From the NCBI RefSeq assembly GCF_002795405.1, contig NZ_PHGZ01000004.1:62001-126000 (forward strand): a DNA stretch of 64,000 nucleotides, in the 5' to 3' direction. The position numbers and the translations under genes are program-made. Under the pieces are notes generated by a model that saw only the letters and a list, made by a program, of their open reading frames with translations, did no database searches and was not told the DNA's origin. The stretch comes from Caviibacterium pharyngocola. GTDB lineage: Bacteria > Pseudomonadota > Gammaproteobacteria > Enterobacterales > Pasteurellaceae. Position 1 is the stretch's first letter, and each line of letters opens with the position of its first letter. Shown here piece after piece: positions 1-64,000 of the stretch.

Positions 1-679
1 AACTGCGCGGTACGTTCACATAAGGCGCTTCTTGCCCGTTAACAAACAAGCGATCGCCGGAAAAGTGCGGTTGATTTTGGTTAAATAATTGCACACCGTC
101 GGAATTAAGCTGCATATCTTGCAAAATCAACGGAATATCGTCCACGCCGTATTTTTGCGGCAGGGCGGATTTGCGGCTTTCGTCATCCTCAATAATCCAC
201 ATTCCCGCTAATCCACGGTAGGTTTGATACGCGGATGTGCCTAAGGTGCAGGCGTGATACCAACAGGTTGCCGCCGCTTGGTTGATCGGCACAATCGGCG
301 CCCAGCTTTCGCTCGGTTTAAACACTTTGGCGACACCGCCCAGTAATTCGCCGCTAACTTGCAAACCTTGAATGTTCATCGCCACCATTTGCGGTAAATT
401 ATTGCGATAATTTAATTTGGCAAATTCGCCGCGCCGGATTTTGATCGTCGGGCCGAGATAATTGCCGTTAAATCCCCATACTTCCGTGGATTTGCCCGCA
501 ATTAGCTGGGTTTGAGTGCGTTCCATACCGAGAAATAACGGCTTGCCGCGGCGTAATTCGATTAAATTCGGAATGAATAAATTCGGGCGTTCTGCCGCGA
601 ATAAAGGCGTTGGTAACGCAGAAAACGCGCCGGCAATCAGCGCATTTTTTAAGAGTCGGCGGCGGGAACAAGCTGTCAT
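1..679 (-). CDS. ftsP: Cell division protein FtsP (SufI), 5' part only
   Basis: The first 226 codons are present; the rest lies before the window. Translating the minus strand from the ATG at 679 gives a twin-arginine signal (SRRR then a hydrophobic stretch ending LFAAE, about residues 5-30), followed by a cupredoxin domain closely similar to E. coli SufI, including [22 protein letters not shown] and [12 protein letters not shown]. FtsP is a periplasmic multicopper-oxidase-fold protein that stabilises the divisome under stress and has lost most copper ligands. The HxH motif of true oxidases is not seen here. It sits directly downstream of plsC on the same strand, as in E. coli. The family identification is firm; length and C-terminus cannot be judged. 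Confidence 0.9.
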
Positions 680-695
680 TGTGATATCCGATTAA

Positions 696-1427
696 TTAAC
701 TATTCTGATTTTGTCCGTGGATTTCCGCATCCAATTCGGCAATACGCTGCGACATAATTTGATGGCAATGCGCCGCCAAATCGCGCACGTTTTCTTTACT
801 GTAAGCGGAAGTATCAATCGGCGAAAGAATTTCACAAATCACTTTGCCGTTTTTCCAGCGATTCAAATCCACCTGATTATGGGTCGAAGAACATACGACC
901 GGCACGATCGGCACACCGGCGGCAACGGCGGCATAAAAAGCGCCGGTTTTAAACGGCAATAAACCGCGCCCGCGACTGCGCGTACCTTCCGGAAACATCC
1001 AAACCGACAAATCGTCCCGATTGATTCGTTCCGCGAGTTCGGTCATCGTACTATGGGCTTTAGTGCGATTTTCACGATCTAAAAAGATATTGCCGCTCGC
1101 CCAATACAAAATGCCGAAAAACGGTACCCAAATCAGACTTTTTTTGCCGACACTCACCGTGCGCGGCATCACCATATAAGAAATCGTCACCATATCGTAA
1201 TTGTTTTGGTGATTGCCGATATAAATACAACGCCCGACTTTATCGGCGTTCGGCGGGAAACGGTGTTCCACCTCCAAGCCGAACAAAGGATGCAAGCGCC
1301 CGAACCAACGCGCCATTACGCCGACGTTGCTCGGATTTTTAAAACGAATTAACGAATACAGCGTGCCCAACACGCAAATTAAAATACAACAAAAAACAAC
1401 AACGATAATTCTAATAAGTTTCAACAT
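696..1427 (-). CDS. plsC: 1-acyl-sn-glycerol-3-phosphate acyltransferase
   Basis: PlsC acylates lysophosphatidic acid to phosphatidic acid at the inner membrane, the second acylation of phospholipid synthesis. The 243-residue protein has an N-terminal membrane segment (about residues 5-27), the catalytic HX4D motif at H73-D78 (NHQNNYD) and the glycerol-phosphate-binding FPEGTR at about 145-150. Length matches the family. The gap to ftsP is 16 bases on the same strand, so they probably form one operon. It is divergent from lpxH, so the roughly 100 bases between them carry both promoters. Confidence 0.95.
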
Positions 1428-1529
1428 ATTTCAAATCCTAGGAAAATTTGTTCAAGTATAGCGAAAATACGGTTAGAAATCCGCAGAAAAAATGCTACTC
1501 TAAATAAAATTTTTAGCCCGAATGTCAAA

Positions 1530-2237
1530 ATGAAAAAAACTTATTTTATTGCGGACTTACATTTAAGCGAAAACCGACCGCACTTAACGGAATTGTTCGT
1601 AAATTTTATGCGTAATCAAACGGAGGACGCCGAAAAGCTGTATATTTTAGGCGATTTATTCGATTTTTGGATTGGTGATGACGAAACTTCCGCGCTCATC
1701 GATTGCGTGTGCGAAGAAATTCGCCGGCTGAGCGCTCGCGGCGTCGAATGTTATTTTGTGCACGGCAATCGCGATTTTCTTGTAGGCGAAGGCTTTGCGC
1801 AACGTTGCGGATTGCGCTTGTTGCCCACTTACAGCGTAATCGATTTATACGGCGTGCCGACGCTCATTTGCCACGGCGATACCTTGTGTATAGACGATAA
1901 AGCCTATCAACAATATCGTCGCAAAGTACACCAAAAATGGCGACAATGGTTATTCTTGCATTTACCGCTAAAAGTGCGGTTAAAAATTGCAGAGAAAATT
2001 CGCGCCAAAAGCCGTTCGGACAAACAACAAAAATCCGCGCAGATTATGGATGTCACGCCCGAATTCGTGTTGCAACAATTTCAACATTTCGGCGTAACTC
2101 GTTTAATTCACGGACATACGCATCGACAAAATATTCACAAAATTCCACCGCACTTCATCCGAATCGTGCTGGGCGATTGGGGCGAAACCGCCTCAATATT
2201 GCAAGTTTCTGCGCAAGGTTACGGTTTTACAGCATAA
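1530..2237 (+). CDS. lpxH: UDP-2,3-diacylglucosamine diphosphatase
   Basis: LpxH is the Mn-dependent peripheral membrane hydrolase that converts UDP-2,3-diacylglucosamine to lipid X in lipid A synthesis. All calcineurin-like metal motifs are present in order: DLH at residues 9-11, GDLFD at 41-45, GNRD at 79-82, HGD at 115-117 and HGHTH at 194-198. The 235-residue length is close to the E. coli enzyme. The start at 1530 gives a complete first metal motif. It is single-gene, divergent from plsC, and converges on the AhpD-like gene. Confidence 0.95.
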
Positions 2238-2264
2238 AAAAACCGGATAATATTTATCCGGTTT
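2236..2264 (-). terminator. Intrinsic terminator of the AhpD-like gene
   Basis: An 11-bp perfect stem (2240-2250 with 2254-2264) has a three-base loop. On the minus strand it runs into seven T (complement of 2236-2242). It follows the AhpD-like gene by 14 bases; it could also slow lpxH transcripts from the other side. Confidence 0.85.
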
Positions 2265-2278
2265 AACAATCTCCGCGC

Positions 2279-2614
2279 TTATTTTTGCGTATTAAAGGCT
2301 TCTAAGGCGCGTAGAGAATAGGTGTAAGCGGCGCCGGCATTTAAGGCGATTGCCGTTGCCAACGCTGCGGCGACTTCTTCTTCCGTCGCGCCGGCTTTCA
2401 CCGCGCTTTCCGCGTGAACGCCGATACAGCTTTCGCAACGCGTCGTGACGGCGACCGCCAACGCGATTAATTCTCTGGTTTTCGCATCCAACACGTCACT
2501 TTCCGCCGCGTTGCTTAGCGCGCCGTAAGCTTGTAACATTTTCGGGTATTTTTTACCCAAATTACCGAATGATTGTTTAACGTGCGCTACGTCATTTTTC
2601 CAATCCGCAAACAT
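2279..2614 (-). CDS. AhpD-like carboxymuconolactone decarboxylase family protein
   Basis: A 111-residue all-helical protein of the AhpD/carboxymuconolactone decarboxylase-like family. It carries the CxxC and nearby His of the AhpD type (C60, C63, H67, in RCESCIGVH), which in characterised relatives is a redox-active thiol pair used in peroxide or alkylhydroperoxide defence. A strong ribosome site (AGGAGA) lies before the ATG. It is divergent from an AraC-type regulator at 2728 with a palindrome between them, suggesting that regulator controls it. The substrate is unknown; a peroxidase-like or general oxidative-stress role is inference. Confidence 0.8.
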   Translation of the reverse strand: MFADWKNDVAHVKQSFGNLGKKYPKMLQAYGALSNAAESDVLDAKTRELIALAVAVTTRCESCIGVHAESAVKAGATEEEVAAALATAIALNAGAAYTYSLRALEAFNTQK

Positions 2615-2652
2615 AAAGTTCTCCTATTTATAATCACCATAACAAAATTTAT

Positions 2653-2669
2653 GTTGCACAGTATGCAAC
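2653..2669. promoter_or_regulatory. Inverted repeat between divergent genes, possible operator
   Basis: GTTGCA-N5-TGCAAC is a perfect 6-bp inverted repeat in the 113-base gap between the AhpD-like gene and the AraC regulator. Position and symmetry fit a regulator-binding site, although AraC proteins more often bind direct repeats. No experimental support. Confidence 0.35.
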
Positions 2670-2727
2670 GATTTCATAGGATAAACTTGTAAAATCGTCT
2701 TAACTTTTATTCAAATCATCTCAGTTT

Positions 2728-3639
2728 ATGGACATCTTGGATCGTTTATTGCAATTCGCGCAAATCGAGGGCGAAATTCATACCCATTGTTTATTTCAAG
2801 GAAATTGGCAATGCGAACATCCGCAAAAAGCGGGAAAGCTAAGCGGTATTTTTCATATTGTGCTGCGCGGTGAATGTTTATTATTTTCCGATAACGAAAA
2901 AATCCGCCTAACCGCCGGCGATATTTTTTTCTTACCGACGGGTTCAAGCCATATTTTACGCAGCTCGCAAGATGAAACGGATTTATATGCGCCGACACTT
3001 CGACAAAGCAACGGGTTATTGAATCTTGCCACGGTCGGCGTGCAGGATGAAGCGGATTTCGAAATGTTCTGCGGCGCGTTTTATTACGATAATCAATCAA
3101 TGCTGGCGAGCATTTTACCGCGCCGTTTGCATTTATCCGTCGCCGATACGCCGCTTGCTCGGTTAATTTCGTTGTTTCGCGCCGAAGCCGCCAATGTGCA
3201 AGCCGGCGCGAAATCGGTGATTAATGCGCTGTCCGTCGTGCTTTGTACTTATATGTTGCGCGACTATTTAGCGCAACATCACGAACACCAAGGCTTGCTT
3301 GCCGGATTGAGCGACAAACGCTTATCCGCAGTAATTTCCGCAGTGCTGAACGCGCCCGCAGAACCTTGGAATATGGCGAGTTTAGCGCAAACCGCCAATA
3401 TGTCGCGCGCAAATTTTATTCGCGTATTTCAACAAAAAATCGGAATGTCGCCGGGCAACTTTTTGACCGCCAGTCGGTTGCAGTTTGCCTCAATGTTACT
3501 ACGCAAAACGCAAAAAACCGTGCTGTCCGTCGCGTTGGAAAGCGGTTATCGTTCGGAGGCGCATTTCAATAAAGCGTTTAAAGCCGCCTATGGAATACCG
3601 CCGGGGCATTATCGCAAACAGGAGGAAAATAATGGCTGA
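2728..3639 (+). CDS. AraC-family transcriptional regulator with N-terminal cupin
   Basis: The 303-residue protein has an N-terminal cupin-type effector domain (about residues 1-180; the RLTAGDIFFLPTGSSHILR stretch is typical) and a C-terminal double helix-turn-helix of the AraC type (about 205-300, ending in the GYRSEAHFNKAFKAAYGIPP signature). This architecture is common in regulators that sit divergent from a small oxidoreductase-type gene they control, as here with the AhpD-like gene. The last eight bases overlap the next gene, so the two are translationally coupled. The effector is unknown. Confidence 0.85.
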   Translation: MDILDRLLQFAQIEGEIHTHCLFQGNWQCEHPQKAGKLSGIFHIVLRGECLLFSDNEKIRLTAGDIFFLPTGSSHILRSSQDETDLYAPTLRQSNGLLNLATVGVQDEADFEMFCGAFYYDNQSMLASILPRRLHLSVADTPLARLISLFRAEAANVQAGAKSVINALSVVLCTYMLRDYLAQHHEHQGLLAGLSDKRLSAVISAVLNAPAEPWNMASLAQTANMSRANFIRVFQQKIGMSPGNFLTASRLQFASMLLRKTQKTVLSVALESGYRSEAHFNKAFKAAYGIPPGHYRKQEENNG

Positions 3640-4138
3640 TCCGCATATTCAATCGCCGATGGATTTTTGGGATAAACTGACTGTGGTAATTTATCGCTGC
3701 GGCTTTATTCTTGCCGCAATAATGACCGCACTTTTGCCCTATTATCACGAAACGGCTTATACGGGCGTGCTGCTCGCCGCAATATTGTGTGCGTCATCCT
3801 TACATATTTATCTGAAAAACTTTCGTTTTTTATTGCAATTCGCCGCTTGGTGCGCGCTAGCTTGTCATTTGTTCGGATTACCAGCGTTGGCACTCGGCGC
3901 AGCGTTTGTCACTTTAGGCGGTTTGGCGTTTAAAGAATATTTTTGTTTTCGGGTATTTTGTTTAAATTTTCAACCGCTCTTTTTGGCATTTTTATGGCTG
4001 AGTTTGCAGCTGAACTGGGCAAATGCCGTTTATGCATGGTCGGCAATAAGTGCGGTGCTTTTTTTCATTTTATCGGTACAAAAATGGCGAATGCCGTTGC
4101 ATTTTGATATTGGAGATAAAACTAAATATCAAATATAA
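3632..4138 (+). CDS. Putative inner-membrane protein, DUF2301-like
   Basis: A 168-residue hydrophobic protein with about five or six membrane segments between residues 18 and 155 and a short polar tail. The ATG at 3632 is chosen because it follows a strong AGGAGG site inside the end of the upstream regulator gene and overlaps its stop (ATGGCTGA). A longer reading frame runs further upstream but only inside the regulator gene. From memory it resembles the DUF2301 integral membrane family; function unknown. Overlap with the AraC regulator suggests co-expression. Confidence 0.7.
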   Translation: MADPHIQSPMDFWDKLTVVIYRCGFILAAIMTALLPYYHETAYTGVLLAAILCASSLHIYLKNFRFLLQFAAWCALACHLFGLPALALGAAFVTLGGLAFKEYFCFRVFCLNFQPLFLAFLWLSLQLNWANAVYAWSAISAVLFFILSVQKWRMPLHFDIGDKTKYQI

Positions 4139-4174
4139 AAAAACGAACCTTTAATTTTATCAATTAAAGGTTCG
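4137..4174 (-). terminator. Intrinsic terminator of pflA
   Basis: A 13-bp perfect stem (4144-4156 with 4162-4174) and five-base loop, followed on the minus strand by seven T (complement of 4137-4143). It lies 13 bases after the pflA stop. Confidence 0.88.
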
Positions 4175-4187
4175 TCATAAAGGCAAT

Positions 4188-4928
4188 TTAGTATTTTACG
4201 ATATGTCCGTAGCCTTCCAGAATTTGTTTGATATGCTCAAGGGATTCTTTTGTCGGCGGTTTAACATCTTCCAATTCGTATTTCTCGCCCATTGCTTCCC
4301 ATTTGTGCGCACCTAAACGGTGATAAGGCAAAAGTTCGACTTTTTCGATATTGTCCATTCCTTGAATAAATTCGCCGAGCAAATGTACATCGTGGTCATT
4401 GTCCGTCCAGCCCGGTACGACAACATAGCGAATCCAGACTTTTTGATTGCGTTTTTGCAAATATTTGGCGAATTCCAAGGTGCGCTTATTCGGCACGCCG
4501 ATTAAATTTTGGTGGATTTTATCGTTCAGTTCTTTTAAATCCAATAAAACAAGATCGGTTACATCTAATAATTCGTCGATCACCGGATCGTAATGACGCA
4601 CAAAACCGTTGGTGTCCAAACAAGTATGGATGCCGTTTTCTTTACAGGCGCGGAACCAATCGCGCACAAATTCGGCTTGCAATATAGCTTCGCCACCCGA
4701 TGCAGTGACGCCGCCGCCGGAAGCATTCATAAAATGACGATAAGTCACGACTTCTTTCATTAAATCTTCTACGGAAATTTCTTTTCCGCCGTGCAAATCC
4801 CAAGTGTCGCGGTTATGGCAATATTTACACCGCATTAAACAGCCTTGCAGGAAAAGAATGAAACGAATCCCCGGCCCGTCAACGGTGCCGCAAGATTCAT
4901 AAGAATGGTAACGCGCTAAAACCGGCAT
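4188..4928 (-). CDS. pflA: Pyruvate formate-lyase 1-activating enzyme
   Basis: PflA is a radical-SAM enzyme that makes the glycyl radical on PflB (and on GrcA) under anoxia. The 246-residue protein has the [4Fe-4S] motif C30-x3-C34-x2-C37 (GCLMRCKYC) and the family's [16 protein letters not shown] region. Length equals that of E. coli PflA. The start at 4928 aligns with the family. Unlike in E. coli, the hel phosphatase gene lies between pflB and pflA. A leader of about 120 bases with its own hairpin separates it from hel, so it probably has its own promoter. Confidence 0.97.
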
Positions 4929-4984
4929 AATGTTCCCTATAAAATAGCTTAAAATAAAATTAAGTTAATCACTCCGCATTTAAA

Positions 4985-5009
4985 TGCCCCCGCAAGTCTT
5001 GCAGGGGCA
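4985..5009 (-). terminator. GC-rich hairpin after hel, weak terminator
   Basis: TGCCCC and GCAA pair with TTGC and GGGGCA around a three-base loop, with one C/A mismatch. On the minus strand only a short ATTTAAA follows, so termination may be incomplete and allow read-through into pflA. Confidence 0.5.
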
Positions 5010-5049
5010 AGATCTTATTATTGCATAATGCCATTCCAATGCAAACAGC

Positions 5050-5880
<831 letters not shown>

Positions 5881-5930
5881 TTACTAAAAATTTCCGACTA
5901 AGCTCGTATATTACAACAATTTCATTGAAA

Positions 5931-5959
5931 ATAAGGGAACAATATTATTGTTCCCTTAT
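5931..5959 (-). terminator. Hairpin after pflB
   Basis: A 13-bp perfect stem (5931-5943 with 5947-5959) and three-base loop, 65 bases after the pflB stop. TTTTC follows on the minus strand. It can end pflB transcripts or protect their 3' ends. Confidence 0.7.
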
Positions 5960-6024
5960 CCGAATCCGACGTAGCAGCAAATAAAAATAATACAAAAGTA
6001 TTTTTCTATTCGCTGCCTACGCTA

Positions 6025-8337
6025 TTACATTGTTTGAGTAAATGTACGCGTAATAACGTCTTGTTGTTGCTCTTTAGTTAACGAGTTAAAACGTACTGCA
6101 TAACCGGAAACACGAATGGTTAATTGCGGATATTTTTCCGGATTTTCCATTGCGTCTAACAACATTTCACGGTTCATTACGTTAACGTTTAAGTGTTGAC
6201 CGCCTTCTACAGTCGCTTCGTGGTGGAAATAACCGTCCATTAAGCCTGCTAAGTTACGTTTTTGCGAGTCGATATCTTTACCTAATGCGTTAGGTACGAT
6301 AGAGAAGGTATAAGAAATACCGTCTTTCGCATAAGCAAACGGAAGTTTAGCAACGGAAGTTAATGAAGCAACCGCACCTTTTTGGTCACGTCCGTGCATT
6401 GGGTTTGCACCCGGTCCGAACGGCGCACCGGCACGACGACCATCCGGTGTATTACCGGTTTTCTTACCGTAAACCACGTTAGAAGTGATGGTTAATACGG
6501 ATTGAGTCGGAGTCGCGTTGCGGTATGTTTTGTGGGTTTGAATTTTCTTCATAAAGCGTTCAACCAAATCAACGGCTAAATCGTCAACACGGCTGTCGTT
6601 GTTACCGAACTGCGGATATTCGCCTTCGATTTCGAAGTCGATTGCAACATTTGAAGCCACAACGTTACCGTCTTTGTCTTTAATGTCACCGCGAACCGGT
6701 TTCACTTTCGCATATTTGATCGCTGCTAAAGAGTCCGCCGCAACGGAAAGACCTGCGATACCGCAAGCCATTGTGCGGAATACGTCACGATCGTGGAACG
6801 CCATTAACGCCGCTTCATATGCATATTTATCGTGCATAAAGTGGATGATGTTCAATGCGGTCACATATTGTGTCGCCAACCAATCCATAAAGTGATCCAT
6901 ACGATCCATTACTGTATCGAAATCAAGCACTTCATCTGTAATCGGTGTAGTTTTAGGACCTACTTGAGCACCGGATTTTTCATCGATACCGCCGTTGATT
7001 GCGTATAACAAGGTTTTCGCCAAGTTCGCACGCGCACCGAAGAATTGCATTTGTTTACCAACAACCATCGGGCTTACGCAACACGCGATCGCATAGTCGT
7101 CATTGTTGAAGTCCGGACGCATTAAGTCGTCGTTTTCGTATTGAACGGATGAAGTATCGATAGATACTTTCGCACAGAAACGTTTGAAGGCTTCAGGTAA
7201 TTGTTCGGACCAAAGGATAGTCAAGTTAGGTTCCGGAGATGGTCCCATTGTGTAAAGGGTGTGCAACATACGGAAGCTGTTTTTGGTCACTAAGGTACGA
7301 CCGTCTAAGCCCATACCGGCTAAAGTTTCTGTCGCCCACATTGGGTCGCCGGAGAATAATTGATCGTATTCAGGAGTACGTAAGAAGCGAACCATACGTA
7401 ATTTCATTACTAAATGGTCGATTAATTCTTGTGCTTCTTGTTCGGTGATTTTTCCTGCTTTTAAGTCACGTTCGATATAGATATCTAAGAATGAAGATAC
7501 GCGACCGAATGACATTGCGGCACCGTTTTGTGATTTAACTGCTGCAAGGTAAGCAAAATAAGTCCATTGAACCGCTTCTTGCGCATTAGTTGCAGGACCT
7601 GAAATGTCGTAACCGTAAGATGCCGCCATTTCTTTGATTTTGCCTAATGCACGATGTTGTTCGGCAATTTCTTCGCGTAATTGGATGGTTGCTTGAATAT
7701 CTTCGCCGCTTTCCAATTTAGCTTGTAAAGAAGTAAATTGTTTGAATTTGTCTTTCATTAAGAAATCGGCACCGTACACCGCTAAACGACGGTAGTCACC
7801 GATAATACGACCACGACCGTAAGCATCAGGCAAACCTGTGATTACGCCGGATTTACGACAACGTAAGATATCCGGCGTATAAACGTCGAATACACCTTGG
7901 TTGTGAGTTTTACGATATTCGGTAAAGATATGTTCGATTTCAGGTTTTAATTCGCGACGATAAACTTGGCAAGAACCTTTTACCATTTTGATCCCGCCGA
8001 ACGGCATAATTGCACGTTTTAACGGTGCATCGGTTTGTAAGCCGACGATTTTTTCCAAATCTTTATTGATATAACCCGCTTTGTGCGAAGTAATAGTTGA
8101 CGGAGTATCCGTATCGATATCATAAGGTTCGTGCGTTTTGTTTTCGACTTTAATTTTTTCCATTACGTCGTTCCACAACGCAGTGGTCGCCGCAGTGGCG
8201 TCGGCTAGGAACGATTCGTCGCCTTCATAAGGAGTATAGTTCTTTTGAATAAAATCACGAACGTTTACTTCGGTTTGCCAGTCACCTGCGACAAACCCTT
8301 CCCAAGCTTTTTGTTGGGCTTCTGTTAGTTGAGTCAT
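6025..8337 (-). CDS. pflB: Formate acetyltransferase (pyruvate formate-lyase)
   Basis: PflB cleaves pyruvate with CoA to acetyl-CoA and formate in anaerobic mixed-acid fermentation. The 770-residue protein has the active-site pair C419-C420 (ACCVSP) and the glycyl-radical loop RVSGYAVRF with the radical glycine at about 745. Its C-terminal 60 residues are nearly the same as those of GrcA in this window, which replaces this part after oxygen damage. It is co-directional with focA, 81 bases upstream, as in E. coli. Confidence 0.98.
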
Positions 8338-8418
8338 TGTTATAACTTCCTTCTCTCTAGTAGATAAATTGGAATAATGTAAAAACGGTCAAAAACACAC
8401 CGCTCTTACCCCTAAAAT

Positions 8419-9273
8419 CTAGTGCGAATGCGGTTTGTTAGTGTACCATTGCAATAAAGCGATACACACGCCGCCGCCGACGATATTACCTAATGTCACG
8501 GGAATTAAATTCTTCACGACAAAATGATAAAGATCCAAATCCGCAAATTGTGCGGAATCCAATCCGATCGCTTGCCAAAATTCCGGCGAGCTAAAATGTG
8601 CGGTAATAATTCCCATCGGAATCATAAACATATTTGCGACGCTATGCTCGAATCCGGAGGCAACGAACATTCCGATCGGTAAAATCATAATAAAGGCTTT
8701 ATCGGTCAAGGTCTTACCTGCATAAGTCATCCAAACGGCAATACACACCATTATGTTACACAGAATCCCCAAACAAAAGGCTTCAAACCAAGTATGATGA
8801 ATTTTATGTTGCGCGGTTTTTAAAATCGTCAAACCCCATTGCCCGTCCGCCGCCATTGTTTGACCGGCAAACCAAATTAAGGAAACGATAACAATCGCAC
8901 CGACAAAGTTGCCGAAATACACCACCACCCAGTTGCGAAGCATTTGGAAAGTGTTGATTCGACCGCCGACGCGCGCGACTAAGGTCATTGTTGATGAAGT
9001 AAACAATTCGGAACCGCACGCCACCACCATAATCACACCGAGCGAGAAAACCAAGCCGCCGACCAATTTGGTTAAACCCCAAGGTGCGCCTGCAGAACCG
9101 GTTTGTGTAGTGGTATAAAAGACGAAAGCTAATGCGATGAAAGCACCGGCGGAAATTGCCGATAAGAATGAAAAGAATTGTTTTTTAGTGGCTTTATATG
9201 CCCCGACATCTTCTCCGATTTGAGCCATTTCTGTCGGATTTGCCATAAAGCTGATTGACTTTTCCGTATTCAT
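8419..9273 (-). CDS. focA: Formate channel
   Basis: FocA is a pentameric inner-membrane channel of the formate/nitrite transporter family that exports formate made by PflB and can re-import it. The 284-residue protein has six predicted membrane segments and family signatures such as VACGSELFTSSTM and GFEHSVANMFMIP. The ribosome site is GGAGG. It is the first gene of focA-pflB; the AT-rich 248-base region upstream carries ArcA-type repeats. Confidence 0.96.
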   Translation of the reverse strand: MNTEKSISFMANPTEMAQIGEDVGAYKATKKQFFSFLSAISAGAFIALAFVFYTTTQTGSAGAPWGLTKLVGGLVFSLGVIMVVACGSELFTSSTMTLVARVGGRINTFQMLRNWVVVYFGNFVGAIVIVSLIWFAGQTMAADGQWGLTILKTAQHKIHHTWFEAFCLGILCNIMVCIAVWMTYAGKTLTDKAFIMILPIGMFVASGFEHSVANMFMIPMGIITAHFSSPEFWQAIGLDSAQFADLDLYHFVVKNLIPVTLGNIVGGGVCIALLQWYTNKPHSH

Positions 9274-9374
9274 AACATCCCCTCCAAAAATTAACGTTGC
9301 CCTATTTTAAGGTATTAATGAAAAACTTTAAACTAAAAAAAATTTTATTTTTTATAAATTTTGTTAATTTTTAA

Positions 9375-9396
9375 ATTAATTAACAATTAAATAACA
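9375..9396 (-). promoter_or_regulatory. Candidate ArcA box upstream of focA
   Basis: On the minus strand two adjoining 11-base repeats, TGTTATTTAAT and TGTTAATTAAT, lie about 100 bases before focA. ArcA is known to bind tandem 10-11-base repeats close to TGTTAATTAA, and focA-pfl is a known ArcA and FNR target in E. coli. I saw no clear FNR palindrome in the same gap. Confidence 0.5.
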
Positions 9397-9521
9397 TATT
9401 CATATTAAAAAGATCATTTATTTAACAAATAACATATTCAAAAGTCGCTAAATTGCTATTTTTGATGTTTTCTGATAAAACTAACGCCACATTTATCTCA
9501 TTAAAAACCAAGGAAATCCCT

Positions 9522-9872
9522 ATGACAGAAGAAACTATTTTCAGTAAAATTATTCGTAAAGAAATTCCGGCGAATATTGTTTATCAAGATGAGTTAGTGA
9601 CGGCATTCCGCGATATCGCACCGCAAGCCGCCACCCATATTTTAATTATTCCGAACCGTTTGATTCCCACTGTCAATGACGTCACCGAGCAAGACGAAGT
9701 CGCCTTAGGTCGTTTATTTACCGTTGCGGCGAAATTGGCGGAACAAGAAGGAATTGCGCAAGACGGTTATCGTTTAATCGTGAACTGTAATCGTCACGGC
9801 GGACAAGAAGTCTTTCATTTACATATGCATTTGCTCGGCGGTGAACCTTTAGGCGCAATGTTGGCGAAATAA
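9522..9872 (+). CDS. hinT: Purine nucleoside phosphoramidase, HIT family
   Basis: HinT hydrolyses AMP-N-linked phosphoramidates. The 116-residue protein has the HIT triad HxHxH at H99, H101 and H103 ([10 protein letters not shown]). The ATG at 9522 follows an AAGGAA site by six bases; an upstream in-frame ATG at 9453 would add 23 unrelated residues and is not used. It begins the cluster hinT-ycfL-nagZ, an order also found in E. coli, but a structured repeat lies between hinT and ycfL here. Confidence 0.95.
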
Positions 9873-9873
9873 G

Positions 9874-9985
9874 AATGTTTCAACACAGAACCTCACAAGA
9901 GCAAGGTCCTGTGTGTTGCTCCGAATTGGAAGAGGTTACGCTTCTTCCAATTAAATTATTTGCCATAAATGGCGGGGTTTCAACC
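9874..9985 (-). repeat. Dispersed structured element, copy A (112 bp)
   Basis: Read on the minus strand, it begins GGTTGAAA, continues with a GCC/GGC hairpin (9962-9973) and the linker ATAATTTAAT, then a 10-bp perfect hairpin (9943-9952 with 9924-9933). Next comes a long hairpin (9909-9918 with 9881-9888, inner ACCT/AGGT), and it ends TGTTGAAACATT. Copies B (60056-60142) and C (52369-52475) share the ends and linker; B lacks the middle hairpin. Minus is taken as the sense because A/C mismatches become G-U pairs on that strand. It fills the gap between hinT and ycfL. Function unknown. Confidence 0.75.
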
Positions 9986-10001
9986 ATAAGGTAGATATTT
10001 G

Positions 10002-10349
10002 ATGAAAAAAACCGTTTCTCTGCTTTTTTGCACCGCACTTTTAACGGCGTGCGGCTCAAGTGCGCCGAATTTAGTCGGCACGACAAAGCCTATTTTAACC
10101 ATCGAATCGAATTTAGCACCGCTGATCGAGGCTGAAGCAAACAGCGATTCCGCGTGGGTCAAAAACACCTCCGACCGACCGCTTAGCCTCGATTACGGCG
10201 TATTTTGGTATGACAAACTCGGCGTCACTCAATTCGAGCCGAATGCCTTTTCTTCATTATATTTGGACAGAGCGCAAAAAATCGCCGTGCCGCTCGCTCG
10301 CCCGACGGCGGAAAGCGTTAATTACCGTTTATATTTGCGTTTAAAATAA
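10002..10349 (+). CDS. ycfL: YcfL family lipoprotein
   Basis: A 115-residue predicted lipoprotein with signal peptide and lipobox LTAC (C16-17 region), followed by a small beta-rich domain. Sequence ([13 protein letters not shown]) and position between hinT and nagZ match E. coli YcfL (DUF1425). In E. coli the neighbour LpoB activates PBP1b, but no lpoB is seen here. The ATG at 10002 is preferred to the in-frame TTG one codon earlier; the ribosome site is AAGGTAG. Function unknown. Confidence 0.8.
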
Positions 10350-10357
10350 GGTTTACT

Positions 10358-11404
10358 ATGTCAACATTATTAATCGATTTGGCGGGTCAAGAATTAACCC
10401 AAGAAGAAACGGAATTGTTGTCGCATCCGTTAGTGGCAGGCTTGATCTTATTTACGCGTAATTTCGAACACCGCGAACAAATTCAAGATCTCGTTCGCAC
10501 CGTGCGCAGCAAGGTGAAAAAGCCGTTATTGATTACCGTCGATCAAGAAGGCGGACGTGTTCAACGTTTTCGCCAAGGCTTTACCCAATTACCGGCAATG
10601 CAAGCCTTCGCTGCGTTGATCGACGATCCCGAAACACAAAACGCCCTCGCATACCAAGCCGGTTGGCAAATGGCGGCGGAAATGACCGCACTTGATATTG
10701 ATTTAAGTTTCGCGCCGGTGTTGGATCTCGGTCATCAATGCAAAGCCATCGGCGATCGTAGTTTTCATTGCGAAGCGGCGCCGACCGCGCGTTTAGCCGA
10801 ACAATTTATCGCCGGAATGCACCAAGCGGGAATGGCATCCACAGGGAAACATTTTCCCGGACACGGCAACGTGATCGCCGATTCTCACTTAGAAACACCT
10901 TATGACGAACGCAGCAAAGCGACGATTTTCGCCGAGGATATTCAACCCTTCCGCCGATTAATTGAGAAAAATGTATTGGACGCGGTAATGCCCGCACACG
11001 TTATTTATCCCGATTGCGACAGTCAACCCGCCAGCGGCTCCGAATATTGGCTGAAAACCGTATTACGCCAAACGCTCGGTTTTCAAGGCGCGATTTTTTC
11101 CGATGATCTCGGAATGAAAGGCGCAAATTTTATGGGCGATTTTGTGGCACGCAGCGAGCAAGCGCTCAGTGCCGGTTGTGATTTATTGTTGCTTTGCAAC
11201 GAACGCGAAGGTGTTATTCAAGTATTGGATCATTTCAAACCGCAAGAAAGCGACGCTGCGTTTCAACAACGTCAACAACGTTTGAAGGCACTGTTCAAGC
11301 GCAATTCGCTTACTTGGTCGACATTGCAAGCCTCCGCGCGTTGGCAAGAAAATCAGCAAAAATTGACCGCACTTCAACAAGAATGGCTCGCGGCGAAAGG
11401 TTAA
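10358..11404 (+). CDS. nagZ: Beta-N-acetylhexosaminidase (muropeptide recycling)
   Basis: NagZ is a cytoplasmic GH3 enzyme that removes GlcNAc from anhydro-muropeptides during peptidoglycan recycling. The 348-residue protein has the GH3 signature KHFPGHG at 164-170, including the mobile catalytic-loop His, and SDDLGM with the nucleophile Asp at about 249. It follows ycfL by eight bases and is followed by rlmC after one base, so the cluster is one operon. Confidence 0.95.
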
Positions 11405-11405
11405 T

Positions 11406-12593
11406 ATGCAGTTAACAATTCCGTGTCGGCATTATCAAGCGGGAACTTGCCGTTCCTGTCAATGGCTTGAAGTGCCCTATGTTCGACAACTTGAACAAAA
11501 AAGCACGCATTTAGCGCAGCAATTACAAGGATCGGCGCAACAAAATTTACATTGGCTACCACCTTTTCCTTCCGCATTGCAGCATTTTCGTAATAAAGCC
11601 AAAATGGTGGTCAGTGGCAGCGTCGAACGCCCGATTTTAGGCATTTTAACCGATCCGAACGACGGACAAAGTGCGGTGGATTTATGCGATTGTCCGCTTT
11701 ATCCGCCGAGCTTTTTCGCCGTGTTTCAAGTGTTGAAAGACTTCATCGCGCGCGCCGGTTTAGTGCCTTATAACATCGCTAAACAAAAAGGCGAGCTCAA
11801 GTACATTTTGTTGACGGAAAGCCGAATCAGCGGACGCTTAATGTTGCGTTTCGTATTGCGTTCCGAAAACAAATTGCCGTTAATTCAACGCGAATTTGCG
11901 CAACTTCGTGCCAAATTGCCGCAACTTGCCGTCGTCAGCCTGAATATACAACCGCAGCACGCTGCCGTGTTGGAAGGTGAGAAAGAAATTTTTCTTACCG
12001 AGGAACAGCAACTGGAAGAAGATTTTAATCACATTCCGTTGTTTATTCGCCCGCAAGGCTTTTTTCAAACCAATCCGCTTGTCGCGCAACATTTGTATGC
12101 AACGGCGCAAAACTGGGTACTTGAACTGAATTCGCAACAACCGATTACTCATCTTTGGGATCTGTTTTGCGGTTCGGGCGGATTCGGTTTACATTGCGCC
12201 GCCGCGTTACAAAAACAACAATCAGTTCAATTAACCGGTATCGAAATTTCGCCTGCTGCGATTGTTTGCGCCGGCTTATCGGCACAGCGCTTAGGATTAA
12301 GCGATGTTAGTTTCCGTTCTTTGGATGCCGCTGCTTTTGCGCTTGAACAAACGGATAAACCGGATATGGTGATCGTAAATCCGCCGCGCCGCGGCATCGG
12401 GCAGGAATTAGCGGAATTTCTGGCGCAATTACGACCGCACTTTATCCTTTATTCCAGCTGCAACGCCGTTTCGATGGCGAAAGATTTGGCGTATCTGCGC
12501 GATTATCAAATGGCAAAAATTCAGCTTTTCGATATGTTCCCGCACACCGCGCATTATGAAGTATTGACCTTGTTAGTGCTTCGATCCGCGTAA
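11406..12593 (+). CDS. rlmC: 23S rRNA (uracil-747-C5)-methyltransferase
   Basis: RlmC (RumB) methylates U747 of 23S rRNA with SAM. The 395-residue protein has the N-terminal iron-sulfur cysteines (C7, C15, C18, and the C of DLCDCPLYP), SAM motif [19 protein letters not shown], and the catalytic-cysteine motif [13 protein letters not shown]. RlmC rather than RlmD is preferred because of length and lack of an N-terminal TRAM domain. It begins two bases after nagZ and ends the operon at a strong terminator. Confidence 0.9.
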
Positions 12594-12604
12594 ATGACAT
12601 CCAT

Positions 12605-12636
12605 AAAAAAAACGATGGCTCGCACCATCGTTTTTT
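12605..12636. terminator. Bidirectional terminator between rlmC and pfkA
   Basis: CGATGG/CCATCG core (12613-12618 with 12625-12630) extended by A8 on one side and T6 on the other, giving a 12-bp stem that works on both strands between the convergent genes. Confidence 0.92.
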
Positions 12637-12657
12637 ATTTGTTTCGAGGAAAGTGGA

Positions 12658-13623
12658 TTAATCCAAACGTTTGGACACTGCCAACCAATCCGCTTTAAAT
12701 TCGCGGCGCATATTATTGATCGCGTCAATAATATCGTGGTGAACTAATTGTTCGTTTTGAATACCGACGCAATATCCGCCTTTACCTTGTAGCAATAAAT
12801 CCACTGCGTACACGCCCATACGGGAAGCTAAAATACGGTCGAATGCACAAGGCGTACCGCCGCGTTGGATATGACCTAAAACCGTCGCACGGGTTTCGTG
12901 TTTTACGCGGCTTTCGATTTCGCGCGCCAATTCGTTTACATCGCAAATCAATTCGGTGATCGCGATAATCGCGTGACGTTTTCCTTTGATAATGCTGCGT
13001 TCGATTTGACGAATCAATTCTTCGCGATTAAATTCCACTTCGGATGCCACGATATATTCGCAACCGCCGGCGATCCCTGCGGAAATAGTCAAGTCGCTAC
13101 AATGTCTGCCCATAATTTCAACGATGGAAATACGTTGGTGCGAACTGGAGGTGTCGCGTAAACGGTCGATAGCGTCCACTGCAGTTTCTAATGCGGTTTG
13201 ATAACCGATGGTGTAATCCGTACCGGCAACGTCATTATCGATAGTGCCCGGAATCCCGACGCAAGGGAAACCGTGTTCTTCGGTCAATAATTTTGCGCCC
13301 ATGTAAGAACCGTCACCGCCGATAACCACTAACGCGTCGATACCGTGAGAACGTAAAATCTCGGCACATTTCGCCCGCACTTCCGGATCTTTAAATTCAG
13401 GGAAGCGCGCAGAACCTAAAAACGTACCGCCGCGGTTGATAATATCGGATACGCTATAGCGAGTTAATTGTTTGATTTTGTTATTATATAAACCGTGGTA
13501 GCCGTCATAAATGCCATACACTTCCAACCCTTCTGCTAAGGCGGAACGAACGACACCACGGATCGCCGCGTTCATACCCGGCGCATCCCCACCACTTGTT
13601 AATACAGCAATTTTTTTGATCAT
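12658..13623 (-). CDS. pfkA: ATP-dependent 6-phosphofructokinase
   Basis: PfkA phosphorylates fructose-6-phosphate to the 1,6-bisphosphate, the committed glycolytic step. The 321-residue protein has ATP-binding GGDAPGMNA (11-19) and GGDGS (102-106) and catalytic PGTIDND (125-131), the form typical of ATP-dependent rather than PPi-dependent enzymes. Length matches E. coli PfkA (320). It is a single gene with its own promoter region of about 125 bases. Confidence 0.97.
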
Positions 13624-13748
13624 AATATCACCTTACTTAAAAGTTAAAATATAAAAACTGTCGCTAAGATTACACCATTAGCCGCGCTGTCTCTAGCAAA
13701 ATTTTGCGAATTATATCACATTTTGATTTAAGTCTAATTATTTCGAAT

Positions 13749-14657
13749 TTACCGGCGTGCCGCCTCGTTTTCCGCCCGTTCGGAACGCACCACGCAAGTC
13801 GGCTCGTGATGAATCACGATATCCGCATGGACGAAACATTCTCTTAATCGACGTTCCAATCGTTCGGTAATCGCGTGCGCTTGCACAAAAGACAAATTAT
13901 CATCCAGCTCCAAATGAAATTGAATAAAGCGAATCGCGCCCGAGCGACGAGTGCGTAAATCGTGAAAGCCGATAATCTCTTTTTCAGCGGTAATGATTTG
14001 CTCGATTTGTTCGATTTCCTCTTTCGGTAAGGCTTGATCCAGCAACAGTTGCACCGCGTCGAATAGCATTTTTCCCGCATTGAACAAAATATACAGCGCA
14101 ATTAAAATCGCAAACAGGGCATCGGCGGCGATAAATCCGTAAGCACTCAATCCCAAGGAAATGAGAATCGCCGTATTCATTAATAAATCCGTTTGATAAT
14201 GCAACCGGTCGGCTTTAATTGCCGGACTGTCCGTGATTTTTATAACGTATCTTTGATAGGTCACTAATCCGAAAGTGACGATAATAGAAAATACCGTGAT
14301 CGCGATCCCCAATTCGGAATCGGCTAGGGATTGCGGTGCATTGAGACGATAGATTCCTTGCAATAACAGAAAAATCGCCGAACCGGAAATAAAAGCGCTT
14401 TGCCCTAGCGCTGCGAGAGATTCCGCTTTGCCGTGTCCGAAAGAATGATTGTGATCGGCGGGCATTAAGGCAAAACGTAAAATCAAAACGTTCATAAATG
14501 ATGCCGATAAATCCAATAAAGAATCGGTCACGGACGCCAACATACTGACCGAATCGGTGCGCCACCACGCGAATCCTTTGGCGAAGATCAGCAATAGCGC
14601 CACGCCCACGGCTAAATTCGCCGTGCGTTTCACTTGCGTGGAATAAACGGTTTGCAT
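13749..14657 (-). CDS. fieF: Cation-efflux pump FieF (iron/zinc)
   Basis: FieF is a cation diffusion facilitator in the inner membrane that exports Fe2+ and Zn2+. The 302-residue protein has six predicted membrane segments, metal-site signatures SVTDSLLDLSAS, PADHNHSFGHGKAE and LHYQTDLLMN, and the cytoplasmic C-terminal domain. Two in-frame ATGs lie upstream, but the one at 14657 aligns with E. coli FieF and overlaps the stop of the previous gene as TAATG, so it is chosen. It is last in ung-yaaA-lipoprotein-fieF. Confidence 0.92.
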   Translation of the reverse strand: MQTVYSTQVKRTANLAVGVALLLIFAKGFAWWRTDSVSMLASVTDSLLDLSASFMNVLILRFALMPADHNHSFGHGKAESLAALGQSAFISGSAIFLLLQGIYRLNAPQSLADSELGIAITVFSIIVTFGLVTYQRYVIKITDSPAIKADRLHYQTDLLMNTAILISLGLSAYGFIAADALFAILIALYILFNAGKMLFDAVQLLLDQALPKEEIEQIEQIITAEKEIIGFHDLRTRRSGAIRFIQFHLELDDNLSFVQAHAITERLERRLRECFVHADIVIHHEPTCVVRSERAENEAARR

Positions 14658-15217
14658 TATTTCAGACATCCTAACGACCATTGCTCTTGGATTAGCTGTT
14701 GCATTTCTTTATCCACAACGTATTTTTTCAAATAATTGACGACTTTATTCTTCTTCATATTCATCAATTTTTTATTTTTCGCCACTTTCAACGAATATTG
14801 ATACTGCACGAATCCGCAATGCAAAATATCTTTACCTTTCGCCACATCCACTTGCCAATCTTTATTGGCGGCGGTCGGTTCGTAAATCACAAAGGCGTAA
14901 AGCGTGTCGTCTTTCCGATAAATGTCGAAATTTTCCACGCCGGTGTTTTGATACACCCGTTTACGCAAGGTGATTCGTTCGTCTAAGGTACGCATTTCCC
15001 AGTTACGATCTTGTAATAATTCCACCGCACTTTTCCATTCCTGCGCGCTTTCACCTTGATTCACATACACATAACGCGCGATATTACCTAAATCTTGCTG
15101 CGAAACCTGATAATAGGTTTTATCGTTATGCGTAATCGTCTGCGGCGCGGATAATTGCGGCGGTGATACGCAAGCGGTTAATAAAAGTGCGGTGGTTAAA
15201 ATCAGTATTTTTTTCAT
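14657..15217 (-). CDS. Putative lipoprotein of unknown function
   Basis: A 186-residue protein with a signal peptide and lipobox LTAC (C16), so probably membrane-anchored in the periplasm. The rest is a soluble domain rich in Lys and Tyr with a C-terminal QEQWSLGCLK; two further cysteines (HCGF and GCLK) could pair. I do not recognise the family. It starts one base after the yaaA stop and overlaps fieF by one base (TAATG), so it is co-translated with genes for peroxide stress and iron efflux. A role in metal or oxidative stress is only suggested by context. Confidence 0.75.
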   Translation of the reverse strand: MKKILILTTALLLTACVSPPQLSAPQTITHNDKTYYQVSQQDLGNIARYVYVNQGESAQEWKSAVELLQDRNWEMRTLDERITLRKRVYQNTGVENFDIYRKDDTLYAFVIYEPTAANKDWQVDVAKGKDILHCGFVQYQYSLKVAKNKKLMNMKKNKVVNYLKKYVVDKEMQQLIQEQWSLGCLK

Positions 15218-15218
15218 A

Positions 15219-15995
15219 TTATTCGCTTAAATCCCGTTTAAATATGTATTCTTTTTCCGTTGAGGCGATAGGCTCGAAACGATAACCGCCCAAATCGAAT
15301 TCTTTTAGTTCCTGCGCCTTAGTGAGGCGATTTTGAATGATAAAACGGCACATCAATCCGCGCGCTTTTTTGGCATAAAAACTGATTACTTTATATTTGC
15401 CCGCTTTGTTATCCAGAAAAACAGGTTTAATAATTTGCGCATTTAATCCTGTCGCGTTTACCGCTTTATAATACTCGTCCGAGGCAAGATTCACCAACAG
15501 CCCGTCGCCTTGTTCGTCCAAAGCCTGTTGCACGGCGTCAGTGATTACATCACCCCAAAAGGCATATAAATCCTTGCCTTGATCATTGGCGAGTTTCGTC
15601 CCCATTTCCAAACGATAAGGCTGCATTAAATCCAACGGGCGCAATAATCCGTATAAACCGGACAACATTCTTAAATGATTTTGTGCAAATAACACGTCCG
15701 CTTCGTTGAGACTCTCTGCGTCCAATCCCGTATAGACTTCGCCTTTAAAAGCATAAATCGCCGCACGAGAATTTTGTTCGTTATGATCTTTTTCCCATTG
15801 GGCGAAGCGTGCGGCGTTTAATCCCGCCAATTTATCGCTAATGGACATTAACGAAGCAATATCCGCCGGCGACAATTCGCGACAGCGGGCAATTAGTCGT
15901 GCGCTGTAATCGGTAAAATGCGGTTGAGAAAAATCAAATTTTTTCACCGCACTTTGAAAATCTAAGGTTTTCGCGGGAGAAATAATCGCTAACAT
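15219..15995 (-). CDS. yaaA: Peroxide stress protein YaaA
   Basis: YaaA (DUF328) lowers free intracellular iron during peroxide stress in E. coli and binds DNA. The 258-residue protein starts with the family signature [13 protein letters not shown], and includes [15 protein letters not shown] and [18 protein letters not shown]. Length matches E. coli (258). It lies between ung and a lipoprotein gene plus fieF, grouping iron control with DNA repair. Confidence 0.94.
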
Positions 15996-16018
15996 AAAGT
16001 ATCCTTGTTAAAATTTAT

Positions 16019-16690
16019 TTATACCGTCAAAGGCAACTGCCAATTTATCGGTGCTAATTGATGCGCTTGTAAATACGCGTTCGCTTGAGAAAAATGACGG
16101 CAACCCAAAAATCCGCGATGGGCGGACAAGGGTGAAGGATGCGGCGCGGTAAGCACGCAATGTTTGTTGCGATCAATAAATTGCCCTTTTTTTTGCGCGT
16201 GACTGCCCCACAATAAAAAAACCAGATTTTCCCGTTGTGCATTCAATACGGCGATCACGTGATCGGTAAAAGTTTCCCAACCGAAATTAGCGTGCGAATG
16301 CGCTCTGCCTTGTTCCACCGTTAACACTGTGTTTAGCAGCAGCACGCCTTGCGTCGCCCAATCGACCAAATAACCGTGACGAGGAATTTGAAAACCGGCA
16401 ATATCGCTCGCCAGTTCTTTGTACATATTCACTAACGAAGGCGGCGGCGCAATGCCCGGTTTAACGGAAAAGGCTAAACCGTGCGCCTGATTCGGCCCGT
16501 GATAAGGATCTTGTCCTAAAATCACGACTTTCACTTGATCGAATTCGGTTAATTTAAACGCATTAAACACCTCATTTTGCGGCGGGTAAATCACTTTGCC
16601 CATTGCCCGCTCACGCTGAACTTGTTGCAAAATTGCGTTAAAATATGGTTGCTCTTTTTCGACTCCGATCGCCTCTTTCCACGTTTTCAT
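16019..16690 (-). CDS. ung: Uracil-DNA glycosylase
   Basis: Ung excises uracil from DNA. The 223-residue protein has the catalytic motif [18 protein letters not shown], the [12 protein letters not shown] region and the [14 protein letters not shown] leucine-loop motif of family 1. The ATG at 16690 is preferred to the one at 16714, because it aligns with E. coli Ung and has an AAGAG site eight bases upstream, while 16714 has none. Divergent from grcA as in E. coli. The 23-base gap to yaaA suggests an operon. Confidence 0.95.
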
Positions 16691-16838
16691 TGTTATACTC
16701 TTTAAATCTGCCATAATAAGTGATTATAAAGAACCTCGCGTTAAATTAATAGTTTATATTTTTAGTTCAAATCTTTAAATAAAGTTTAAATTTTTGTTAA
16801 ATTTAAGTTAAATTTAAAATGATTATCCTGATATTTAT

Positions 16839-16852
16839 TTGACCTGTATCAA
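16839..16852 (+). promoter_or_regulatory. Candidate distal FNR box of grcA
   Basis: TTGACCTGTATCAA matches the FNR consensus TTGAT-N4-ATCAA at nine of ten defined positions. It lies 43 bases upstream (centre to centre) of a second box. E. coli grcA also has two FNR sites upstream. Confidence 0.65.
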
Positions 16853-16881
16853 TTTGCGTATTTTTGTTCAATAAAATTAAT

Positions 16882-16895
16882 CTGATCTATATCAA
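16882..16895 (+). promoter_or_regulatory. Candidate proximal FNR box of grcA
   Basis: CTGATCTATATCAA matches the FNR consensus at nine of ten positions. A -10-like TAGAAT lies at 16923-16928; a start near 16930-16935 would place the box centre at about -42 to -46, the class II activator position. Confidence 0.7.
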
Positions 16896-16976
16896 AATAA
16901 TTGAAAATATCAAAATTTTTGATAGAATTTGCGCCAATTCAGATTAATTAACAAACAGCCAATCAGGAGGCACTTT

Positions 16977-17360
16977 ATGATTAAAGGTATTCAAATTACT
17001 CAAGCAGCTAACGACAATTTATTAAACTCTTTCTGGTTATTAGACAGCGAAAAAGGCGAAGCACGTTGTTTATGTGCAAAAGGCGATTTTGCCGAAGACC
17101 AAGTGGTTGCAGTAAGCGAATTAGGTCAAATCGAATATCGCGAATTACCGGTTGACGTTGCGCCGACCGTTAAAGTCGAAGGTGGTCAACACTTAAACGT
17201 AAACGTATTACGTCGCGAAACTTTAGAAGACGCCGTGAAAAATCCGGAAAAATATCCGCAATTAACTATCCGCGTTTCAGGTTATGCAGTACGTTTCAAC
17301 TCTTTAACACCTGAACAACAACGCGATGTAATTACCCGTACTTTCACTGAAAGTCTATAA
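16977..17360 (+). CDS. grcA: Autonomous glycyl radical cofactor GrcA
   Basis: GrcA (YfiD) is a 127-residue spare part that replaces the oxygen-damaged C-terminal glycyl-radical segment of PflB. Its last 60 residues repeat those of PflB in this window, with radical glycine at about 102 (RVSGYAVRF). PflA would activate it. The ATG at 16977 follows a strong AGGAGG; an upstream in-frame ATG at 16929 is rejected since the 127-residue form matches E. coli exactly in length. Two FNR-like boxes precede it. Followed by its own terminator. Confidence 0.97.
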
Positions 17361-17381
17361 TTTATCATTCGAATAATTTCG

Positions 17382-17414
17382 ACACCTCGAAGGTTCGCTT
17401 TCGGGGTGTTTTTT
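17382..17414 (+). terminator. Intrinsic terminator of grcA
   Basis: ACACCTCGAA pairs with TTCGGGGTGT (17382-17391 with 17400-17409, one G-T wobble), followed by a T run to 17414. Confidence 0.88.
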
Positions 17415-17585
17415 CTTTCGAGCGGATCATTTTTTCCGCCGATTCGTCCCACAAAAATCATCAATTTTTCGACCGCACTTCTTGCGAATTTTAGCGCTTA
17501 ATATGGCATATGCGCGAAGATTCAGGTACAATCTTTCGATTAAACTTTATCAAACTATTTCAGCATTTTTATTAAAAATTAAAAT

Positions 17586-19382
17586 ATGAAGAACATACGA
17601 AACTTTTCAATTATTGCACATATTGACCACGGTAAATCGACATTATCGGATCGACTGATCCAAACTTGCGGCGGCTTATCCGATCGCGAAATGGAAGAAC
17701 AGGTTTTGGATTCAATGGATTTGGAACGCGAACGCGGCATTACCATTAAAGCGCAGAGCGTTACGCTAAACTATACCGCGAAAGACGGCGAAACCTATCA
17801 ATTAAACTTTATCGATACACCCGGTCACGTTGACTTTTCTTATGAAGTTTCACGTTCTTTAGCCGCGTGCGAAGGCGCGTTATTGGTGGTGGATGCCGGG
17901 CAAGGCGTTGAAGCGCAAACGTTGGCGAACTGCTACACCGCCATTGAAATGAATTTGGAAGTAGTGCCGATTTTAAACAAAATCGATTTGCCTGCCGCCG
18001 ATCCGGAGCGCGTTGCGGAAGAAATCGAAGATATTGTCGGTATCGACGCCCTCGACGCCGTGCGCTGTTCGGCAAAAACCGGTGTCGGGATCGAGGACGT
18101 ATTAGAAGACATCGTGCATAAAATTCCCGCACCGGAAGGCGATCCGCAAGCGCCGTTACAAGCCTTGATCATTGACTCTTGGTTTGACAATTATCTCGGC
18201 GTAGTCTCACTTGTTCGAATCAAAAACGGCACTTTACGCAAAGGCGATAAAATTAAAGTAATGTCCACCGGACAATCTTATAACGTCGATCGTTTAGGGA
18301 TCTTCACCCCGAAACAAGTGGATACCGCCGTATTAAATTGCGGCGAAGTAGGTTGGGTCGTGTGTGCGATTAAAGATATTTTAGGTGCACCGGTCGGCGA
18401 TACGCTCACCTCGCACAATAATCCGGCAACGTCGGTTTTACCCGGTTTCAAAAAAGTGAAACCGCAAGTTTACGCCGGACTTTTCCCGATCAGTTCGGAC
18501 GATTATGAAGCCTTCCGCGACGCATTAGGCAAATTAAGCCTCAACGACGCCTCTTTATTCTACGAACCGGAAAATTCCACCGCCTTGGGCTTCGGTTTCC
18601 GTTGCGGCTTCTTAGGCTTGTTGCATATGGAAATCATCCAAGAACGTTTGGAACGCGAATACGACTTGGATTTGATCACCACTGCACCGACCGTAGTTTA
18701 CGAAGTTCAACAAACCAACGGTGAAGTCATTTATGTGGACAGTCCGTCCAAGCTGCCGCCGTTAAATAACATTGCGGAAATTCGCGAACCGATTGCGGAA
18801 TGTAATATGTTATTACCGCAAGCTTATTTGGGTAATGTGATCACATTATGTGTTGAAAAACGCGGCGTGCAGACCAATATGGTTTATCACGGCAATCAAG
18901 TGGCGCTCACCTATGAAATTCCGATGGGCGAAGTGGTGTTGGATTTCTTCGATCGCTTAAAATCCACCTCGCGCGGTTATGCTTCGTTAGATTACGGATT
19001 TAAACGCTTCCAAGCCGCCGATATGGTGCGCGTCGATATTATGATTAACGGCGAACGCGTCGATGCCCTTGCGTTGATCGTGCATAAAGACAACGCGCCG
19101 TATCGCGGACGCGAATTAGTGGAAAAAATGCGCGAATTGATTCCGCGCCAACAATTCGACATTGCGATTCAAGCGGCGATCGGCAATCACATTATCGCCC
19201 GTTCCACCGTTAAACAATTACGCAAAAACGTGTTGGCGAAATGTTACGGCGGTGACGTCAGTCGTAAGAAAAAATTATTGCAAAAACAAAAAGAAGGTAA
19301 AAAACGAATGAAACAACTGGGTAACGTTGAAGTGCCGCAGGAAGCCTTCTTAGCGATTTTACACGTCGGTAAAGACAAGTAA
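17586..19382 (+). CDS. lepA: Elongation factor 4 (LepA)
   Basis: LepA is a ribosomal GTPase of the EF-G group acting in translation initiation or back-translocation. The 598-residue protein has G1 AHIDHGKST (about 11-19), G3 DTPGH, G4 NKID and the LepA-specific basic C-terminal domain ([23 protein letters not shown]). One residue shorter than E. coli LepA (599). It heads lepA-lepB-rnc-era, a common gammaproteobacterial operon. Confidence 0.97.
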
Positions 19383-19413
19383 AAAGAGAAATAAAACGGA
19401 CAAGTAGGAAAAT

Positions 19414-20445
19414 ATGTCTAAATCAAACTTATTTTTTATTCTGTTAATTGTGGCGGGTTATGCCGTTTGGAAATTGCTGGATCATCTCGCATTGCCGAAC
19501 ACCTTCACGATTTTATTGATTTTATTGACCGCACTTTGCGGCGCATTGTGGTGTTATCACCGTTTCGTCGTGTTGCCGAAACGTGCGCGTCAAATTTTGC
19601 GCGCGGAAAAACGCACTGGGAAAACTCTCAGTGATGAGGAAAAAAATCAAATCGAACCGATTTCGGAAGGCGGCGAATTTTTAGCTTCATTGTTTCCGGT
19701 GTTAGCCTTTGTACTGATTCTGCGTTCCTTTATTTTCGAACCGTTTCAAATTCCGTCCGGTTCAATGGAACCGACTTTGCGCGTGGGCGATTTCCTGTTG
19801 GTGGAAAAATACGCTTACGGCATTAAAGATCCGGTGTTCCAAAACACCATTATTGAAACCGGCAAACAGCAACGCGGCGATATTATCGTGTTCAAAGCGC
19901 CGCCGGAGCCGAGTATCGACTACATTAAACGCATTGTCGGCGTGCCGGGTGATCGTATTCAATATAACGAAGCAGATCGCCGCATTACCTTGACTTACGC
20001 CAAAGACGGCAAGGAATGTAGCGTCGATTGCGTCACCAAAACCTTTTCCTACAGCGAACCGCAAGCGGATGAGGAATTTAACATTATTATCGGACAAGAT
20101 CGCAGCGGCAAACCGATTTACAGCGCGGAACATCCGCTGAAATTAATCGAACGCGGCGATGTCGAACACGAAATTCACTGGGATCCGCTGCCGCCGAATG
20201 CTACTTATATGTATCAGGATTATGTCAGTCAACAAAACTACATTACCGAATGGGTGGTGCCTGAAGGCGAATATTTCGTAATGGGCGACAATCGAAATCA
20301 CAGCGCGGACAGCCGTTTTTGGGGCTTTGTACCGGAAAAAAATATCGTCGGCAAAGCATCTTATATTTGGCTGAGTTTAGATAAAAAACAAAACGAATGG
20401 CCGACCGGTATTCGTTTCGATCGTTTATTTAGCAAAATTCACTAA
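19414..20445 (+). CDS. lepB: Signal peptidase I
   Basis: LepB cleaves signal peptides of exported proteins at the inner membrane. The 343-residue protein has two N-terminal membrane segments (about 5-22 and 30-50, plus a third hydrophobic part near 90-106), the catalytic serine in IPSGSMEPT (S117) and the lysine-dyad region [12 protein letters not shown], with the family box [11 protein letters not shown] near residue 295. Somewhat longer than the E. coli enzyme (324). Its stop overlaps the rnc start (TAATG). Confidence 0.95.
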
Positions 20446-21125
20446 TGCTTATGCAAAATTTAGACAGATTACAACGAAAACTGCAATATCAATTCAAACG
20501 TATCGAATTGTTAAAACAGGCGCTAACGCACCGCAGTGCGGCGAAAGTGCATAATGAACGCCTTGAATTTCTCGGCGATTCCATTTTGAATTTCACCATT
20601 GCGGAAGCTTTGTATCATCAATTTCCGCGTAATAACGAAGGCGAACTCAGTCGAATGCGCGCCACGCTGGTGCGCGAGCCGACTCTTGCCGAATTGGCGC
20701 GCGAATTTGATTTGGGCGATTATATGTTGCTTGGGCCCGGCGAACTGAAAAGCGGCGGTTTTCGACGCGAATCCATTTTAGCCGATTGCGTCGAAGCGGT
20801 CATCGGCGCCATTTCCTTAGACAGCGATTTGCCGACTTGCACGGAAATCATTCGAAAATGGTACCGCACTTTATTGCGCGACATTACCCCCGGCGATAAC
20901 CAAAAAGATGCTAAAACTCGCTTGCAAGAATATTTACAAGGTCATCGCTTGCCGTTGCCGACCTATAACATTACAAATATCGAAGGCGAAGCGCATTGCC
21001 AAAGTTTTACCGTAGAATGCCATATTCCGAGCCTTGAACGCACCTTTATCGGTGTAGGTTCAAGTCGGCGTAAAGCGGAACAAGCCGTCGCCGAACAAAT
21101 TTTAAAAGAACTGGACATCAAATGA
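20445..21125 (+). CDS. rnc: Ribonuclease III
   Basis: RNase III cuts double-stranded RNA in rRNA and mRNA processing. The 226-residue protein has the catalytic signature [13 protein letters not shown] (about 39-51), further acidic residues in DCVEAVIGA, and a C-terminal double-stranded RNA-binding domain (about 154-226). The ATG at 20445 overlaps the lepB stop; a second in-frame ATG follows at 20451. Its stop overlaps the era start, so translation is coupled. Confidence 0.95.
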
Positions 21126-22048
21126 CAGAAACCAAACTTATCGACAATCAGGAACAAGAAACCTACTGTGGCTTTATCGCCATTGTGGGTCGCCCGAACG
21201 TGGGAAAATCCACTTTATTGAATAAAATTTTAGGGCAAAAAATTTCCATTACCTCGCGCAAAGCGCAAACCACCCGTCACCGTATCGTCGGTATTCACAC
21301 CGAAGGCATTTATCAAGCGATTTATGTGGATACGCCGGGGCTACATATCGAAGAAAAACGCGCCATTAACCGCTTAATGAACCGCGCGGCGAGCAGCGCC
21401 ATCGGCGATGTGGATTTAATTATTTTTGTGGTTGACGGCACCCATTGGAACGAAGACGACGAAATGGTATTGAATAAATTACGTCAAGCCAAAGCACCCG
21501 TGGTGTTAGCGATCAACAAAATCGACAATATCAAAAATAAAGACGAATTGCTGCCGTTTATTACCGACATCAGCGCAAAATTTAACTTTAAAGAAATCGT
21601 ACCTATTTCCGCACAGCGTGGCAATAACGTGCATAATTTGCAAAAAATCGTGCGCGATTCTTTACGCAAAGGCGTGCACCACTTTCCGGAAGATTATGTA
21701 ACCGATCGTTCGCAACGTTTTATGGCGTCGGAAATTATCCGCGAAAAATTAATGCGCTTTATGGGCGAGGAATTGCCGTATTCCGTTACGGTGGAAATCG
21801 AGCAATTTAAAACCAACGAACGCGGCACTTACGAAATTAACGGTTTGATTTTGGTTGAGCGCGACGGTCAGAAAAAAATGGTCATCGGCAACAAAGGACA
21901 AAAGATCAAAGTCATCGGCACCGAAGCGCGCGCGGATATGGAGCGCTTATTTGATAATAAAGTGCATCTTGAACTTTGGGTAAAAGTGAAATCCGGCTGG
22001 GCGGACGACGAACGTGCGCTGCGTAGTTTGGGTTATATGGACGATTAA
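21122..22048 (+). CDS. era: GTPase Era
   Basis: Era is an essential GTPase in 16S rRNA maturation and 30S assembly. The 308-residue protein has G1 GRPNVGKST (about 23-31), G3 DTPGLH, G4 NKID and a C-terminal KH domain with [13 protein letters not shown] near residue 255. Starts four bases before the rnc stop and ends four bases inside the convergent menH gene, with no terminator between them. Confidence 0.97.
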
Positions 22049-22794
22049 TCGAAAGACTTGAGAATTTCTTGCACACAATCCGCAAATCCTTGCGGATTTT
22101 CTTTATGCGCGTTATGTCCGGCATCGGCAATATAACGCGCGTTTAACGCATTTTCTTGCGCCAAACGGCGAAATTTTTGATCTCGCTCGCCGCATACATA
22201 AAAAATCGGCAACAAATTCGACCGCACTTTTAAACGAAAATCCGCCTGTTTCGCCAACGAAGTCGCTTGTAGCATTTGCGCCACGGCTTGTCCGTCGTTA
22301 TGGCATCGTTGCGCGATCAGCTCGGCACGCTGTTCGTCGCTTAAATCGGCAAATACCGCTTGTCGATACCAATCTTGTAGCACTTTTTCAATCGGCTCTT
22401 GCCGAAAGCGTTGCACCCAATGGCAATCATTTTGCCAACGCGCGTGTTTTTCATCCGCCGTTTGCAAGCCTAATCCGGCGCCTTCCGCAATCACCGCGCG
22501 CAAATTGCCTTTTTCCACCCTTGATTCCAGCGCATAATAAAGGGCTATTCGCCCACCAAGGGAATAGCCCGTTAAAATATAATCTCGCTCACCGATTTGT
22601 GCACGAATACATTGCGCCACATAGTGCGCACATTGTTCGAAATCCTCGACGGATTGCTGTTCCGCTTCGCCGTGCAACGGCAAATCCAGCGCCAAACAAT
22701 CAAAGTGCGGTAATTTTTCGATGACTTTTTGCCAATCGGCTTTCGTGCCGAGCAAGCCGTGCAAGAAAACCAAAACGGGCATTTTATGCTCCAA
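22045..22794 (-). CDS. menH: 2-succinyl-6-hydroxy-2,4-cyclohexadiene-1-carboxylate synthase
   Basis: MenH removes pyruvate from SEPHCHC in menaquinone synthesis. The 249-residue alpha/beta hydrolase has the nucleophile elbow GYSLGGR (about 96-102), the [11 protein letters not shown] start, the acid and the C-terminal His in [11 protein letters not shown]. The menD-menH overlap of 11 bases places it in menF-menD-menH. It ends overlapping era on the other strand by four bases. Confidence 0.93.
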
Positions 22795-24490
22795 TCACCG
22801 CGTAGCTGATTTGTTCGATCAGGCGTTTATAAATGCCGCTGCCGTCCGCCGCATTTACTTTAATTTCGATTAATGTGGTTTCGCGGCGCGAATAAGCTTG
22901 TTTTAAGACCGAGCTTAAATCCGCCCAAGTGTAAGGTCGCGCATATTTCAAATCGAACATTGAAGCGATTTGAGAGAAATCCGTATTATGCGGCATACGA
23001 TAAAATTTTTCTTTCACCTCGGCATCCACCGGTAACATATCAAAAATCGCCCCGCCGTTGTTATTAATGACAAAAATAATCGTCGGTTGGGTCACTTTTT
23101 TAAACAGCGCCAACGAATTGAGATCGTATAACGCGGAGGTATCCCCGATCATCGCCACCACAGGTTGATTCGCGCCGATTCCAATGCCGGCGGCGGTTGC
23201 CAATAAACCGTCGATGCCGCTTGCGCCTCTGTTGGTATAAACCGGATAGCCTTCCGGCAATTTCGTCAATGCGTCAACTAAGCGCACGAACAAGCTATTA
23301 CCGAGAAATAAAATGCCGTTATTCGGTAATACGCGTTCGATATGATGTGCTAAAGAGGCCTCGTTTAAGTTTCCGCCCACTTGTTGTTCAATAAAAGTCG
23401 CGCAAAACTTCGATAGCGCCAAAGGTTCCAACAACCAAGGTTTTTGTCGCAACGGCGGATGCGCGCGCAACCAATGATGAATCTTCGCATTAAAGCGGGT
23501 TTGCGCGTGATGATACGGATCCACCGCATTGTGACTGTCTTCCACCAGCCAATATTCGCCTTTAAATTCCGCCAAGAATTGATTAATACGTTTGCTGATA
23601 AAACGACTGCCCAGCTGAATCACGATATCCGCTTGCAGCAATTTTTGTTTCACCGTTTGATTCGCCAGCCAAATATCCGCATAAGGCAGGCTTGGTTCCA
23701 CGCCGGATTGAATATCGGTCAACATAATCCAACCCATTGTATTCGCCCACGCGCTAATGCCCATCGCTTGTTCCGCCGGCATTTTGCCGACTAAAATCAC
23801 GCCGCGTTTGGTGCGCCAGTGATCCCAATTTTCGTGCATTAGCACTTCTTGTTGTTGCGGTTGATACGCCACCCAAGTTTTATGTTGCGCCAACCAACGT
23901 TGTACATTCGCCAACCAAGGATGAAGATCCACTTCTTCCGGTTTGGCTTCATATAAGGGTTCGGCGAAAGGCACGTTAATATGCACCACGCCCGCCTGTT
24001 GTTTTTGCTTATGGCAAGCTTGTTCGATAAGCGAAATCAGCCAATCCGTCGAATAATCTTGCGTCGGACGCGGTAAATTCACCGCTGCCACAGGATAATC
24101 GGCAAACATATTCGGTTGAACAATGGCTTGATTGGCGCCGCACTCGATTAATTCCGGCGGGCGATCTGCGGTTAATACGATTAAATTGACCGCACTTTGA
24201 CGAGCCTCCACAATCGCCGGATATAAATTTGCCGCTGCCGTGCCGGAAGTGACGATCACCGCAACCGGCGATTTTACGGCTTTCGCCAAACCTAAGGCGA
24301 AAAAGCCCAAACCGCGCTCATCAAAATGCGTATGACAAACTGCGCGCTGTCCTTCTTGCAAACGCACGGCTTCAAGCGTAAGCGGCGTCGAACGAGAACC
24401 CGGCGCGATGCAAAAATTCGTCACGCCTTGACGTACCAGAGTTTCTAAAATCACTTTTGACCAACAACGATTAAATACACTCACTGACAT
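22784..24490 (-). CDS. menD: SEPHCHC synthase (MenD)
   Basis: MenD is the thiamine-diphosphate enzyme joining 2-oxoglutarate-derived succinic semialdehyde to isochorismate in menaquinone synthesis. The 568-residue protein has FCIAPGSRSTPLT near the N-terminus, the catalytic-Glu region HTHFDERGLGFFALG and the ThDP/Mg motif GDTSALYDLNSL with NNNGGAIF. The ribosome site is GGAGA. The 15-base gap to menF and overlap with menH make one operon. Confidence 0.96.
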   Translation of the reverse strand: MSVSVFNRCWSKVILETLVRQGVTNFCIAPGSRSTPLTLEAVRLQEGQRAVCHTHFDERGLGFFALGLAKAVKSPVAVIVTSGTAAANLYPAIVEARQSAVNLIVLTADRPPELIECGANQAIVQPNMFADYPVAAVNLPRPTQDYSTDWLISLIEQACHKQKQQAGVVHINVPFAEPLYEAKPEEVDLHPWLANVQRWLAQHKTWVAYQPQQQEVLMHENWDHWRTKRGVILVGKMPAEQAMGISAWANTMGWIMLTDIQSGVEPSLPYADIWLANQTVKQKLLQADIVIQLGSRFISKRINQFLAEFKGEYWLVEDSHNAVDPYHHAQTRFNAKIHHWLRAHPPLRQKPWLLEPLALSKFCATFIEQQVGGNLNEASLAHHIERVLPNNGILFLGNSLFVRLVDALTKLPEGYPVYTNRGASGIDGLLATAAGIGIGANQPVVAMIGDTSALYDLNSLALFKKVTQPTIIFVINNNGGAIFDMLPVDAEVKEKFYRMPHNTDFSQIASMFDLKYARPYTWADLSSVLKQAYSRRETTLIEIKVNAADGSGIYKRLIEQISYAVIGA

Positions 24491-24505
24491 AACTGTTCTC
24501 CATAA

Positions 24506-25783
24506 TTATTCTTGTAATAATGACACCAATCCTAAGGCTTTTCGCTCGATTTCTTGCCATTCTAGCAAGGGAATCGAGCCTTCAACAATACCCGCGCCGG
24601 CAAAAACGTGAATTTTATCCGCCGCGATAAACGCCGAGCGAATGGCGACGCAAAATTCGGCACAATCCGGCGCCATTACGCCCACCGCGCCGGCATAACG
24701 CCCGCGATTAAAACTTTCCGTCTCGGCTAAAAAACGCACGGCGCGATCACGCGGCAATCCGGCGACTGCCGCCGTCGGATGAATGGCGTCCAAACATAAG
24801 ACATCGCCGTAATCCGGCAATAATTCGGCGTGAATTTTACGTTTCAAATGTTGCACTTGGCGCAACTGTTTTAATTCCGAATCGGCGACGACAATATCCC
24901 GCACATAGGGTTGTAAATTTTGGCTGATGTCTTCCACCACTAGCCAATTTTCATACAGATTTTTCGGATCTTGTAACAGCCATTCACCTTGGCGACGATT
25001 CTGTTCCTCATCCTCACACATTAATGCCGTGCCTGCCAGCGCCTCGGTTTGCAGCAATAATCCTTGGCGACGATAAAGGCGCTCCGGCGTGGATCCGAGA
25101 AATGCCGATCGCGGATTTTCTTGCAATAAGAAATGATAACAACCGAAATTGCAACGTTCGCTTTCCACTAAAAAATCTTTCGGATTGAGCGGATTTTGGG
25201 TGCGGAAGACGGTTTCGTTCGCTAATACCACTTTCGTTAACTCACCGCTGCGAATGCGTTGTAAGGCTTTTTCGACCCATTGGCACCATTGATCTTGCGC
25301 CGCTTTTTGTTCCGTCAGACGAATTTGTTGACGAACCGGTTGAAGTGCGGTGATTTTTTCAAAGGTTTCTAAAAGTGCCGCGATCGCCTTACGTTCTTCC
25401 GTCGGATTTTTTTTGCCGTTATCAATAAATAAACTTACCGAAAGTTCATCGTTTTGTTGTTGTAACACTAATCTCGGCAGAAAAAAACCGGCGTGCGCGT
25501 AAAACGTCAATCCGCCGAACAGCGGTAATTGTGTTTCCTGCATGAATCGTTGCGCTGCTTTGGTGTCGTCAAAACATCGCACTTCGCCGATCGTCGCGAC
25601 GATTTGCGCATCATCGCGAAAATTTAAATAAAACTGCGGGTAATTCGATTGCGCTTTTAACCAACTCAAAAGATTGACGCTGAGTTTCGATTGGATGCGA
25701 ACGCAGGAAATTTCTTCGTCTTGCGCTTGATAGCGATTGATGTGTTCGATTAATCTTTTTTTGATTGATTGCAAACTATCCAT
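24506..25783 (-). CDS. menF: Isochorismate synthase
   Basis: MenF converts chorismate to isochorismate, the entry to menaquinone synthesis needed for fumarate respiration. The 425-residue protein has the chorismate-binding domain with KVVLANETVF, FLGSTPERL, LQTEALAGT, HPTAAVAGLPRD and AGAGIVEGS. The ATG at 25783 is preferred to an in-frame TTG at 25807; neither has a clear ribosome site, but 25783 matches the family start. A paired uptake-signal inverted repeat (25839-25901) lies just upstream, between menF and alaA. Confidence 0.92.
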   Translation of the reverse strand: MDSLQSIKKRLIEHINRYQAQDEEISCVRIQSKLSVNLLSWLKAQSNYPQFYLNFRDDAQIVATIGEVRCFDDTKAAQRFMQETQLPLFGGLTFYAHAGFFLPRLVLQQQNDELSVSLFIDNGKKNPTEERKAIAALLETFEKITALQPVRQQIRLTEQKAAQDQWCQWVEKALQRIRSGELTKVVLANETVFRTQNPLNPKDFLVESERCNFGCYHFLLQENPRSAFLGSTPERLYRRQGLLLQTEALAGTALMCEDEEQNRRQGEWLLQDPKNLYENWLVVEDISQNLQPYVRDIVVADSELKQLRQVQHLKRKIHAELLPDYGDVLCLDAIHPTAAVAGLPRDRAVRFLAETESFNRGRYAGAVGVMAPDCAEFCVAIRSAFIAADKIHVFAGAGIVEGSIPLLEWQEIERKALGLVSLLQE

Positions 25784-26009
25784 TAGAAAAAGCGTTGTCT
25801 TTGTCAAGAAAATACGTTAAAAATAAGTTGTAATTCTACCGCACTTTAAAAGAATTTTTTACAAAATCTTTTCATCTTCAAAAAATAAGCGTAAAGTGCG
25901 GAAACGGCAATATCGTTTTATGTTCAAACGTCTCGAAACGACGCTCGGCATCATTGCATACAAAAACATCCCTAATGATTTTCCTATTGCAAACACAAGG
26001 ATTTTTACG

Positions 26010-27224
26010 ATGAAAGTATTTCCTAAATCAGATAAATTAGAACACGTTTGTTATGACATTCGCGGACCGGTGCATAAAGAAGCTCTACGCTTGGAAGAAG
26101 AAGGTCATAAAATTCTTAAACTGAACATCGGTAATCCCGCGCCTTTCGGTTTCGAAGCGCCCGATGAGATTTTAGTGGATATTTTACGCAATTTACCGGC
26201 GGCGCAAGGTTATTGCGATTCCAAAGGCTTATATTCCGCGCGCAAAGCCATCGTGCAATATTATCAATCTAAAGACATTCACGGCGCCACCGTCAACGAC
26301 GTATATATCGGCAACGGCGTTTCCGAGTTGATTATGATTTCAATGCAAGCTTTGTTAAATAACGGCGACGAAGTGTTGATCCCAATGCCGGATTATCCGT
26401 TATGGACGGCGGCGGCAACCCTTGCGGGCGGCAAAGCGGTGCATTATCTCTGCGATGAAGAAGCAGATTGGTTTCCGGATATCGAAGATATTAAAAGTAA
26501 AGTCACCTCGCGCACCAAGGCGATTGTTATCATTAATCCGAACAATCCGACCGGTGCGGTTTACAGCAAAGAATTATTGTTGCAAATCGTGGAAGTCGCA
26601 CGCCAACATAATTTGATCATTTTTGCTGATGAAATTTACGACAAAATTTTGTACGATAACGCCGTTCATCATCACATCGCCGCACTCGCGCCGGATTTAT
26701 TAACCGTGACATTCAACGGCTTATCCAAAGCCTATCGCGTGGCGGGATTCCGTCAAGGTTGGATGATTTTAAACGGACCGAAACACAATGCCAAAGGTTA
26801 TATCGAAGGATTGGATATGTTGGCGTCGATGCGCCTGTGTGCCAATCACCCGATGCAACACGCCATTCAAACCGCATTAGGCGGTTATCAAAGCATCAAC
26901 GAGTTTATCCTGCCCGGCGGTCGCTTGTTGGAACAACGCAATAAAGCCTATGAATTAATTAATCAAATTCCCGGCGTCAGCTGTAAAAAACCGATGGGCG
27001 CGTTATATATGTTCCCAAAAATCGACATCAAAAAATTCAATATTTATGATGATGAGAAAATGGTGTTGGATTTATTGAAACAAGAAAAGGTGTTGTTGGT
27101 GCACGGGCGCGGATTCAACTGGCACGAACCGGATCACTTCCGTATCGTGACCTTGCCGTATGTCAATCAAATCGAAGCGGCGCTCGCGAAATTCGCTAAA
27201 TTCTTAGAAAATTATCATCAATAA
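26010..27224 (+). CDS. alaA: Alanine transaminase (AlaA)
   Basis: AlaA is a PLP-dependent class I/II aminotransferase making alanine from pyruvate and glutamate. The 404-residue protein has GNGVSELIM, the NPNNPTGAVYSKE box and the PLP lysine in GLSKAYRVAGFRQGW. The ATG at 26010 is used: it follows an AAGG site and gives the E. coli length (405). The 38 in-frame codons upstream have no family match. Ends at a strong terminator facing glpK. Confidence 0.93.
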   Translation: MKVFPKSDKLEHVCYDIRGPVHKEALRLEEEGHKILKLNIGNPAPFGFEAPDEILVDILRNLPAAQGYCDSKGLYSARKAIVQYYQSKDIHGATVNDVYIGNGVSELIMISMQALLNNGDEVLIPMPDYPLWTAAATLAGGKAVHYLCDEEADWFPDIEDIKSKVTSRTKAIVIINPNNPTGAVYSKELLLQIVEVARQHNLIIFADEIYDKILYDNAVHHHIAALAPDLLTVTFNGLSKAYRVAGFRQGWMILNGPKHNAKGYIEGLDMLASMRLCANHPMQHAIQTALGGYQSINEFILPGGRLLEQRNKAYELINQIPGVSCKKPMGALYMFPKIDIKKFNIYDDEKMVLDLLKQEKVLLVHGRGFNWHEPDHFRIVTLPYVNQIEAALAKFAKFLENYHQ

Positions 27225-27277
27225 CAATATAGACGGATATAAACTCCGCCTACAATTTTCTACTTTACCGACAAACT

Positions 27278-27306
27278 AAAGGGTTTCCGAACGGAAACCC
27301 TTTTTT
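27278..27306 (+). terminator. Intrinsic terminator of alaA
   Basis: AAAGGGTTTCCG pairs with CGGAAACCCTTT (27278-27289 with 27292-27303), with T6 at 27301-27306. On the minus strand only CCCTTTAGT follows, so it is weaker for the convergent glpK. Confidence 0.9.
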
Positions 27307-27323
27307 GGTTTATTTGCGTGGGA

Positions 27324-28832
27324 TTATTCTTCGTCTTTTTCCCATTCTAGTGCACGTTTAACCGCTTTTTTCCAGCCTTTATAACGACGAGTACGTTTTT
27401 CTTCGTTACCGTCAGGAATAAAGGTTCTTTCTACGGCAGCTTTATCGCGTAATTCGTCGAGATCTTTCCAGAAACCGACGGCTAAACCAGCGAGATATGC
27501 CGCACCGAGCGCGGTAACTTCTTTCACGACCGGACGTTCCACTTGAGTAGCAAGAATATCCGCTTGGAATTGCATTAAGAAGTTATTTGCCGTCGCACCG
27601 CCGTCCACGCGTAACGCTTGTAATTTCGCGCCGGAATCGGATTGCATTGCTTCCAACACGTCACGGGTTTGGTAAGCGATGGATTCTAAGGTTGCGCGCA
27701 CGATATGATTGCGATTCGCACCACGGGATAACCCTAAAATCGCACCGCGTGCATACGGATCCCAATAAGGCGCGCCTAAGCCGGTGAAGGCAGGAACCAC
27801 ATAAACGCCATTGCAATCCGGTACTTTTTGCGCGAAGTATTCACTATCATAGCTGTCGTGGACGATTTTGAGTTCGTCGCGTAACCATTGAATTGACGCG
27901 CCGCCCATAAAGATTGAACCTTCCAACGCGTAAGCCGGTTCGCCTTTGGCGTTACAGGCGATAGTGGTCAACAAACCGTTTTGAGATTGCACCGCTTTGT
28001 CGCCGGTGTGCATTAACATAAAGCAGCCTGTACCATAAGTGTTTTTCGCTTGACCGGCATTGACACAAAGATGTCCGTATAGCGCGGCTTGTTGGTCGCC
28101 TGCAATACCGGCAACAGGAATCCGCACACCGCCTTTACCACCGATATTGGTTTGTCCGTAAATCTCGGAGGAATTACGCACTTCAGGCAACATTGAACGT
28201 GGAATGTTCAAAATTTCGAGCATTTTGTCATCCCATTGTTTGGTGTGAATGTTAAATAACATTGTACGAGAGGCATTGGTGTAGTCGGTGACGTGTACGC
28301 GCCCTTGCGTGAGTTTCCAGACTAACCAAGTATCCACCGTACCAAATAACAATTCGCCGCGTTCCGCTTTTTCTCTCGCTCCTTCCACATTATCCAAAAT
28401 CCATTTGACTTTTGTACCGGAGAAATACGGGTCAACCACTAAACCGGTAGTTTTACGAATATAATCTTCATAGCCGTCCGCTTTTAATTTATCGGTTATG
28501 TCTGCGGTGCGGCGGCATTGCCAAACAATAGCGTTATAAACCGGTTTGCCGGTTTCTTTTTCCCAAACAATGGTGGTTTCCCGTTGGTTGGTGATCCCGA
28601 TCGCCGCAATAGTGTCGGATGTAATGCCCGCTTTTGCGACCACTTCGTTCAGGGTCGAACTTTGCGTCGCCCAAATTTCCATCGGATTATGTTCGACCCA
28701 GCCGGCCTGCGGGTAAATTTGAGTGAATTCACGTTGTGCTATTTCGATTACGTTTGCATTGTGATCCAGTAAAACGGCGCGTGAACTGGTGGTGCCTTGA
28801 TCTAATGCAATAATGTATTTTTTGTCTGTCAT
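27324..28832 (-). CDS. glpK: Glycerol kinase
   Basis: GlpK phosphorylates glycerol to glycerol-3-phosphate. The 502-residue protein equals E. coli GlpK in length and has ATP/phosphate motifs [11 protein letters not shown] (about 10-20) and GTVDTW, the GYGTGCF-like [13 protein letters not shown] and [14 protein letters not shown]. Strong AGGGGA ribosome site. Divergent from glpF over a 509-base region, unlike E. coli, where glpF and glpK are in one operon. Confidence 0.97.
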
Positions 28833-28944
28833 AATGAATCCCCTGTTTATGGTGTGTTACAACTGCTATGGATAATCTACTCTAATCGCACCCTTTGATC
28901 GAACCTTATTACGACTTGAAACGATTAAGAATTTGATTTTGAGC

Positions 28945-28956
28945 TAAAACGAACAA
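28945..28956. promoter_or_regulatory. Candidate GlpR half-operator near glpK
   Basis: TAAAACGAACAA contains CGAACA, the half-site of the E. coli GlpR operator (ATGTTCG...CGAACAT), with a degenerate partner on the left. The same 12-mer recurs at 29272-29283. Confidence 0.45.
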
Positions 28957-29055
28957 ATTACAGTGCTAATTTAATCAAAAACACTCAAAATAAAAATAAC
29001 GAAATTTAAAATATTTGAACTCGCTCAAAAAAATTGTGTAGAAAAGAGACAATAA

Positions 29056-29071
29056 TTTGATCACCGTCACA
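29056..29071. promoter_or_regulatory. Candidate CRP site
   Basis: TTTGATCACCGTCACA matches the CRP core TGTGATCTAGATCACA at 12 of 16 positions by eye. glpF/glpK genes are CRP-activated in E. coli. Confidence 0.45.
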
Positions 29072-29145
29072 TTATTTAAAAAATTAAAGATTCGCAAAGA
29101 ATTAAGTAATATCAAGGAATAAGTGCGGTTATTTTTTTCTTAAAA

Positions 29146-29161
29146 TGTGATTTAGGTAACA
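29146..29161. promoter_or_regulatory. Second candidate CRP site
   Basis: TGTGATTTAGGTAACA has a perfect left half TGTGA and a partial right half. Either this or the site at 29056 could serve glpK or glpF. Confidence 0.35.
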
Positions 29162-29271
29162 AATTGAGAAAAAACCTTATAAAGTATATTGAATTAAAAT
29201 TTTTTCGTTCGATAATGCTCAAAGCACCAGTGAGAGATTTAAAAAGAATATTTTTTTGGATTAAAACGAAC

Positions 29272-29283
29272 AATTACATTTCA
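29272..29283. promoter_or_regulatory. Candidate GlpR half-operator near glpF
   Basis: Second exact copy of TAAAACGAACAA, 59 bases before the glpF start codon, in the position expected for repressor binding over a promoter. Confidence 0.45.
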
Positions 29284-29341
29284 CTTTGTTGCCGTATCAC
29301 AAAGTTATATCTTAAATTATATTGATCAAGGAGATTCTCTT

Positions 29342-30085
29342 ATGAACGCTTATCTTGCTGAATTTTTAGGCACGGCTTTACTTGTTTTAATGGGTAACGG
29401 TGTAGTGGCTAACGTTTGTTTGAATAAAACGAAAGGGAATAGTTCGGGTTGGATTGTTATTACGACCGCGTGGGCGTTTGCCGTTTATGTTGCGGTGGTA
29501 GCGACCGGCCCTTACAGCGGCGCGCATTTAAACCCTGCGGTCACCTTAGGGTTAGCAGCACACGGTTCCTTTGCTTGGGCAATGGTGCCGGGCTATATCG
29601 GCGCACAACTTCTCGGCGGTATTTTGGGCGGTTTTGTAGTGTATTTATTCTACTATTCTCATTTTGCTGTCACCGAAGACGAAGGAGCGAAACGCGCCTG
29701 TTTCTGCACCGAGCCGGCAATCCGCAGCTACGGCAACAACCTTTTCTGTGAAATTATCGGTACCGTCGTGCTTGTTTCCGTCATCTTCTATATCACCGCA
29801 GGTTCTATCGCCTTACCAGGTACGGAAGCTGAAACACCTATCGGTTTAGGTTCTATCGGCGCATTACCGGTTGCGATCCTTGTGTGGGCGATCGGTTTGA
29901 GCTTGGGCGGTACGACCGGTTATGCAATCAATCCGGCTCGTGACTTAGGCCCGCGTATCGCATTATCTTTACTCAGCAAAAAATTAAATGCGTCACCGGA
30001 TTGGGGATATTCTTGGGTACCGGTATTAGGTCCTTGTATCGGCGCTATCATTGCCGCAATCGGCTATAACTTAGTTATGGCATAA
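29342..30085 (+). CDS. glpF: Glycerol facilitator (aquaglyceroporin)
   Basis: GlpF is an inner-membrane channel for glycerol. The 247-residue protein has six membrane segments and both pore motifs, HLNPAVTLG (about 61-69) and AINPARDLGPR (about 197-207), the latter with the Asp/Arg typical of glycerol channels rather than pure water channels. Strong AAGGAG ribosome site seven bases upstream. Transcribed alone and ended by its own terminator. Confidence 0.95.
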   Translation: MNAYLAEFLGTALLVLMGNGVVANVCLNKTKGNSSGWIVITTAWAFAVYVAVVATGPYSGAHLNPAVTLGLAAHGSFAWAMVPGYIGAQLLGGILGGFVVYLFYYSHFAVTEDEGAKRACFCTEPAIRSYGNNLFCEIIGTVVLVSVIFYITAGSIALPGTEAETPIGLGSIGALPVAILVWAIGLSLGGTTGYAINPARDLGPRIALSLLSKKLNASPDWGYSWVPVLGPCIGAIIAAIGYNLVMA

Positions 30086-30114
30086 GATACGAATTTTACC
30101 TTATCATTCATCCG

Positions 30115-30138
30115 AGGTCGGCGAAAGCCGACCTTTTG
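30115..30138 (+). terminator. Intrinsic terminator of glpF
   Basis: AGGTCGGC and GCCGACCT pair around a GAAA tetraloop, followed by TTTTGTTT. Confidence 0.88.
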
Positions 30139-30230
30139 TTTATGCGAAAACGCAAAAAATCAGCCGATGAATAAAGCGGATAAACGAGGAATCTAAAAGA
30201 AAGCGAAAAGGTGACGGAAAAAGTGCGGTT

Positions 30231-30259
30231 AAAAAAAGCCGCCTTTTGTCAGGCGGCTT
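30231..30259 (-). terminator. Intrinsic terminator of gdhA
   Basis: AAGCCGCCT (30236-30244) pairs with AGGCGGCTT (30251-30259); on the minus strand a T7 run follows (complement of 30231-30237). It lies 23 bases after the gdhA stop. Confidence 0.9.
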
Positions 30260-30281
30260 GAATCGAAAGGAAAAAGCGAGA

Positions 30282-31721
<1,440 letters not shown>

Positions 31722-31833
31722 TCATTGCAAATAAATTTTATCTCAAATTTCACAAAAAATAAGAAACGTTAGAAAATATATTGAAAAAGGAAATTTGATT
31801 AAATGTTATCTAATTTAAGATAAGAAGAGCAAA

Positions 31834-31881
31834 AAAAGTGCGGTGATTTTTCGTTTTATCGCGAAAATTAACCGCACTTTT
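31834..31881 (-). terminator. Paired uptake-signal hairpin after the MarC-family gene
   Basis: AAAAGTGCGGT (31834-31844) and ACCGCACTTTT (31871-31881) face each other with further pairing inside (ATTTTTCG with CGAAAAT). On the minus strand a T7 run follows. It overlaps the end region of the MarC-family gene. Confidence 0.8.
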
Positions 31882-31885
31882 ATCT

Positions 31886-32512
31886 TTAAAACACGCCGAG
31901 ATTTTTTAATCCGGTGGTGACGATTTCAACACCTAAAGACATCAACAATAACCCCATAATCCGCGTGATAACGTTGGAACCGGTTTTGCCGAGTTTTTTG
32001 ATCACCGGCTCAGAATAGCGGAACAAAATATAACAAGCAACGCCGAATAAAATAATGGTAACGGAGGAATAAAGATAATCCGCCCAGCCATATTGATTGG
32101 AGCCGAACACGATAGTCGCACTGATTGACCCCGGTCCCGCCATAATCGGCATTGCCAAGGGCACCACGGCGATGTTGTTGTAATCGTCGAAATTTTCGTT
32201 CTTTTCTTCTTTGTTGATCTTGTGTTCGCCGATTTTACCGTTAATCATCGTCAGTGCGATCATCACCACCACGATCCCGCCGGCAATGCGGAAAGAATCA
32301 ATGGAAATATTGAAAGAATGCAAGATAAAATTGCCGAAATAAAAACTGACTAACAAAATCACCACCACGGAAAAACAGGTGATTAATCCGGTTTTATTTT
32401 GTTGTTCTTTGGTGAAATCCGAGGTCATCGAATAGAAAATCGGCACCACACCGATAGGATTGACCAACGCGATAAGTCCGATGAAAAATTGCAAGTAAAC
32501 GGCAAAGTCCAT
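31886..32512 (-). CDS. MarC-family inner-membrane protein (YchE-like)
   Basis: A 208-residue membrane protein with six predicted segments and MarC/YchE-family features: NPIGVVPIFYSMT at the first segment, FRIAGGIVVVMIALTMI and PLAMPIMAGPGSISATIV. The family was once linked to antibiotic resistance, and YchE to neutral amino-acid export, but substrates are uncertain. It follows groEL on the same strand after 176 bases and a terminator, so it is probably a separate unit. Confidence 0.85.
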   Translation of the reverse strand: MDFAVYLQFFIGLIALVNPIGVVPIFYSMTSDFTKEQQNKTGLITCFSVVVILLVSFYFGNFILHSFNISIDSFRIAGGIVVVMIALTMINGKIGEHKINKEEKNENFDDYNNIAVVPLAMPIMAGPGSISATIVFGSNQYGWADYLYSSVTIILFGVACYILFRYSEPVIKKLGKTGSNVITRIMGLLLMSLGVEIVTTGLKNLGVF

Positions 32513-32632
32513 AATATCCTCAAGCCGAGTGGAAATTGCGCTTATTATAGAGATAACGTTCGGGTTTCGGCAAGGGTAAAAGTGCGGTGGTTTTTGGCAG
32601 AATTTTTATCTGAGCCAATGGTCGGCAAAAAC

Positions 32633-32667
32633 AAAAAAAACGGATTGAGCATATTCAATCCGTTTTT
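32633..32667 (-). terminator. Intrinsic terminator of groEL
   Basis: CGGATTGA (32641-32648) pairs with TCAATCCG (32655-32662), extended by A and T runs; on the minus strand T8 follows (complement of 32633-32640). Confidence 0.9.
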
Positions 32668-32688
32668 CATATTAGACAGGAGGAAAGA

Positions 32689-34344
<1,656 letters not shown>

Positions 34345-34390
34345 TTAATATTTGTATCAAATTCGAACGCACGCAATGCGTCCCTACGGA

Positions 34391-34681
34391 TTATTCTACG
34401 ATTGCTAAAATATCGTTTTCAGAAATAATTAACACTTCTTCGCCGTCGATTTTTTCCGATTTCACGCCGTAACCGTCGTTGAAAATCACGGTGTCGCCGA
34501 CTTTCACATCTAAAGGCTGAACGCTGCCGTTTTCTAAAATACGACCTTTACCCACTGCCAACACTTTTGCGCGGGTGGATTTTGTCGCTGCGGAACCGGT
34601 TAACACAATACCGCCGGCGGAAAGGGTTTCGACTTCTTCACGTTTGATAATCACACGATCGTGTAATGGACGAATATTCAT
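34391..34681 (-). CDS. groES: Co-chaperonin GroES
   Basis: The 10-kDa lid of GroEL. The 96-residue protein begins [13 protein letters not shown], carries the mobile loop (about 17-34, [15 protein letters not shown]) and ends ENDILAIVE. First gene of groES-groEL and preceded by a sigma-32 promoter. Confidence 0.99.
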
Positions 34682-34726
34682 TTTAATTTCCTTTTTAATG
34701 TGTCAATAAGTTAAAAGCAAAAAACT

Positions 34727-34754
34727 ATATGGGGGACGAATTTTTCCTTTCAAG
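34727..34754 (-). promoter_or_regulatory. Sigma-32 heat-shock promoter of groES-groEL
   Basis: On the minus strand CTTGAAA (34754-34748) is followed after 13 bases by CCCCATAT (34734-34727), a near-exact match to the sigma-32 consensus CTTGAAA-N12-15-CCCCATNT. The -10 lies about 45 bases before the groES start codon. No HrcA CIRCE inverted repeat is seen here. Confidence 0.92.
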
Positions 34755-34766
34755 AGACAAAATAAA

Positions 34767-35243
34767 TTATTTTATCCGCTTGTCTTCGTCCGCTTGTCTT
34801 TCGAATTCGGCGTCGAAAATCGTTTCGTCGGAGGTTTGTGCGCCGTTAAAAGTGCGGTGATTTTTGAACACGAATGTCGAGCCGAATAAAGCAAATTTAC
34901 GTGCAATAAATCCGGAAATAAATTTTTCGCCGAAAGGCGTGAGCAACAATAATGCGAGCAAATCGCTTAAAAATCCCGGAAGTAAAAACAGCACGCCGGC
35001 AAAAATCCACAAACCGGAGCGCAACAGTGATTGGGTCGGGATGTCGCCTTCCGCCAGTTGTTTGCGCACGTTAATCAACGTGTACCAGCCGCGTAGTCGA
35101 ATAATAAATACGCCGATAACGGCGGACAAAATCAACAATAAAATTAAGCCGAGAACGCCTAGTTGCGTACCGATCCAAACTAAAAGCGAGAGTTCGAAAT
35201 AAATAAAAAGAAACGCGCTCATTGCGCATAAAATCAAAGGCAT
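34767..35243 (-). CDS. fxsA: FxsA-family membrane protein
   Basis: FxsA is an inner-membrane protein whose overproduction in E. coli relieves phage T7 exclusion by the F plasmid; its normal role is unclear. The 158-residue protein has membrane segments near residues 5-45 and 76-98, the IRLRGWYTLINVRKQLAEGD stretch and LFLLPGFLSDLLALLLL typical of the family, then a charged tail. Start 35243 gives the same N-terminal length before the first segment as E. coli FxsA. Upstream of groES as a separate unit. Confidence 0.88.
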   Translation of the reverse strand: MPLILCAMSAFLFIYFELSLLVWIGTQLGVLGLILLLILSAVIGVFIIRLRGWYTLINVRKQLAEGDIPTQSLLRSGLWIFAGVLFLLPGFLSDLLALLLLTPFGEKFISGFIARKFALFGSTFVFKNHRTFNGAQTSDETIFDAEFERQADEDKRIK

Positions 35244-35372
35244 AATAATGAAGTTCCTGCGTCGAAAGTTATCTTTAAAATAAGGGCGTAAGCGAAAAAA
35301 TCAAGTTTTCGTTTTGCAATAAAAAAAGTAATGAATTGAATAAGTTATATCATTATGAGGGCAAGGAAAAAC

Positions 35373-35386
35373 TTGATCTCGATCAC
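35373..35386 (+). promoter_or_regulatory. FNR/CRP-type activator site of aspA
   Basis: TTGATCTCGATCAC matches the FNR consensus at nine of ten positions and, extended to CTTGATCTCGATCACA, also resembles CRP (13 of 16). A -10 TATAAT at 35409-35414 would put the start near 35421 and this site's centre at -41.5. aspA is activated by both CRP and FNR in E. coli. Confidence 0.7.
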
Positions 35387-35408
35387 ATTTTTTCCGAGGT
35401 ATTATTCC

Positions 35409-35414
35409 TATAAT
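35409..35414 (+). promoter_or_regulatory. -10 hexamer of aspA promoter
   Basis: Perfect TATAAT with no good -35, consistent with an activator-dependent (class II) promoter driven by the site at 35373-35386. Confidence 0.65.
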
Positions 35415-35453
35415 ACGCCTCGAAAACCAACCTGATGAAAAAGGAGAATAACA

Positions 35454-36869
35454 ATGACAACAAGAAAAGAAGTAGATTTATTGGGCGAGCGCGATGTGCC
35501 CGCCGATGCATATTGGGGAATTCACACCTTAAGAGCGGTGGAAAATTTTAACATTTCTAACGTGACGATTTCCGATGTACCGGAGTTCGTGCGCGGTATG
35601 GTAATGGTGAAAAAAGCCACCGCACTTGCCAACGGCGAATTGGGTGCGATTCCGCAAAAAATCGCCGAAGCCATTGTGCACGCCTGTGATGCGGTATTAG
35701 TGGACGGTAAATGTATGGATCAATTCCCGTCTGATGTGTATCAAGGCGGTGCGGGAACTTCCGTGAATATGAACACCAACGAAGTGATCGCCAATTTGGC
35801 ATTAGAAATTTTAGGGCATAAAAAAGGCGAATATCAATATTTGAATCCGATGGATCACGTTAACGCCAGCCAATCTACCAATGACGCTTATCCGACCGGT
35901 TTCCGCATTGCGGTGTATAACAGCATTATGAATTTGGTCGGCAAAGTGCTTTATTTACAACAAGGTTTTGAAAATAAAGCGAAAGAATTCGCGCATATTT
36001 TGAAAATGGGTCGTACTCAGTTGCAAGATGCCGTGCCGATGACCGTTGGACAAGAATTTCAAGCTTTCTCCGTATTATTAGATGAAGAAGTGCGCAATTT
36101 GAAACGCACCGCCGAATTGCTGTTAGAAGTCAATTTAGGCGCAACGGCGATCGGAACGGGCTTAAATACGCCGCAAGGTTATGCCGAACTCGTAGTAAAA
36201 CGCTTATCCGAAGTGTCCGGATTGCCTTGCGTGAACGCGCCGAATTTGATTGAGGCGACCTCCGATTGCGGTGCTTATGTAATGGTGCACGGCGCGTTAA
36301 AACGCACGGCGGTGAAATTATCCAAAGTGTGTAACGATTTGCGTTTATTGTCATCCGGACCGCGCGCAGGCTTAAACGAAATTAACTTGCCGGAATTGCA
36401 AGCCGGTTCGTCCATTATGCCGGCGAAAGTTAATCCGGTGGTGCCGGAAGTGGTAAATCAAGTGTGCTTTAAAGTGATTGGCAACGACACGACCATCACC
36501 TTCGCGGCGGAAGCCGGTCAATTACAATTAAACGTAATGGAACCGGTAATCGGTCAAGCGATGTTCGAAAGTATCGAAATTTTAACCAATGCCTGCGTGA
36601 ACTTGCGTGATAAATGTATCGACGGTATTACGGTGAACAAAGAAATTTGCGAAAACTATGTGTTTAATTCTATCGGTATCGTCACTTACTTAAATCCGTT
36701 TATCGGACACCATAACGGCGATATCGTGGGCAAAACCTGCGCGCAAACCGGACGTAGCGTGCGCGATGTGGTATTGGAAATGGGCTTACTGACCAAAGCG
36801 GAATTGGATGATATTCTTTCCGTGGAAAATCTGATGAACCCAACCTATAAAGCCAAATTAACCAAATAA
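35454..36869 (+). CDS. aspA: Aspartate ammonia-lyase
   Basis: AspA deaminates aspartate to fumarate, feeding anaerobic fumarate respiration. The 471-residue protein has [16 protein letters not shown], the TNDAYPTG loop and the superfamily signature [15 protein letters not shown] (about 320-334). Close to the E. coli length (478). The ribosome site is AAGGAG. Monocistronic, with an activator-type promoter and its own terminator. Confidence 0.97.
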
Positions 36870-36884
36870 TTCGAAACCGAAAAC

Positions 36885-36915
36885 AAAAGGAATCGCATCG
36901 TTCGATTCCTTTTTT
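36885..36915. terminator. Bidirectional terminator between aspA and fadR
   Basis: AAAAGGAATCG (36885-36895) pairs with CGATTCCTTTT (36903-36913), with T runs on both strands (to 36915 on plus; TTTTGTTTT on minus). Confidence 0.9.
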
Positions 36916-36940
36916 CATTGATGACGGATTTTATCGGCGG

Positions 36941-37666
36941 TTATTCGCCGAAATTTTCCGGCAAATGATGTAACATTGTTTTCCAAATGCTGCTACTGCG
37001 CTCACGGTTTTCCGCCAAACATTTCACCGCGCCTTCCACATCCTGATTTTCGCAACATTCTGCTAAGCGTTGATAAAATTTTAACGTAAACAAACGAGAT
37101 TGCGCTTCGGAAAAAAACAGCGACGCCACTTGATGATACAAATCTTTAAAGCTGTTTAAAATTAATCCGTAAACCGGTTTTTCCGCCACAAAGGTGAAAC
37201 TGCGATAAAGATTATAGTCGAATTGCGCATAAGCTTGCGGCGTATCCGCCAAGTGCGGTAGGTTTTCGAACAGTTTTAGCGAGGCTTGCGGATCCGAACG
37301 AACCGCTTCGGGAATATAGTGCTCCCCCATTTTTGTGCGCAAGGAAACTACATTAGTGATGATGACGGGAATAACGGATTTATCCAGCTGAATCAGCGTG
37401 CCGATAATATTCGGCCCTGCCGTTTCCCAAACGTTATTCACCCGCGTCGGTTTGCCGTGCTGAATACTCAACCAACCGTCGCGCGCCAAGCGTTGTAACA
37501 CTTCGCGTAAGGTTGTGCGCGTTACGCCGATTTTATCGGCAAGTTCGCGTTCGGCAGGCAAATCCGTGCCGGGCGGAAAATGATTATTCCAGATACTTTT
37601 TACGATATATTCTTCCGCCAATCCCGCCGGACTTTGCGCTTTCAGAATAAGTTGATTATTATTCAT
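36941..37666 (-). CDS. fadR: Fatty acid metabolism regulator FadR
   Basis: FadR is a GntR-family acyl-CoA-responsive regulator. The 241-residue protein has an N-terminal winged helix (about 10-75; the LPAERELADKIGVTRTTLRE recognition region is typical) and the FadR-type C-terminal acyl-CoA-binding domain. Divergent from nhaB over 139 bases, the same neighbour pair as in E. coli. Its targets here are unknown. Confidence 0.94.
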   Translation of the reverse strand: MNNNQLILKAQSPAGLAEEYIVKSIWNNHFPPGTDLPAERELADKIGVTRTTLREVLQRLARDGWLSIQHGKPTRVNNVWETAGPNIIGTLIQLDKSVIPVIITNVVSLRTKMGEHYIPEAVRSDPQASLKLFENLPHLADTPQAYAQFDYNLYRSFTFVAEKPVYGLILNSFKDLYHQVASLFFSEAQSRLFTLKFYQRLAECCENQDVEGAVKCLAENRERSSSIWKTMLHHLPENFGE

Positions 37667-37805
37667 ACGTTTCTACTATAAAAGAGTGAAAAAATTTGTG
37701 ATGTAGCTAACAAAATACACATTTGGTATTATCCTTGAAAGCGGTATATATTACAATTACGCGGTCATACTTTTTTATTTTTAATGCATTAAGGTTGTAA
37801 ACACT

Positions 37806-39347
37806 ATGAATTATTCTCAAGCTTTTCTTAAAAATTTTCTCGGTGCAAGTCCGGATTGGTATAAATTATCTATTGTCGGATTTTTGATTTTAAACCCGAT
37901 TTTATTCTTTTTCGTCAGTCCCTTTCTTGCCGGTTGGGTGCTTGTCGCCGAATTTATTTTTACCTTAGCAATGGCATTAAAATGTTATCCCTTACAACCG
38001 GGCAGCTTGCTTGCTTTAGAAGCCGTGGCAATCGGAATGACTCATCCGGAACACGTTAAAGCGGAAATTATGGCGAATTTCGAAGTAATTTTGCTATTAA
38101 TGTTTATGGTGGCGGGGATTTATTTTATGAAACAACTGCTGCTTTTCGTGTTCACCAAATTACTGCTTAGCATTCGCTCTAAAATGGTGTTATCTCTTTC
38201 TTTCTGTTTGAGCGCCGCCTTTCTTTCCGCGTTCTTAGACGCTCTCACCGTGGTGGCGGTAATTATCAGCGTCGGTATGGGCTTTTACGGCGTATATCAT
38301 AAAGTCGCTTCCGGTAAAAATTTCGACGATTCCGATGACATTAACGACGATAAACATATCGGCAATCGCAAAGATACTTTAGAAGAATTTCGCGCATTTT
38401 TACGCAGCTTAATGATGCACGCTGCCGTCGGTACCGCATTGGGCGGCGTAATGACTATGGTCGGCGAGCCGCAAAATCTGATTATCGCGGAACAAGCGAA
38501 ATGGGGCTTCGGCGAATTTTTCTTCCGTATGAGTCCGGTGACCGTACCCGTTTTGATCTGCGGTGTATTAACCTGCGCCTTAGTCGAAAAATTCCGTTTA
38601 TTCGGCTATGGCGCGAAATTACCGCGCAAAGTATGGGGCGTTTTGGCAAAATTCGACCGCAACCGCGAACAAAAAATGAATGCGCAAGAACGTATTAAAT
38701 TAATTATTCAAGCTTTGGTCGGCGTTTGGTTGATTATCGGTTTAGCTTTCCATTTAGCCGCCGTGGGATTAATCGGCTTAACAATTATCATTTTTTGTAC
38801 CGCACTTTGCGGCGTGACCAGCGAACACGCCTTGGGCAAAGCCTTCCAAGAATCTTTGCCGTTCACTGCACTGTTAGTGGTATTCTTCTCCGTCGTTGCG
38901 GTGATTATCGATCAACATCTCTTCGCGCCAATCATTCATTTCGTGTTATCCGCAAGTGAAAGTGCGCAATTAATTTTATTCTATATTTTCAACGGTGTAC
39001 TTTCGGCGATTTCCGATAACGTGTTCGTCGCCACCGTGTATATTAACGAAGCCAAAACCGCTTTAACCAACGGTGCGATTTCCTTGAATCAATTCGAATT
39101 GCTCGCCGTTGCGATTAACACCGGAACAAACTTACCTTCCGTTGCGACGCCGAACGGACAAGCGGCATTCTTATTCTTGCTAACTTCGTCTCTCGCGCCG
39201 CTTATTCGTTTGTCTTATGGTAGAATGGTGTATATGGCGTTACCTTATACTATCGTGTTGTCCGTTATCGGTTTGCTTTCAGTGGAATTTTTATTACCGT
39301 TCGCCACCGAAGTATTAACCCAATTAGGCTTAATTACCCCAGTATAA
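37806..39347 (+). CDS. nhaB: Na+/H+ antiporter NhaB
   Basis: NhaB exports sodium in exchange for protons at the inner membrane. The 513-residue, strongly hydrophobic protein has the same length as E. coli NhaB and the motifs [30 protein letters not shown] and [15 protein letters not shown]. Divergent from fadR. Followed after 23 bases by dsbB, probably in one operon, as in other gammaproteobacteria. Confidence 0.96.
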
Positions 39348-39370
39348 CGCCCGTATATTAAGAAGGAGAA

Positions 39371-39907
39371 ATGATGCTGAATTATTTGAAAAATTTATCG
39401 ACGGAAAGAGGCGGCTGGTTTTTATTGCTCGTTTCCGGATTAGCGCTGGAATCGACCGCGCTTTACTTCCAACACGGAATGGATCTTCAACCTTGCGTAA
39501 TGTGTATCTATGAACGTGTTGCATTATTCGGCATCGTTTTCGCCGGTCTTATCGGCTTAATCGCCCCAAGCCTGTCGTTTTTGCGTTTACTCGCGCTCGC
39601 CGTAGGTTTGGGCAGCGCCGTTAAAGGCTTATTGTTGGCGTTAAAACACGTTGATTATCAACTCAATCCCGCGCCTTGGAATCAATGTTCTTATATGGCG
39701 GAATTTCCACAAACTTTGCCGTTGGATAAATGGTTTCCTTATGTATTCAACCCGTCCGGCTCTTGCAGCGACATCACTTGGACATTCCTCGGCTTTTCAA
39801 TGGCGCAATGGATTGTAGTGATTTTCGCTTTTTATACGCTATTATTTGTGTTGTTATTAATCAGCCAAGTAAAACGCAGCCGCAAACGCAGAATGTTATT
39901 CAGATAA
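39371..39907 (+). CDS. dsbB: Disulfide bond formation protein DsbB
   Basis: DsbB reoxidises DsbA, passing electrons to quinones. The 178-residue protein has four membrane segments, the first periplasmic pair CVMC (about C41 and C44) and the second pair in NQCSYM and GSCSD (about C105 and C131). AAGGAGAA site; two start codons lie in tandem. Ended by a paired uptake-signal hairpin. Confidence 0.95.
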   Translation: MMLNYLKNLSTERGGWFLLLVSGLALESTALYFQHGMDLQPCVMCIYERVALFGIVFAGLIGLIAPSLSFLRLLALAVGLGSAVKGLLLALKHVDYQLNPAPWNQCSYMAEFPQTLPLDKWFPYVFNPSGSCSDITWTFLGFSMAQWIVVIFAFYTLLFVLLLISQVKRSRKRRMLFR

Positions 39908-39914
39908 TTCACCT

Positions 39915-39941
39915 AAAGTGCGGTGAAAATCACCGCACTTT
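39915..39941 (+). terminator. Paired uptake-signal terminator of dsbB
   Basis: AAAGTGCGGTGA (39915-39926) pairs perfectly with TCACCGCACTTT (39930-39941) around AAA. The stem is two facing uptake signal cores. Confidence 0.8.
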
Positions 39942-40051
39942 CGTTCTTCCTTCCGATACTTTTATCAAACAAAATTATTTCCTTCGCACAATCTGAAAAA
40001 TCAGCGTCGAAATGATATAATTTTCGCTTTCAAGCAGCACAGGAAAATCAA

Positions 40052-40528
40052 ATGATCAGAATTGGACACGGCTTTGACGTACACGCATTCGGCGGTGAAG
40101 GCCCGATTATTATCGGCGGCGTACGAATTCCTTATGACAAAGGCTTACTGGCGCACAGCGACGGCGATGTGGCGCTTCACGCGTTAACCGATGCCTTACT
40201 CGGTGCGGCGGCGTTGGGCGATATCGGCAAACTTTTTCCGGATACGGATATGCAATACAAAGGCGCGGACAGCCAAGGATTATTGCGCGAAGCATTTCGT
40301 CAAATCCGCGACAAGGGCTATGTCATCGGGAACGTCGATGTAACGATTATCGCCCAAGCGCCTAAAATGCGCCCGCATATTGATGCGATGCGCGCTAATA
40401 TCGCTACGAATTTACAATGCAATATTGAGCAAGTGAACGTAAAAGCGACGACAACGGAAAAATTGGGTTTCACCGGTCGCGGCGAAGGCATCGCCTGTGA
40501 AGCCGTCGCGTTATTAATCAAAGCATAG
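40052..40528 (+). CDS. ispF: 2-C-methyl-D-erythritol 2,4-cyclodiphosphate synthase
   Basis: IspF makes the cyclodiphosphate intermediate of the MEP isoprenoid pathway. The 158-residue protein has metal ligands in [10 protein letters not shown] (D8, H10 region), the [23 protein letters not shown] signature and the C-terminal [16 protein letters not shown]. First gene of ispF-truD-surE; ispD, its usual partner, is not in the window just upstream. Confidence 0.97.
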
Positions 40529-40539
40529 CGGACGGAAAA

Positions 40540-41544
40540 ATGGAATTAGCTTTTTTATATCAAGCCCCGCAGCAAAGCGCACGCCTCAAAGCCGAATGTC
40601 GTGATTTTATCGTGAAAGAAAATCTCGGCTATGAAATATCAGGCGAGGGCGAATTTGTGGCGGTTAAAGTACGCAAAACCGACTATAACACGCTGTTCGT
40701 TGCGGAAAAATTAGCGCAATTCGTCGGGATTTCGGCGAAAAACGTCGGCTATGCCGGACTGAAAGATAAAAAAGCGATTACCGAACAATGGTTTAGTCTG
40801 CAAATGCCGGGCAAACCGACACCGGATTTCAGCCGATTTCAAATCGAAGGCATTGAAATTCTTGCCGTCACGCGACATAACCGAAAAATTCGTATCGGCA
40901 GCCTTGCGGGTAACGCGTTTGAAATTCGCTTGCGCGATGTGCAAGAACCCGAAGAACTTAATGCGCGCTTAGAAAACATTCGCGAAAACGGTTTTCCTAA
41001 TTATTTCACCGAGCAACGTTTCGGCAAAGAAGGCAATAATCTAATTCAAGCGCTACGTTGGGCAAAGGGTGAAATTACGGTGAAAGATCGTAAAAAACGC
41101 AGTTTTTATCTTTCCGCCGCCCGCAGTGAAATTTTTAACCTGACGGTTTCCGACCGCATTACGCAGCAGTTAATTCATCGCGTATTACCACAGGACATTC
41201 TGCAACTACAAGGTTCGCACAGTTGGTTTAAAGCGGATGAAAACGAAGATTTGAATACGCTGCAAGTGCGGTTAAAAAATCGCGATATTTTGCTCACCGC
41301 ACCTTTAATCGGCGATAACTTACAAAGCGCCAACGAACGGGAAAATGCGATTATTCGCGCGTACGAAGAACTGCACCGACTAATGCAAAAAGAACGAATG
41401 AAAGCAATGCGCCGCCCGATGTTGTGTTATGCCGAAAATTTGACTTGGCATTTTGACGGGCACGATTTATTGCTACAATTTTACTTACCGGCGGGCAGCT
41501 ACGCCACCGCACTAGTCAGAGAATTAGTGCACATTCAAGATTAA
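40540..41544 (+). CDS. truD: tRNA pseudouridine-13 synthase
   Basis: TruD makes pseudouridine at position 13 of tRNA-Glu. The 334-residue protein has the catalytic-Asp motif [16 protein letters not shown] (about 67-82), the NYFTEQRFG family motif and [13 protein letters not shown] near the C-terminus. Eleven bases after ispF and 14 before surE, in the conserved ispDF-truD-surE order. Confidence 0.95.
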
Positions 41545-41558
41545 CTTAAGGATTTGCA

Positions 41559-42299
41559 ATGCATATTTTGTTATCGAACGACGACGGCATTCACGCCGAA
41601 GGAATCAAAACCCTTGCGCACGAATTACGCAAAATCGCCCAAGTGACGGTGGTTGCGCCGGATCGCAATCGCAGCGCGGCATCCAGTTCGCTCACGTTAG
41701 TCGAACCACTGCGCCCGCTAAAATTAGACAGCGGTGATTATTGCATTAACGGCACGCCCGCCGATTGCGTGCATTTAGCATTAAACGGTTTTTTATCCGG
41801 ACGCGTCGATTTGGTAATTTCCGGCATTAATGCCGGCGTGAATTTGGGCGATGACGTAATTTATTCCGGCACGGTCGCCGCCGCATTGGAAGGTCGTCAT
41901 TTGGGTTTGCCGGCAATCGCCGTCTCTCTTGACGGGCGTCAACATTATGAAACGGCGGCAAAGCTGGTTTGCGAATTAGTGCCGAAGTTATACGAAGGCT
42001 TGCTGAAACGCCGCGAAATTATCAATATCAATGTGCCGGACGTGCCTTATGAGGAATTAAAAGGTATTAAAGTTTGTCATTTAGGTCATCGCGCCGCAGC
42101 GGCGGAAGTGATTAAACAACAAGATCCGCGCGGCGAACATATTTATTGGATTGGCCCTGCCGGTTTAGCGGAAAACGAAGCCGAAGGCACGGATTTCCAC
42201 GCAGTCAAACAAGGTTATGCCTCATTAACGCCGATTCAAGCGGATATGACGGCATACCATTCAATTCGCGCTTTACAAGATTGGTTAAAAAGTGAATAA
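41559..42299 (+). CDS. surE: 5'/3'-nucleotidase SurE
   Basis: SurE is a stationary-phase nucleotidase acting on nucleoside monophosphates and polyphosphate. The 246-residue protein starts with the metal site [13 protein letters not shown] (D8, D9), then [24 protein letters not shown] and [20 protein letters not shown]. Operon with truD upstream and a DedA-like gene downstream; the pcm gene found next in E. coli is absent here. Confidence 0.96.
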
Positions 42300-42338
42300 T
42301 AATTCGCTTTTTTAATAAATAATCAAAAGGAAAATTCA

Positions 42339-42914
42339 TTGAAAATTTTTGGAGCAATGTACGATAAAACGATGCAATGGTCGAAACACCGTTATGCTGC
42401 ATTTTGGCTGAGTTTCGTCAGTTTTATCGAAGCGATCTTTTTTCCGATTCCGCCTGATGTGATGTTGATTCCGATGTCAATGTCAAAACCGAAAAATGCG
42501 ATGAAATACGCGTTATATACCGCCGTCGCATCCGTGATCGGCGGAATGATCGGTTATGCATTGGGCTATTATGCCTTTGATTTCGTTCAACATTATATTC
42601 AACAATGGGGCTATCAGGCGCATTGGGAAACAGCGGTTTCTTGGTTTGAAAAATGGGGTATTTTGGTGGTTTTCGTCGCCGGATTTTCGCCGATCCCTTA
42701 TAAAGTGTTCACCATTTGCGCCGGCGTAATGCAAATGGCGTTTTTACCTTTTGTACTGACCGCCTTCGTTTCCCGTGCCGCACGTTTCTTGCTGGTTGCC
42801 AAACTTGCGGCCTGGGGCGGTGAGAAATTTGCGGCGAAATTACGCAAATCGATCGAAGTCATCGGCTGGTCGGTGGTGGTGCTTGCCGTCGTCGCCTATT
42901 TAATTTTACGATAA
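42339..42914 (+). CDS. yqaA: YqaA-type DedA-family membrane protein
   Basis: A 191-residue membrane protein related to the DedA/YqaA family, whose members help membrane homeostasis and lipid flipping. It has IEAIFFPIPPDVMLIPMS, a GFSPIPYKVFTICAGV motif and about four membrane segments. Translation seems to start at TTG 42339, eight bases after AAAAGG; an in-frame ATG at 42357 has GGAG only two bases away and is less likely. Fifth-type gene in the ispF-to-nlpD cluster. Confidence 0.8.
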   Translation: MKIFGAMYDKTMQWSKHRYAAFWLSFVSFIEAIFFPIPPDVMLIPMSMSKPKNAMKYALYTAVASVIGGMIGYALGYYAFDFVQHYIQQWGYQAHWETAVSWFEKWGILVVFVAGFSPIPYKVFTICAGVMQMAFLPFVLTAFVSRAARFLLVAKLAAWGGEKFAAKLRKSIEVIGWSVVVLAVVAYLILR

Positions 42915-42927
42915 TCAAGGTTTAAAA

Positions 42928-43116
42928 ATGAATAAATTGCTTTTATTGTTGTCTATGATATTGGCGTTAAGCGCCTGTTCTTCAAATGACGAAATCATTG
43001 ATGAAAATACCTTAGCGCCCGGTATTATGCAACCGGTCGAAGGAACGGGCGCCGTTGCCGGCAGCGAATGGCTGCCTGAAATCGAAAAACAAAAAATGCC
43101 GGAAAATATGAATTAA
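42928..43116 (+). CDS. Small lipoprotein resembling the NlpD N-terminus
   Basis: A 62-residue lipoprotein: signal peptide with lipobox LSAC (C17), then a short acidic tail. Its mature part repeats the pattern of the N-terminus of the next gene, nlpD: both have T/L-x-PGIMQPV, a Gly-rich spacer, W-x-P-E/Q-I and MPxxM. No LysM or LytM domain follows. The AAGGTT ribosome site precedes the ATG, and the stop is 18 bases before nlpD. I infer a partial duplication of nlpD; function unknown. Confidence 0.8.
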   Translation: MNKLLLLLSMILALSACSSNDEIIDENTLAPGIMQPVEGTGAVAGSEWLPEIEKQKMPENMN

Positions 43117-43134
43117 ATATAAGGAACTGATGAA

Positions 43135-44367
43135 ATGAAAAAATCCTTTTTACTTTTACCTATTACTATCGCCGTTTTAGCGGCTTGCTCATCAAACGCA
43201 CCGGCGCCGGTGGAAAATGCGGATAATTCGCTTACACCGGGTATTATGCAACCGGTTGACGCCAATAACGGCGGCGCCGGTACTTGGGAACCGCAAATTC
43301 AACAACAAAGTATGCCGGCGAGTATGACCTCACCGACTGTCGCGCAACCGACTTATCAAGCGCCGCAACCGCAAGTTCAACAACCAGTGGTAAAACCGGT
43401 GCAACAAACGGTAGCAACACCGACTGCGACAGCGCCGAAAGCCAAACAACAGGTTTCGCAAAATTTCGAAATTCCGCGTAATCCGCAAACCAATGCGCCG
43501 GATTACAGCAAAATCGACAAAGGATTCTACAAAGGCGATACTTATACGGTCAGAAAAGGCGACACAATGTTCCTCATCGCCTATATTTCCGGAATGGACG
43601 TCAAAGAATTGGCGCGCCTCAATAATTTGTCCGAACCCTATAATCTGAGCGTCGGTCAAACCTTAAAAGTGTCCAATAACACGCAAAATACCGTTTCAAC
43701 CGTTGCCGCGACACCCAAACCGGCAGTGACACAACAAGTGGTGAGTAAACCGGTCGAACCGGAAGTGACTTACACACCGGGCCCGAACGGCACGCAATAC
43801 GGTTCCGACGGCACCATTATCGGGCCGATCAAATCTTCCGTCGGATCCGCCGCCCCTGTTTCGCGCACAATGACCAATACCGCTACAACGGCAACCACAG
43901 CGACAGCCGCTACCGCGACAACCGTTGCAACGCAAGTTCAACCGAGCGTGCAAACTCAAACACAATCCGCTTCAACTGCGGCGCCGGTTGCGTCTAACGT
44001 TGCGTGGAACTGGCCGACCAACGGCAGTATCATTCAAGGTTTTTCCAGCTCTGACGGCGGCAATAAAGGGATTGATATTAAAGGATCTCGCGGTCAAGCG
44101 GTTAATGCCGCCGCCGCAGGACGCGTCGTTTATGCGGGCAATGCACTACGCGGCTATGGTAATTTAATCATCATCAAACACAATGACGATTATTTAAGTG
44201 CTTACGCACATAATGAAACTATTTTAGTAAAAGATCAGCAAGACGTGAAATCCGGTCAACAAATTGCCAAAATGGGTAGCTCCGGCACCAATGATGTAAA
44301 ACTTCACTTTGAAATTCGCTACAAAGGCAAATCCGTTGATCCGACACGTTATTTACCGAGAAGATAA
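43135..44367 (+). CDS. nlpD: Murein hydrolase activator NlpD (LppB-like)
   Basis: An outer-membrane lipoprotein that activates amidase AmiC in daughter-cell separation. The 410-residue protein has lipobox LAAC (C18), a low-complexity Pro/Gln/Thr-Ala stretch, a LysM domain (about 137-180, YTVRKGDTMFLIAYISGMD) and a C-terminal LytM domain (about 300-408). The LytM zinc ligands are incomplete (NKGIDIKG in place of HxGxD), as in non-catalytic NlpD. It corresponds to LppB of Haemophilus. Its stop overlaps the next start (TAATG). Confidence 0.93.
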   Translation: MKKSFLLLPITIAVLAACSSNAPAPVENADNSLTPGIMQPVDANNGGAGTWEPQIQQQSMPASMTSPTVAQPTYQAPQPQVQQPVVKPVQQTVATPTATAPKAKQQVSQNFEIPRNPQTNAPDYSKIDKGFYKGDTYTVRKGDTMFLIAYISGMDVKELARLNNLSEPYNLSVGQTLKVSNNTQNTVSTVAATPKPAVTQQVVSKPVEPEVTYTPGPNGTQYGSDGTIIGPIKSSVGSAAPVSRTMTNTATTATTATAATATTVATQVQPSVQTQTQSASTAAPVASNVAWNWPTNGSIIQGFSSSDGGNKGIDIKGSRGQAVNAAAAGRVVYAGNALRGYGNLIIIKHNDDYLSAYAHNETILVKDQQDVKSGQQIAKMGSSGTNDVKLHFEIRYKGKSVDPTRYLPRR

Positions 44368-44747
44368 TGATGAAAATTGTACATAAAATTGCGCTACTAA
44401 GCGCATTATCCTTAACTGCGTGTTCCGCGCAAACCGATAATTCACCTATATTAGTAGGTGGTGAGAAGGATGAATACGGCTGCTTACCGGCAGCGGGTTA
44501 TAGTTGGTCGAAATTGAAACAAGAATGCGTACAGCCTTTTTCTATCGCCGACATTAAACTCGACGATCCCGCGAATGATACCTTGGCAGTGTATGTAATT
44601 CTTTCCGCCGATCGTTCGCAAGCAGAAGTCTTTGCGGCGGATTTTCCCTCTTCCCGATTACTGGATGCAGTGAAAGGCGGCTATCTTTCTCAGGATAAAA
44701 AAGTCCGTTTACTGAAAACACCGCAAGGTTGGAAAATTCGTAAATAA
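44367..44747 (+). CDS. Putative lipoprotein of unknown function
   Basis: A 126-residue lipoprotein with lipobox LTAC (C19-20 region). The mature part has GCLPAAGYSWSKLKQECVQPF, with two cysteines likely to form a disulfide, a pattern seen in several small Gram-negative lipoproteins, and a beta-rich remainder. Start overlaps the nlpD stop (TAATGATG; the second ATG at 44370 is an alternative). Last gene of the ispF-nlpD cluster and followed by a terminator. Function unknown. Confidence 0.8.
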   Translation: MMKIVHKIALLSALSLTACSAQTDNSPILVGGEKDEYGCLPAAGYSWSKLKQECVQPFSIADIKLDDPANDTLAVYVILSADRSQAEVFAADFPSSRLLDAVKGGYLSQDKKVRLLKTPQGWKIRK

Positions 44748-44757
44748 TCTTTGTTCA

Positions 44758-44791
44758 AAAAAAGTGCAGTGAAAAATCACCGCACTTTTTT
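44758..44791. terminator. Paired uptake-signal bidirectional terminator
   Basis: AAAAAAGTGCAGTGA (44758-44772) pairs with TCACCGCACTTTTTT (44777-44791) with one mismatch, from one exact uptake signal core and one mutated core. A6/T6 on both sides. It ends the lipoprotein gene on plus and the small basic ORF after mltF on minus. Confidence 0.85.
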
Positions 44792-44804
44792 ATTCCGAAA
44801 GAAA

Positions 44805-44966
44805 TTAACAACAAATTTCTTGTACGACAAATTGCAAGGAATGTCTTGCCCATAATCTGGCTTTGCGCTGTTTTAAGCGTTTTAAACGTAATGCGCGACC
44901 TTGCGACAAGCGAAAAAGTTTGTTGCGGTTGGCGGGTTTTAAATGTGTTTTTCGTCTTAATGCCAT
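44805..44966 (-). CDS. Small highly basic protein downstream of mltF
   Basis: A 53-codon ORF, ATG at 44966 to TAA at 44805. It begins MALRRKTHLKPANRNK and ends QEICC; at least 15 of 53 residues are Arg or Lys, clustered as RLKRLKQRKARLWARH. An AAGAGG site lies five bases before the ATG. It starts 19 bases after the mltF stop on the same strand and is followed by a terminator 14 bases after its own stop, so it looks like a true distal gene of the mltF operon. The composition suggests RNA or ribosome binding. I do not recognise it. Confidence 0.6.
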   Translation of the reverse strand: MALRRKTHLKPANRNKLFRLSQGRALRLKRLKQRKARLWARHSLQFVVQEICC

Positions 44967-44985
44967 AATAACCTCTTATTTATTG

Positions 44986-46443
44986 CTACGGGCTTTCGTT
45001 TTTTAGAATTTGTTCGGAAGATTCATTTATCGGCTCAGGTTGTTTCTCCGCCGAATTATCTTGCTCCGTTTGATTTTGCTGAACGCGATAATAATTTACT
45101 ATACTATTCATATAACGGCGAATGTTTTCTACATATTGGAAAGCTTCATAGCCTCTGGCATAACCGTATTTCAAATTCGTATAGTGTCGTTTTTCCGCCA
45201 AAAGCGGTAAATTTTTCTTCACATCGAGCCAATTATCCGGATCGCCGCCCAAGGTTTTGGTTAAACGGCGCGCATCCAACAAATGCCCCAAGCCCATATT
45301 ATAGGCCGCTAACGCAAACCAAATCCGATCTTCTTGTAAAATACTGTCCGGCATTTGTCCGATAAGCATATGCAAATATTCCGAACCGGCTTTAATGCTT
45401 TGTTCCGGATCGCGACGATTGGCGATTTTCATTCGATCCGCTGTGGCTTTCGTCAACATCATAATGCCGCGCACGCCGGTCGGAGAAGTAGCATCGGGAT
45501 TCCAATGGGATTCTTGATAAGCAATCGCCGCCAATAAACGCCAATCCAAATCACCTTTATATTTTTCGAATAACGGCGCGAATTTCGGCAACTGGGTTTC
45601 AATCGCATTCAGATAAGAACGCGTATCCACATAGTCGAATTGATTCAAATGATTAAAATATTTTTCTTCCACGCGAGCAATCAAACCGCTTTCAATGGAT
45701 TTGTTCATAAAATCCAACAAAGCAGCCTGCAATTCGCTATAAGAATTATTCGGCAAATACCAATGCACGCTTGATTCGTCCGTCACATCGAAAGCGATTG
45801 CGATTTGCGGTTTAATTTGCTGCGTGGTCGAAACCTCGATGGAATTGGCAATGGTGTAATCCAGTTTACCTTCCGCCACCTTCAACAATAATTCTTCTTG
45901 GGTTTGATTAACGACGCGCCAGCTTAAATTCGGGTATTTTTCTTTAAATCCGTTTAACAGCGCGCTTAATTCGGAGCCCTTGGCAATCACTAACTCCCCT
46001 TTCAGTTGGTCTAAAGATTGCGGGCGATTTTCGCCTTTCCGATAAACCAGCTGCCAAGAGGCGGAATAATACGCCGGCCCGATTTGGAAAGCATCCAATT
46101 TTTCCGGCTGATACAATAAATTTGCCGCAGCAATGTCGATTTGGTGTTTTTCCAAGGCGGCAAACAGCGCCTCGCTTGATTCCATCGGACGAATCACCAA
46201 TTCCACATTTAAATAATCGGCGAAAGCTTTGCTTAATTCGTATTCCAAGCCGGATTGCCCTTCAATGCCGATAAAATAAGAAATCGGGTTGTTGACCGTG
46301 CCGACAACCAATTTTCCGCGCGTTTGAATCGCCGTGTAACGATTTTCTTCCGATTGCATAATGCGTTGCCACGGAAACACCATATCAATCGCCCAAAGCA
46401 ATAATGCCACGGCACATAAAATTCGTAGAAATAAACCTTTCAA
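44986..46443 (-). CDS. mltF: Membrane-bound lytic murein transglycosylase F
   Basis: MltF cleaves peptidoglycan glycan strands. The 485-residue protein has an N-terminal membrane anchor/signal (about 5-25), a periplasmic substrate-binding-protein-like domain (about 40-270), and a C-terminal SLT domain with catalytic Glu in [21 protein letters not shown] and the [15 protein letters not shown] motif. The tail after residue 455 is Gln/Glu-rich and low complexity. Followed by a small basic ORF. Confidence 0.94.
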
Positions 46444-46503
46444 ATGACCTCTGAATCCATATTCTGCCGACGGATTTCCGTCGTTCGGTTAACTCGTTTC
46501 GCC

Positions 46504-46543
46504 AAAGTGCGGTCAAAAATCTCGTTAATTTTCACCGCACTTT
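46504..46543 (-). terminator. Paired uptake signals at the end of perM
   Basis: AAAGTGCGGT (46504-46513) and ACCGCACTTT (46534-46543) face each other; the right arm overlaps the perM stop codon. No T run follows on the minus strand, so termination is likely weak. Confidence 0.45.
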
Positions 46544-47594
46544 ATTCTTCCGACGGCCAAGAATGTACGACCGCTTTCACTAAGGTGGCGAGCGGGATAG
46601 CAAAAAACACGCCCCAAAATCCCCACAATCCGCCGAAAATCAATACCGCGACGATAATCGTCAACGGATGTAAATTGACTGCTTCCGAAAATAAAAAAGG
46701 TACCAATAAATTTCCGTCCAAAAGTTGACTGATGATATAAGCGATCATCAAATACCAAAAAGTCGGTGTTGCGCCGAATTGAAACACCGCAACCAAGGCG
46801 ACCGGAATGGTGACTAACACCGCGCCGATATAAGGAATCAGCACCGAAAGCCCCACGGCGACCGCCAATAATAGAGGATAATTTAACCCGAAAAAGAGAA
46901 AAATTGCATAAGTGACAAGGGCGACAATCAAAATTTCGAACAATTTTCCGCGAATATAATTAGCGATTTGCGATTGCATTTCCACCCAAACTTTATACGC
47001 TAAGGTACGATTGCGCGGCAAATATCCGCTAATATAACGCATTAGTTCTTGTTTATCTTTTAATAAAAAGAACACCATTAACGGCACTAAAAACGCGTAA
47101 ATTCCCAATGTCACCAAACTAAGCAACGACGAAACCGACAATTTCAACGCCGATTCGCCGAAACCTAAAATTTTGGTTTTGATCGTGCTGAAAATGGCGT
47201 CCACCATTTGATAATCCACCAATTCCGGATAATCTTCCGGCAAGGAAAGCAACCATTCGTTCAACTTATTGAACATATGCGGCAAATCGCTGAATAAATT
47301 CACGGTTTGATTCACCAAAGTCGGGATCAACACAAGGGTCATCACTAGCACCAAACCGGTAAAACTACCCAACACCAAAATCGTCGCCAGCAAACGCGGG
47401 CATCTTAATTTATCGTTAAGGATACGAATCGGCCATTCCAACAAATATGCCAACACAATCGCAATTAACAACGGCGCCAGCAAATCGCTGAAAAAATAAA
47501 TCACCGCGAAACCGAACAGCAAAATCGCCGACAATGCCATTGCCTGCGGATCGCTAAAGCGGCGTTTATACCAATTTTTTAACATTTCAAACAT
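46542..47594 (-). CDS. perM: AI-2E family transporter (PerM)
   Basis: A 350-residue inner-membrane protein of the AI-2 exporter/PerM family with about eight membrane segments. Typical parts are [35 protein letters not shown] and the C-terminal [25 protein letters not shown]. Natural substrate unknown for PerM itself; some relatives export autoinducer-2 or act as Na+/H+ antiporters. Divergent from yfgD, near-neighbours also in E. coli. Confidence 0.9.
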
Positions 47595-47673
47595 AATGTA
47601 CCCTTATTACAAGCATTTTTTCCGATTATAAGGTAAAATTTCCAATAATTATATCAGCAAAGGATGTTTTTCT

Positions 47674-48024
47674 ATGACAGTGAAGATCTATCATAATCCG
47701 CGTTGCTCGAAAAGCCGCGAAACCCTCGCATTATTAGAAGCAAACAATATTCAAGCGGAAGTCGAGCTATATTTACAACAATCTTATTCGCTCGACGAAT
47801 TACGCGCGCTTGCGCAAAAATTGCAACTGAGCGATATTCGCCAAATGATGCGTTGCAAAGACGAACTTTATAAAACCCTCGGATTGGATGATCCGGCATT
47901 AAACGAAGAACAATTATTACAAGCCATCGCCGATCACTCCGCGTTGTTGGAACGCCCGATTGTCGTCAACGGCGATCGCGCCAAAATCGGTCGTCCGCCG
48001 GAAAGTGTTTTAGCAATTCTATAA
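47674..48024 (+). CDS. yfgD: ArsC-family glutaredoxin-like oxidoreductase (YfgD)
   Basis: A 116-residue protein of the arsenate reductase ArsC family, closest in pattern to E. coli YfgD (IYHNPRCSKSRETL at the N-terminus, ERPIVV and IGRPPESVLAIL at the C-terminus). The candidate catalytic cysteine is C11. No arsenic-resistance genes lie nearby, so arsenate reduction is possible but not implied; a general thiol role is equally likely. Divergent from perM as in E. coli. Confidence 0.85.
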   Translation: MTVKIYHNPRCSKSRETLALLEANNIQAEVELYLQQSYSLDELRALAQKLQLSDIRQMMRCKDELYKTLGLDDPALNEEQLLQAIADHSALLERPIVVNGDRAKIGRPPESVLAIL

Positions 48025-48037
48025 TTTGGTTTATAAT

Positions 48038-48063
48038 AACGCCCGCCTTAACGGGCGTTTATT
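48038..48063 (+). terminator. Intrinsic terminator of yfgD
   Basis: AACGCCCG (48038-48045) pairs with CGGGCGTT (48052-48059), followed by TTATTTT. Confidence 0.88.
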
Positions 48064-48088
48064 TTATAATTTATAAATAGAGGATAAT

Positions 48089-48334
48089 ATGAAAAAATCA
48101 AGCCGAAAAACCTTGCCGAGCGCAGCATTGCCGACGCAAGATCAAGTCGTTTATCGACACAATCGCGGTGTTATCAAAGACAATGCCGTCCACGCCTTAT
48201 TACACGATCGTCTCTTTCGTCAACGAATCGAGAAAAAACGGAAAGGAAAAGGCAGCTATCAACGCAAAGCGAAACACGCAGGGAAAATTTTCGAAAACCC
48301 GATTATCAAATTTTTGATTGCAAAGATTTTATAA
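48089..48334 (+). CDS. arfA: Alternative ribosome-rescue factor A
   Basis: ArfA recruits release factor 2 to ribosomes stalled on non-stop mRNA as backup for tmRNA. The 81-codon ORF has the conserved [17 protein letters not shown] (about 24-40), [16 protein letters not shown] (about 42-57) and KAKHAG core seen in E. coli ArfA. The last dozen codons are poorly conserved and lie in a terminator hairpin; the stop TAA (48332-48334) is inside its right arm. In other bacteria arfA mRNA is made without a stop so that tmRNA controls it; the same logic is likely here. GAGGA ribosome site upstream. Confidence 0.92.
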
Positions 48335-48344
48335 TCGGGTTTTT
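48294..48344 (+). terminator. Terminator hairpin overlapping the arfA stop codon
   Basis: A perfect 13-bp stem (48294-48306 with 48331-48343) with a 24-base loop and a T run to 48344. The left arm is within the coding region, and the TAA stop lies within the right arm, ten bases before the likely transcript end. Confidence 0.88.
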
Positions 48345-48375
48345 ATTAAATAATGCAAACAACAGAGGAAATATT

Positions 48376-48669
48376 ATGACTACTCAAACAGAAATCTTAT
48401 TTAGTAATAATTGGAACGTGCGCATCAGCGATCCGGGCGAAGAAGGCGCCACCAGCCATTTTTTTGAAAAAATTTACATTACCTTGGAAGCACATATTAA
48501 CGGTCAACAAATTAGCTATGAATTTACCCGTAAAGTAGAAGATCAAGTCAAAATCAACCGCACTTTCACCAATTTACACGAATTATTCAAATTCTTAGGC
48601 GACTATCTGGATCCGGTTTCACTTGGCTTTTTAGGTATTAAAATCGGCAACCTCGGCGTAAAAGCCTAA
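48376..48669 (+). CDS. Small conserved-looking protein of unknown function
   Basis: A 97-residue soluble protein with no signal peptide or membrane segment. It alternates short beta-like stretches (NWNVRISDPGE, FEKIYITLEAHINGQQISYEFTRK) and an acidic helix-like part (LHELFKFLGDYLDP), ending LGIKIGNLGVKA. The AGAGGAAA ribosome site and the flanking terminators indicate a real monocistronic gene. I do not recognise the family with certainty; it may be restricted to Pasteurellaceae. Confidence 0.75.
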   Translation: MTTQTEILFSNNWNVRISDPGEEGATSHFFEKIYITLEAHINGQQISYEFTRKVEDQVKINRTFTNLHELFKFLGDYLDPVSLGFLGIKIGNLGVKA

Positions 48670-48679
48670 ATTCCATACA

Positions 48680-48709
48680 AAAAGAGCGGTGAAAAATCAC
48701 CGCTCTTTT
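48680..48709. terminator. Bidirectional terminator between 48376 gene and brnQ
   Basis: AAAAGAGCGGTGA (48680-48692) pairs with TCACCGCTCTTTT (48697-48709), with TTTTGTTTT on plus and TTTTTGT on minus. It looks like a mutated uptake-signal pair (GAGCGGT for GTGCGGT, changed compensatorily in both arms). Confidence 0.9.
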
Positions 48710-48724
48710 GTTTTCACCATTCGA

Positions 48725-50038
48725 TTAACGAACTACTTTTTTGCTTTTTCCGCGAATACCTTGTAGCAAATAACCGATGAGCAAGCCGGCGGCGGCGAAA
48801 GGCAGCCATTCCATCGAATAAGATTTAAGCGGCAGCTGTTCGATAAATTCGATTTTTCCGACGCCGATTACTGATAAAATCGCCACCGTGGAAACCAATC
48901 CCAAAGACAAACGATGCGCCAATAACGGCAACGGCATAAATAAATTGATCAACAATAATAAAATCACCGTCATTGAGATTGGATATAACACCAACAATAC
49001 CGGCAATGACGTACTAATTACTTCTTTCAAACCTAAGTTTGCGATAGCAAAACTGATCACGCAAAACAAGATGACATAGGTTTTATAGGAAATACGCGGA
49101 AAGATTTCGTTAAAATATTCGCTAACGGAAACCGCCAAACCTACCGCGGTGGTTAAACAGGCAAGCGAGACGATTACGCCTAATAAAGTGCGTCCCAATT
49201 CGCCGAAGGTCAGCGCTGCGCTACTATTGAGAATATAAGTGCCCAGATCCTGATTTTTCTCACTCAGCTCAGTTAAGGTTTGCGCATCAATCGGTAAGTT
49301 ATTCCCTACCCAACCAAGGGAAATATAAATCACTCCCAAAGCAACTGCAGCAACAACACCGGCAGCGATGGTTTGTTTTTGCAATGAAGAATCAACCGCA
49401 CTTTTCGCTTTGATCGCATTAATCACAATCACCGAATAAGCGAGGGAGGCTAAAGCGTCCATCGTGAAATAGCCGTTAATAATGCCCTTAAAGAAATGGT
49501 TTTCACTTTCTGCCGGTGCCGTTACCGCTGTATTACCGCTTAACAAAAAGGAGGCTCGCAGCACAAGGGCGATAATGGTAAGTAACAAAATCGGCGTTAA
49601 AATCGCACCTATGCGATCCACCATTTTCGACGGATTTAAACTTAGCCAAAGGGTTACACCGAAATAAATTAAACAAAAAATAAACTTCGACAAAACCCCC
49701 GGTTCACCAACGAAAGGAACAATCGCAATTTCATACGCGGTTGCACCGGTACGCGGACCGGCGAAAAACGGTCCAATCGCCAAATAAATCGCGATTAAGA
49801 AAATCAAGGAAAAAAGCGGGTGAATTTGTTTTAATGCCTCTTTATAGCCACCGTTATAAAAGGCACTGACAATAATCCCCAACAATGGTAAACCAACACC
49901 GGTTAAAACAAAGCCGGTAATCGAAAGCCAAAATGCCGAGCCACTTTCAAAGCCTAATTTAGGCGGAAAAATTAAATTTCCCGCGCCAAAGAAAATGGCA
50001 AATAGCATAAAACCAACAACAAAAATATTCTTACTCAT
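48725..50038 (-). CDS. brnQ: Branched-chain amino acid transporter BrnQ
   Basis: A 437-residue sodium-coupled transporter for leucine, isoleucine and valine (LIVCS family) with about twelve membrane segments. Family sequences: FAIFFGAGNLIFPPKLG, GPFFAGPRTGATAYE and GYFTMDALASLAYSVIVI. Convergent with the small gene at 48376 and followed upstream on the same strand by tex after 12 bases, so it may read through from tex. Confidence 0.95.
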   Translation of the reverse strand: MSKNIFVVGFMLFAIFFGAGNLIFPPKLGFESGSAFWLSITGFVLTGVGLPLLGIIVSAFYNGGYKEALKQIHPLFSLIFLIAIYLAIGPFFAGPRTGATAYEIAIVPFVGEPGVLSKFIFCLIYFGVTLWLSLNPSKMVDRIGAILTPILLLTIIALVLRASFLLSGNTAVTAPAESENHFFKGIINGYFTMDALASLAYSVIVINAIKAKSAVDSSLQKQTIAAGVVAAVALGVIYISLGWVGNNLPIDAQTLTELSEKNQDLGTYILNSSAALTFGELGRTLLGVIVSLACLTTAVGLAVSVSEYFNEIFPRISYKTYVILFCVISFAIANLGLKEVISTSLPVLLVLYPISMTVILLLLINLFMPLPLLAHRLSLGLVSTVAILSVIGVGKIEFIEQLPLKSYSMEWLPFAAAGLLIGYLLQGIRGKSKKVVR

Positions 50039-50050
50039 TGTTAATCCCGT

Positions 50051-52351
50051 TTATTTCTTCCAATTTTTTAGTGCGTCGGCAAAAGCATTGCCCATTGCGC
50101 CGTTATGCCGTTCGCGCGGCGCCGATTGACGCGTTTTTGCCGACAAAGTGCGGTTATTTTTTTCTTTATTTTCCGTCGGACGTTCATCCAAGCGCATTGT
50201 CAAAGCAATACGTTTGCGCGCGACATCCACGTCCAACACTTTGACTTTCACAATATCGCCGGTTTTCACCACTTGGTGCGGATCTTCCACGAATTTATCC
50301 GATAAAGAAGAAATATGCACCAAACCGTCCTGATGAACGCCGATATCCACAAAGGCGCCGAAATTGGTCACGTTCGTGATTGTGCCCTCCAGAATCATTC
50401 CGGCTTTTAAATCACTAATTTCTTCCACATCGTCGGTAAACACAGCGGTTTTAAATTCACCGCGCGGATCGCGCCCCGGTTTTTCGAGCTCTTTAAAAAT
50501 ATCCAACACCGTCGGCAAACCGAATTGTTCGTCGATAAAACGTTTCGCATCTAATTGGCGCAGCGCACTCGCATTGCCCATTAAATCTTGCACGGATTGT
50601 TCGGTCGCTTGCAGAATTTTTTCCACAATCGGATAAGCTTCCGGATGAACGCCTGAAGCATCGAGCGGATTTTTACCCTGCGCGATACGCATAAATCCGG
50701 CGCACTGTTCGAACGCTTTCGGCCCTAAGCGCGGCACGTTTTTCAGCTGTTCGCGACTGTCGAAACGCCCGTTTTCATCACGATAGGCAACGATATTTTG
50801 CGCCAAAGTTTTACTCATTCCCGCCACGCGCGCTAATAAAGCCACGGACGCCGTATTCAAATCGACCCCCACGGCATTTACGCAATCTTCCACCACGGCA
50901 TCCAATTTACGCGCCAACTGAGTTTGATTTACATCGTGTTGATATTGCCCGACGCCGATGGCTTTCGGTTCGATTTTCACTAATTCCGCTAATGGATCCT
51001 GCAAGCGTCGCGCGATAGACACCGCACCGCGCAACGACACATCTAATTGCGGAAATTCTTGCGCCGCTAATTCGGAAGCGGAATACACCGACGCACCGGC
51101 TTCGCTTACCACCACGGTTTGCGGTTTATTGTCCGGAATTTGCTTAATCACTTCTTTGGCGAACCGTTCCGTTTCGCGCGATGCCGTACCGTTGCCGATA
51201 GCGATTAATTCCACATTATGTTGCTTAATTAATTGATAAATCGCCAATCCCGCGCGATCTTCCTGTCCGGTATGCGGATAAATCGTCTCCGTCGCCAATA
51301 ATTTTCCCGTGTTATCCACCACGGCGACTTTTACGCCGGTACGCAAGCCCGGATCCAAACCCATTGTATTTTTCGCTCCCGCCGGCGCCGCCATTAAAAG
51401 TGCGGTCAAATTACGCGCAAAAACATTAATAGCTTCGTCTTCCGCTTTTTCGCGCAAGGCGCTCATCAATTCCGTTTCCAAATGCAACGACACTTTGCTC
51501 CGCCACGTCCAGCTAATCACTTGCTCGCGCCATTTGTCCGCCGGTTGTTGATTAAAACGCACGCCCAAATGTTCGCGAATAATTTCTTCGCAATAACTTT
51601 GTCGCGCACCTTCTTCTTGTTCCGGATCCGCATTTAGCGTCAGTTGTAGAATCCCTTCGTTACGCCCGCGAAACATCGCCAAGGCACGGTGAGAAGGTAC
51701 ATTACGCAATAATTCTTGATGATCAAAATAATCTTGGAATTTAGCACCTTCTTGTTCTTTGCCTTCGCAAACTTTAGAAATTAACACCGCACTTTGTTGT
51801 AAATAGCGGCGAACTTTCGCCAATAATTGCGCATCTTCGGCGAAACGTTCCATAAAAATATATCTTGCGCCGTCCAACGCGGATTTTGCGTCGGCGACAC
51901 CTTTTTCCGCATCGATATAAGCCCGCGCTTCTTGCTCCGGATCACGACTCGGATCGTTCCACAAGGTTTCCGCCAAAGGTTCCAAACCCGCTTCAATCGC
52001 GATTTGACCTTTGGTTCGGCGTTTCGGTTTATAAGGCAAATATAAATCTTCCAATTCGGTTTTACTTTGCGTCGCCAATAATTGCGTGCGCAAGTCATCT
52101 GTCAATTTGCCTTGTTCTTCAATGGATTTCAAAATAGTTTGGCGGCGATCTTCCAATTCGCGCAAATAAACCAAACGCGTTTCGAAATGGCGCAGTTGGG
52201 TATCGTCCAAACCACCGGTGACTTCTTTACGATAACGCGCGATAAACGGAATCGTATTCCCTTCGTCAAGCAAGCGAATCGCCGCCAAAATTTGTTCCGC
52301 CCGAACCGATAATTCGGCGGCAATAATTTGAGAAAGTTGTTGATTTAGCAT
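50051..52351 (-). CDS. tex: Tex family RNA-binding transcription accessory protein
   Basis: Tex is a nucleic-acid-binding protein, related to eukaryotic Spt6, that affects transcription and virulence-gene expression. The 766-residue protein has the N-terminal Tex domain ([17 protein letters not shown]), the RNase-H-like YqgF fold ([17 protein letters not shown], about 327-343), a helix-hairpin-helix region ([15 protein letters not shown]) and a C-terminal S1 domain (about 640-710, [19 protein letters not shown]). A structured repeat copy lies in its 5' leader. Twelve bases before brnQ. Confidence 0.94.
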
Positions 52352-52368
52352 TGTTATAATTATCTTTT

Positions 52369-52475
52369 ATGTTTTGGGGCACGCCGTCTAATAAAATGAG
52401 ACGACGTATTGCCTTGAACGGGAAAAGTTATCCCTACCCGATTAAATTATCCGCCGGAAACGGCGGGGTTTTTAT
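52369..52475 (-). repeat. Dispersed structured element, copy C (about 107 bp)
   Basis: On the minus strand CCCCGCCGTTT, a hairpin (52466-52461 with 52456-52451) and GGCGGATAATTTAAT match copies A and B. They are followed by a middle GGG/CCC hairpin and a variable hairpin (52399-52407 with 52381-52389, where one A/C pair on plus becomes G-U on minus), ending AAACAT. It sits 18 bases before the tex start codon, so it would lie in the tex leader. On the plus strand its C-rich hairpin is followed by a T run. Confidence 0.7.
52451..52473 (+). terminator. Strong hairpin with T run upstream of greB
   Basis: CCGCCG-GAAA-CGGCGG followed by GG and T5 on the plus strand, the shape of an intrinsic terminator. 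It is the edge of repeat copy C and lies 154 bases before greB, with no gene upstream on that strand except the divergent tex leader. It could attenuate a long greB leader transcript. Confidence 0.6.
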
Positions 52476-52626
52476 CATTAAGATGAATTTCGATGAAGTA
52501 AAAATTCGATATAGGATACTGTTTTTATACATAACGCTCAAATATTTCTTGGGCAATTCACTAAATTCGCGCGAATTTTGCGAGGTATGTTACAATTTAT
52601 TCAAAATCCTTACGCAATATTATGTT

Positions 52627-53103
52627 ATGTCTAAATCAAATTATATTACTCGCTCGGGCTGGAACGCCTTGGATCAAGAATTAAAATTTCTCTGGAAAGA
52701 AGAACGACCGAAAGTCACCCAAGCGGTGTCCGACGCCGCCGCGCTGGGCGATCGCAGTGAAAATGCGGAATACATTTACGGTAAGCGCCGTTTGCGCGAA
52801 ATCGACCGCCGTGTGCGTTTTCTGAGTAAGCGCTTAGAAGTGTTGCAAATCGTCGATTACAATCCGAAACAAGAAGGCAAGGTGTTTTTCGGCGCGTGGG
52901 TGGAGTTGGAAAACGAAGACGGCGAACAAAAACAATATCGTATCGTTGGTTGCGATGAGTTCGATCCGGCGAAAAATTGGATTTCTATCGACAGCCCCGT
53001 CGCCCGCGCCTTAATCGGCAAACAAGTAGATGATGAAGTCAAGGTTTCCGCGCCGTCAGGACGTTTAACCTTATTTATCAATCGTATTTGGTATGAAAAA
53101 TAA
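52627..53103 (+). CDS. greB: Transcription elongation factor GreB
   Basis: GreB rescues backtracked RNA polymerase by stimulating transcript cleavage. The ATG at 52627 gives 158 residues, exactly the E. coli length, starting MSKSNYITRSGW. It has an N-terminal coiled coil with acidic tip (DAAALGDRSENAEYIYGKRRLREID, D and E near 39-46) and the C-terminal FKBP-like domain. A longer in-frame ORF runs back to 52369, but that part has no family similarity and overlaps repeat copy C, so it is not counted. Confidence 0.95.
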   Translation: MSKSNYITRSGWNALDQELKFLWKEERPKVTQAVSDAAALGDRSENAEYIYGKRRLREIDRRVRFLSKRLEVLQIVDYNPKQEGKVFFGAWVELENEDGEQKQYRIVGCDEFDPAKNWISIDSPVARALIGKQVDDEVKVSAPSGRLTLFINRIWYEK

Positions 53104-53124
53104 CAAAGCGAAACGCCATAAAGA

Positions 53125-53165
53125 AAAAGTGCGGTCGATTTTTGAAAAATTTCGACCGCACTTTT
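53125..53165. terminator. Paired uptake-signal terminator between greB and satP
   Basis: AAAAGTGCGGTCGA (53125-53138) pairs with TCGACCGCACTTTT (53152-53165); the ATTTTT/AAAAAT inside may extend it. It serves the two convergent genes. Confidence 0.85.
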
Positions 53166-53207
53166 GTGATTCTATCGAACAAGAAAATAAGTTATTCGAT
53201 GCATCCC

Positions 53208-53774
53208 TTATTTCGGCTCGCCGATAGGCAATAGGGTACGACCGAAGCTTTCATTAATAATTTCCGCCGCGGCTAAATAAAACGCCAACAATGCGGTCAA
53301 TAAACCGAAGTTACCGCCGATATGCGTAATCGTGTGATTTTCCGTAAAATCGCCCGCCGCCAATAAATAGAAAGTAATGGTGAGCGAAAGGAAAATGGCT
53401 TGCAACGCGCGCGCTTTCGGCAACGTGCCGATAAACATCATTAACGTGAAAGTTCCCCAAACCGTTAAATACCAGCCGACAAATTGCGCACCGACGCCTT
53501 GTGCGAAGAAAATTTTAAACAGCGCGAAAGACCACCAAAATGCACCGTAGCTGGTGAACGCCGTGAATCCGAAGGTATTGCCTTTTTTGAATTCGAACAT
53601 TCCGGCAATCATTTGCGCCGTGCCGCCGAACGCCAATCCCATCGCTAAAACAAGCCCGACGTTTTCACCGCCGAACGTGCCGTTATTAATTAAGCTGAGC
53701 AACCAAGTGGTTAATGCGAATCCGCATAAACCTAACGGGCCCGGATTTGCGTAATTATTTGTGGATGATGACAT
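53208..53774 (-). CDS. satP: Acetate/succinate uptake transporter SatP (YaaH family)
   Basis: A 188-residue inner-membrane protein of the GPR1/FUN34/YaaH family with six membrane segments. It has the signature NPGPLGLCGFALTTWLLS at the N-terminus, the FGGTAQMIAGMFEFKKGNTFG region and ITHIGGNFGLLTALLAFYLA. E. coli SatP moves acetate and succinate with protons. Divergent from adhE, so acid and alcohol ends of fermentation share a 265-base control region with an FNR/CRP-like site. Confidence 0.92.
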   Translation of the reverse strand: MSSSTNNYANPGPLGLCGFALTTWLLSLINNGTFGGENVGLVLAMGLAFGGTAQMIAGMFEFKKGNTFGFTAFTSYGAFWWSFALFKIFFAQGVGAQFVGWYLTVWGTFTLMMFIGTLPKARALQAIFLSLTITFYLLAAGDFTENHTITHIGGNFGLLTALLAFYLAAAEIINESFGRTLLPIGEPK

Positions 53775-53918
53775 AAAATTTCCTTAAAAATGTATAAAAA
53801 AAGCGCGTTAGTATGACCGAAATCGATCAAGAAAAAAAGTCTTATGGAAAAAATAATTTCGGCGCAAAAGTTTGTTAAGCATAAGTTAAATATTTATAAA
53901 ATAAGATTTTTTCAATTT

Positions 53919-53934
53919 TTTGATCCAGATCACA
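53919..53934 (+). promoter_or_regulatory. Candidate CRP/FNR site between satP and adhE
   Basis: TTTGATCCAGATCACA matches the CRP core at 14 of 16 positions and the FNR box at nine of ten. It lies about 105 bases before adhE and 145 before satP. Which protein binds, and for which gene, is not decided. Confidence 0.6.
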
Positions 53935-54039
53935 CTTTATTCGGTTTAGTCGAAATTAAACGGGAATTTCTTCCTTCAAGTGAGTATAATTTTAGCCAGA
54001 AAAATTTTGTCAATTTTATAAACTTTAGGAGAAATCATT

Positions 54040-56664
54040 ATGAGTAACACTGTTGAAAATGCAGTCAGCCCAGCTCAAGCGGAAGTTAATGCGCTTGTTG
54101 AAAAAGGTTTGGTAGCGTTAGAAGAATTTCGTCAACTTAACCAAGAACAAGTGAACTACATCGTTGCGAAAGCCTCTGTTGCTGCACTTGATCAACACGG
54201 CGTTTTAGCAATGCACGCTTACGAAGAAACCGGTCGCGGCGTGTTTGAAGATAAAGCGACGAAAAACTTATTCGCTTGTGAATATGTTGTAAACAATATG
54301 CGCAATTTGAAAACCGTCGGCGTAATCAGTGAAGATGATGTCACCGGTATCACTGAAATCGCAGATCCGGTGGGTGTCGTTTGTGGTATTACACCAACCA
54401 CCAACCCGACTTCTACCGCAATTTTCAAATCTCTTATCGCATTAAAAACTCGTAACCCAATCGTCTTTGCTTTCCACCCTTCCGCACAACAATCTTCCGC
54501 TCACGCGGCTCGCGTGGTTTATGAAGCAGCAGTTGCAGCAGGTGCACCGAAAAACTGTATTCAATGGATCGAACATCCGTCTATGGAAGGTACTGCGGCA
54601 TTAATGAAACACCCAGGTATCGCAACTATCTTGGCAACCGGCGGTAACGCAATGGTGGAAGCGGCATATTCTTGCGGTAAACCGGCTCTTGGCGTAGGGG
54701 CAGGTAACGTTCCGGCTTATGTGGAAAAAACTGCAGATATCAAACAAGCAACCCACGATATCGTGATGTCAAAATCTTTCGATAACGGTATGATCTGTGC
54801 GTCCGAACAAGCGGCTATCGTGGATGCGGAAGTATATGACGAATTTGTTGCCGAAATGAAATCTTACGGCGTGTATTTCGTCAACAAAAAAGAAAAAGCA
54901 ATGCTTGAAGAATTCATCTTCGGCGCGAAAGCCAACAGCGCAAACTGCGCGGGCGCGAAATTAAATCCGAACGTGGTCGGTAAACCGGCAGCGTGGATTG
55001 CGGAACAAGCAGGTTTCAGCGTACCGGAAAAAACCAATATTTTAGCGGCGGAATGTAAAGAAGTCGGCGTAAAAGAGCCGTTAACCCGCGAAAAATTATC
55101 TCCGGTTTTAGCGATTTTGAAATCCAACTCCACCGAAGAAGGTTTCGAACTTTCCGAAGCAATGGTGAACTTCCACGGTTTAGGTCACTCCGCGGCGATT
55201 CACACTAAAGATGCGAACCTTGCGAAACAATACGGCGAACGCGTGAAAGCGATTCGTGTAATTTGGAACTCGCCTTCAACTTTCGGTGGTATCGGTGACG
55301 TTTATAACTCTTTCCTTCCTTCCTTGACTTTAGGTTGCGGTTCTTACGGTAAAAACTCCGTAGGTAACAACGTAAGTGCGGTCAATTTATTAAATATTAA
55401 ACGTGTGGGAAGACGGAGAAATAATATGCAATGGTTTAAAGTGCCTTCAAAAATCTACTTTGAGCGTGACTCAATTCAATATTTACAATCAATGAAAGGT
55501 ATGGAACGCGTGGTAATCGTTACCGACCGTACTATGGTGGATTTAGGTTTCGTAGAAAAAATCGCGAAACAAATCACTGCACGCGGCAACCACGTCACTT
55601 ACCAATTATTCGCTGACGTTGAGCCGGATCCAAGTATCGAAACCGTTCGTCGCGGTGTAGATCTTATCCGTAACTACAAACCGGATACCATCATCGCATT
55701 AGGCGGCGGTTCATCAATGGACGCTGCGAAAGTAATGTGGTTATTCTACGAACAACCTGAAGTGGATTTCCGTGACTTAGTACAAAAATTTATGGATATT
55801 CGTAAACGCGCGTTCAAATTCCCGCAATTAGGTCGTAAAGCACGTTTCGTAGGTATTCCGACAACTTCCGGTACCGGTTCTGAAGTGACTCCGTTTGCAG
55901 TTATCACCGAAGGCGATAAAAAATATCCTATCGCGGACTACTCATTAACTCCGACCGTAGCAATCGTTGATCCGGCATTAGTAATGACCGTACCTGCACA
56001 CGTTGCGGCGGATACCGGTTTAGACGTGTTAACGCACGCTACTGAAGCTTATGTTTCCGTGTTAGCGAATGACTTTACCGACGGTTTAGCGTTACAAGCA
56101 ATCAAACTTGTGTTTGAAAACTTGGAAAAATCCGTGAAAGAAAAAGACGAACACGCACGCGAAAAAATGCACAATGCGTCCACAATGGCAGGTATGGCAT
56201 TTGCCAATGCGTTCTTGGGTATGAACCACTCGCTTGCGCACAAAATCGGTGGTCGTTTCCATACTCCGCACGGTCGTACAAATGCGATTTTAATGCCGCA
56301 CGTTATTCGTTATAACGGTACTCGTCCGCAAAAAACTGCGACTTGGCCGAAATATAACTACTACAAAGCGGATGTGAAATATCAAGAAATCGCGCGTATG
56401 TTAGGCTTGCCTTGCGCAACTCCTGAAGAAGGCGTGAAATCTTTCGCACAAGCTTGTTACGACTTAGCAATTAAAGTCGGTATCAAAATGTCCTTCAAAG
56501 AACAAGGTATCGACGAACAAACTTGGATGGACGCACGTCGCGATGTCGCATTACTTGCCTTCGAAGACCAATGTTCACCGGCAAACCCACGTTTACCGCT
56601 TGTTGAAGATATGGAAACCATCTTAACCAACGTTTACTACGGTTACGATGCAAGTAAATATTAA
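54040..56664 (+). CDS. adhE: Bifunctional aldehyde-alcohol dehydrogenase AdhE
   Basis: AdhE reduces acetyl-CoA to acetaldehyde and then ethanol, regenerating NAD in fermentation; it forms long filaments (spirosomes). The 874-residue protein has an N-terminal CoA-acylating aldehyde dehydrogenase (catalytic Cys in DNGMICASEQA, about residue 249), a linker, and a C-terminal iron alcohol dehydrogenase (about 465-874) with NADH motif GGGSSMDAAK and iron ligands in AFANAFLGMNHSLAHKIGGRFHTPHGR. AGGAG ribosome site. Strong codon bias fits high expression. Confidence 0.98.
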   Translation: MSNTVENAVSPAQAEVNALVEKGLVALEEFRQLNQEQVNYIVAKASVAALDQHGVLAMHAYEETGRGVFEDKATKNLFACEYVVNNMRNLKTVGVISEDDVTGITEIADPVGVVCGITPTTNPTSTAIFKSLIALKTRNPIVFAFHPSAQQSSAHAARVVYEAAVAAGAPKNCIQWIEHPSMEGTAALMKHPGIATILATGGNAMVEAAYSCGKPALGVGAGNVPAYVEKTADIKQATHDIVMSKSFDNGMICASEQAAIVDAEVYDEFVAEMKSYGVYFVNKKEKAMLEEFIFGAKANSANCAGAKLNPNVVGKPAAWIAEQAGFSVPEKTNILAAECKEVGVKEPLTREKLSPVLAILKSNSTEEGFELSEAMVNFHGLGHSAAIHTKDANLAKQYGERVKAIRVIWNSPSTFGGIGDVYNSFLPSLTLGCGSYGKNSVGNNVSAVNLLNIKRVGRRRNNMQWFKVPSKIYFERDSIQYLQSMKGMERVVIVTDRTMVDLGFVEKIAKQITARGNHVTYQLFADVEPDPSIETVRRGVDLIRNYKPDTIIALGGGSSMDAAKVMWLFYEQPEVDFRDLVQKFMDIRKRAFKFPQLGRKARFVGIPTTSGTGSEVTPFAVITEGDKKYPIADYSLTPTVAIVDPALVMTVPAHVAADTGLDVLTHATEAYVSVLANDFTDGLALQAIKLVFENLEKSVKEKDEHAREKMHNASTMAGMAFANAFLGMNHSLAHKIGGRFHTPHGRTNAILMPHVIRYNGTRPQKTATWPKYNYYKADVKYQEIARMLGLPCATPEEGVKSFAQACYDLAIKVGIKMSFKEQGIDEQTWMDARRDVALLAFEDQCSPANPRLPLVEDMETILTNVYYGYDASKY

Positions 56665-56686
56665 TCGGTAAAACTTGCTGAAATTT

Positions 56687-56734
56687 AACCGCACTTTAGC
56701 GTCTTAATCCGGCGTTAAAGTGCGGTTCTTTTTT
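56687..56734 (+). terminator. Paired uptake-signal terminator of adhE
   Basis: AACCGCACTTTA (56687-56698) pairs with TAAAGTGCGGTT (56716-56727), followed by a C and then T6 at 56729-56734. Confidence 0.88.
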
Positions 56735-56738
56735 GCAG

Positions 56739-56771
56739 AAAAAAACCGAAACACGCTCGGCATTTCGGTTT
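56739..56771 (-). terminator. Intrinsic terminator of dps
   Basis: AAACCGAAA (56743-56751) pairs with TTTCGGTTT (56763-56771); on the minus strand T7 follows (complement of 56739-56745). It begins 21 bases after the dps stop. Confidence 0.85.
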
Positions 56772-56791
56772 AATGATGTTTTTAATGATAT

Positions 56792-57274
56792 TTATTGATG
56801 GCAACTTTCGCACGCCGCGCTAAACATCCAGATCAATTTTTCTTGCTCTTTAATGTAATCGCTCATTTGCGAAGCCGTACCTTCGTCATCCGCTTCGCCG
56901 GCAATGGCTAAAATGTCTCGTTGTTGTTTCAACAAAGTTTTAAAGCCGCTTAACGTTCCGCTTAAACATTCTTGCGCAGAGGTCGCACCAACGTGTTCTT
57001 TAATTAACGATTTGGTTAAATAATCGCTGAATGCGTTGCTCGGCGTATAACCCAAGGTTAAAATTCGTTCGGCGATTTCATCCACTTTAATCACCAAATC
57101 ATCGTAAATTTCCTCGAATTTCGCGTGTAATTCAAAGAAATTAACGCCTTTAATGTTCCAATGATAACCGCGCACATTCATATAAAACACTTGATATGTT
57201 GCCAATAAATTATTTAATTCCACCGCCAATTTTTCTGCGGAACCGCGATTTAAACCGATAGTATTTGTTGTCAT
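56792..57274 (-). CDS. dps: Dps-type DNA-protecting ferritin-like protein
   Basis: Dps forms a 12-mer shell that oxidises and stores iron using hydrogen peroxide, guarding DNA. The 160-residue four-helix protein has the inter-subunit ferroxidase ligands in GYHWNIKG (H39), ELHAKFEEIYDDLVIKVDEIAERI (D and E near 66 and 70). It lacks the long Lys-rich N-terminus that E. coli Dps uses for DNA binding, so direct DNA coating is less certain. AAGGAGAA ribosome site; the region upstream has a tandem GATAG motif. Confidence 0.92.
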   Translation of the reverse strand: MTTNTIGLNRGSAEKLAVELNNLLATYQVFYMNVRGYHWNIKGVNFFELHAKFEEIYDDLVIKVDEIAERILTLGYTPSNAFSDYLTKSLIKEHVGATSAQECLSGTLSGFKTLLKQQRDILAIAGEADDEGTASQMSDYIKEQEKLIWMFSAACESCHQ

Positions 57275-57384
57275 TTTCTTTCTCCTTCTGTGTTTTGTTG
57301 AGATAAGAATACGTCAAAATAACCTACAAATAAAATGGGTATAAATGATAGATTTGATAGAATAAAACAATTAATAATTAAATT

Positions 57385-57963
57385 TTAATAGATTTCACTT
57401 TCAATCCAATTTCTTAATAACTGTTCGCCAAACTCGGAAATATAGGATTCGGGATGAAATTGCACGCCGTAAATCGGCAAAGTGCGGTGTTGCATTGCCA
57501 TAATAATGCCCTCATCACAACGCGCGGTAATTTCCAGTTCGGCGGGAAAATCCTGTTCGGCGACCGCCCAAGAATGATAAAGCCCGATTTGAAATTGCGC
57601 CGGCAGCTGCGAAAACAGCACGGAATTCGACCGCACTTTAAGCATTCTTGCTTGCCCGTGTCGAACGGAAGGCAAATTATACAATTTCGCCGAAAAAAAT
57701 TGGCACAACGTTTGATGCCCCAAACACACGCCTAAAATGGATTTTTGCCGGTAATTCTGCGCTAAAAAATCGAATAACTGCGGATAAGCGCTCGGCACAT
57801 TCGGCCCGGGTGAAATCAATATGTGTGAAAATCCGTCCGCCGTCTCCGCTCGCAGATCTTCCGTATTCACTACACGAAACGGCACCTTTAAGCGTCGAAT
57901 TAAATCAACCAAATTGTAAGTAAAGGAATCGTGATTATTGATAATCAGTAAATTTGTATTCAT
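57385..57963 (-). CDS. pabA: Aminodeoxychorismate/anthranilate synthase glutaminase subunit
   Basis: A 192-residue class I glutamine amidotransferase with the catalytic triad Cys in GVCLGHQTL (C79-80 region) and His-Glu in GVQFHPES. It supplies ammonia to a chorismate enzyme. PabA rather than TrpG is inferred because it sits divergent from pabB and pabC, with 64 bases between; TrpG and PabA cannot be told apart by sequence alone. It may serve both. Confidence 0.85.
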   Translation of the reverse strand: MNTNLLIINNHDSFTYNLVDLIRRLKVPFRVVNTEDLRAETADGFSHILISPGPNVPSAYPQLFDFLAQNYRQKSILGVCLGHQTLCQFFSAKLYNLPSVRHGQARMLKVRSNSVLFSQLPAQFQIGLYHSWAVAEQDFPAELEITARCDEGIIMAMQHRTLPIYGVQFHPESYISEFGEQLLRNWIESEIY

Positions 57964-58027
57964 TTTTAGGATCAGTTTGAGCTAGAATGAGAAATCGGTT
58001 GATTATCTTACTAAATAACCCCTGACA

Positions 58028-59011
58028 ATGCCATTTAATCACTTTATTCAACAAGCCAATTACTACGGAAAAAACCGCACGCCGTTTTTCTTTCTGATTG
58101 ATTTTGAACGCCAAAAGCCTTTTATTTGCCCGCTCGAACAACTTGAAAACGGGCAAATTCTATTTAATATTCAAGGCAATACGAATTGCCGGTTTAACAA
58201 TAAAACCTTCACAGCGCCTTCCGTGTCGGCTCGTCGCGCCGTCGCTTTTGCCGATTATGAGAAAGGTTTTAATCTTGTGCGCGAAGAATTGCAAAAGGGC
58301 AATTCTTATCTATTGAATTTAACCTATCCGACGGAGATCGAACTAAACGGTGACTTACAAGCAGTTTTTCACTGCACGGAAGCAAAATATAAGCTATTGT
58401 TTCATAATGAATTTATTTGTTTTTCGCCGGAAACTTTCGTGCGCATACAACAGAATAAAATTTTCACTTATCCGATGAAAGGCACAATTAATGCGGCGCT
58501 TGAAAACGCGGAACAGCAACTTCTCGATTCACAAAAAGAACAACGTGAGCATTACACAATCGTCGATTTAATGCGTAATGATCTGGCGATCGTGGCAAAA
58601 AATATTCGCGTGACCCGTTTTCGTTATGTTGAAACAATCCATACGGAAAATGGCGCAATTTTGCAGACAAGTTCGGAAATTTGTGGCGATCTTGAAACAA
58701 ACTGGCAAGAAGGCATCGGTTCGATCTTAGCCGATTTATTACCGGCGGGTTCCATCAGCGGTGCGCCGAAAGAAAAAACCGTCGAAATCATTCAACGAGC
58801 TGAGCAGCAAGCACGCGGCTATTACACCGGCGTATTCGGAATTTTTAATGGCGAAAATTTAGACAGCGCCGTTGCCATTCGCTTTATCGAGCGACAAGGT
58901 GACAAACTATTTTTCCGCAGCGGCGGCGGGATCACGGTGCAAAGCGATGTGCACCAAGAATATCAAGAATTAATCGAAAAAGTTTATATACCCGACGGGA
59001 AACAGCGATGA
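58028..59011 (+). CDS. pabB: Aminodeoxychorismate synthase component I (short form)
   Basis: PabB makes 4-amino-4-deoxychorismate for folate synthesis. The 327-residue protein has the chorismate-binding domain: GNSYLLNLTYPTEI, YPMKGTI, VDLMRNDLAIVA, LLPAGSISGAPKEKT and YYTGVFG. It is well below the 450-residue E. coli PabB because the N-terminal subdomain is mostly missing; short PabB forms occur in other Pasteurellaceae. Overlaps pabC by four bases (ATGA). Confidence 0.9.
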   Translation: MPFNHFIQQANYYGKNRTPFFFLIDFERQKPFICPLEQLENGQILFNIQGNTNCRFNNKTFTAPSVSARRAVAFADYEKGFNLVREELQKGNSYLLNLTYPTEIELNGDLQAVFHCTEAKYKLLFHNEFICFSPETFVRIQQNKIFTYPMKGTINAALENAEQQLLDSQKEQREHYTIVDLMRNDLAIVAKNIRVTRFRYVETIHTENGAILQTSSEICGDLETNWQEGIGSILADLLPAGSISGAPKEKTVEIIQRAEQQARGYYTGVFGIFNGENLDSAVAIRFIERQGDKLFFRSGGGITVQSDVHQEYQELIEKVYIPDGKQR

Positions 59012-59595
59012 ATTACCCTTTATTCGAAACATTATGTATTGAGCGCGGTGTTCTGCACAATGCCCCCTTTCATCAAGCGCGTTATGCACAAAGCTTGCGG
59101 CGATTTTACGGCAAAAGTGCGGTGATTATTCACGATCTTTCCGAAATTATCAAAAATCATACCGCACTTTTTCAATCTATCGAAACGCCGATTATTCGTT
59201 GTCGTATCGACTATAACCGGTCGAATTATCAAATAAATTGTTTTCCCTATGAACGCAAAAATTATCTTAAGTTTCAACCGGTTATCTGCAATGACATTGA
59301 CTACGGATTAAAATATGCCAATCGCGATATGCTCAACCGCCTGCTTGCACAAAAAGACGATTGCGACGAAATTATGATTATCAAACAAGGAAAAGTGACG
59401 GATTGCAGTATCGGCAATTTGGTGTTTCGACAAGGCTCGCAATGGTTCACGCCGGACAGCCCGCTGCTTGCCGGCACGCAACGCGCCAAATTGTTGGCGG
59501 AAAAGCGGATAAAAGAGCGGTCGATTTATGCGGAGAATTTAGCCGAATTTGACGAAATCCGTTTGATTAACGCGCTAAATCCTCTGCAAATCTAA
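59008..59595 (+). CDS. pabC: Class IV aminotransferase, probable aminodeoxychorismate lyase
   Basis: A 195-residue fold-type IV PLP protein. The likely PLP lysine is in DYGLKYANRD (K about 97), and the DEIMIIKQGKVTDCSIGNLVF segment matches the family's E-x-S/G-N phosphate-binding part. At 195 residues it is shorter than E. coli PabC (269), but the ATGA overlap with pabB and the adjacent pabA make 4-amino-4-deoxychorismate lyase (giving p-aminobenzoate) the best call. Function is by context. Confidence 0.82.
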   Translation: MNYPLFETLCIERGVLHNAPFHQARYAQSLRRFYGKSAVIIHDLSEIIKNHTALFQSIETPIIRCRIDYNRSNYQINCFPYERKNYLKFQPVICNDIDYGLKYANRDMLNRLLAQKDDCDEIMIIKQGKVTDCSIGNLVFRQGSQWFTPDSPLLAGTQRAKLLAEKRIKERSIYAENLAEFDEIRLINALNPLQI

Positions 59596-59646
59596 TCAAA
59601 AACGAGTAAAATATTCACACATTTAATCATTATAAGAGGGAATCTG

Positions 59647-60036
59647 ATGACTACCATTATTCATACCAACAAGGCGCCGGCAGCGATCGGGCCTTATGTT
59701 CAAGCCGTTGATTTGGGCAATTTAGTTTTCACGTCGGGACAAATTCCGGTCAATCCGGCAACCGGCGACGTGCCGGCAGACATTACTGCACAAGCGCGCC
59801 AATCTTTAGAAAATATCAAAGCTATTATCGAACAAGCCGGATTACAGGTTGCCGATATTGTTAAAACAACGGTTTTCGTAAAAGATTTAAACCAATTCGC
59901 CGTAGTCAATGCGGAATACGAAAAGTTTTTTAAAGAAAATAATCATCCGAATTTTCCGGCGCGTTCTTGCGTAGAAGTTGCACGCTTGCCGAAAGATGTC
60001 GGCATTGAAATCGAAGCCATCGCGGTGCGCAAATAA
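59647..60036 (+). CDS. ridA: 2-iminobutanoate/2-iminopropanoate deaminase RidA
   Basis: RidA hydrolyses reactive enamine/imine products of PLP enzymes. The 129-residue protein has family motifs APAAIGPYVQAVDLGNLVFTSGQ, the arginine in PARSCVEVARLPKDVGIEIEA (R at about 105) and the C-terminal Glu. Placed 51 bases after pabC, a PLP enzyme, which fits but does not prove a link. Separated from rpe by repeat copy B. Confidence 0.95.
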   Translation: MTTIIHTNKAPAAIGPYVQAVDLGNLVFTSGQIPVNPATGDVPADITAQARQSLENIKAIIEQAGLQVADIVKTTVFVKDLNQFAVVNAEYEKFFKENNHPNFPARSCVEVARLPKDVGIEIEAIAVRK

Positions 60037-60055
60037 AACGCAAGATCGACCGGAA

Positions 60056-60142
60056 GGTTGAAAGCCCGCCGTTTATGGCGGATAATTTAATTGAGGACAA
60101 CACATAGCCCTCGCGCTTATGAGGTCTATGTGTTGAAACATT
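60056..60142 (+). repeat. Dispersed structured element, copy B (87 bp)
   Basis: It starts GGTTGAAAG, then hairpin CCGCC (60066-60070) with GGCGG (60077-60081), the linker ATAATTTAAT (60082-60091), then a 10-bp perfect hairpin (60098-60107 with 60126-60135, inner CCTC/GAGG), and ends TGTTGAAACATT. It lacks the middle hairpin of copies A and C. It lies 22 bases before the rpe start codon and would be in the rpe leader on the plus strand. Confidence 0.78.
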
Positions 60143-60164
60143 TTCGTCTTTTCAGAGGAATACA

Positions 60165-60839
60165 ATGAAACCTTATCTAATTGCGCCGTCTATCCTTTCG
60201 GCGGATCTTGCCCGTTTGGGCAAAGACGTCGAAACCGTGCTGAAGTGCGGTGCGGATGTCATTCATTTTGATGTAATGGACAATCATTATGTGCCGAATC
60301 TGACTTTCGGTCCCGCCGTTTGCAAAGCTTTACGCGACTATGGCATTCAAGCACCTATTGACGTGCATTTAATGGTCAAACCGGTGGATCGCATTATTCC
60401 CGATTTCGCTAAAGCGGGCGCAACTTATATCACTTTTCATCCGGAAGCCAGCGAACATATCGACCGCACTTTACAGCTTATTCGCGATTGCGGTTGCAAG
60501 TCCGGCTTAGTGTTTAACCCCGCCACGCCGCTGAGTTATTTAGATTATGTGATGGATAAAGTGGACGTGATTTTATTGATGTCCGTCAACCCCGGTTTCG
60601 GCGGGCAATCCTTTATTCCGGCGACATTAGAGAAATTAAAACAAGCTCGCAAAATCATTGATGACAGCGGGTTGGATATTCGTTTGGAAGTGGACGGCGG
60701 CGTAAAAACCAATAATATCGCGAAAATTGCCGCTGCCGGTGCGGATATGTTTGTCGCCGGTTCGGCGATTTTCGATCAGCCGGATTATCAAAAAGTCATC
60801 GCGGAAATGCGTAACGAATTAGCGAAAGTACAAAAATAA
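60165..60839 (+). CDS. rpe: Ribulose-phosphate 3-epimerase
   Basis: Rpe interconverts ribulose-5-phosphate and xylulose-5-phosphate in the pentose phosphate pathway. The 224-residue TIM-barrel protein has [15 protein letters not shown], metal sites in [15 protein letters not shown] and VHLMVK, and [11 protein letters not shown]. The ribosome site AGAGGAA is eight bases from the ATG and ten bases after repeat copy B. First gene of rpe-gph-trpS, an order shared with E. coli. Confidence 0.97.
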
Positions 60840-60848
60840 GGAAATCAG

Positions 60849-61520
60849 ATGTCACAATTTAAATTAATCGGTTTCGATTTGGACGGCACATTAGTCAATA
60901 GCTTGCCGGATCTCGCCTTATCGGTCAATTCCGCGCTAAAAGACGTGGGCTTACCGCAAGCGCCGGAAGAATTGGTATTAACTTGGATTGGTAACGGCGC
61001 GGATATTTTAAGCCAACGCGCAGCGGATTGGGCGACGGCGGAAAGCGGTCGAACCCTAACGGAAGAAGAATTTAAACATTTCAAACATCAATTCGGCATT
61101 TATTACGGCGAAAATCTTTGTAATATCAGTCGATTATATCCGAACGTTAAAGAAACCTTAGAACAATTAAAAGCCCGAGGCTATATTCTGGCAGTCGTCA
61201 CCAATAAACCGACCAAACACGTTCAACCGGTTTTGGCAGCATTCGGTATCGATCATTTATTCAGCGAAATGCTCGGCGGACAATCGTTACCGCAAATCAA
61301 ACCGCACCCTGCACCGCTTTACTATTTATGCGGTAAATTCGGTTTATGCCCAAGACAAGTTCTGTTTGTGGGCGATTCCAAAAACGATATTTTAGCCGCA
61401 CATAATGCCGGTTGCGCCGCGGTGGGCTTAACTTACGGCTATAACTATAATATTCCGATCGCAGAGGCCAACCCTGACTGGGTATTCGACGATTTCGCAC
61501 AAATTTTACACATTGTTTAA
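60849..61520 (+). CDS. gph: Phosphoglycolate phosphatase
   Basis: Gph removes phosphate from 2-phosphoglycolate, notably from DNA repair. The 223-residue HAD protein has motif I GFDLDGTLVNS (D9, D11), motif II VTNKPTK and motif III/IV KPHPAPLYY and FVGDSKNDILAA. Nine bases after rpe and 21 before trpS, so within one operon. Confidence 0.95.
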   Translation: MSQFKLIGFDLDGTLVNSLPDLALSVNSALKDVGLPQAPEELVLTWIGNGADILSQRAADWATAESGRTLTEEEFKHFKHQFGIYYGENLCNISRLYPNVKETLEQLKARGYILAVVTNKPTKHVQPVLAAFGIDHLFSEMLGGQSLPQIKPHPAPLYYLCGKFGLCPRQVLFVGDSKNDILAAHNAGCAAVGLTYGYNYNIPIAEANPDWVFDDFAQILHIV

Positions 61521-61541
61521 CGTTTTAATAAGGAAAAGAAA

Positions 61542-62543
61542 ATGAGCAAACCCATTGTATTCAGCGGTGTTCAGCCTTCCGGCGAACTGACTATCGGCAA
61601 CTATTTAGGCGCGTTACGTCAGTGGGTGAAAATGCAAGATGATTATGAATGTCTCTTTTGTATCGTCGATCAACACGCTATTACCGTTCGCCAAGATCCG
61701 GAAAAATTGCACAAAGCGACGTTAGACGTATTGGCGCTATATTTAGCCTGCGGCATCGATCCGGAAAAAAGCACGATCTTTATTCAATCGCACGTTCCGG
61801 AACACGCACAGTTGGCGTGGGTATTAAACTGCTACACCTATTTCGGCGAAATGGGACGAATGACCCAATTCAAAGACAAATCCGCTCGCCACGCGGAAAA
61901 TGTGAACGTCGGCTTATTTACTTATCCGGTGTTAATGGCGGCCGACATTTTACTTTATCAAGCCAATCAAGTGCCGGTCGGCGAAGACCAAAAACAACAT
62001 TTGGAAATCACACGCGACATCGCACAACGATTCAATGCCATTTACGGATCGCTGTTCACCATTCCGGAAGTCTTTATTCCGAAAGCCGGCGCGCGCGTAA
62101 TGTCCCTATTGGAGCCGGAGAAAAAAATGTCGAAATCCGATGAAAATCGTAACAACGTCATCGGTTTATTAGAAGATCCGAAAGCGGTTGCGAAAAAAAT
62201 CAAACGCGCCGTCACCGATTCCGACGAGCCGCCGGTCATTCGTTACGATGTACAAAACAAAGCCGGCGTATCGAATCTATTAGACATTCTTGCCGGCGTC
62301 ACAGGCAAATCCGTCGCCGAATTGGAAGCGGAATTCGAAGGAAAAATGTACGGTCATTTGAAAGGTGCGGTTGCCGATGAAGTTTCCGCAATGCTCACCG
62401 CCTTGCAAGAACGTTATTATCGTTTCCGTCAAGACGAAGCCTTATTACAACGCATCGCGCAAGAAGGCGCACAAAAAGCGCAACAACGCGCCAAAGCTAC
62501 ATTAGATGCCGTATATAAAGCGGTGGGATTTGTCGCACGTTAA
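61542..62543 (+). CDS. trpS: Tryptophanyl-tRNA synthetase
   Basis: TrpS charges tRNA-Trp. The 333-residue class I synthetase has the HIGH-type box [14 protein letters not shown] (about 12-25), with TIGN replacing HIGH as usual in bacterial TrpS, and KMSKSDEN (about 195-202). Length matches E. coli (334). Last gene of rpe-gph-trpS. Confidence 0.97.
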
Positions 62544-62559
62544 AAAATCTCCCAAAAAC

Positions 62560-62609
62560 AACCGCACTTTTAACACGAACAAACGGGTGAAAAGTGCGGT
62601 TTCTTTTTT
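62560..62609 (+). terminator. Paired uptake-signal terminator of trpS
   Basis: AACCGCACTTTT (62560-62571) pairs with AAAAGTGCGGTT (62590-62601) across an 18-base loop, followed by T runs to 62609. Confidence 0.85.
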
Positions 62610-62718
62610 GCGATTTTCCAAATGTCTCCGCCTCTCCGCCAAAAGAGACACGGAACTAATTCCGTCGAAAAGGTTCTAATAATCCATAGAATTCGATTTT
62701 TTATGTAAGGAACACCTA

Positions 62719-63351
62719 ATGAAACTACTAAAAATTCTGCTCGTCAGCTTATTCGCGTTGCCTAGCGCTTGGGCGAATATTAATACGAATATCAAATACA
62801 GCTCAAATTATTTAATGCCCGCTTACGTCCAATTTAAAGCGGACGGTCAGCAATACAACGTCAACGCGCAAATCAATATCCCGCTGTACAACATCAAATT
62901 CAAGTCCGGCGGAACACAAGGAACCAAACAGTTCAATATGCAAACTTATCAAGACACCCGCAATGATAAAGTGTATGCAAAAGCCAACATTAAAGGCAGC
63001 GCAATCGAATACGGCAAAGTAAAAAGCGGCTTAAAAACCGAACCGATGACAATGCCAACATTCGATTTATTTACCGTCGCGTTTCAACTCAGCTATTTTG
63101 ATAAACTGCCGCAAAATTTCCAAATCACCAACGGCAAAAAACTTTACCCGATGACCAATGTTTTCGTGAAAAAAAGCGAAAGAACGCTCAAAGACAATAA
63201 TCGCAATGTCACGGAAATCACCTACCAATTCCAAACCGGCGAAAAAGCCTTCGTAGTGAAAAAATACCTCGGCGAACAATTCCCCCGCTTTATATCCTAC
63301 GATAAAGACGGCGATCATTATGAATTGACGTTTAGTGAGTTTGTGAAGTGA
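62719..63351 (+). CDS. Exported protein of unknown function
   Basis: A 210-residue protein with a signal peptide (about 1-19, cleavage after AWA) and no lipobox, so probably periplasmic. The mature part is Lys/Gln/Asn-rich and beta-rich, with repeated K-F/Y alternation, resembling DUF3108-type proteins in outline only. It follows trpS by 175 bases and a terminator, with AAGGAA before the ATG, so it is its own unit. I do not recognise a function. Confidence 0.75.
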   Translation: MKLLKILLVSLFALPSAWANINTNIKYSSNYLMPAYVQFKADGQQYNVNAQINIPLYNIKFKSGGTQGTKQFNMQTYQDTRNDKVYAKANIKGSAIEYGKVKSGLKTEPMTMPTFDLFTVAFQLSYFDKLPQNFQITNGKKLYPMTNVFVKKSERTLKDNNRNVTEITYQFQTGEKAFVVKKYLGEQFPRFISYDKDGDHYELTFSEFVK

Positions 63352-63396
63352 AAAAATCAGGCAGGAAAGTGCGGTAAAATTTAAAAGTGTTTTTAT

Positions 63397-63423
63397 AAAA
63401 AGCGGACGGTTGTCCGCTTTTTT
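63397..63423. terminator. Bidirectional terminator
   Basis: AAAAAGCGGAC (63397-63407) and GTCCGCTTTTT (63412-63422) pair around GGTT, with T runs both ways between two convergent genes. Confidence 0.9.
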
Positions 63424-63426
63424 AGT

Positions 63427-63840
63427 TTATTCAATTAACCACTTATCTACGAGTTCTTGTGTTGTTTCTTTGTGTACCCACATACTGTCAAACTCCGGTG
63501 GTGGGAATTTGCTGTGGTTGTAACCGACGAATTCGCGGAAGTCGAATACGGCGTGCGGGTAGCCGTTAATTAGGAGGAAGGCTTTGTAGCCGTCTTCAGA
63601 CCACGCGATTTGTAATTGGCGCGGTTCTTTTAGAGTGTTTTCCTGAATATCGCTTTTGTTGTAAACAAATAGACTGTCAACTACCGGTTGGGCGCTTTGG
63701 TGGAGATCCATTGCGTAGAAATAGCCGGTTTCGCCGTCGTCTTCAAAAATGACGACGAGGTGTTCGTGTTGGGTTGAATGCGCGCCGCTGCGATAAGGTT
63801 GACCGATGAGTAGTTGATCGGTTAATACGGAATATAACAT
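63427..63840 (-). CDS. Hypothetical protein
   Basis: A 137-residue soluble protein with no signal or membrane segment. Acidic and aromatic-rich, with EHLVVIFEDDGETGYFYAMD, an RQLQIAWSEDGYKAFLLING stretch and a C-terminal FVGYNHSKFPPPEF. Such small proteins with a single beta-sheet domain often act as immunity or accessory proteins, but I see no partner toxin nearby. AAGAGGAAA lies before the ATG. Family not recognised. Confidence 0.75.
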   Translation of the reverse strand: MLYSVLTDQLLIGQPYRSGAHSTQHEHLVVIFEDDGETGYFYAMDLHQSAQPVVDSLFVYNKSDIQENTLKEPRQLQIAWSEDGYKAFLLINGYPHAVFDFREFVGYNHSKFPPPEFDSMWVHKETTQELVDKWLIE

Positions 63841-63940
63841 TGTTTCCTCTTGCTTATTATTCAGTTTTCTTCGGTATGTAAATTTCTTCGTTATTTTAGC
63901 ATTATCGATTAAGATTTTTGTTGTTTCTTTATATCGGAAG

Positions 63941-63966
63941 AAAAAAAGCCGCTCGAAAGAGCGGCT
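63941..63966 (-). terminator. Terminator of a gene beyond the window
   Basis: AGCCGCTC (63947-63954), GAAA, GAGCGGCT (63959-63966); on the minus strand T7 follows (complement of 63941-63947). It probably ends a minus-strand gene whose stop TAA may be at 63992-63994; too little of that gene is present to call it. Confidence 0.75.
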
Positions 63967-64000
63967 AGTATTTTAGATTTTTTGCGAATAATTAGGCTTG

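Follow-up and report, generated by a model that had tools for sequence, protein, structure and literature searches.

A REP2/CREN-like dispersed repeat of Caviibacterium pharyngocola with a seat at start codons: a probable mobile leader cassette

The genome of the Pasteurellaceae species Caviibacterium pharyngocola carries a dispersed, structured repeat of about 129 bp which, judged by its sequence, is homologous to the REP2/CREN repeats of Neisseria and is of the same kind. Comparison with relatives places the repeat between two copies of the native ATG of an ATG|AA site, with the native upstream sequence and an ATG on its left and a new Shine-Dalgarno sequence (SD) and a further ATG on its right, and its seat at start codons is well supported. 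The best explanation, and in our judgment a probable one, is that the repeat is a non-autonomous mobile leader cassette of the REP2/CREN kind that inserts at ATG|AA, mostly at start codons. Three copies, A, B and C, lie in the window, by which we mean the whole 64,000-nucleotide stretch that was analysed (contig NZ_PHGZ01000004.1, positions 62,001 to 126,000 of the forward strand). A preliminary description of these copies had called them an element of unknown kind, a verdict that the homology to REP2/CREN overturns; that they match no known family held for Rfam, a search of the window giving 0 matches above the gathering score. That description lacked both the seat at start codons and the ribosome-binding site that the repeat carries.

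The wider search for copies that had been put forward as a check was productive, both within this genome and in further carriers beyond it. With a full copy as the blastn query, 25 distinct places in the 2.49-Mb, 43-contig C. pharyngocola genome match the repeat; of the 30 rows obtained in the window's own genome, five were dropped, namely L038, a weak hit, and L033-L036, in which the palindromic middle part matched itself in antisense. The spacing from left ATG to right ATG is 129 bp in the five copies that are most like one another. Read on the sense strand, the order is ATG-TTTCAACAC, the first of three hairpins, a middle one with a conserved GGTTACGCC loop region, a last one, GGTTTCAACC and CATAAGG-(10 nt)-ATGAA; the unit itself comprises TTTCAAC, the three hairpins, GGTTTCAACC, the SD and G-ATG. 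The 3' end of the repeat (..GGTTTCAACCATAAGGTAGATATTTG|ATGAA) lies past the borders first drawn for it. Among the 21 copies of the window genome with an intact 3' end, ATGAA is present in every one and an AAGG Shine-Dalgarno sequence in 20, and the 3' end has been lost in 4 of the 25 copies (L019, L023, which is copy C, L024 and L031). Two scar copies, at lptM (L026) and nrdG (L027), retain ATGTTTCAACCATAAGGTAGATATTTGATGAA alone, the block between two GTTTCAAC words having gone, a pattern that is as expected for deletion between direct repeats flanking the hairpins; scars of this type are 27 bp long and keep the new SD. Two more copies, L032 and L037, appear to be older scars. At one gene, copies lie at both the start and the end (L017 and L031), and the copy at the end seems to supply the gene's last codons (..EMFQHTTPQKS).

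A covariance model was built from 20 sequences, of which nine came from the window genome (copy A included, B and C left out), two from Cricetibacter and nine from Neisseria gonorrhoeae. Searched against the window with filters off, it found exactly three places, namely A, B and C; together with the 25 places in the genome, this bears out the original claim that three related structured copies exist. Copy A is full-length on the plus strand, extending from its left ATG to the ATGAA of the downstream gene (9875-10006; model E 3.8e-27, also recovered by blastn as L015). The stretch first given as 9874-9985 was too short: copy A continues to 10006, through the SD and the start codon with which it closes. 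Its left ATG (9875-9877, plus) is read as the start-codon copy on the 5' side by analogy with the empty sites of rlmH, lolA, rdgB and rsmA described below. A first hairpin of the CAACAC..GTGTTG type, recognised from sequence and folding, occupies 9880-9918; the middle hairpin, with its conserved GGTTACGC loop region, is drawn at 9924-9952 from sequence, alignment and covariation; the last hairpin, GCCATAAATGGC, is placed at 9962-9973 from sequence and covariation; and an element-borne SD, AAGG, lies at 9988-9991, such a sequence being present in 20 of the 21 3'-intact copies. These parts of copy A are all on the plus strand. The gene that starts at the right-hand ATG of copy A (10002-10349, plus) appears lipoprotein-like by eye and has a DUF1425 match below the Pfam cut-off.

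Copy B (52369-52497, plus; model E 6.5e-9) is diverged and lies in the gap between greB and a divergent gene that we take to be tex, for which the only match is to an S1 domain. Its right ATG, at 52493, opens ATG AAG TAA alone, and greB starts at 52627. From the left ATG of copy B, an open reading frame (ORF) continues in frame through the repeat and into greB (window 52369-53103; real start 52627). Copy C (60034-60141, recognisable from about 60054 to 60141, minus; model E 2.5e-6) lies in the gap between a ridA-like gene and rpe, antisense to both, and has neither a middle hairpin nor the 3' SD-ATG end, which has been lost. Copy A fits the start-codon pattern; copies B and C do not. The features originally listed for the copies are real, with the letters B and C apparently swapped: it is A and the copy at 52369 that have the middle hairpin and the AAACAT end, and A and the copy at 60056 that have TGTTGAAACATT. 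The sense strand, proposed as minus for A and C and plus for B, was reversed in all three, and is plus for A, plus for the copy at 52369 and minus for that at 60056. It could be supposed that these are chance hairpins, or the rho-independent terminators of three flanking operons, and the last hairpin of copy B is indeed followed by GGGGTTTTT. However, such a T-run is absent from the other full copies, and near-identical dispersed copies, each closing with SD-ATG, stand immediately before genes; the 25 places in the genome, the gonococcal copies and the covariance-model matches refute this reading, to which we give practically no credence.

The hairpins themselves are a consistent property of the family. 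A full copy (L009) folds with a z-score of -6.3 as RNA and -6.9 as DNA relative to shuffles, a gonococcal copy with -3.9, and a copy of the third lineage discussed below with -2.5 as DNA, weakly better than shuffles. In the 20-sequence alignment, which spans three hosts, 92.9% of cells are paired in common helices; the figure is 84.6% when the window-genome structure is mapped onto the alignment, because Neisseria pairs the first hairpin in another way. Across the 20 sequences, 39 cells have changes on both sides, compared with 15.9 in shuffles and a range of 3-12 in slid controls, and 9 pairs have such changes, compared with 5.3 in shuffles, all of these figures being inflated by the relatedness of the sequences and by the derivation of the structure from the same alignment. 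Compensatory change in the hairpins is evident from this alignment, and the 39 double-changed cells uphold the earlier observation that pairing is kept where sequence has changed. The accompanying suggestion of selection on the hairpins, of a hairpin mobile element, or of both, likewise gains support from the covariation, the many dispersed copies and the empty sites in relatives. The hairpins may serve the movement of the element in the form of single-stranded DNA, or may act within the leader in the form of RNA.

The position of the repeat relative to genes is strongly biased. In 19 of the 21 3'-intact copies of the window genome, the right-hand ATG is the start codon of a gene, the exceptions being L009 and copy B. 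Twelve of the 19 downstream genes are named by NCBIfam (rdgB, lolA, rlmH, rsmA, dsbE, lptM, nrdG, lptD, a GlpR-type regulator, rfaC, trmA and an RluE-like gene), with the qualification that rdgB, dsbE and the RluE-like gene passed the cut-off of a broader NCBIfam model and missed that of the narrowest. The other seven have a Pfam match, which is above cut-off for DUF3298, Chalcone_3, Ribonuclease_T2, SIMPL and EamA and below it for DUF1425 and Tad. The word ATGAA occurs 165 times in the window, at 13 predicted starts, 121 times inside genes and 31 times elsewhere. Set against the resulting background of 13 in 44 ATGAA words outside gene interiors, 19 of 21 copies at starts has a nominal binomial P of about 1e-8, which is a guide only, as one window and a crude gene finder supplied the background and relatedness makes the copies less than fully independent. 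Of 13 full copies, 11 of them from the window genome and two from Cricetibacter, six have an SD of at least 4 nt before the left ATG and seven do not; the corresponding share is 8.7% for random positions and 48 of 64 for predicted starts, the choice of which itself used the SD. Moreover, seven of the eight youngest copies (L009-L016, at least 92% identical to the query) are already at starts, which leans toward the insertion step, rather than selection, as the origin of the start-codon bias. A further possibility, an upstream ORF that is conserved and coupled to the SD, was set aside: the ORF opened by the left ATG stops upstream of the gene's ATG, or overlaps it, in 27 of 27 full copies, and we do not claim it as selected because neither its frame nor its stop is constant and a stop would be met in most random frames as well.

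Sites that lack the repeat in relatives indicate what its arrival may have added. At rlmH, the repeat is found in the 45 nt before the gene in 0 of 29 relatives, and in at least five of them (L103, L104, L107, L109 and L120) the stop codon TAA of the upstream gene abuts ATGAA directly. The window genome reads ..GCTAA-ATG, then the repeat, then ATG-AAAATT, so that its TAA-ATG junction is the same as that of the empty relatives. For rsmA, lolA, rdgB, dsbE, nrdG and waaC, the repeat is present in the 60 nt before the gene in 0 of the 30 loci read (of 67 rows), and the upstream sequence matches in some. The rsmA upstream stretch GGGATTTTGTTTTATAAT is common to the relatives G014 and G007 and has one change in G018, the repeat standing at the ATG, between this stretch and the gene. 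At lolA, AAAGGAAAA is kept, as in G014, and rdgB has kept AGGA ahead of the left ATG. These comparisons are across relatives, with no same-species pair of filled and empty sites among them. The single ATG of the relatives, together with the native upstream sequence to the left of the repeat, implies that insertion added the element plus one ATG, and from these empty sites we infer that the repeat is mobile.

Mobility of this sort need not involve a transposase. The repeat might instead have spread through recombination, or through template switching, at short stretches of SD-ATGAA identity in a host with natural competence, which many Pasteurellaceae have. Many copies have SD..ATG ends on both sides, the flank of copy A contains what we take to be an uptake-signal word, and a cognate enzyme was not found among three IS200-like genes tested, three observations that would favour such a route. 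The match at the junctions nevertheless extends little beyond ATGAA, no longer match between left and right flanks is apparent by eye, and the exact 3'-end pattern is missing from almost all other Pasteurellaceae genomes surveyed, many of them competent; we consider this route improbable.

Copies of the repeat family can be recognised in at least three lineages. The exact 3'-end pattern, which misses diverged copies, occurs in 4 of 140 Pasteurellaceae genomes and is real in two, the window genome with 16 matches and Cricetibacter osteomyelitidis DSM 28404 (G018), the second carrier in the family, with 2. The single matches in the two other genomes (L054 and L057) were read and rejected as chance. 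By blastn, 13 of 61 genomes had a row at E up to 0.1, with strong rows in the window genome and Cricetibacter only and the other 11 at E 0.006-0.09; a pattern scan of named genomes returned 22 stretches, two of them in Cricetibacter (L086 and L089) and the other 20 presumed to be chance. Between the window genome and Cricetibacter, the element is 92-93% identical, compared with 75-78% for the DNA of rlmH, rdgB and rsmA, and the two Cricetibacter copies stand before genes other than those of the window genome. An element more conserved than the genes, in front of different genes, points to horizontal movement or strong constraint.

Outside the Pasteurellaceae, a class-wide survey found the repeat in 2 of 369 genomes, an undercount given that 8 candidates per genome were scored under strict filters; the two are the window genome and G466, a member of another gammaproteobacterial family. 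A 40-genome survey of the latter family added one more carrier, G567, and blastn within the family gave eight rows in G466, three in G567 and none in four other members. Only two copies of this lineage are clearly at starts, one of them immediately before alaS. The other (L164) lies behind a Csc2-family CRISPR gene and immediately ahead of an ORF that is about 209 aa long and has no Pfam match; the remaining copies are not clearly at starts. In G567, a copy (L208) lies in frame inside a restriction-subunit-like ORF, presumably of a type I system, and adds about 34 codons without a stop. A CRISPR array with 34 copies found of GTTACGAATCCCCATGCGGGGTTATGAC plus spacer (L171, 13996-16084) lies near the Csc2-bearing cas cluster that has the repeat after csc2. 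A relationship between the left end of the third-lineage copies and a CRISPR repeat was rejected, as the array beside one copy has a different repeat. Searches of phages, E. coli genomes and viral contigs, the last with one exact 20-base pattern, gave no match.

The Neisseria copies came from a blastn search of a plasmid collection (PLSDB), in which two N. gonorrhoeae records of 2.17 Mb, NZ_CP119140.1 and NZ_CP119142.1, matched the repeat at 75-77% identity over query bases 1-113. Both are filed there as plasmids, and their size of about 2.17 Mb looks chromosomal. One of these records, searched with its own copy, gave 39 blastn rows; an inserted element splits two of the copies, so that some rows represent fragments of a single copy. 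Among 21 gonococcal loci whose 3' ends were examined, ATGAA is kept in 17, and 14 of these open an ORF of at least 71 aa; the count excludes 9 of 30 loci (truncated copies, second pieces, or ends not found), and 9 further rows were without a locus. Gonococcal copies stand before rsmA, murJ and a LysR regulator (by Pfam) that we take to be crgA, among others. At rsmA (ksgA), the repeat lies at the start codon in both the window genome and N. gonorrhoeae, two insertions that are apparently independent because near relatives of the window genome are without the repeat there. Three gonococcal copies (L141, L143 and L144) have within the repeat an insert bounded by TATAGTGGATTAAC.., presumably Correia-like.

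What is described of these repeats in Neisseria raises the question of whether selection for regulation, rather than insertion, could have placed them. CREN is described as a 150-bp element upstream of nhba in strains like MC58 and absent in 8013 (PMC5079597, PMC9031163), NHBA is reported to be induced by epithelial-cell contact in the former and not in the latter (PMC5079597), a CREN-dependent induction of CrgA is reported (PMC9072670), and REP2 repeats are said to influence pilC1 and crgA (PMC3898611). The responses of NHBA and CrgA, along with the conserved hairpins, would suit a regulatory leader retained for coordinated control, in which only sense copies before genes are kept and insertion is not start-specific. 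Yet the genes served here, with roles in rRNA and tRNA modification, LPS and lipoprotein export, and nucleotide metabolism, have no obvious shared pathway, the presence of seven of the eight youngest copies at starts leaves little time for selection, and the action of a leader does not require exact placement at ATG|AA. We regard this explanation as possible, though unlikely.

We return to the mobile leader cassette as the preferred reading. Such an element would spread by insertion at ATGAA, with a putative enzyme supplied in trans. Where it enters a gene start, the original SD and ATG would remain upstream, with that ATG opening a short upstream ORF, and the transcript would carry the three hairpins as a 5' leader. 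The gene would then be translated from the element's own SD and right-hand ATG, so that the gene would tolerate the insertion, which might also change its expression. The 27-bp scar with its new SD, seen at L026 and L027, would result from deletion of the hairpins that lie between the two GTTTCAAC words.

If this is correct, CREN, called specific for pathogenic Neisseria (PMC5079597), would be recast as a mobile start-codon cassette of distant hosts, with Pasteurellaceae and another gammaproteobacterial family now among its carriers and with a seat between the native start codon and its copy. This suggests how a repeat can enter such genes as rlmH, lolA, lptD and alaS without disrupting them. 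It also becomes testable whether the contact response seen in Neisseria belongs to the element itself or to the genes in which it happened to land. In the titles and abstracts we could consult, we found no report of REP2 at a start codon or ribosome-binding site, of REP2 in Pasteurellaceae, or of mobile start-codon repeats; the original REP2 and genome papers may mention a ribosome-binding site. More tentatively, and with the odds somewhat against it, REP2/CREN may be the earliest described example of a broader class of mobile leader cassettes, the insertion machinery of which itself selects ATG|AA starts. Were that so, cassettes of this wider class, bearing a replacement ribosome-binding site, could enter essential genes harmlessly and provide them with a shared structured 5' leader.

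With regard to candidate mobilisers, a cognate transposase was not found among three IS200-like Y1-transposase genes tested, two from the window genome and one from Cricetibacter, none of which is bounded by the ends of the repeat. These genes were rejected as mobilisers because the repeat's ends are absent around L097 (read as L205), L098 (L206) and L096 (L207); L205 contains only the scar copy L026, about 3 kb off, and L207 one unrelated ATGTTTCAA word. Systems with which the repeat may be compared include elements with IS200/IS605-type ends, their non-autonomous derivatives (PATE), and REP/RAYT. It resembles these in its hairpins near both ends, its want of terminal inverted repeats, a fixed short left target and a similar right-end word, and it differs from an IS200/IS605 derivative (PATE) in sharing no ends with the three Y1-transposase genes tested and in its strong start-codon bias.

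A second comparison is with Correia elements (NEMIS/CREE), ERIC and the BOX/RUP/SPRITE MITEs, which are, like the repeat, short, dispersed, structured and mostly non-coding. Elements of this type can alter the transcripts they enter, and classical MITEs have terminal inverted repeats and target duplications (PMC3049150). Unlike a classical MITE, the repeat shows by eye no terminal inverted repeat (TTTCAAC.. against CAAATATC.., read inward); as to target-site duplication, it has an ATG on both sides where relatives have a single one, and one ATG may be the element's. The closest likeness is to REP2/CREN, with which it shares the order of left ATG, TTTCAACAC, hairpins, GGTTTCAACC, SD and ATGAA, the placement upstream of genes (19 of 21 3'-intact copies in the window genome), and a class of size and copy number, 129 bp at 25 places here against 59-154 bp and 26 copies given for Rep2 of N. 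meningitidis (PMC2267715). The two differ in the pairing of the first hairpin, in the 3' tail, in a shorter linker, and in the host, which is here a member of the Pasteurellaceae.
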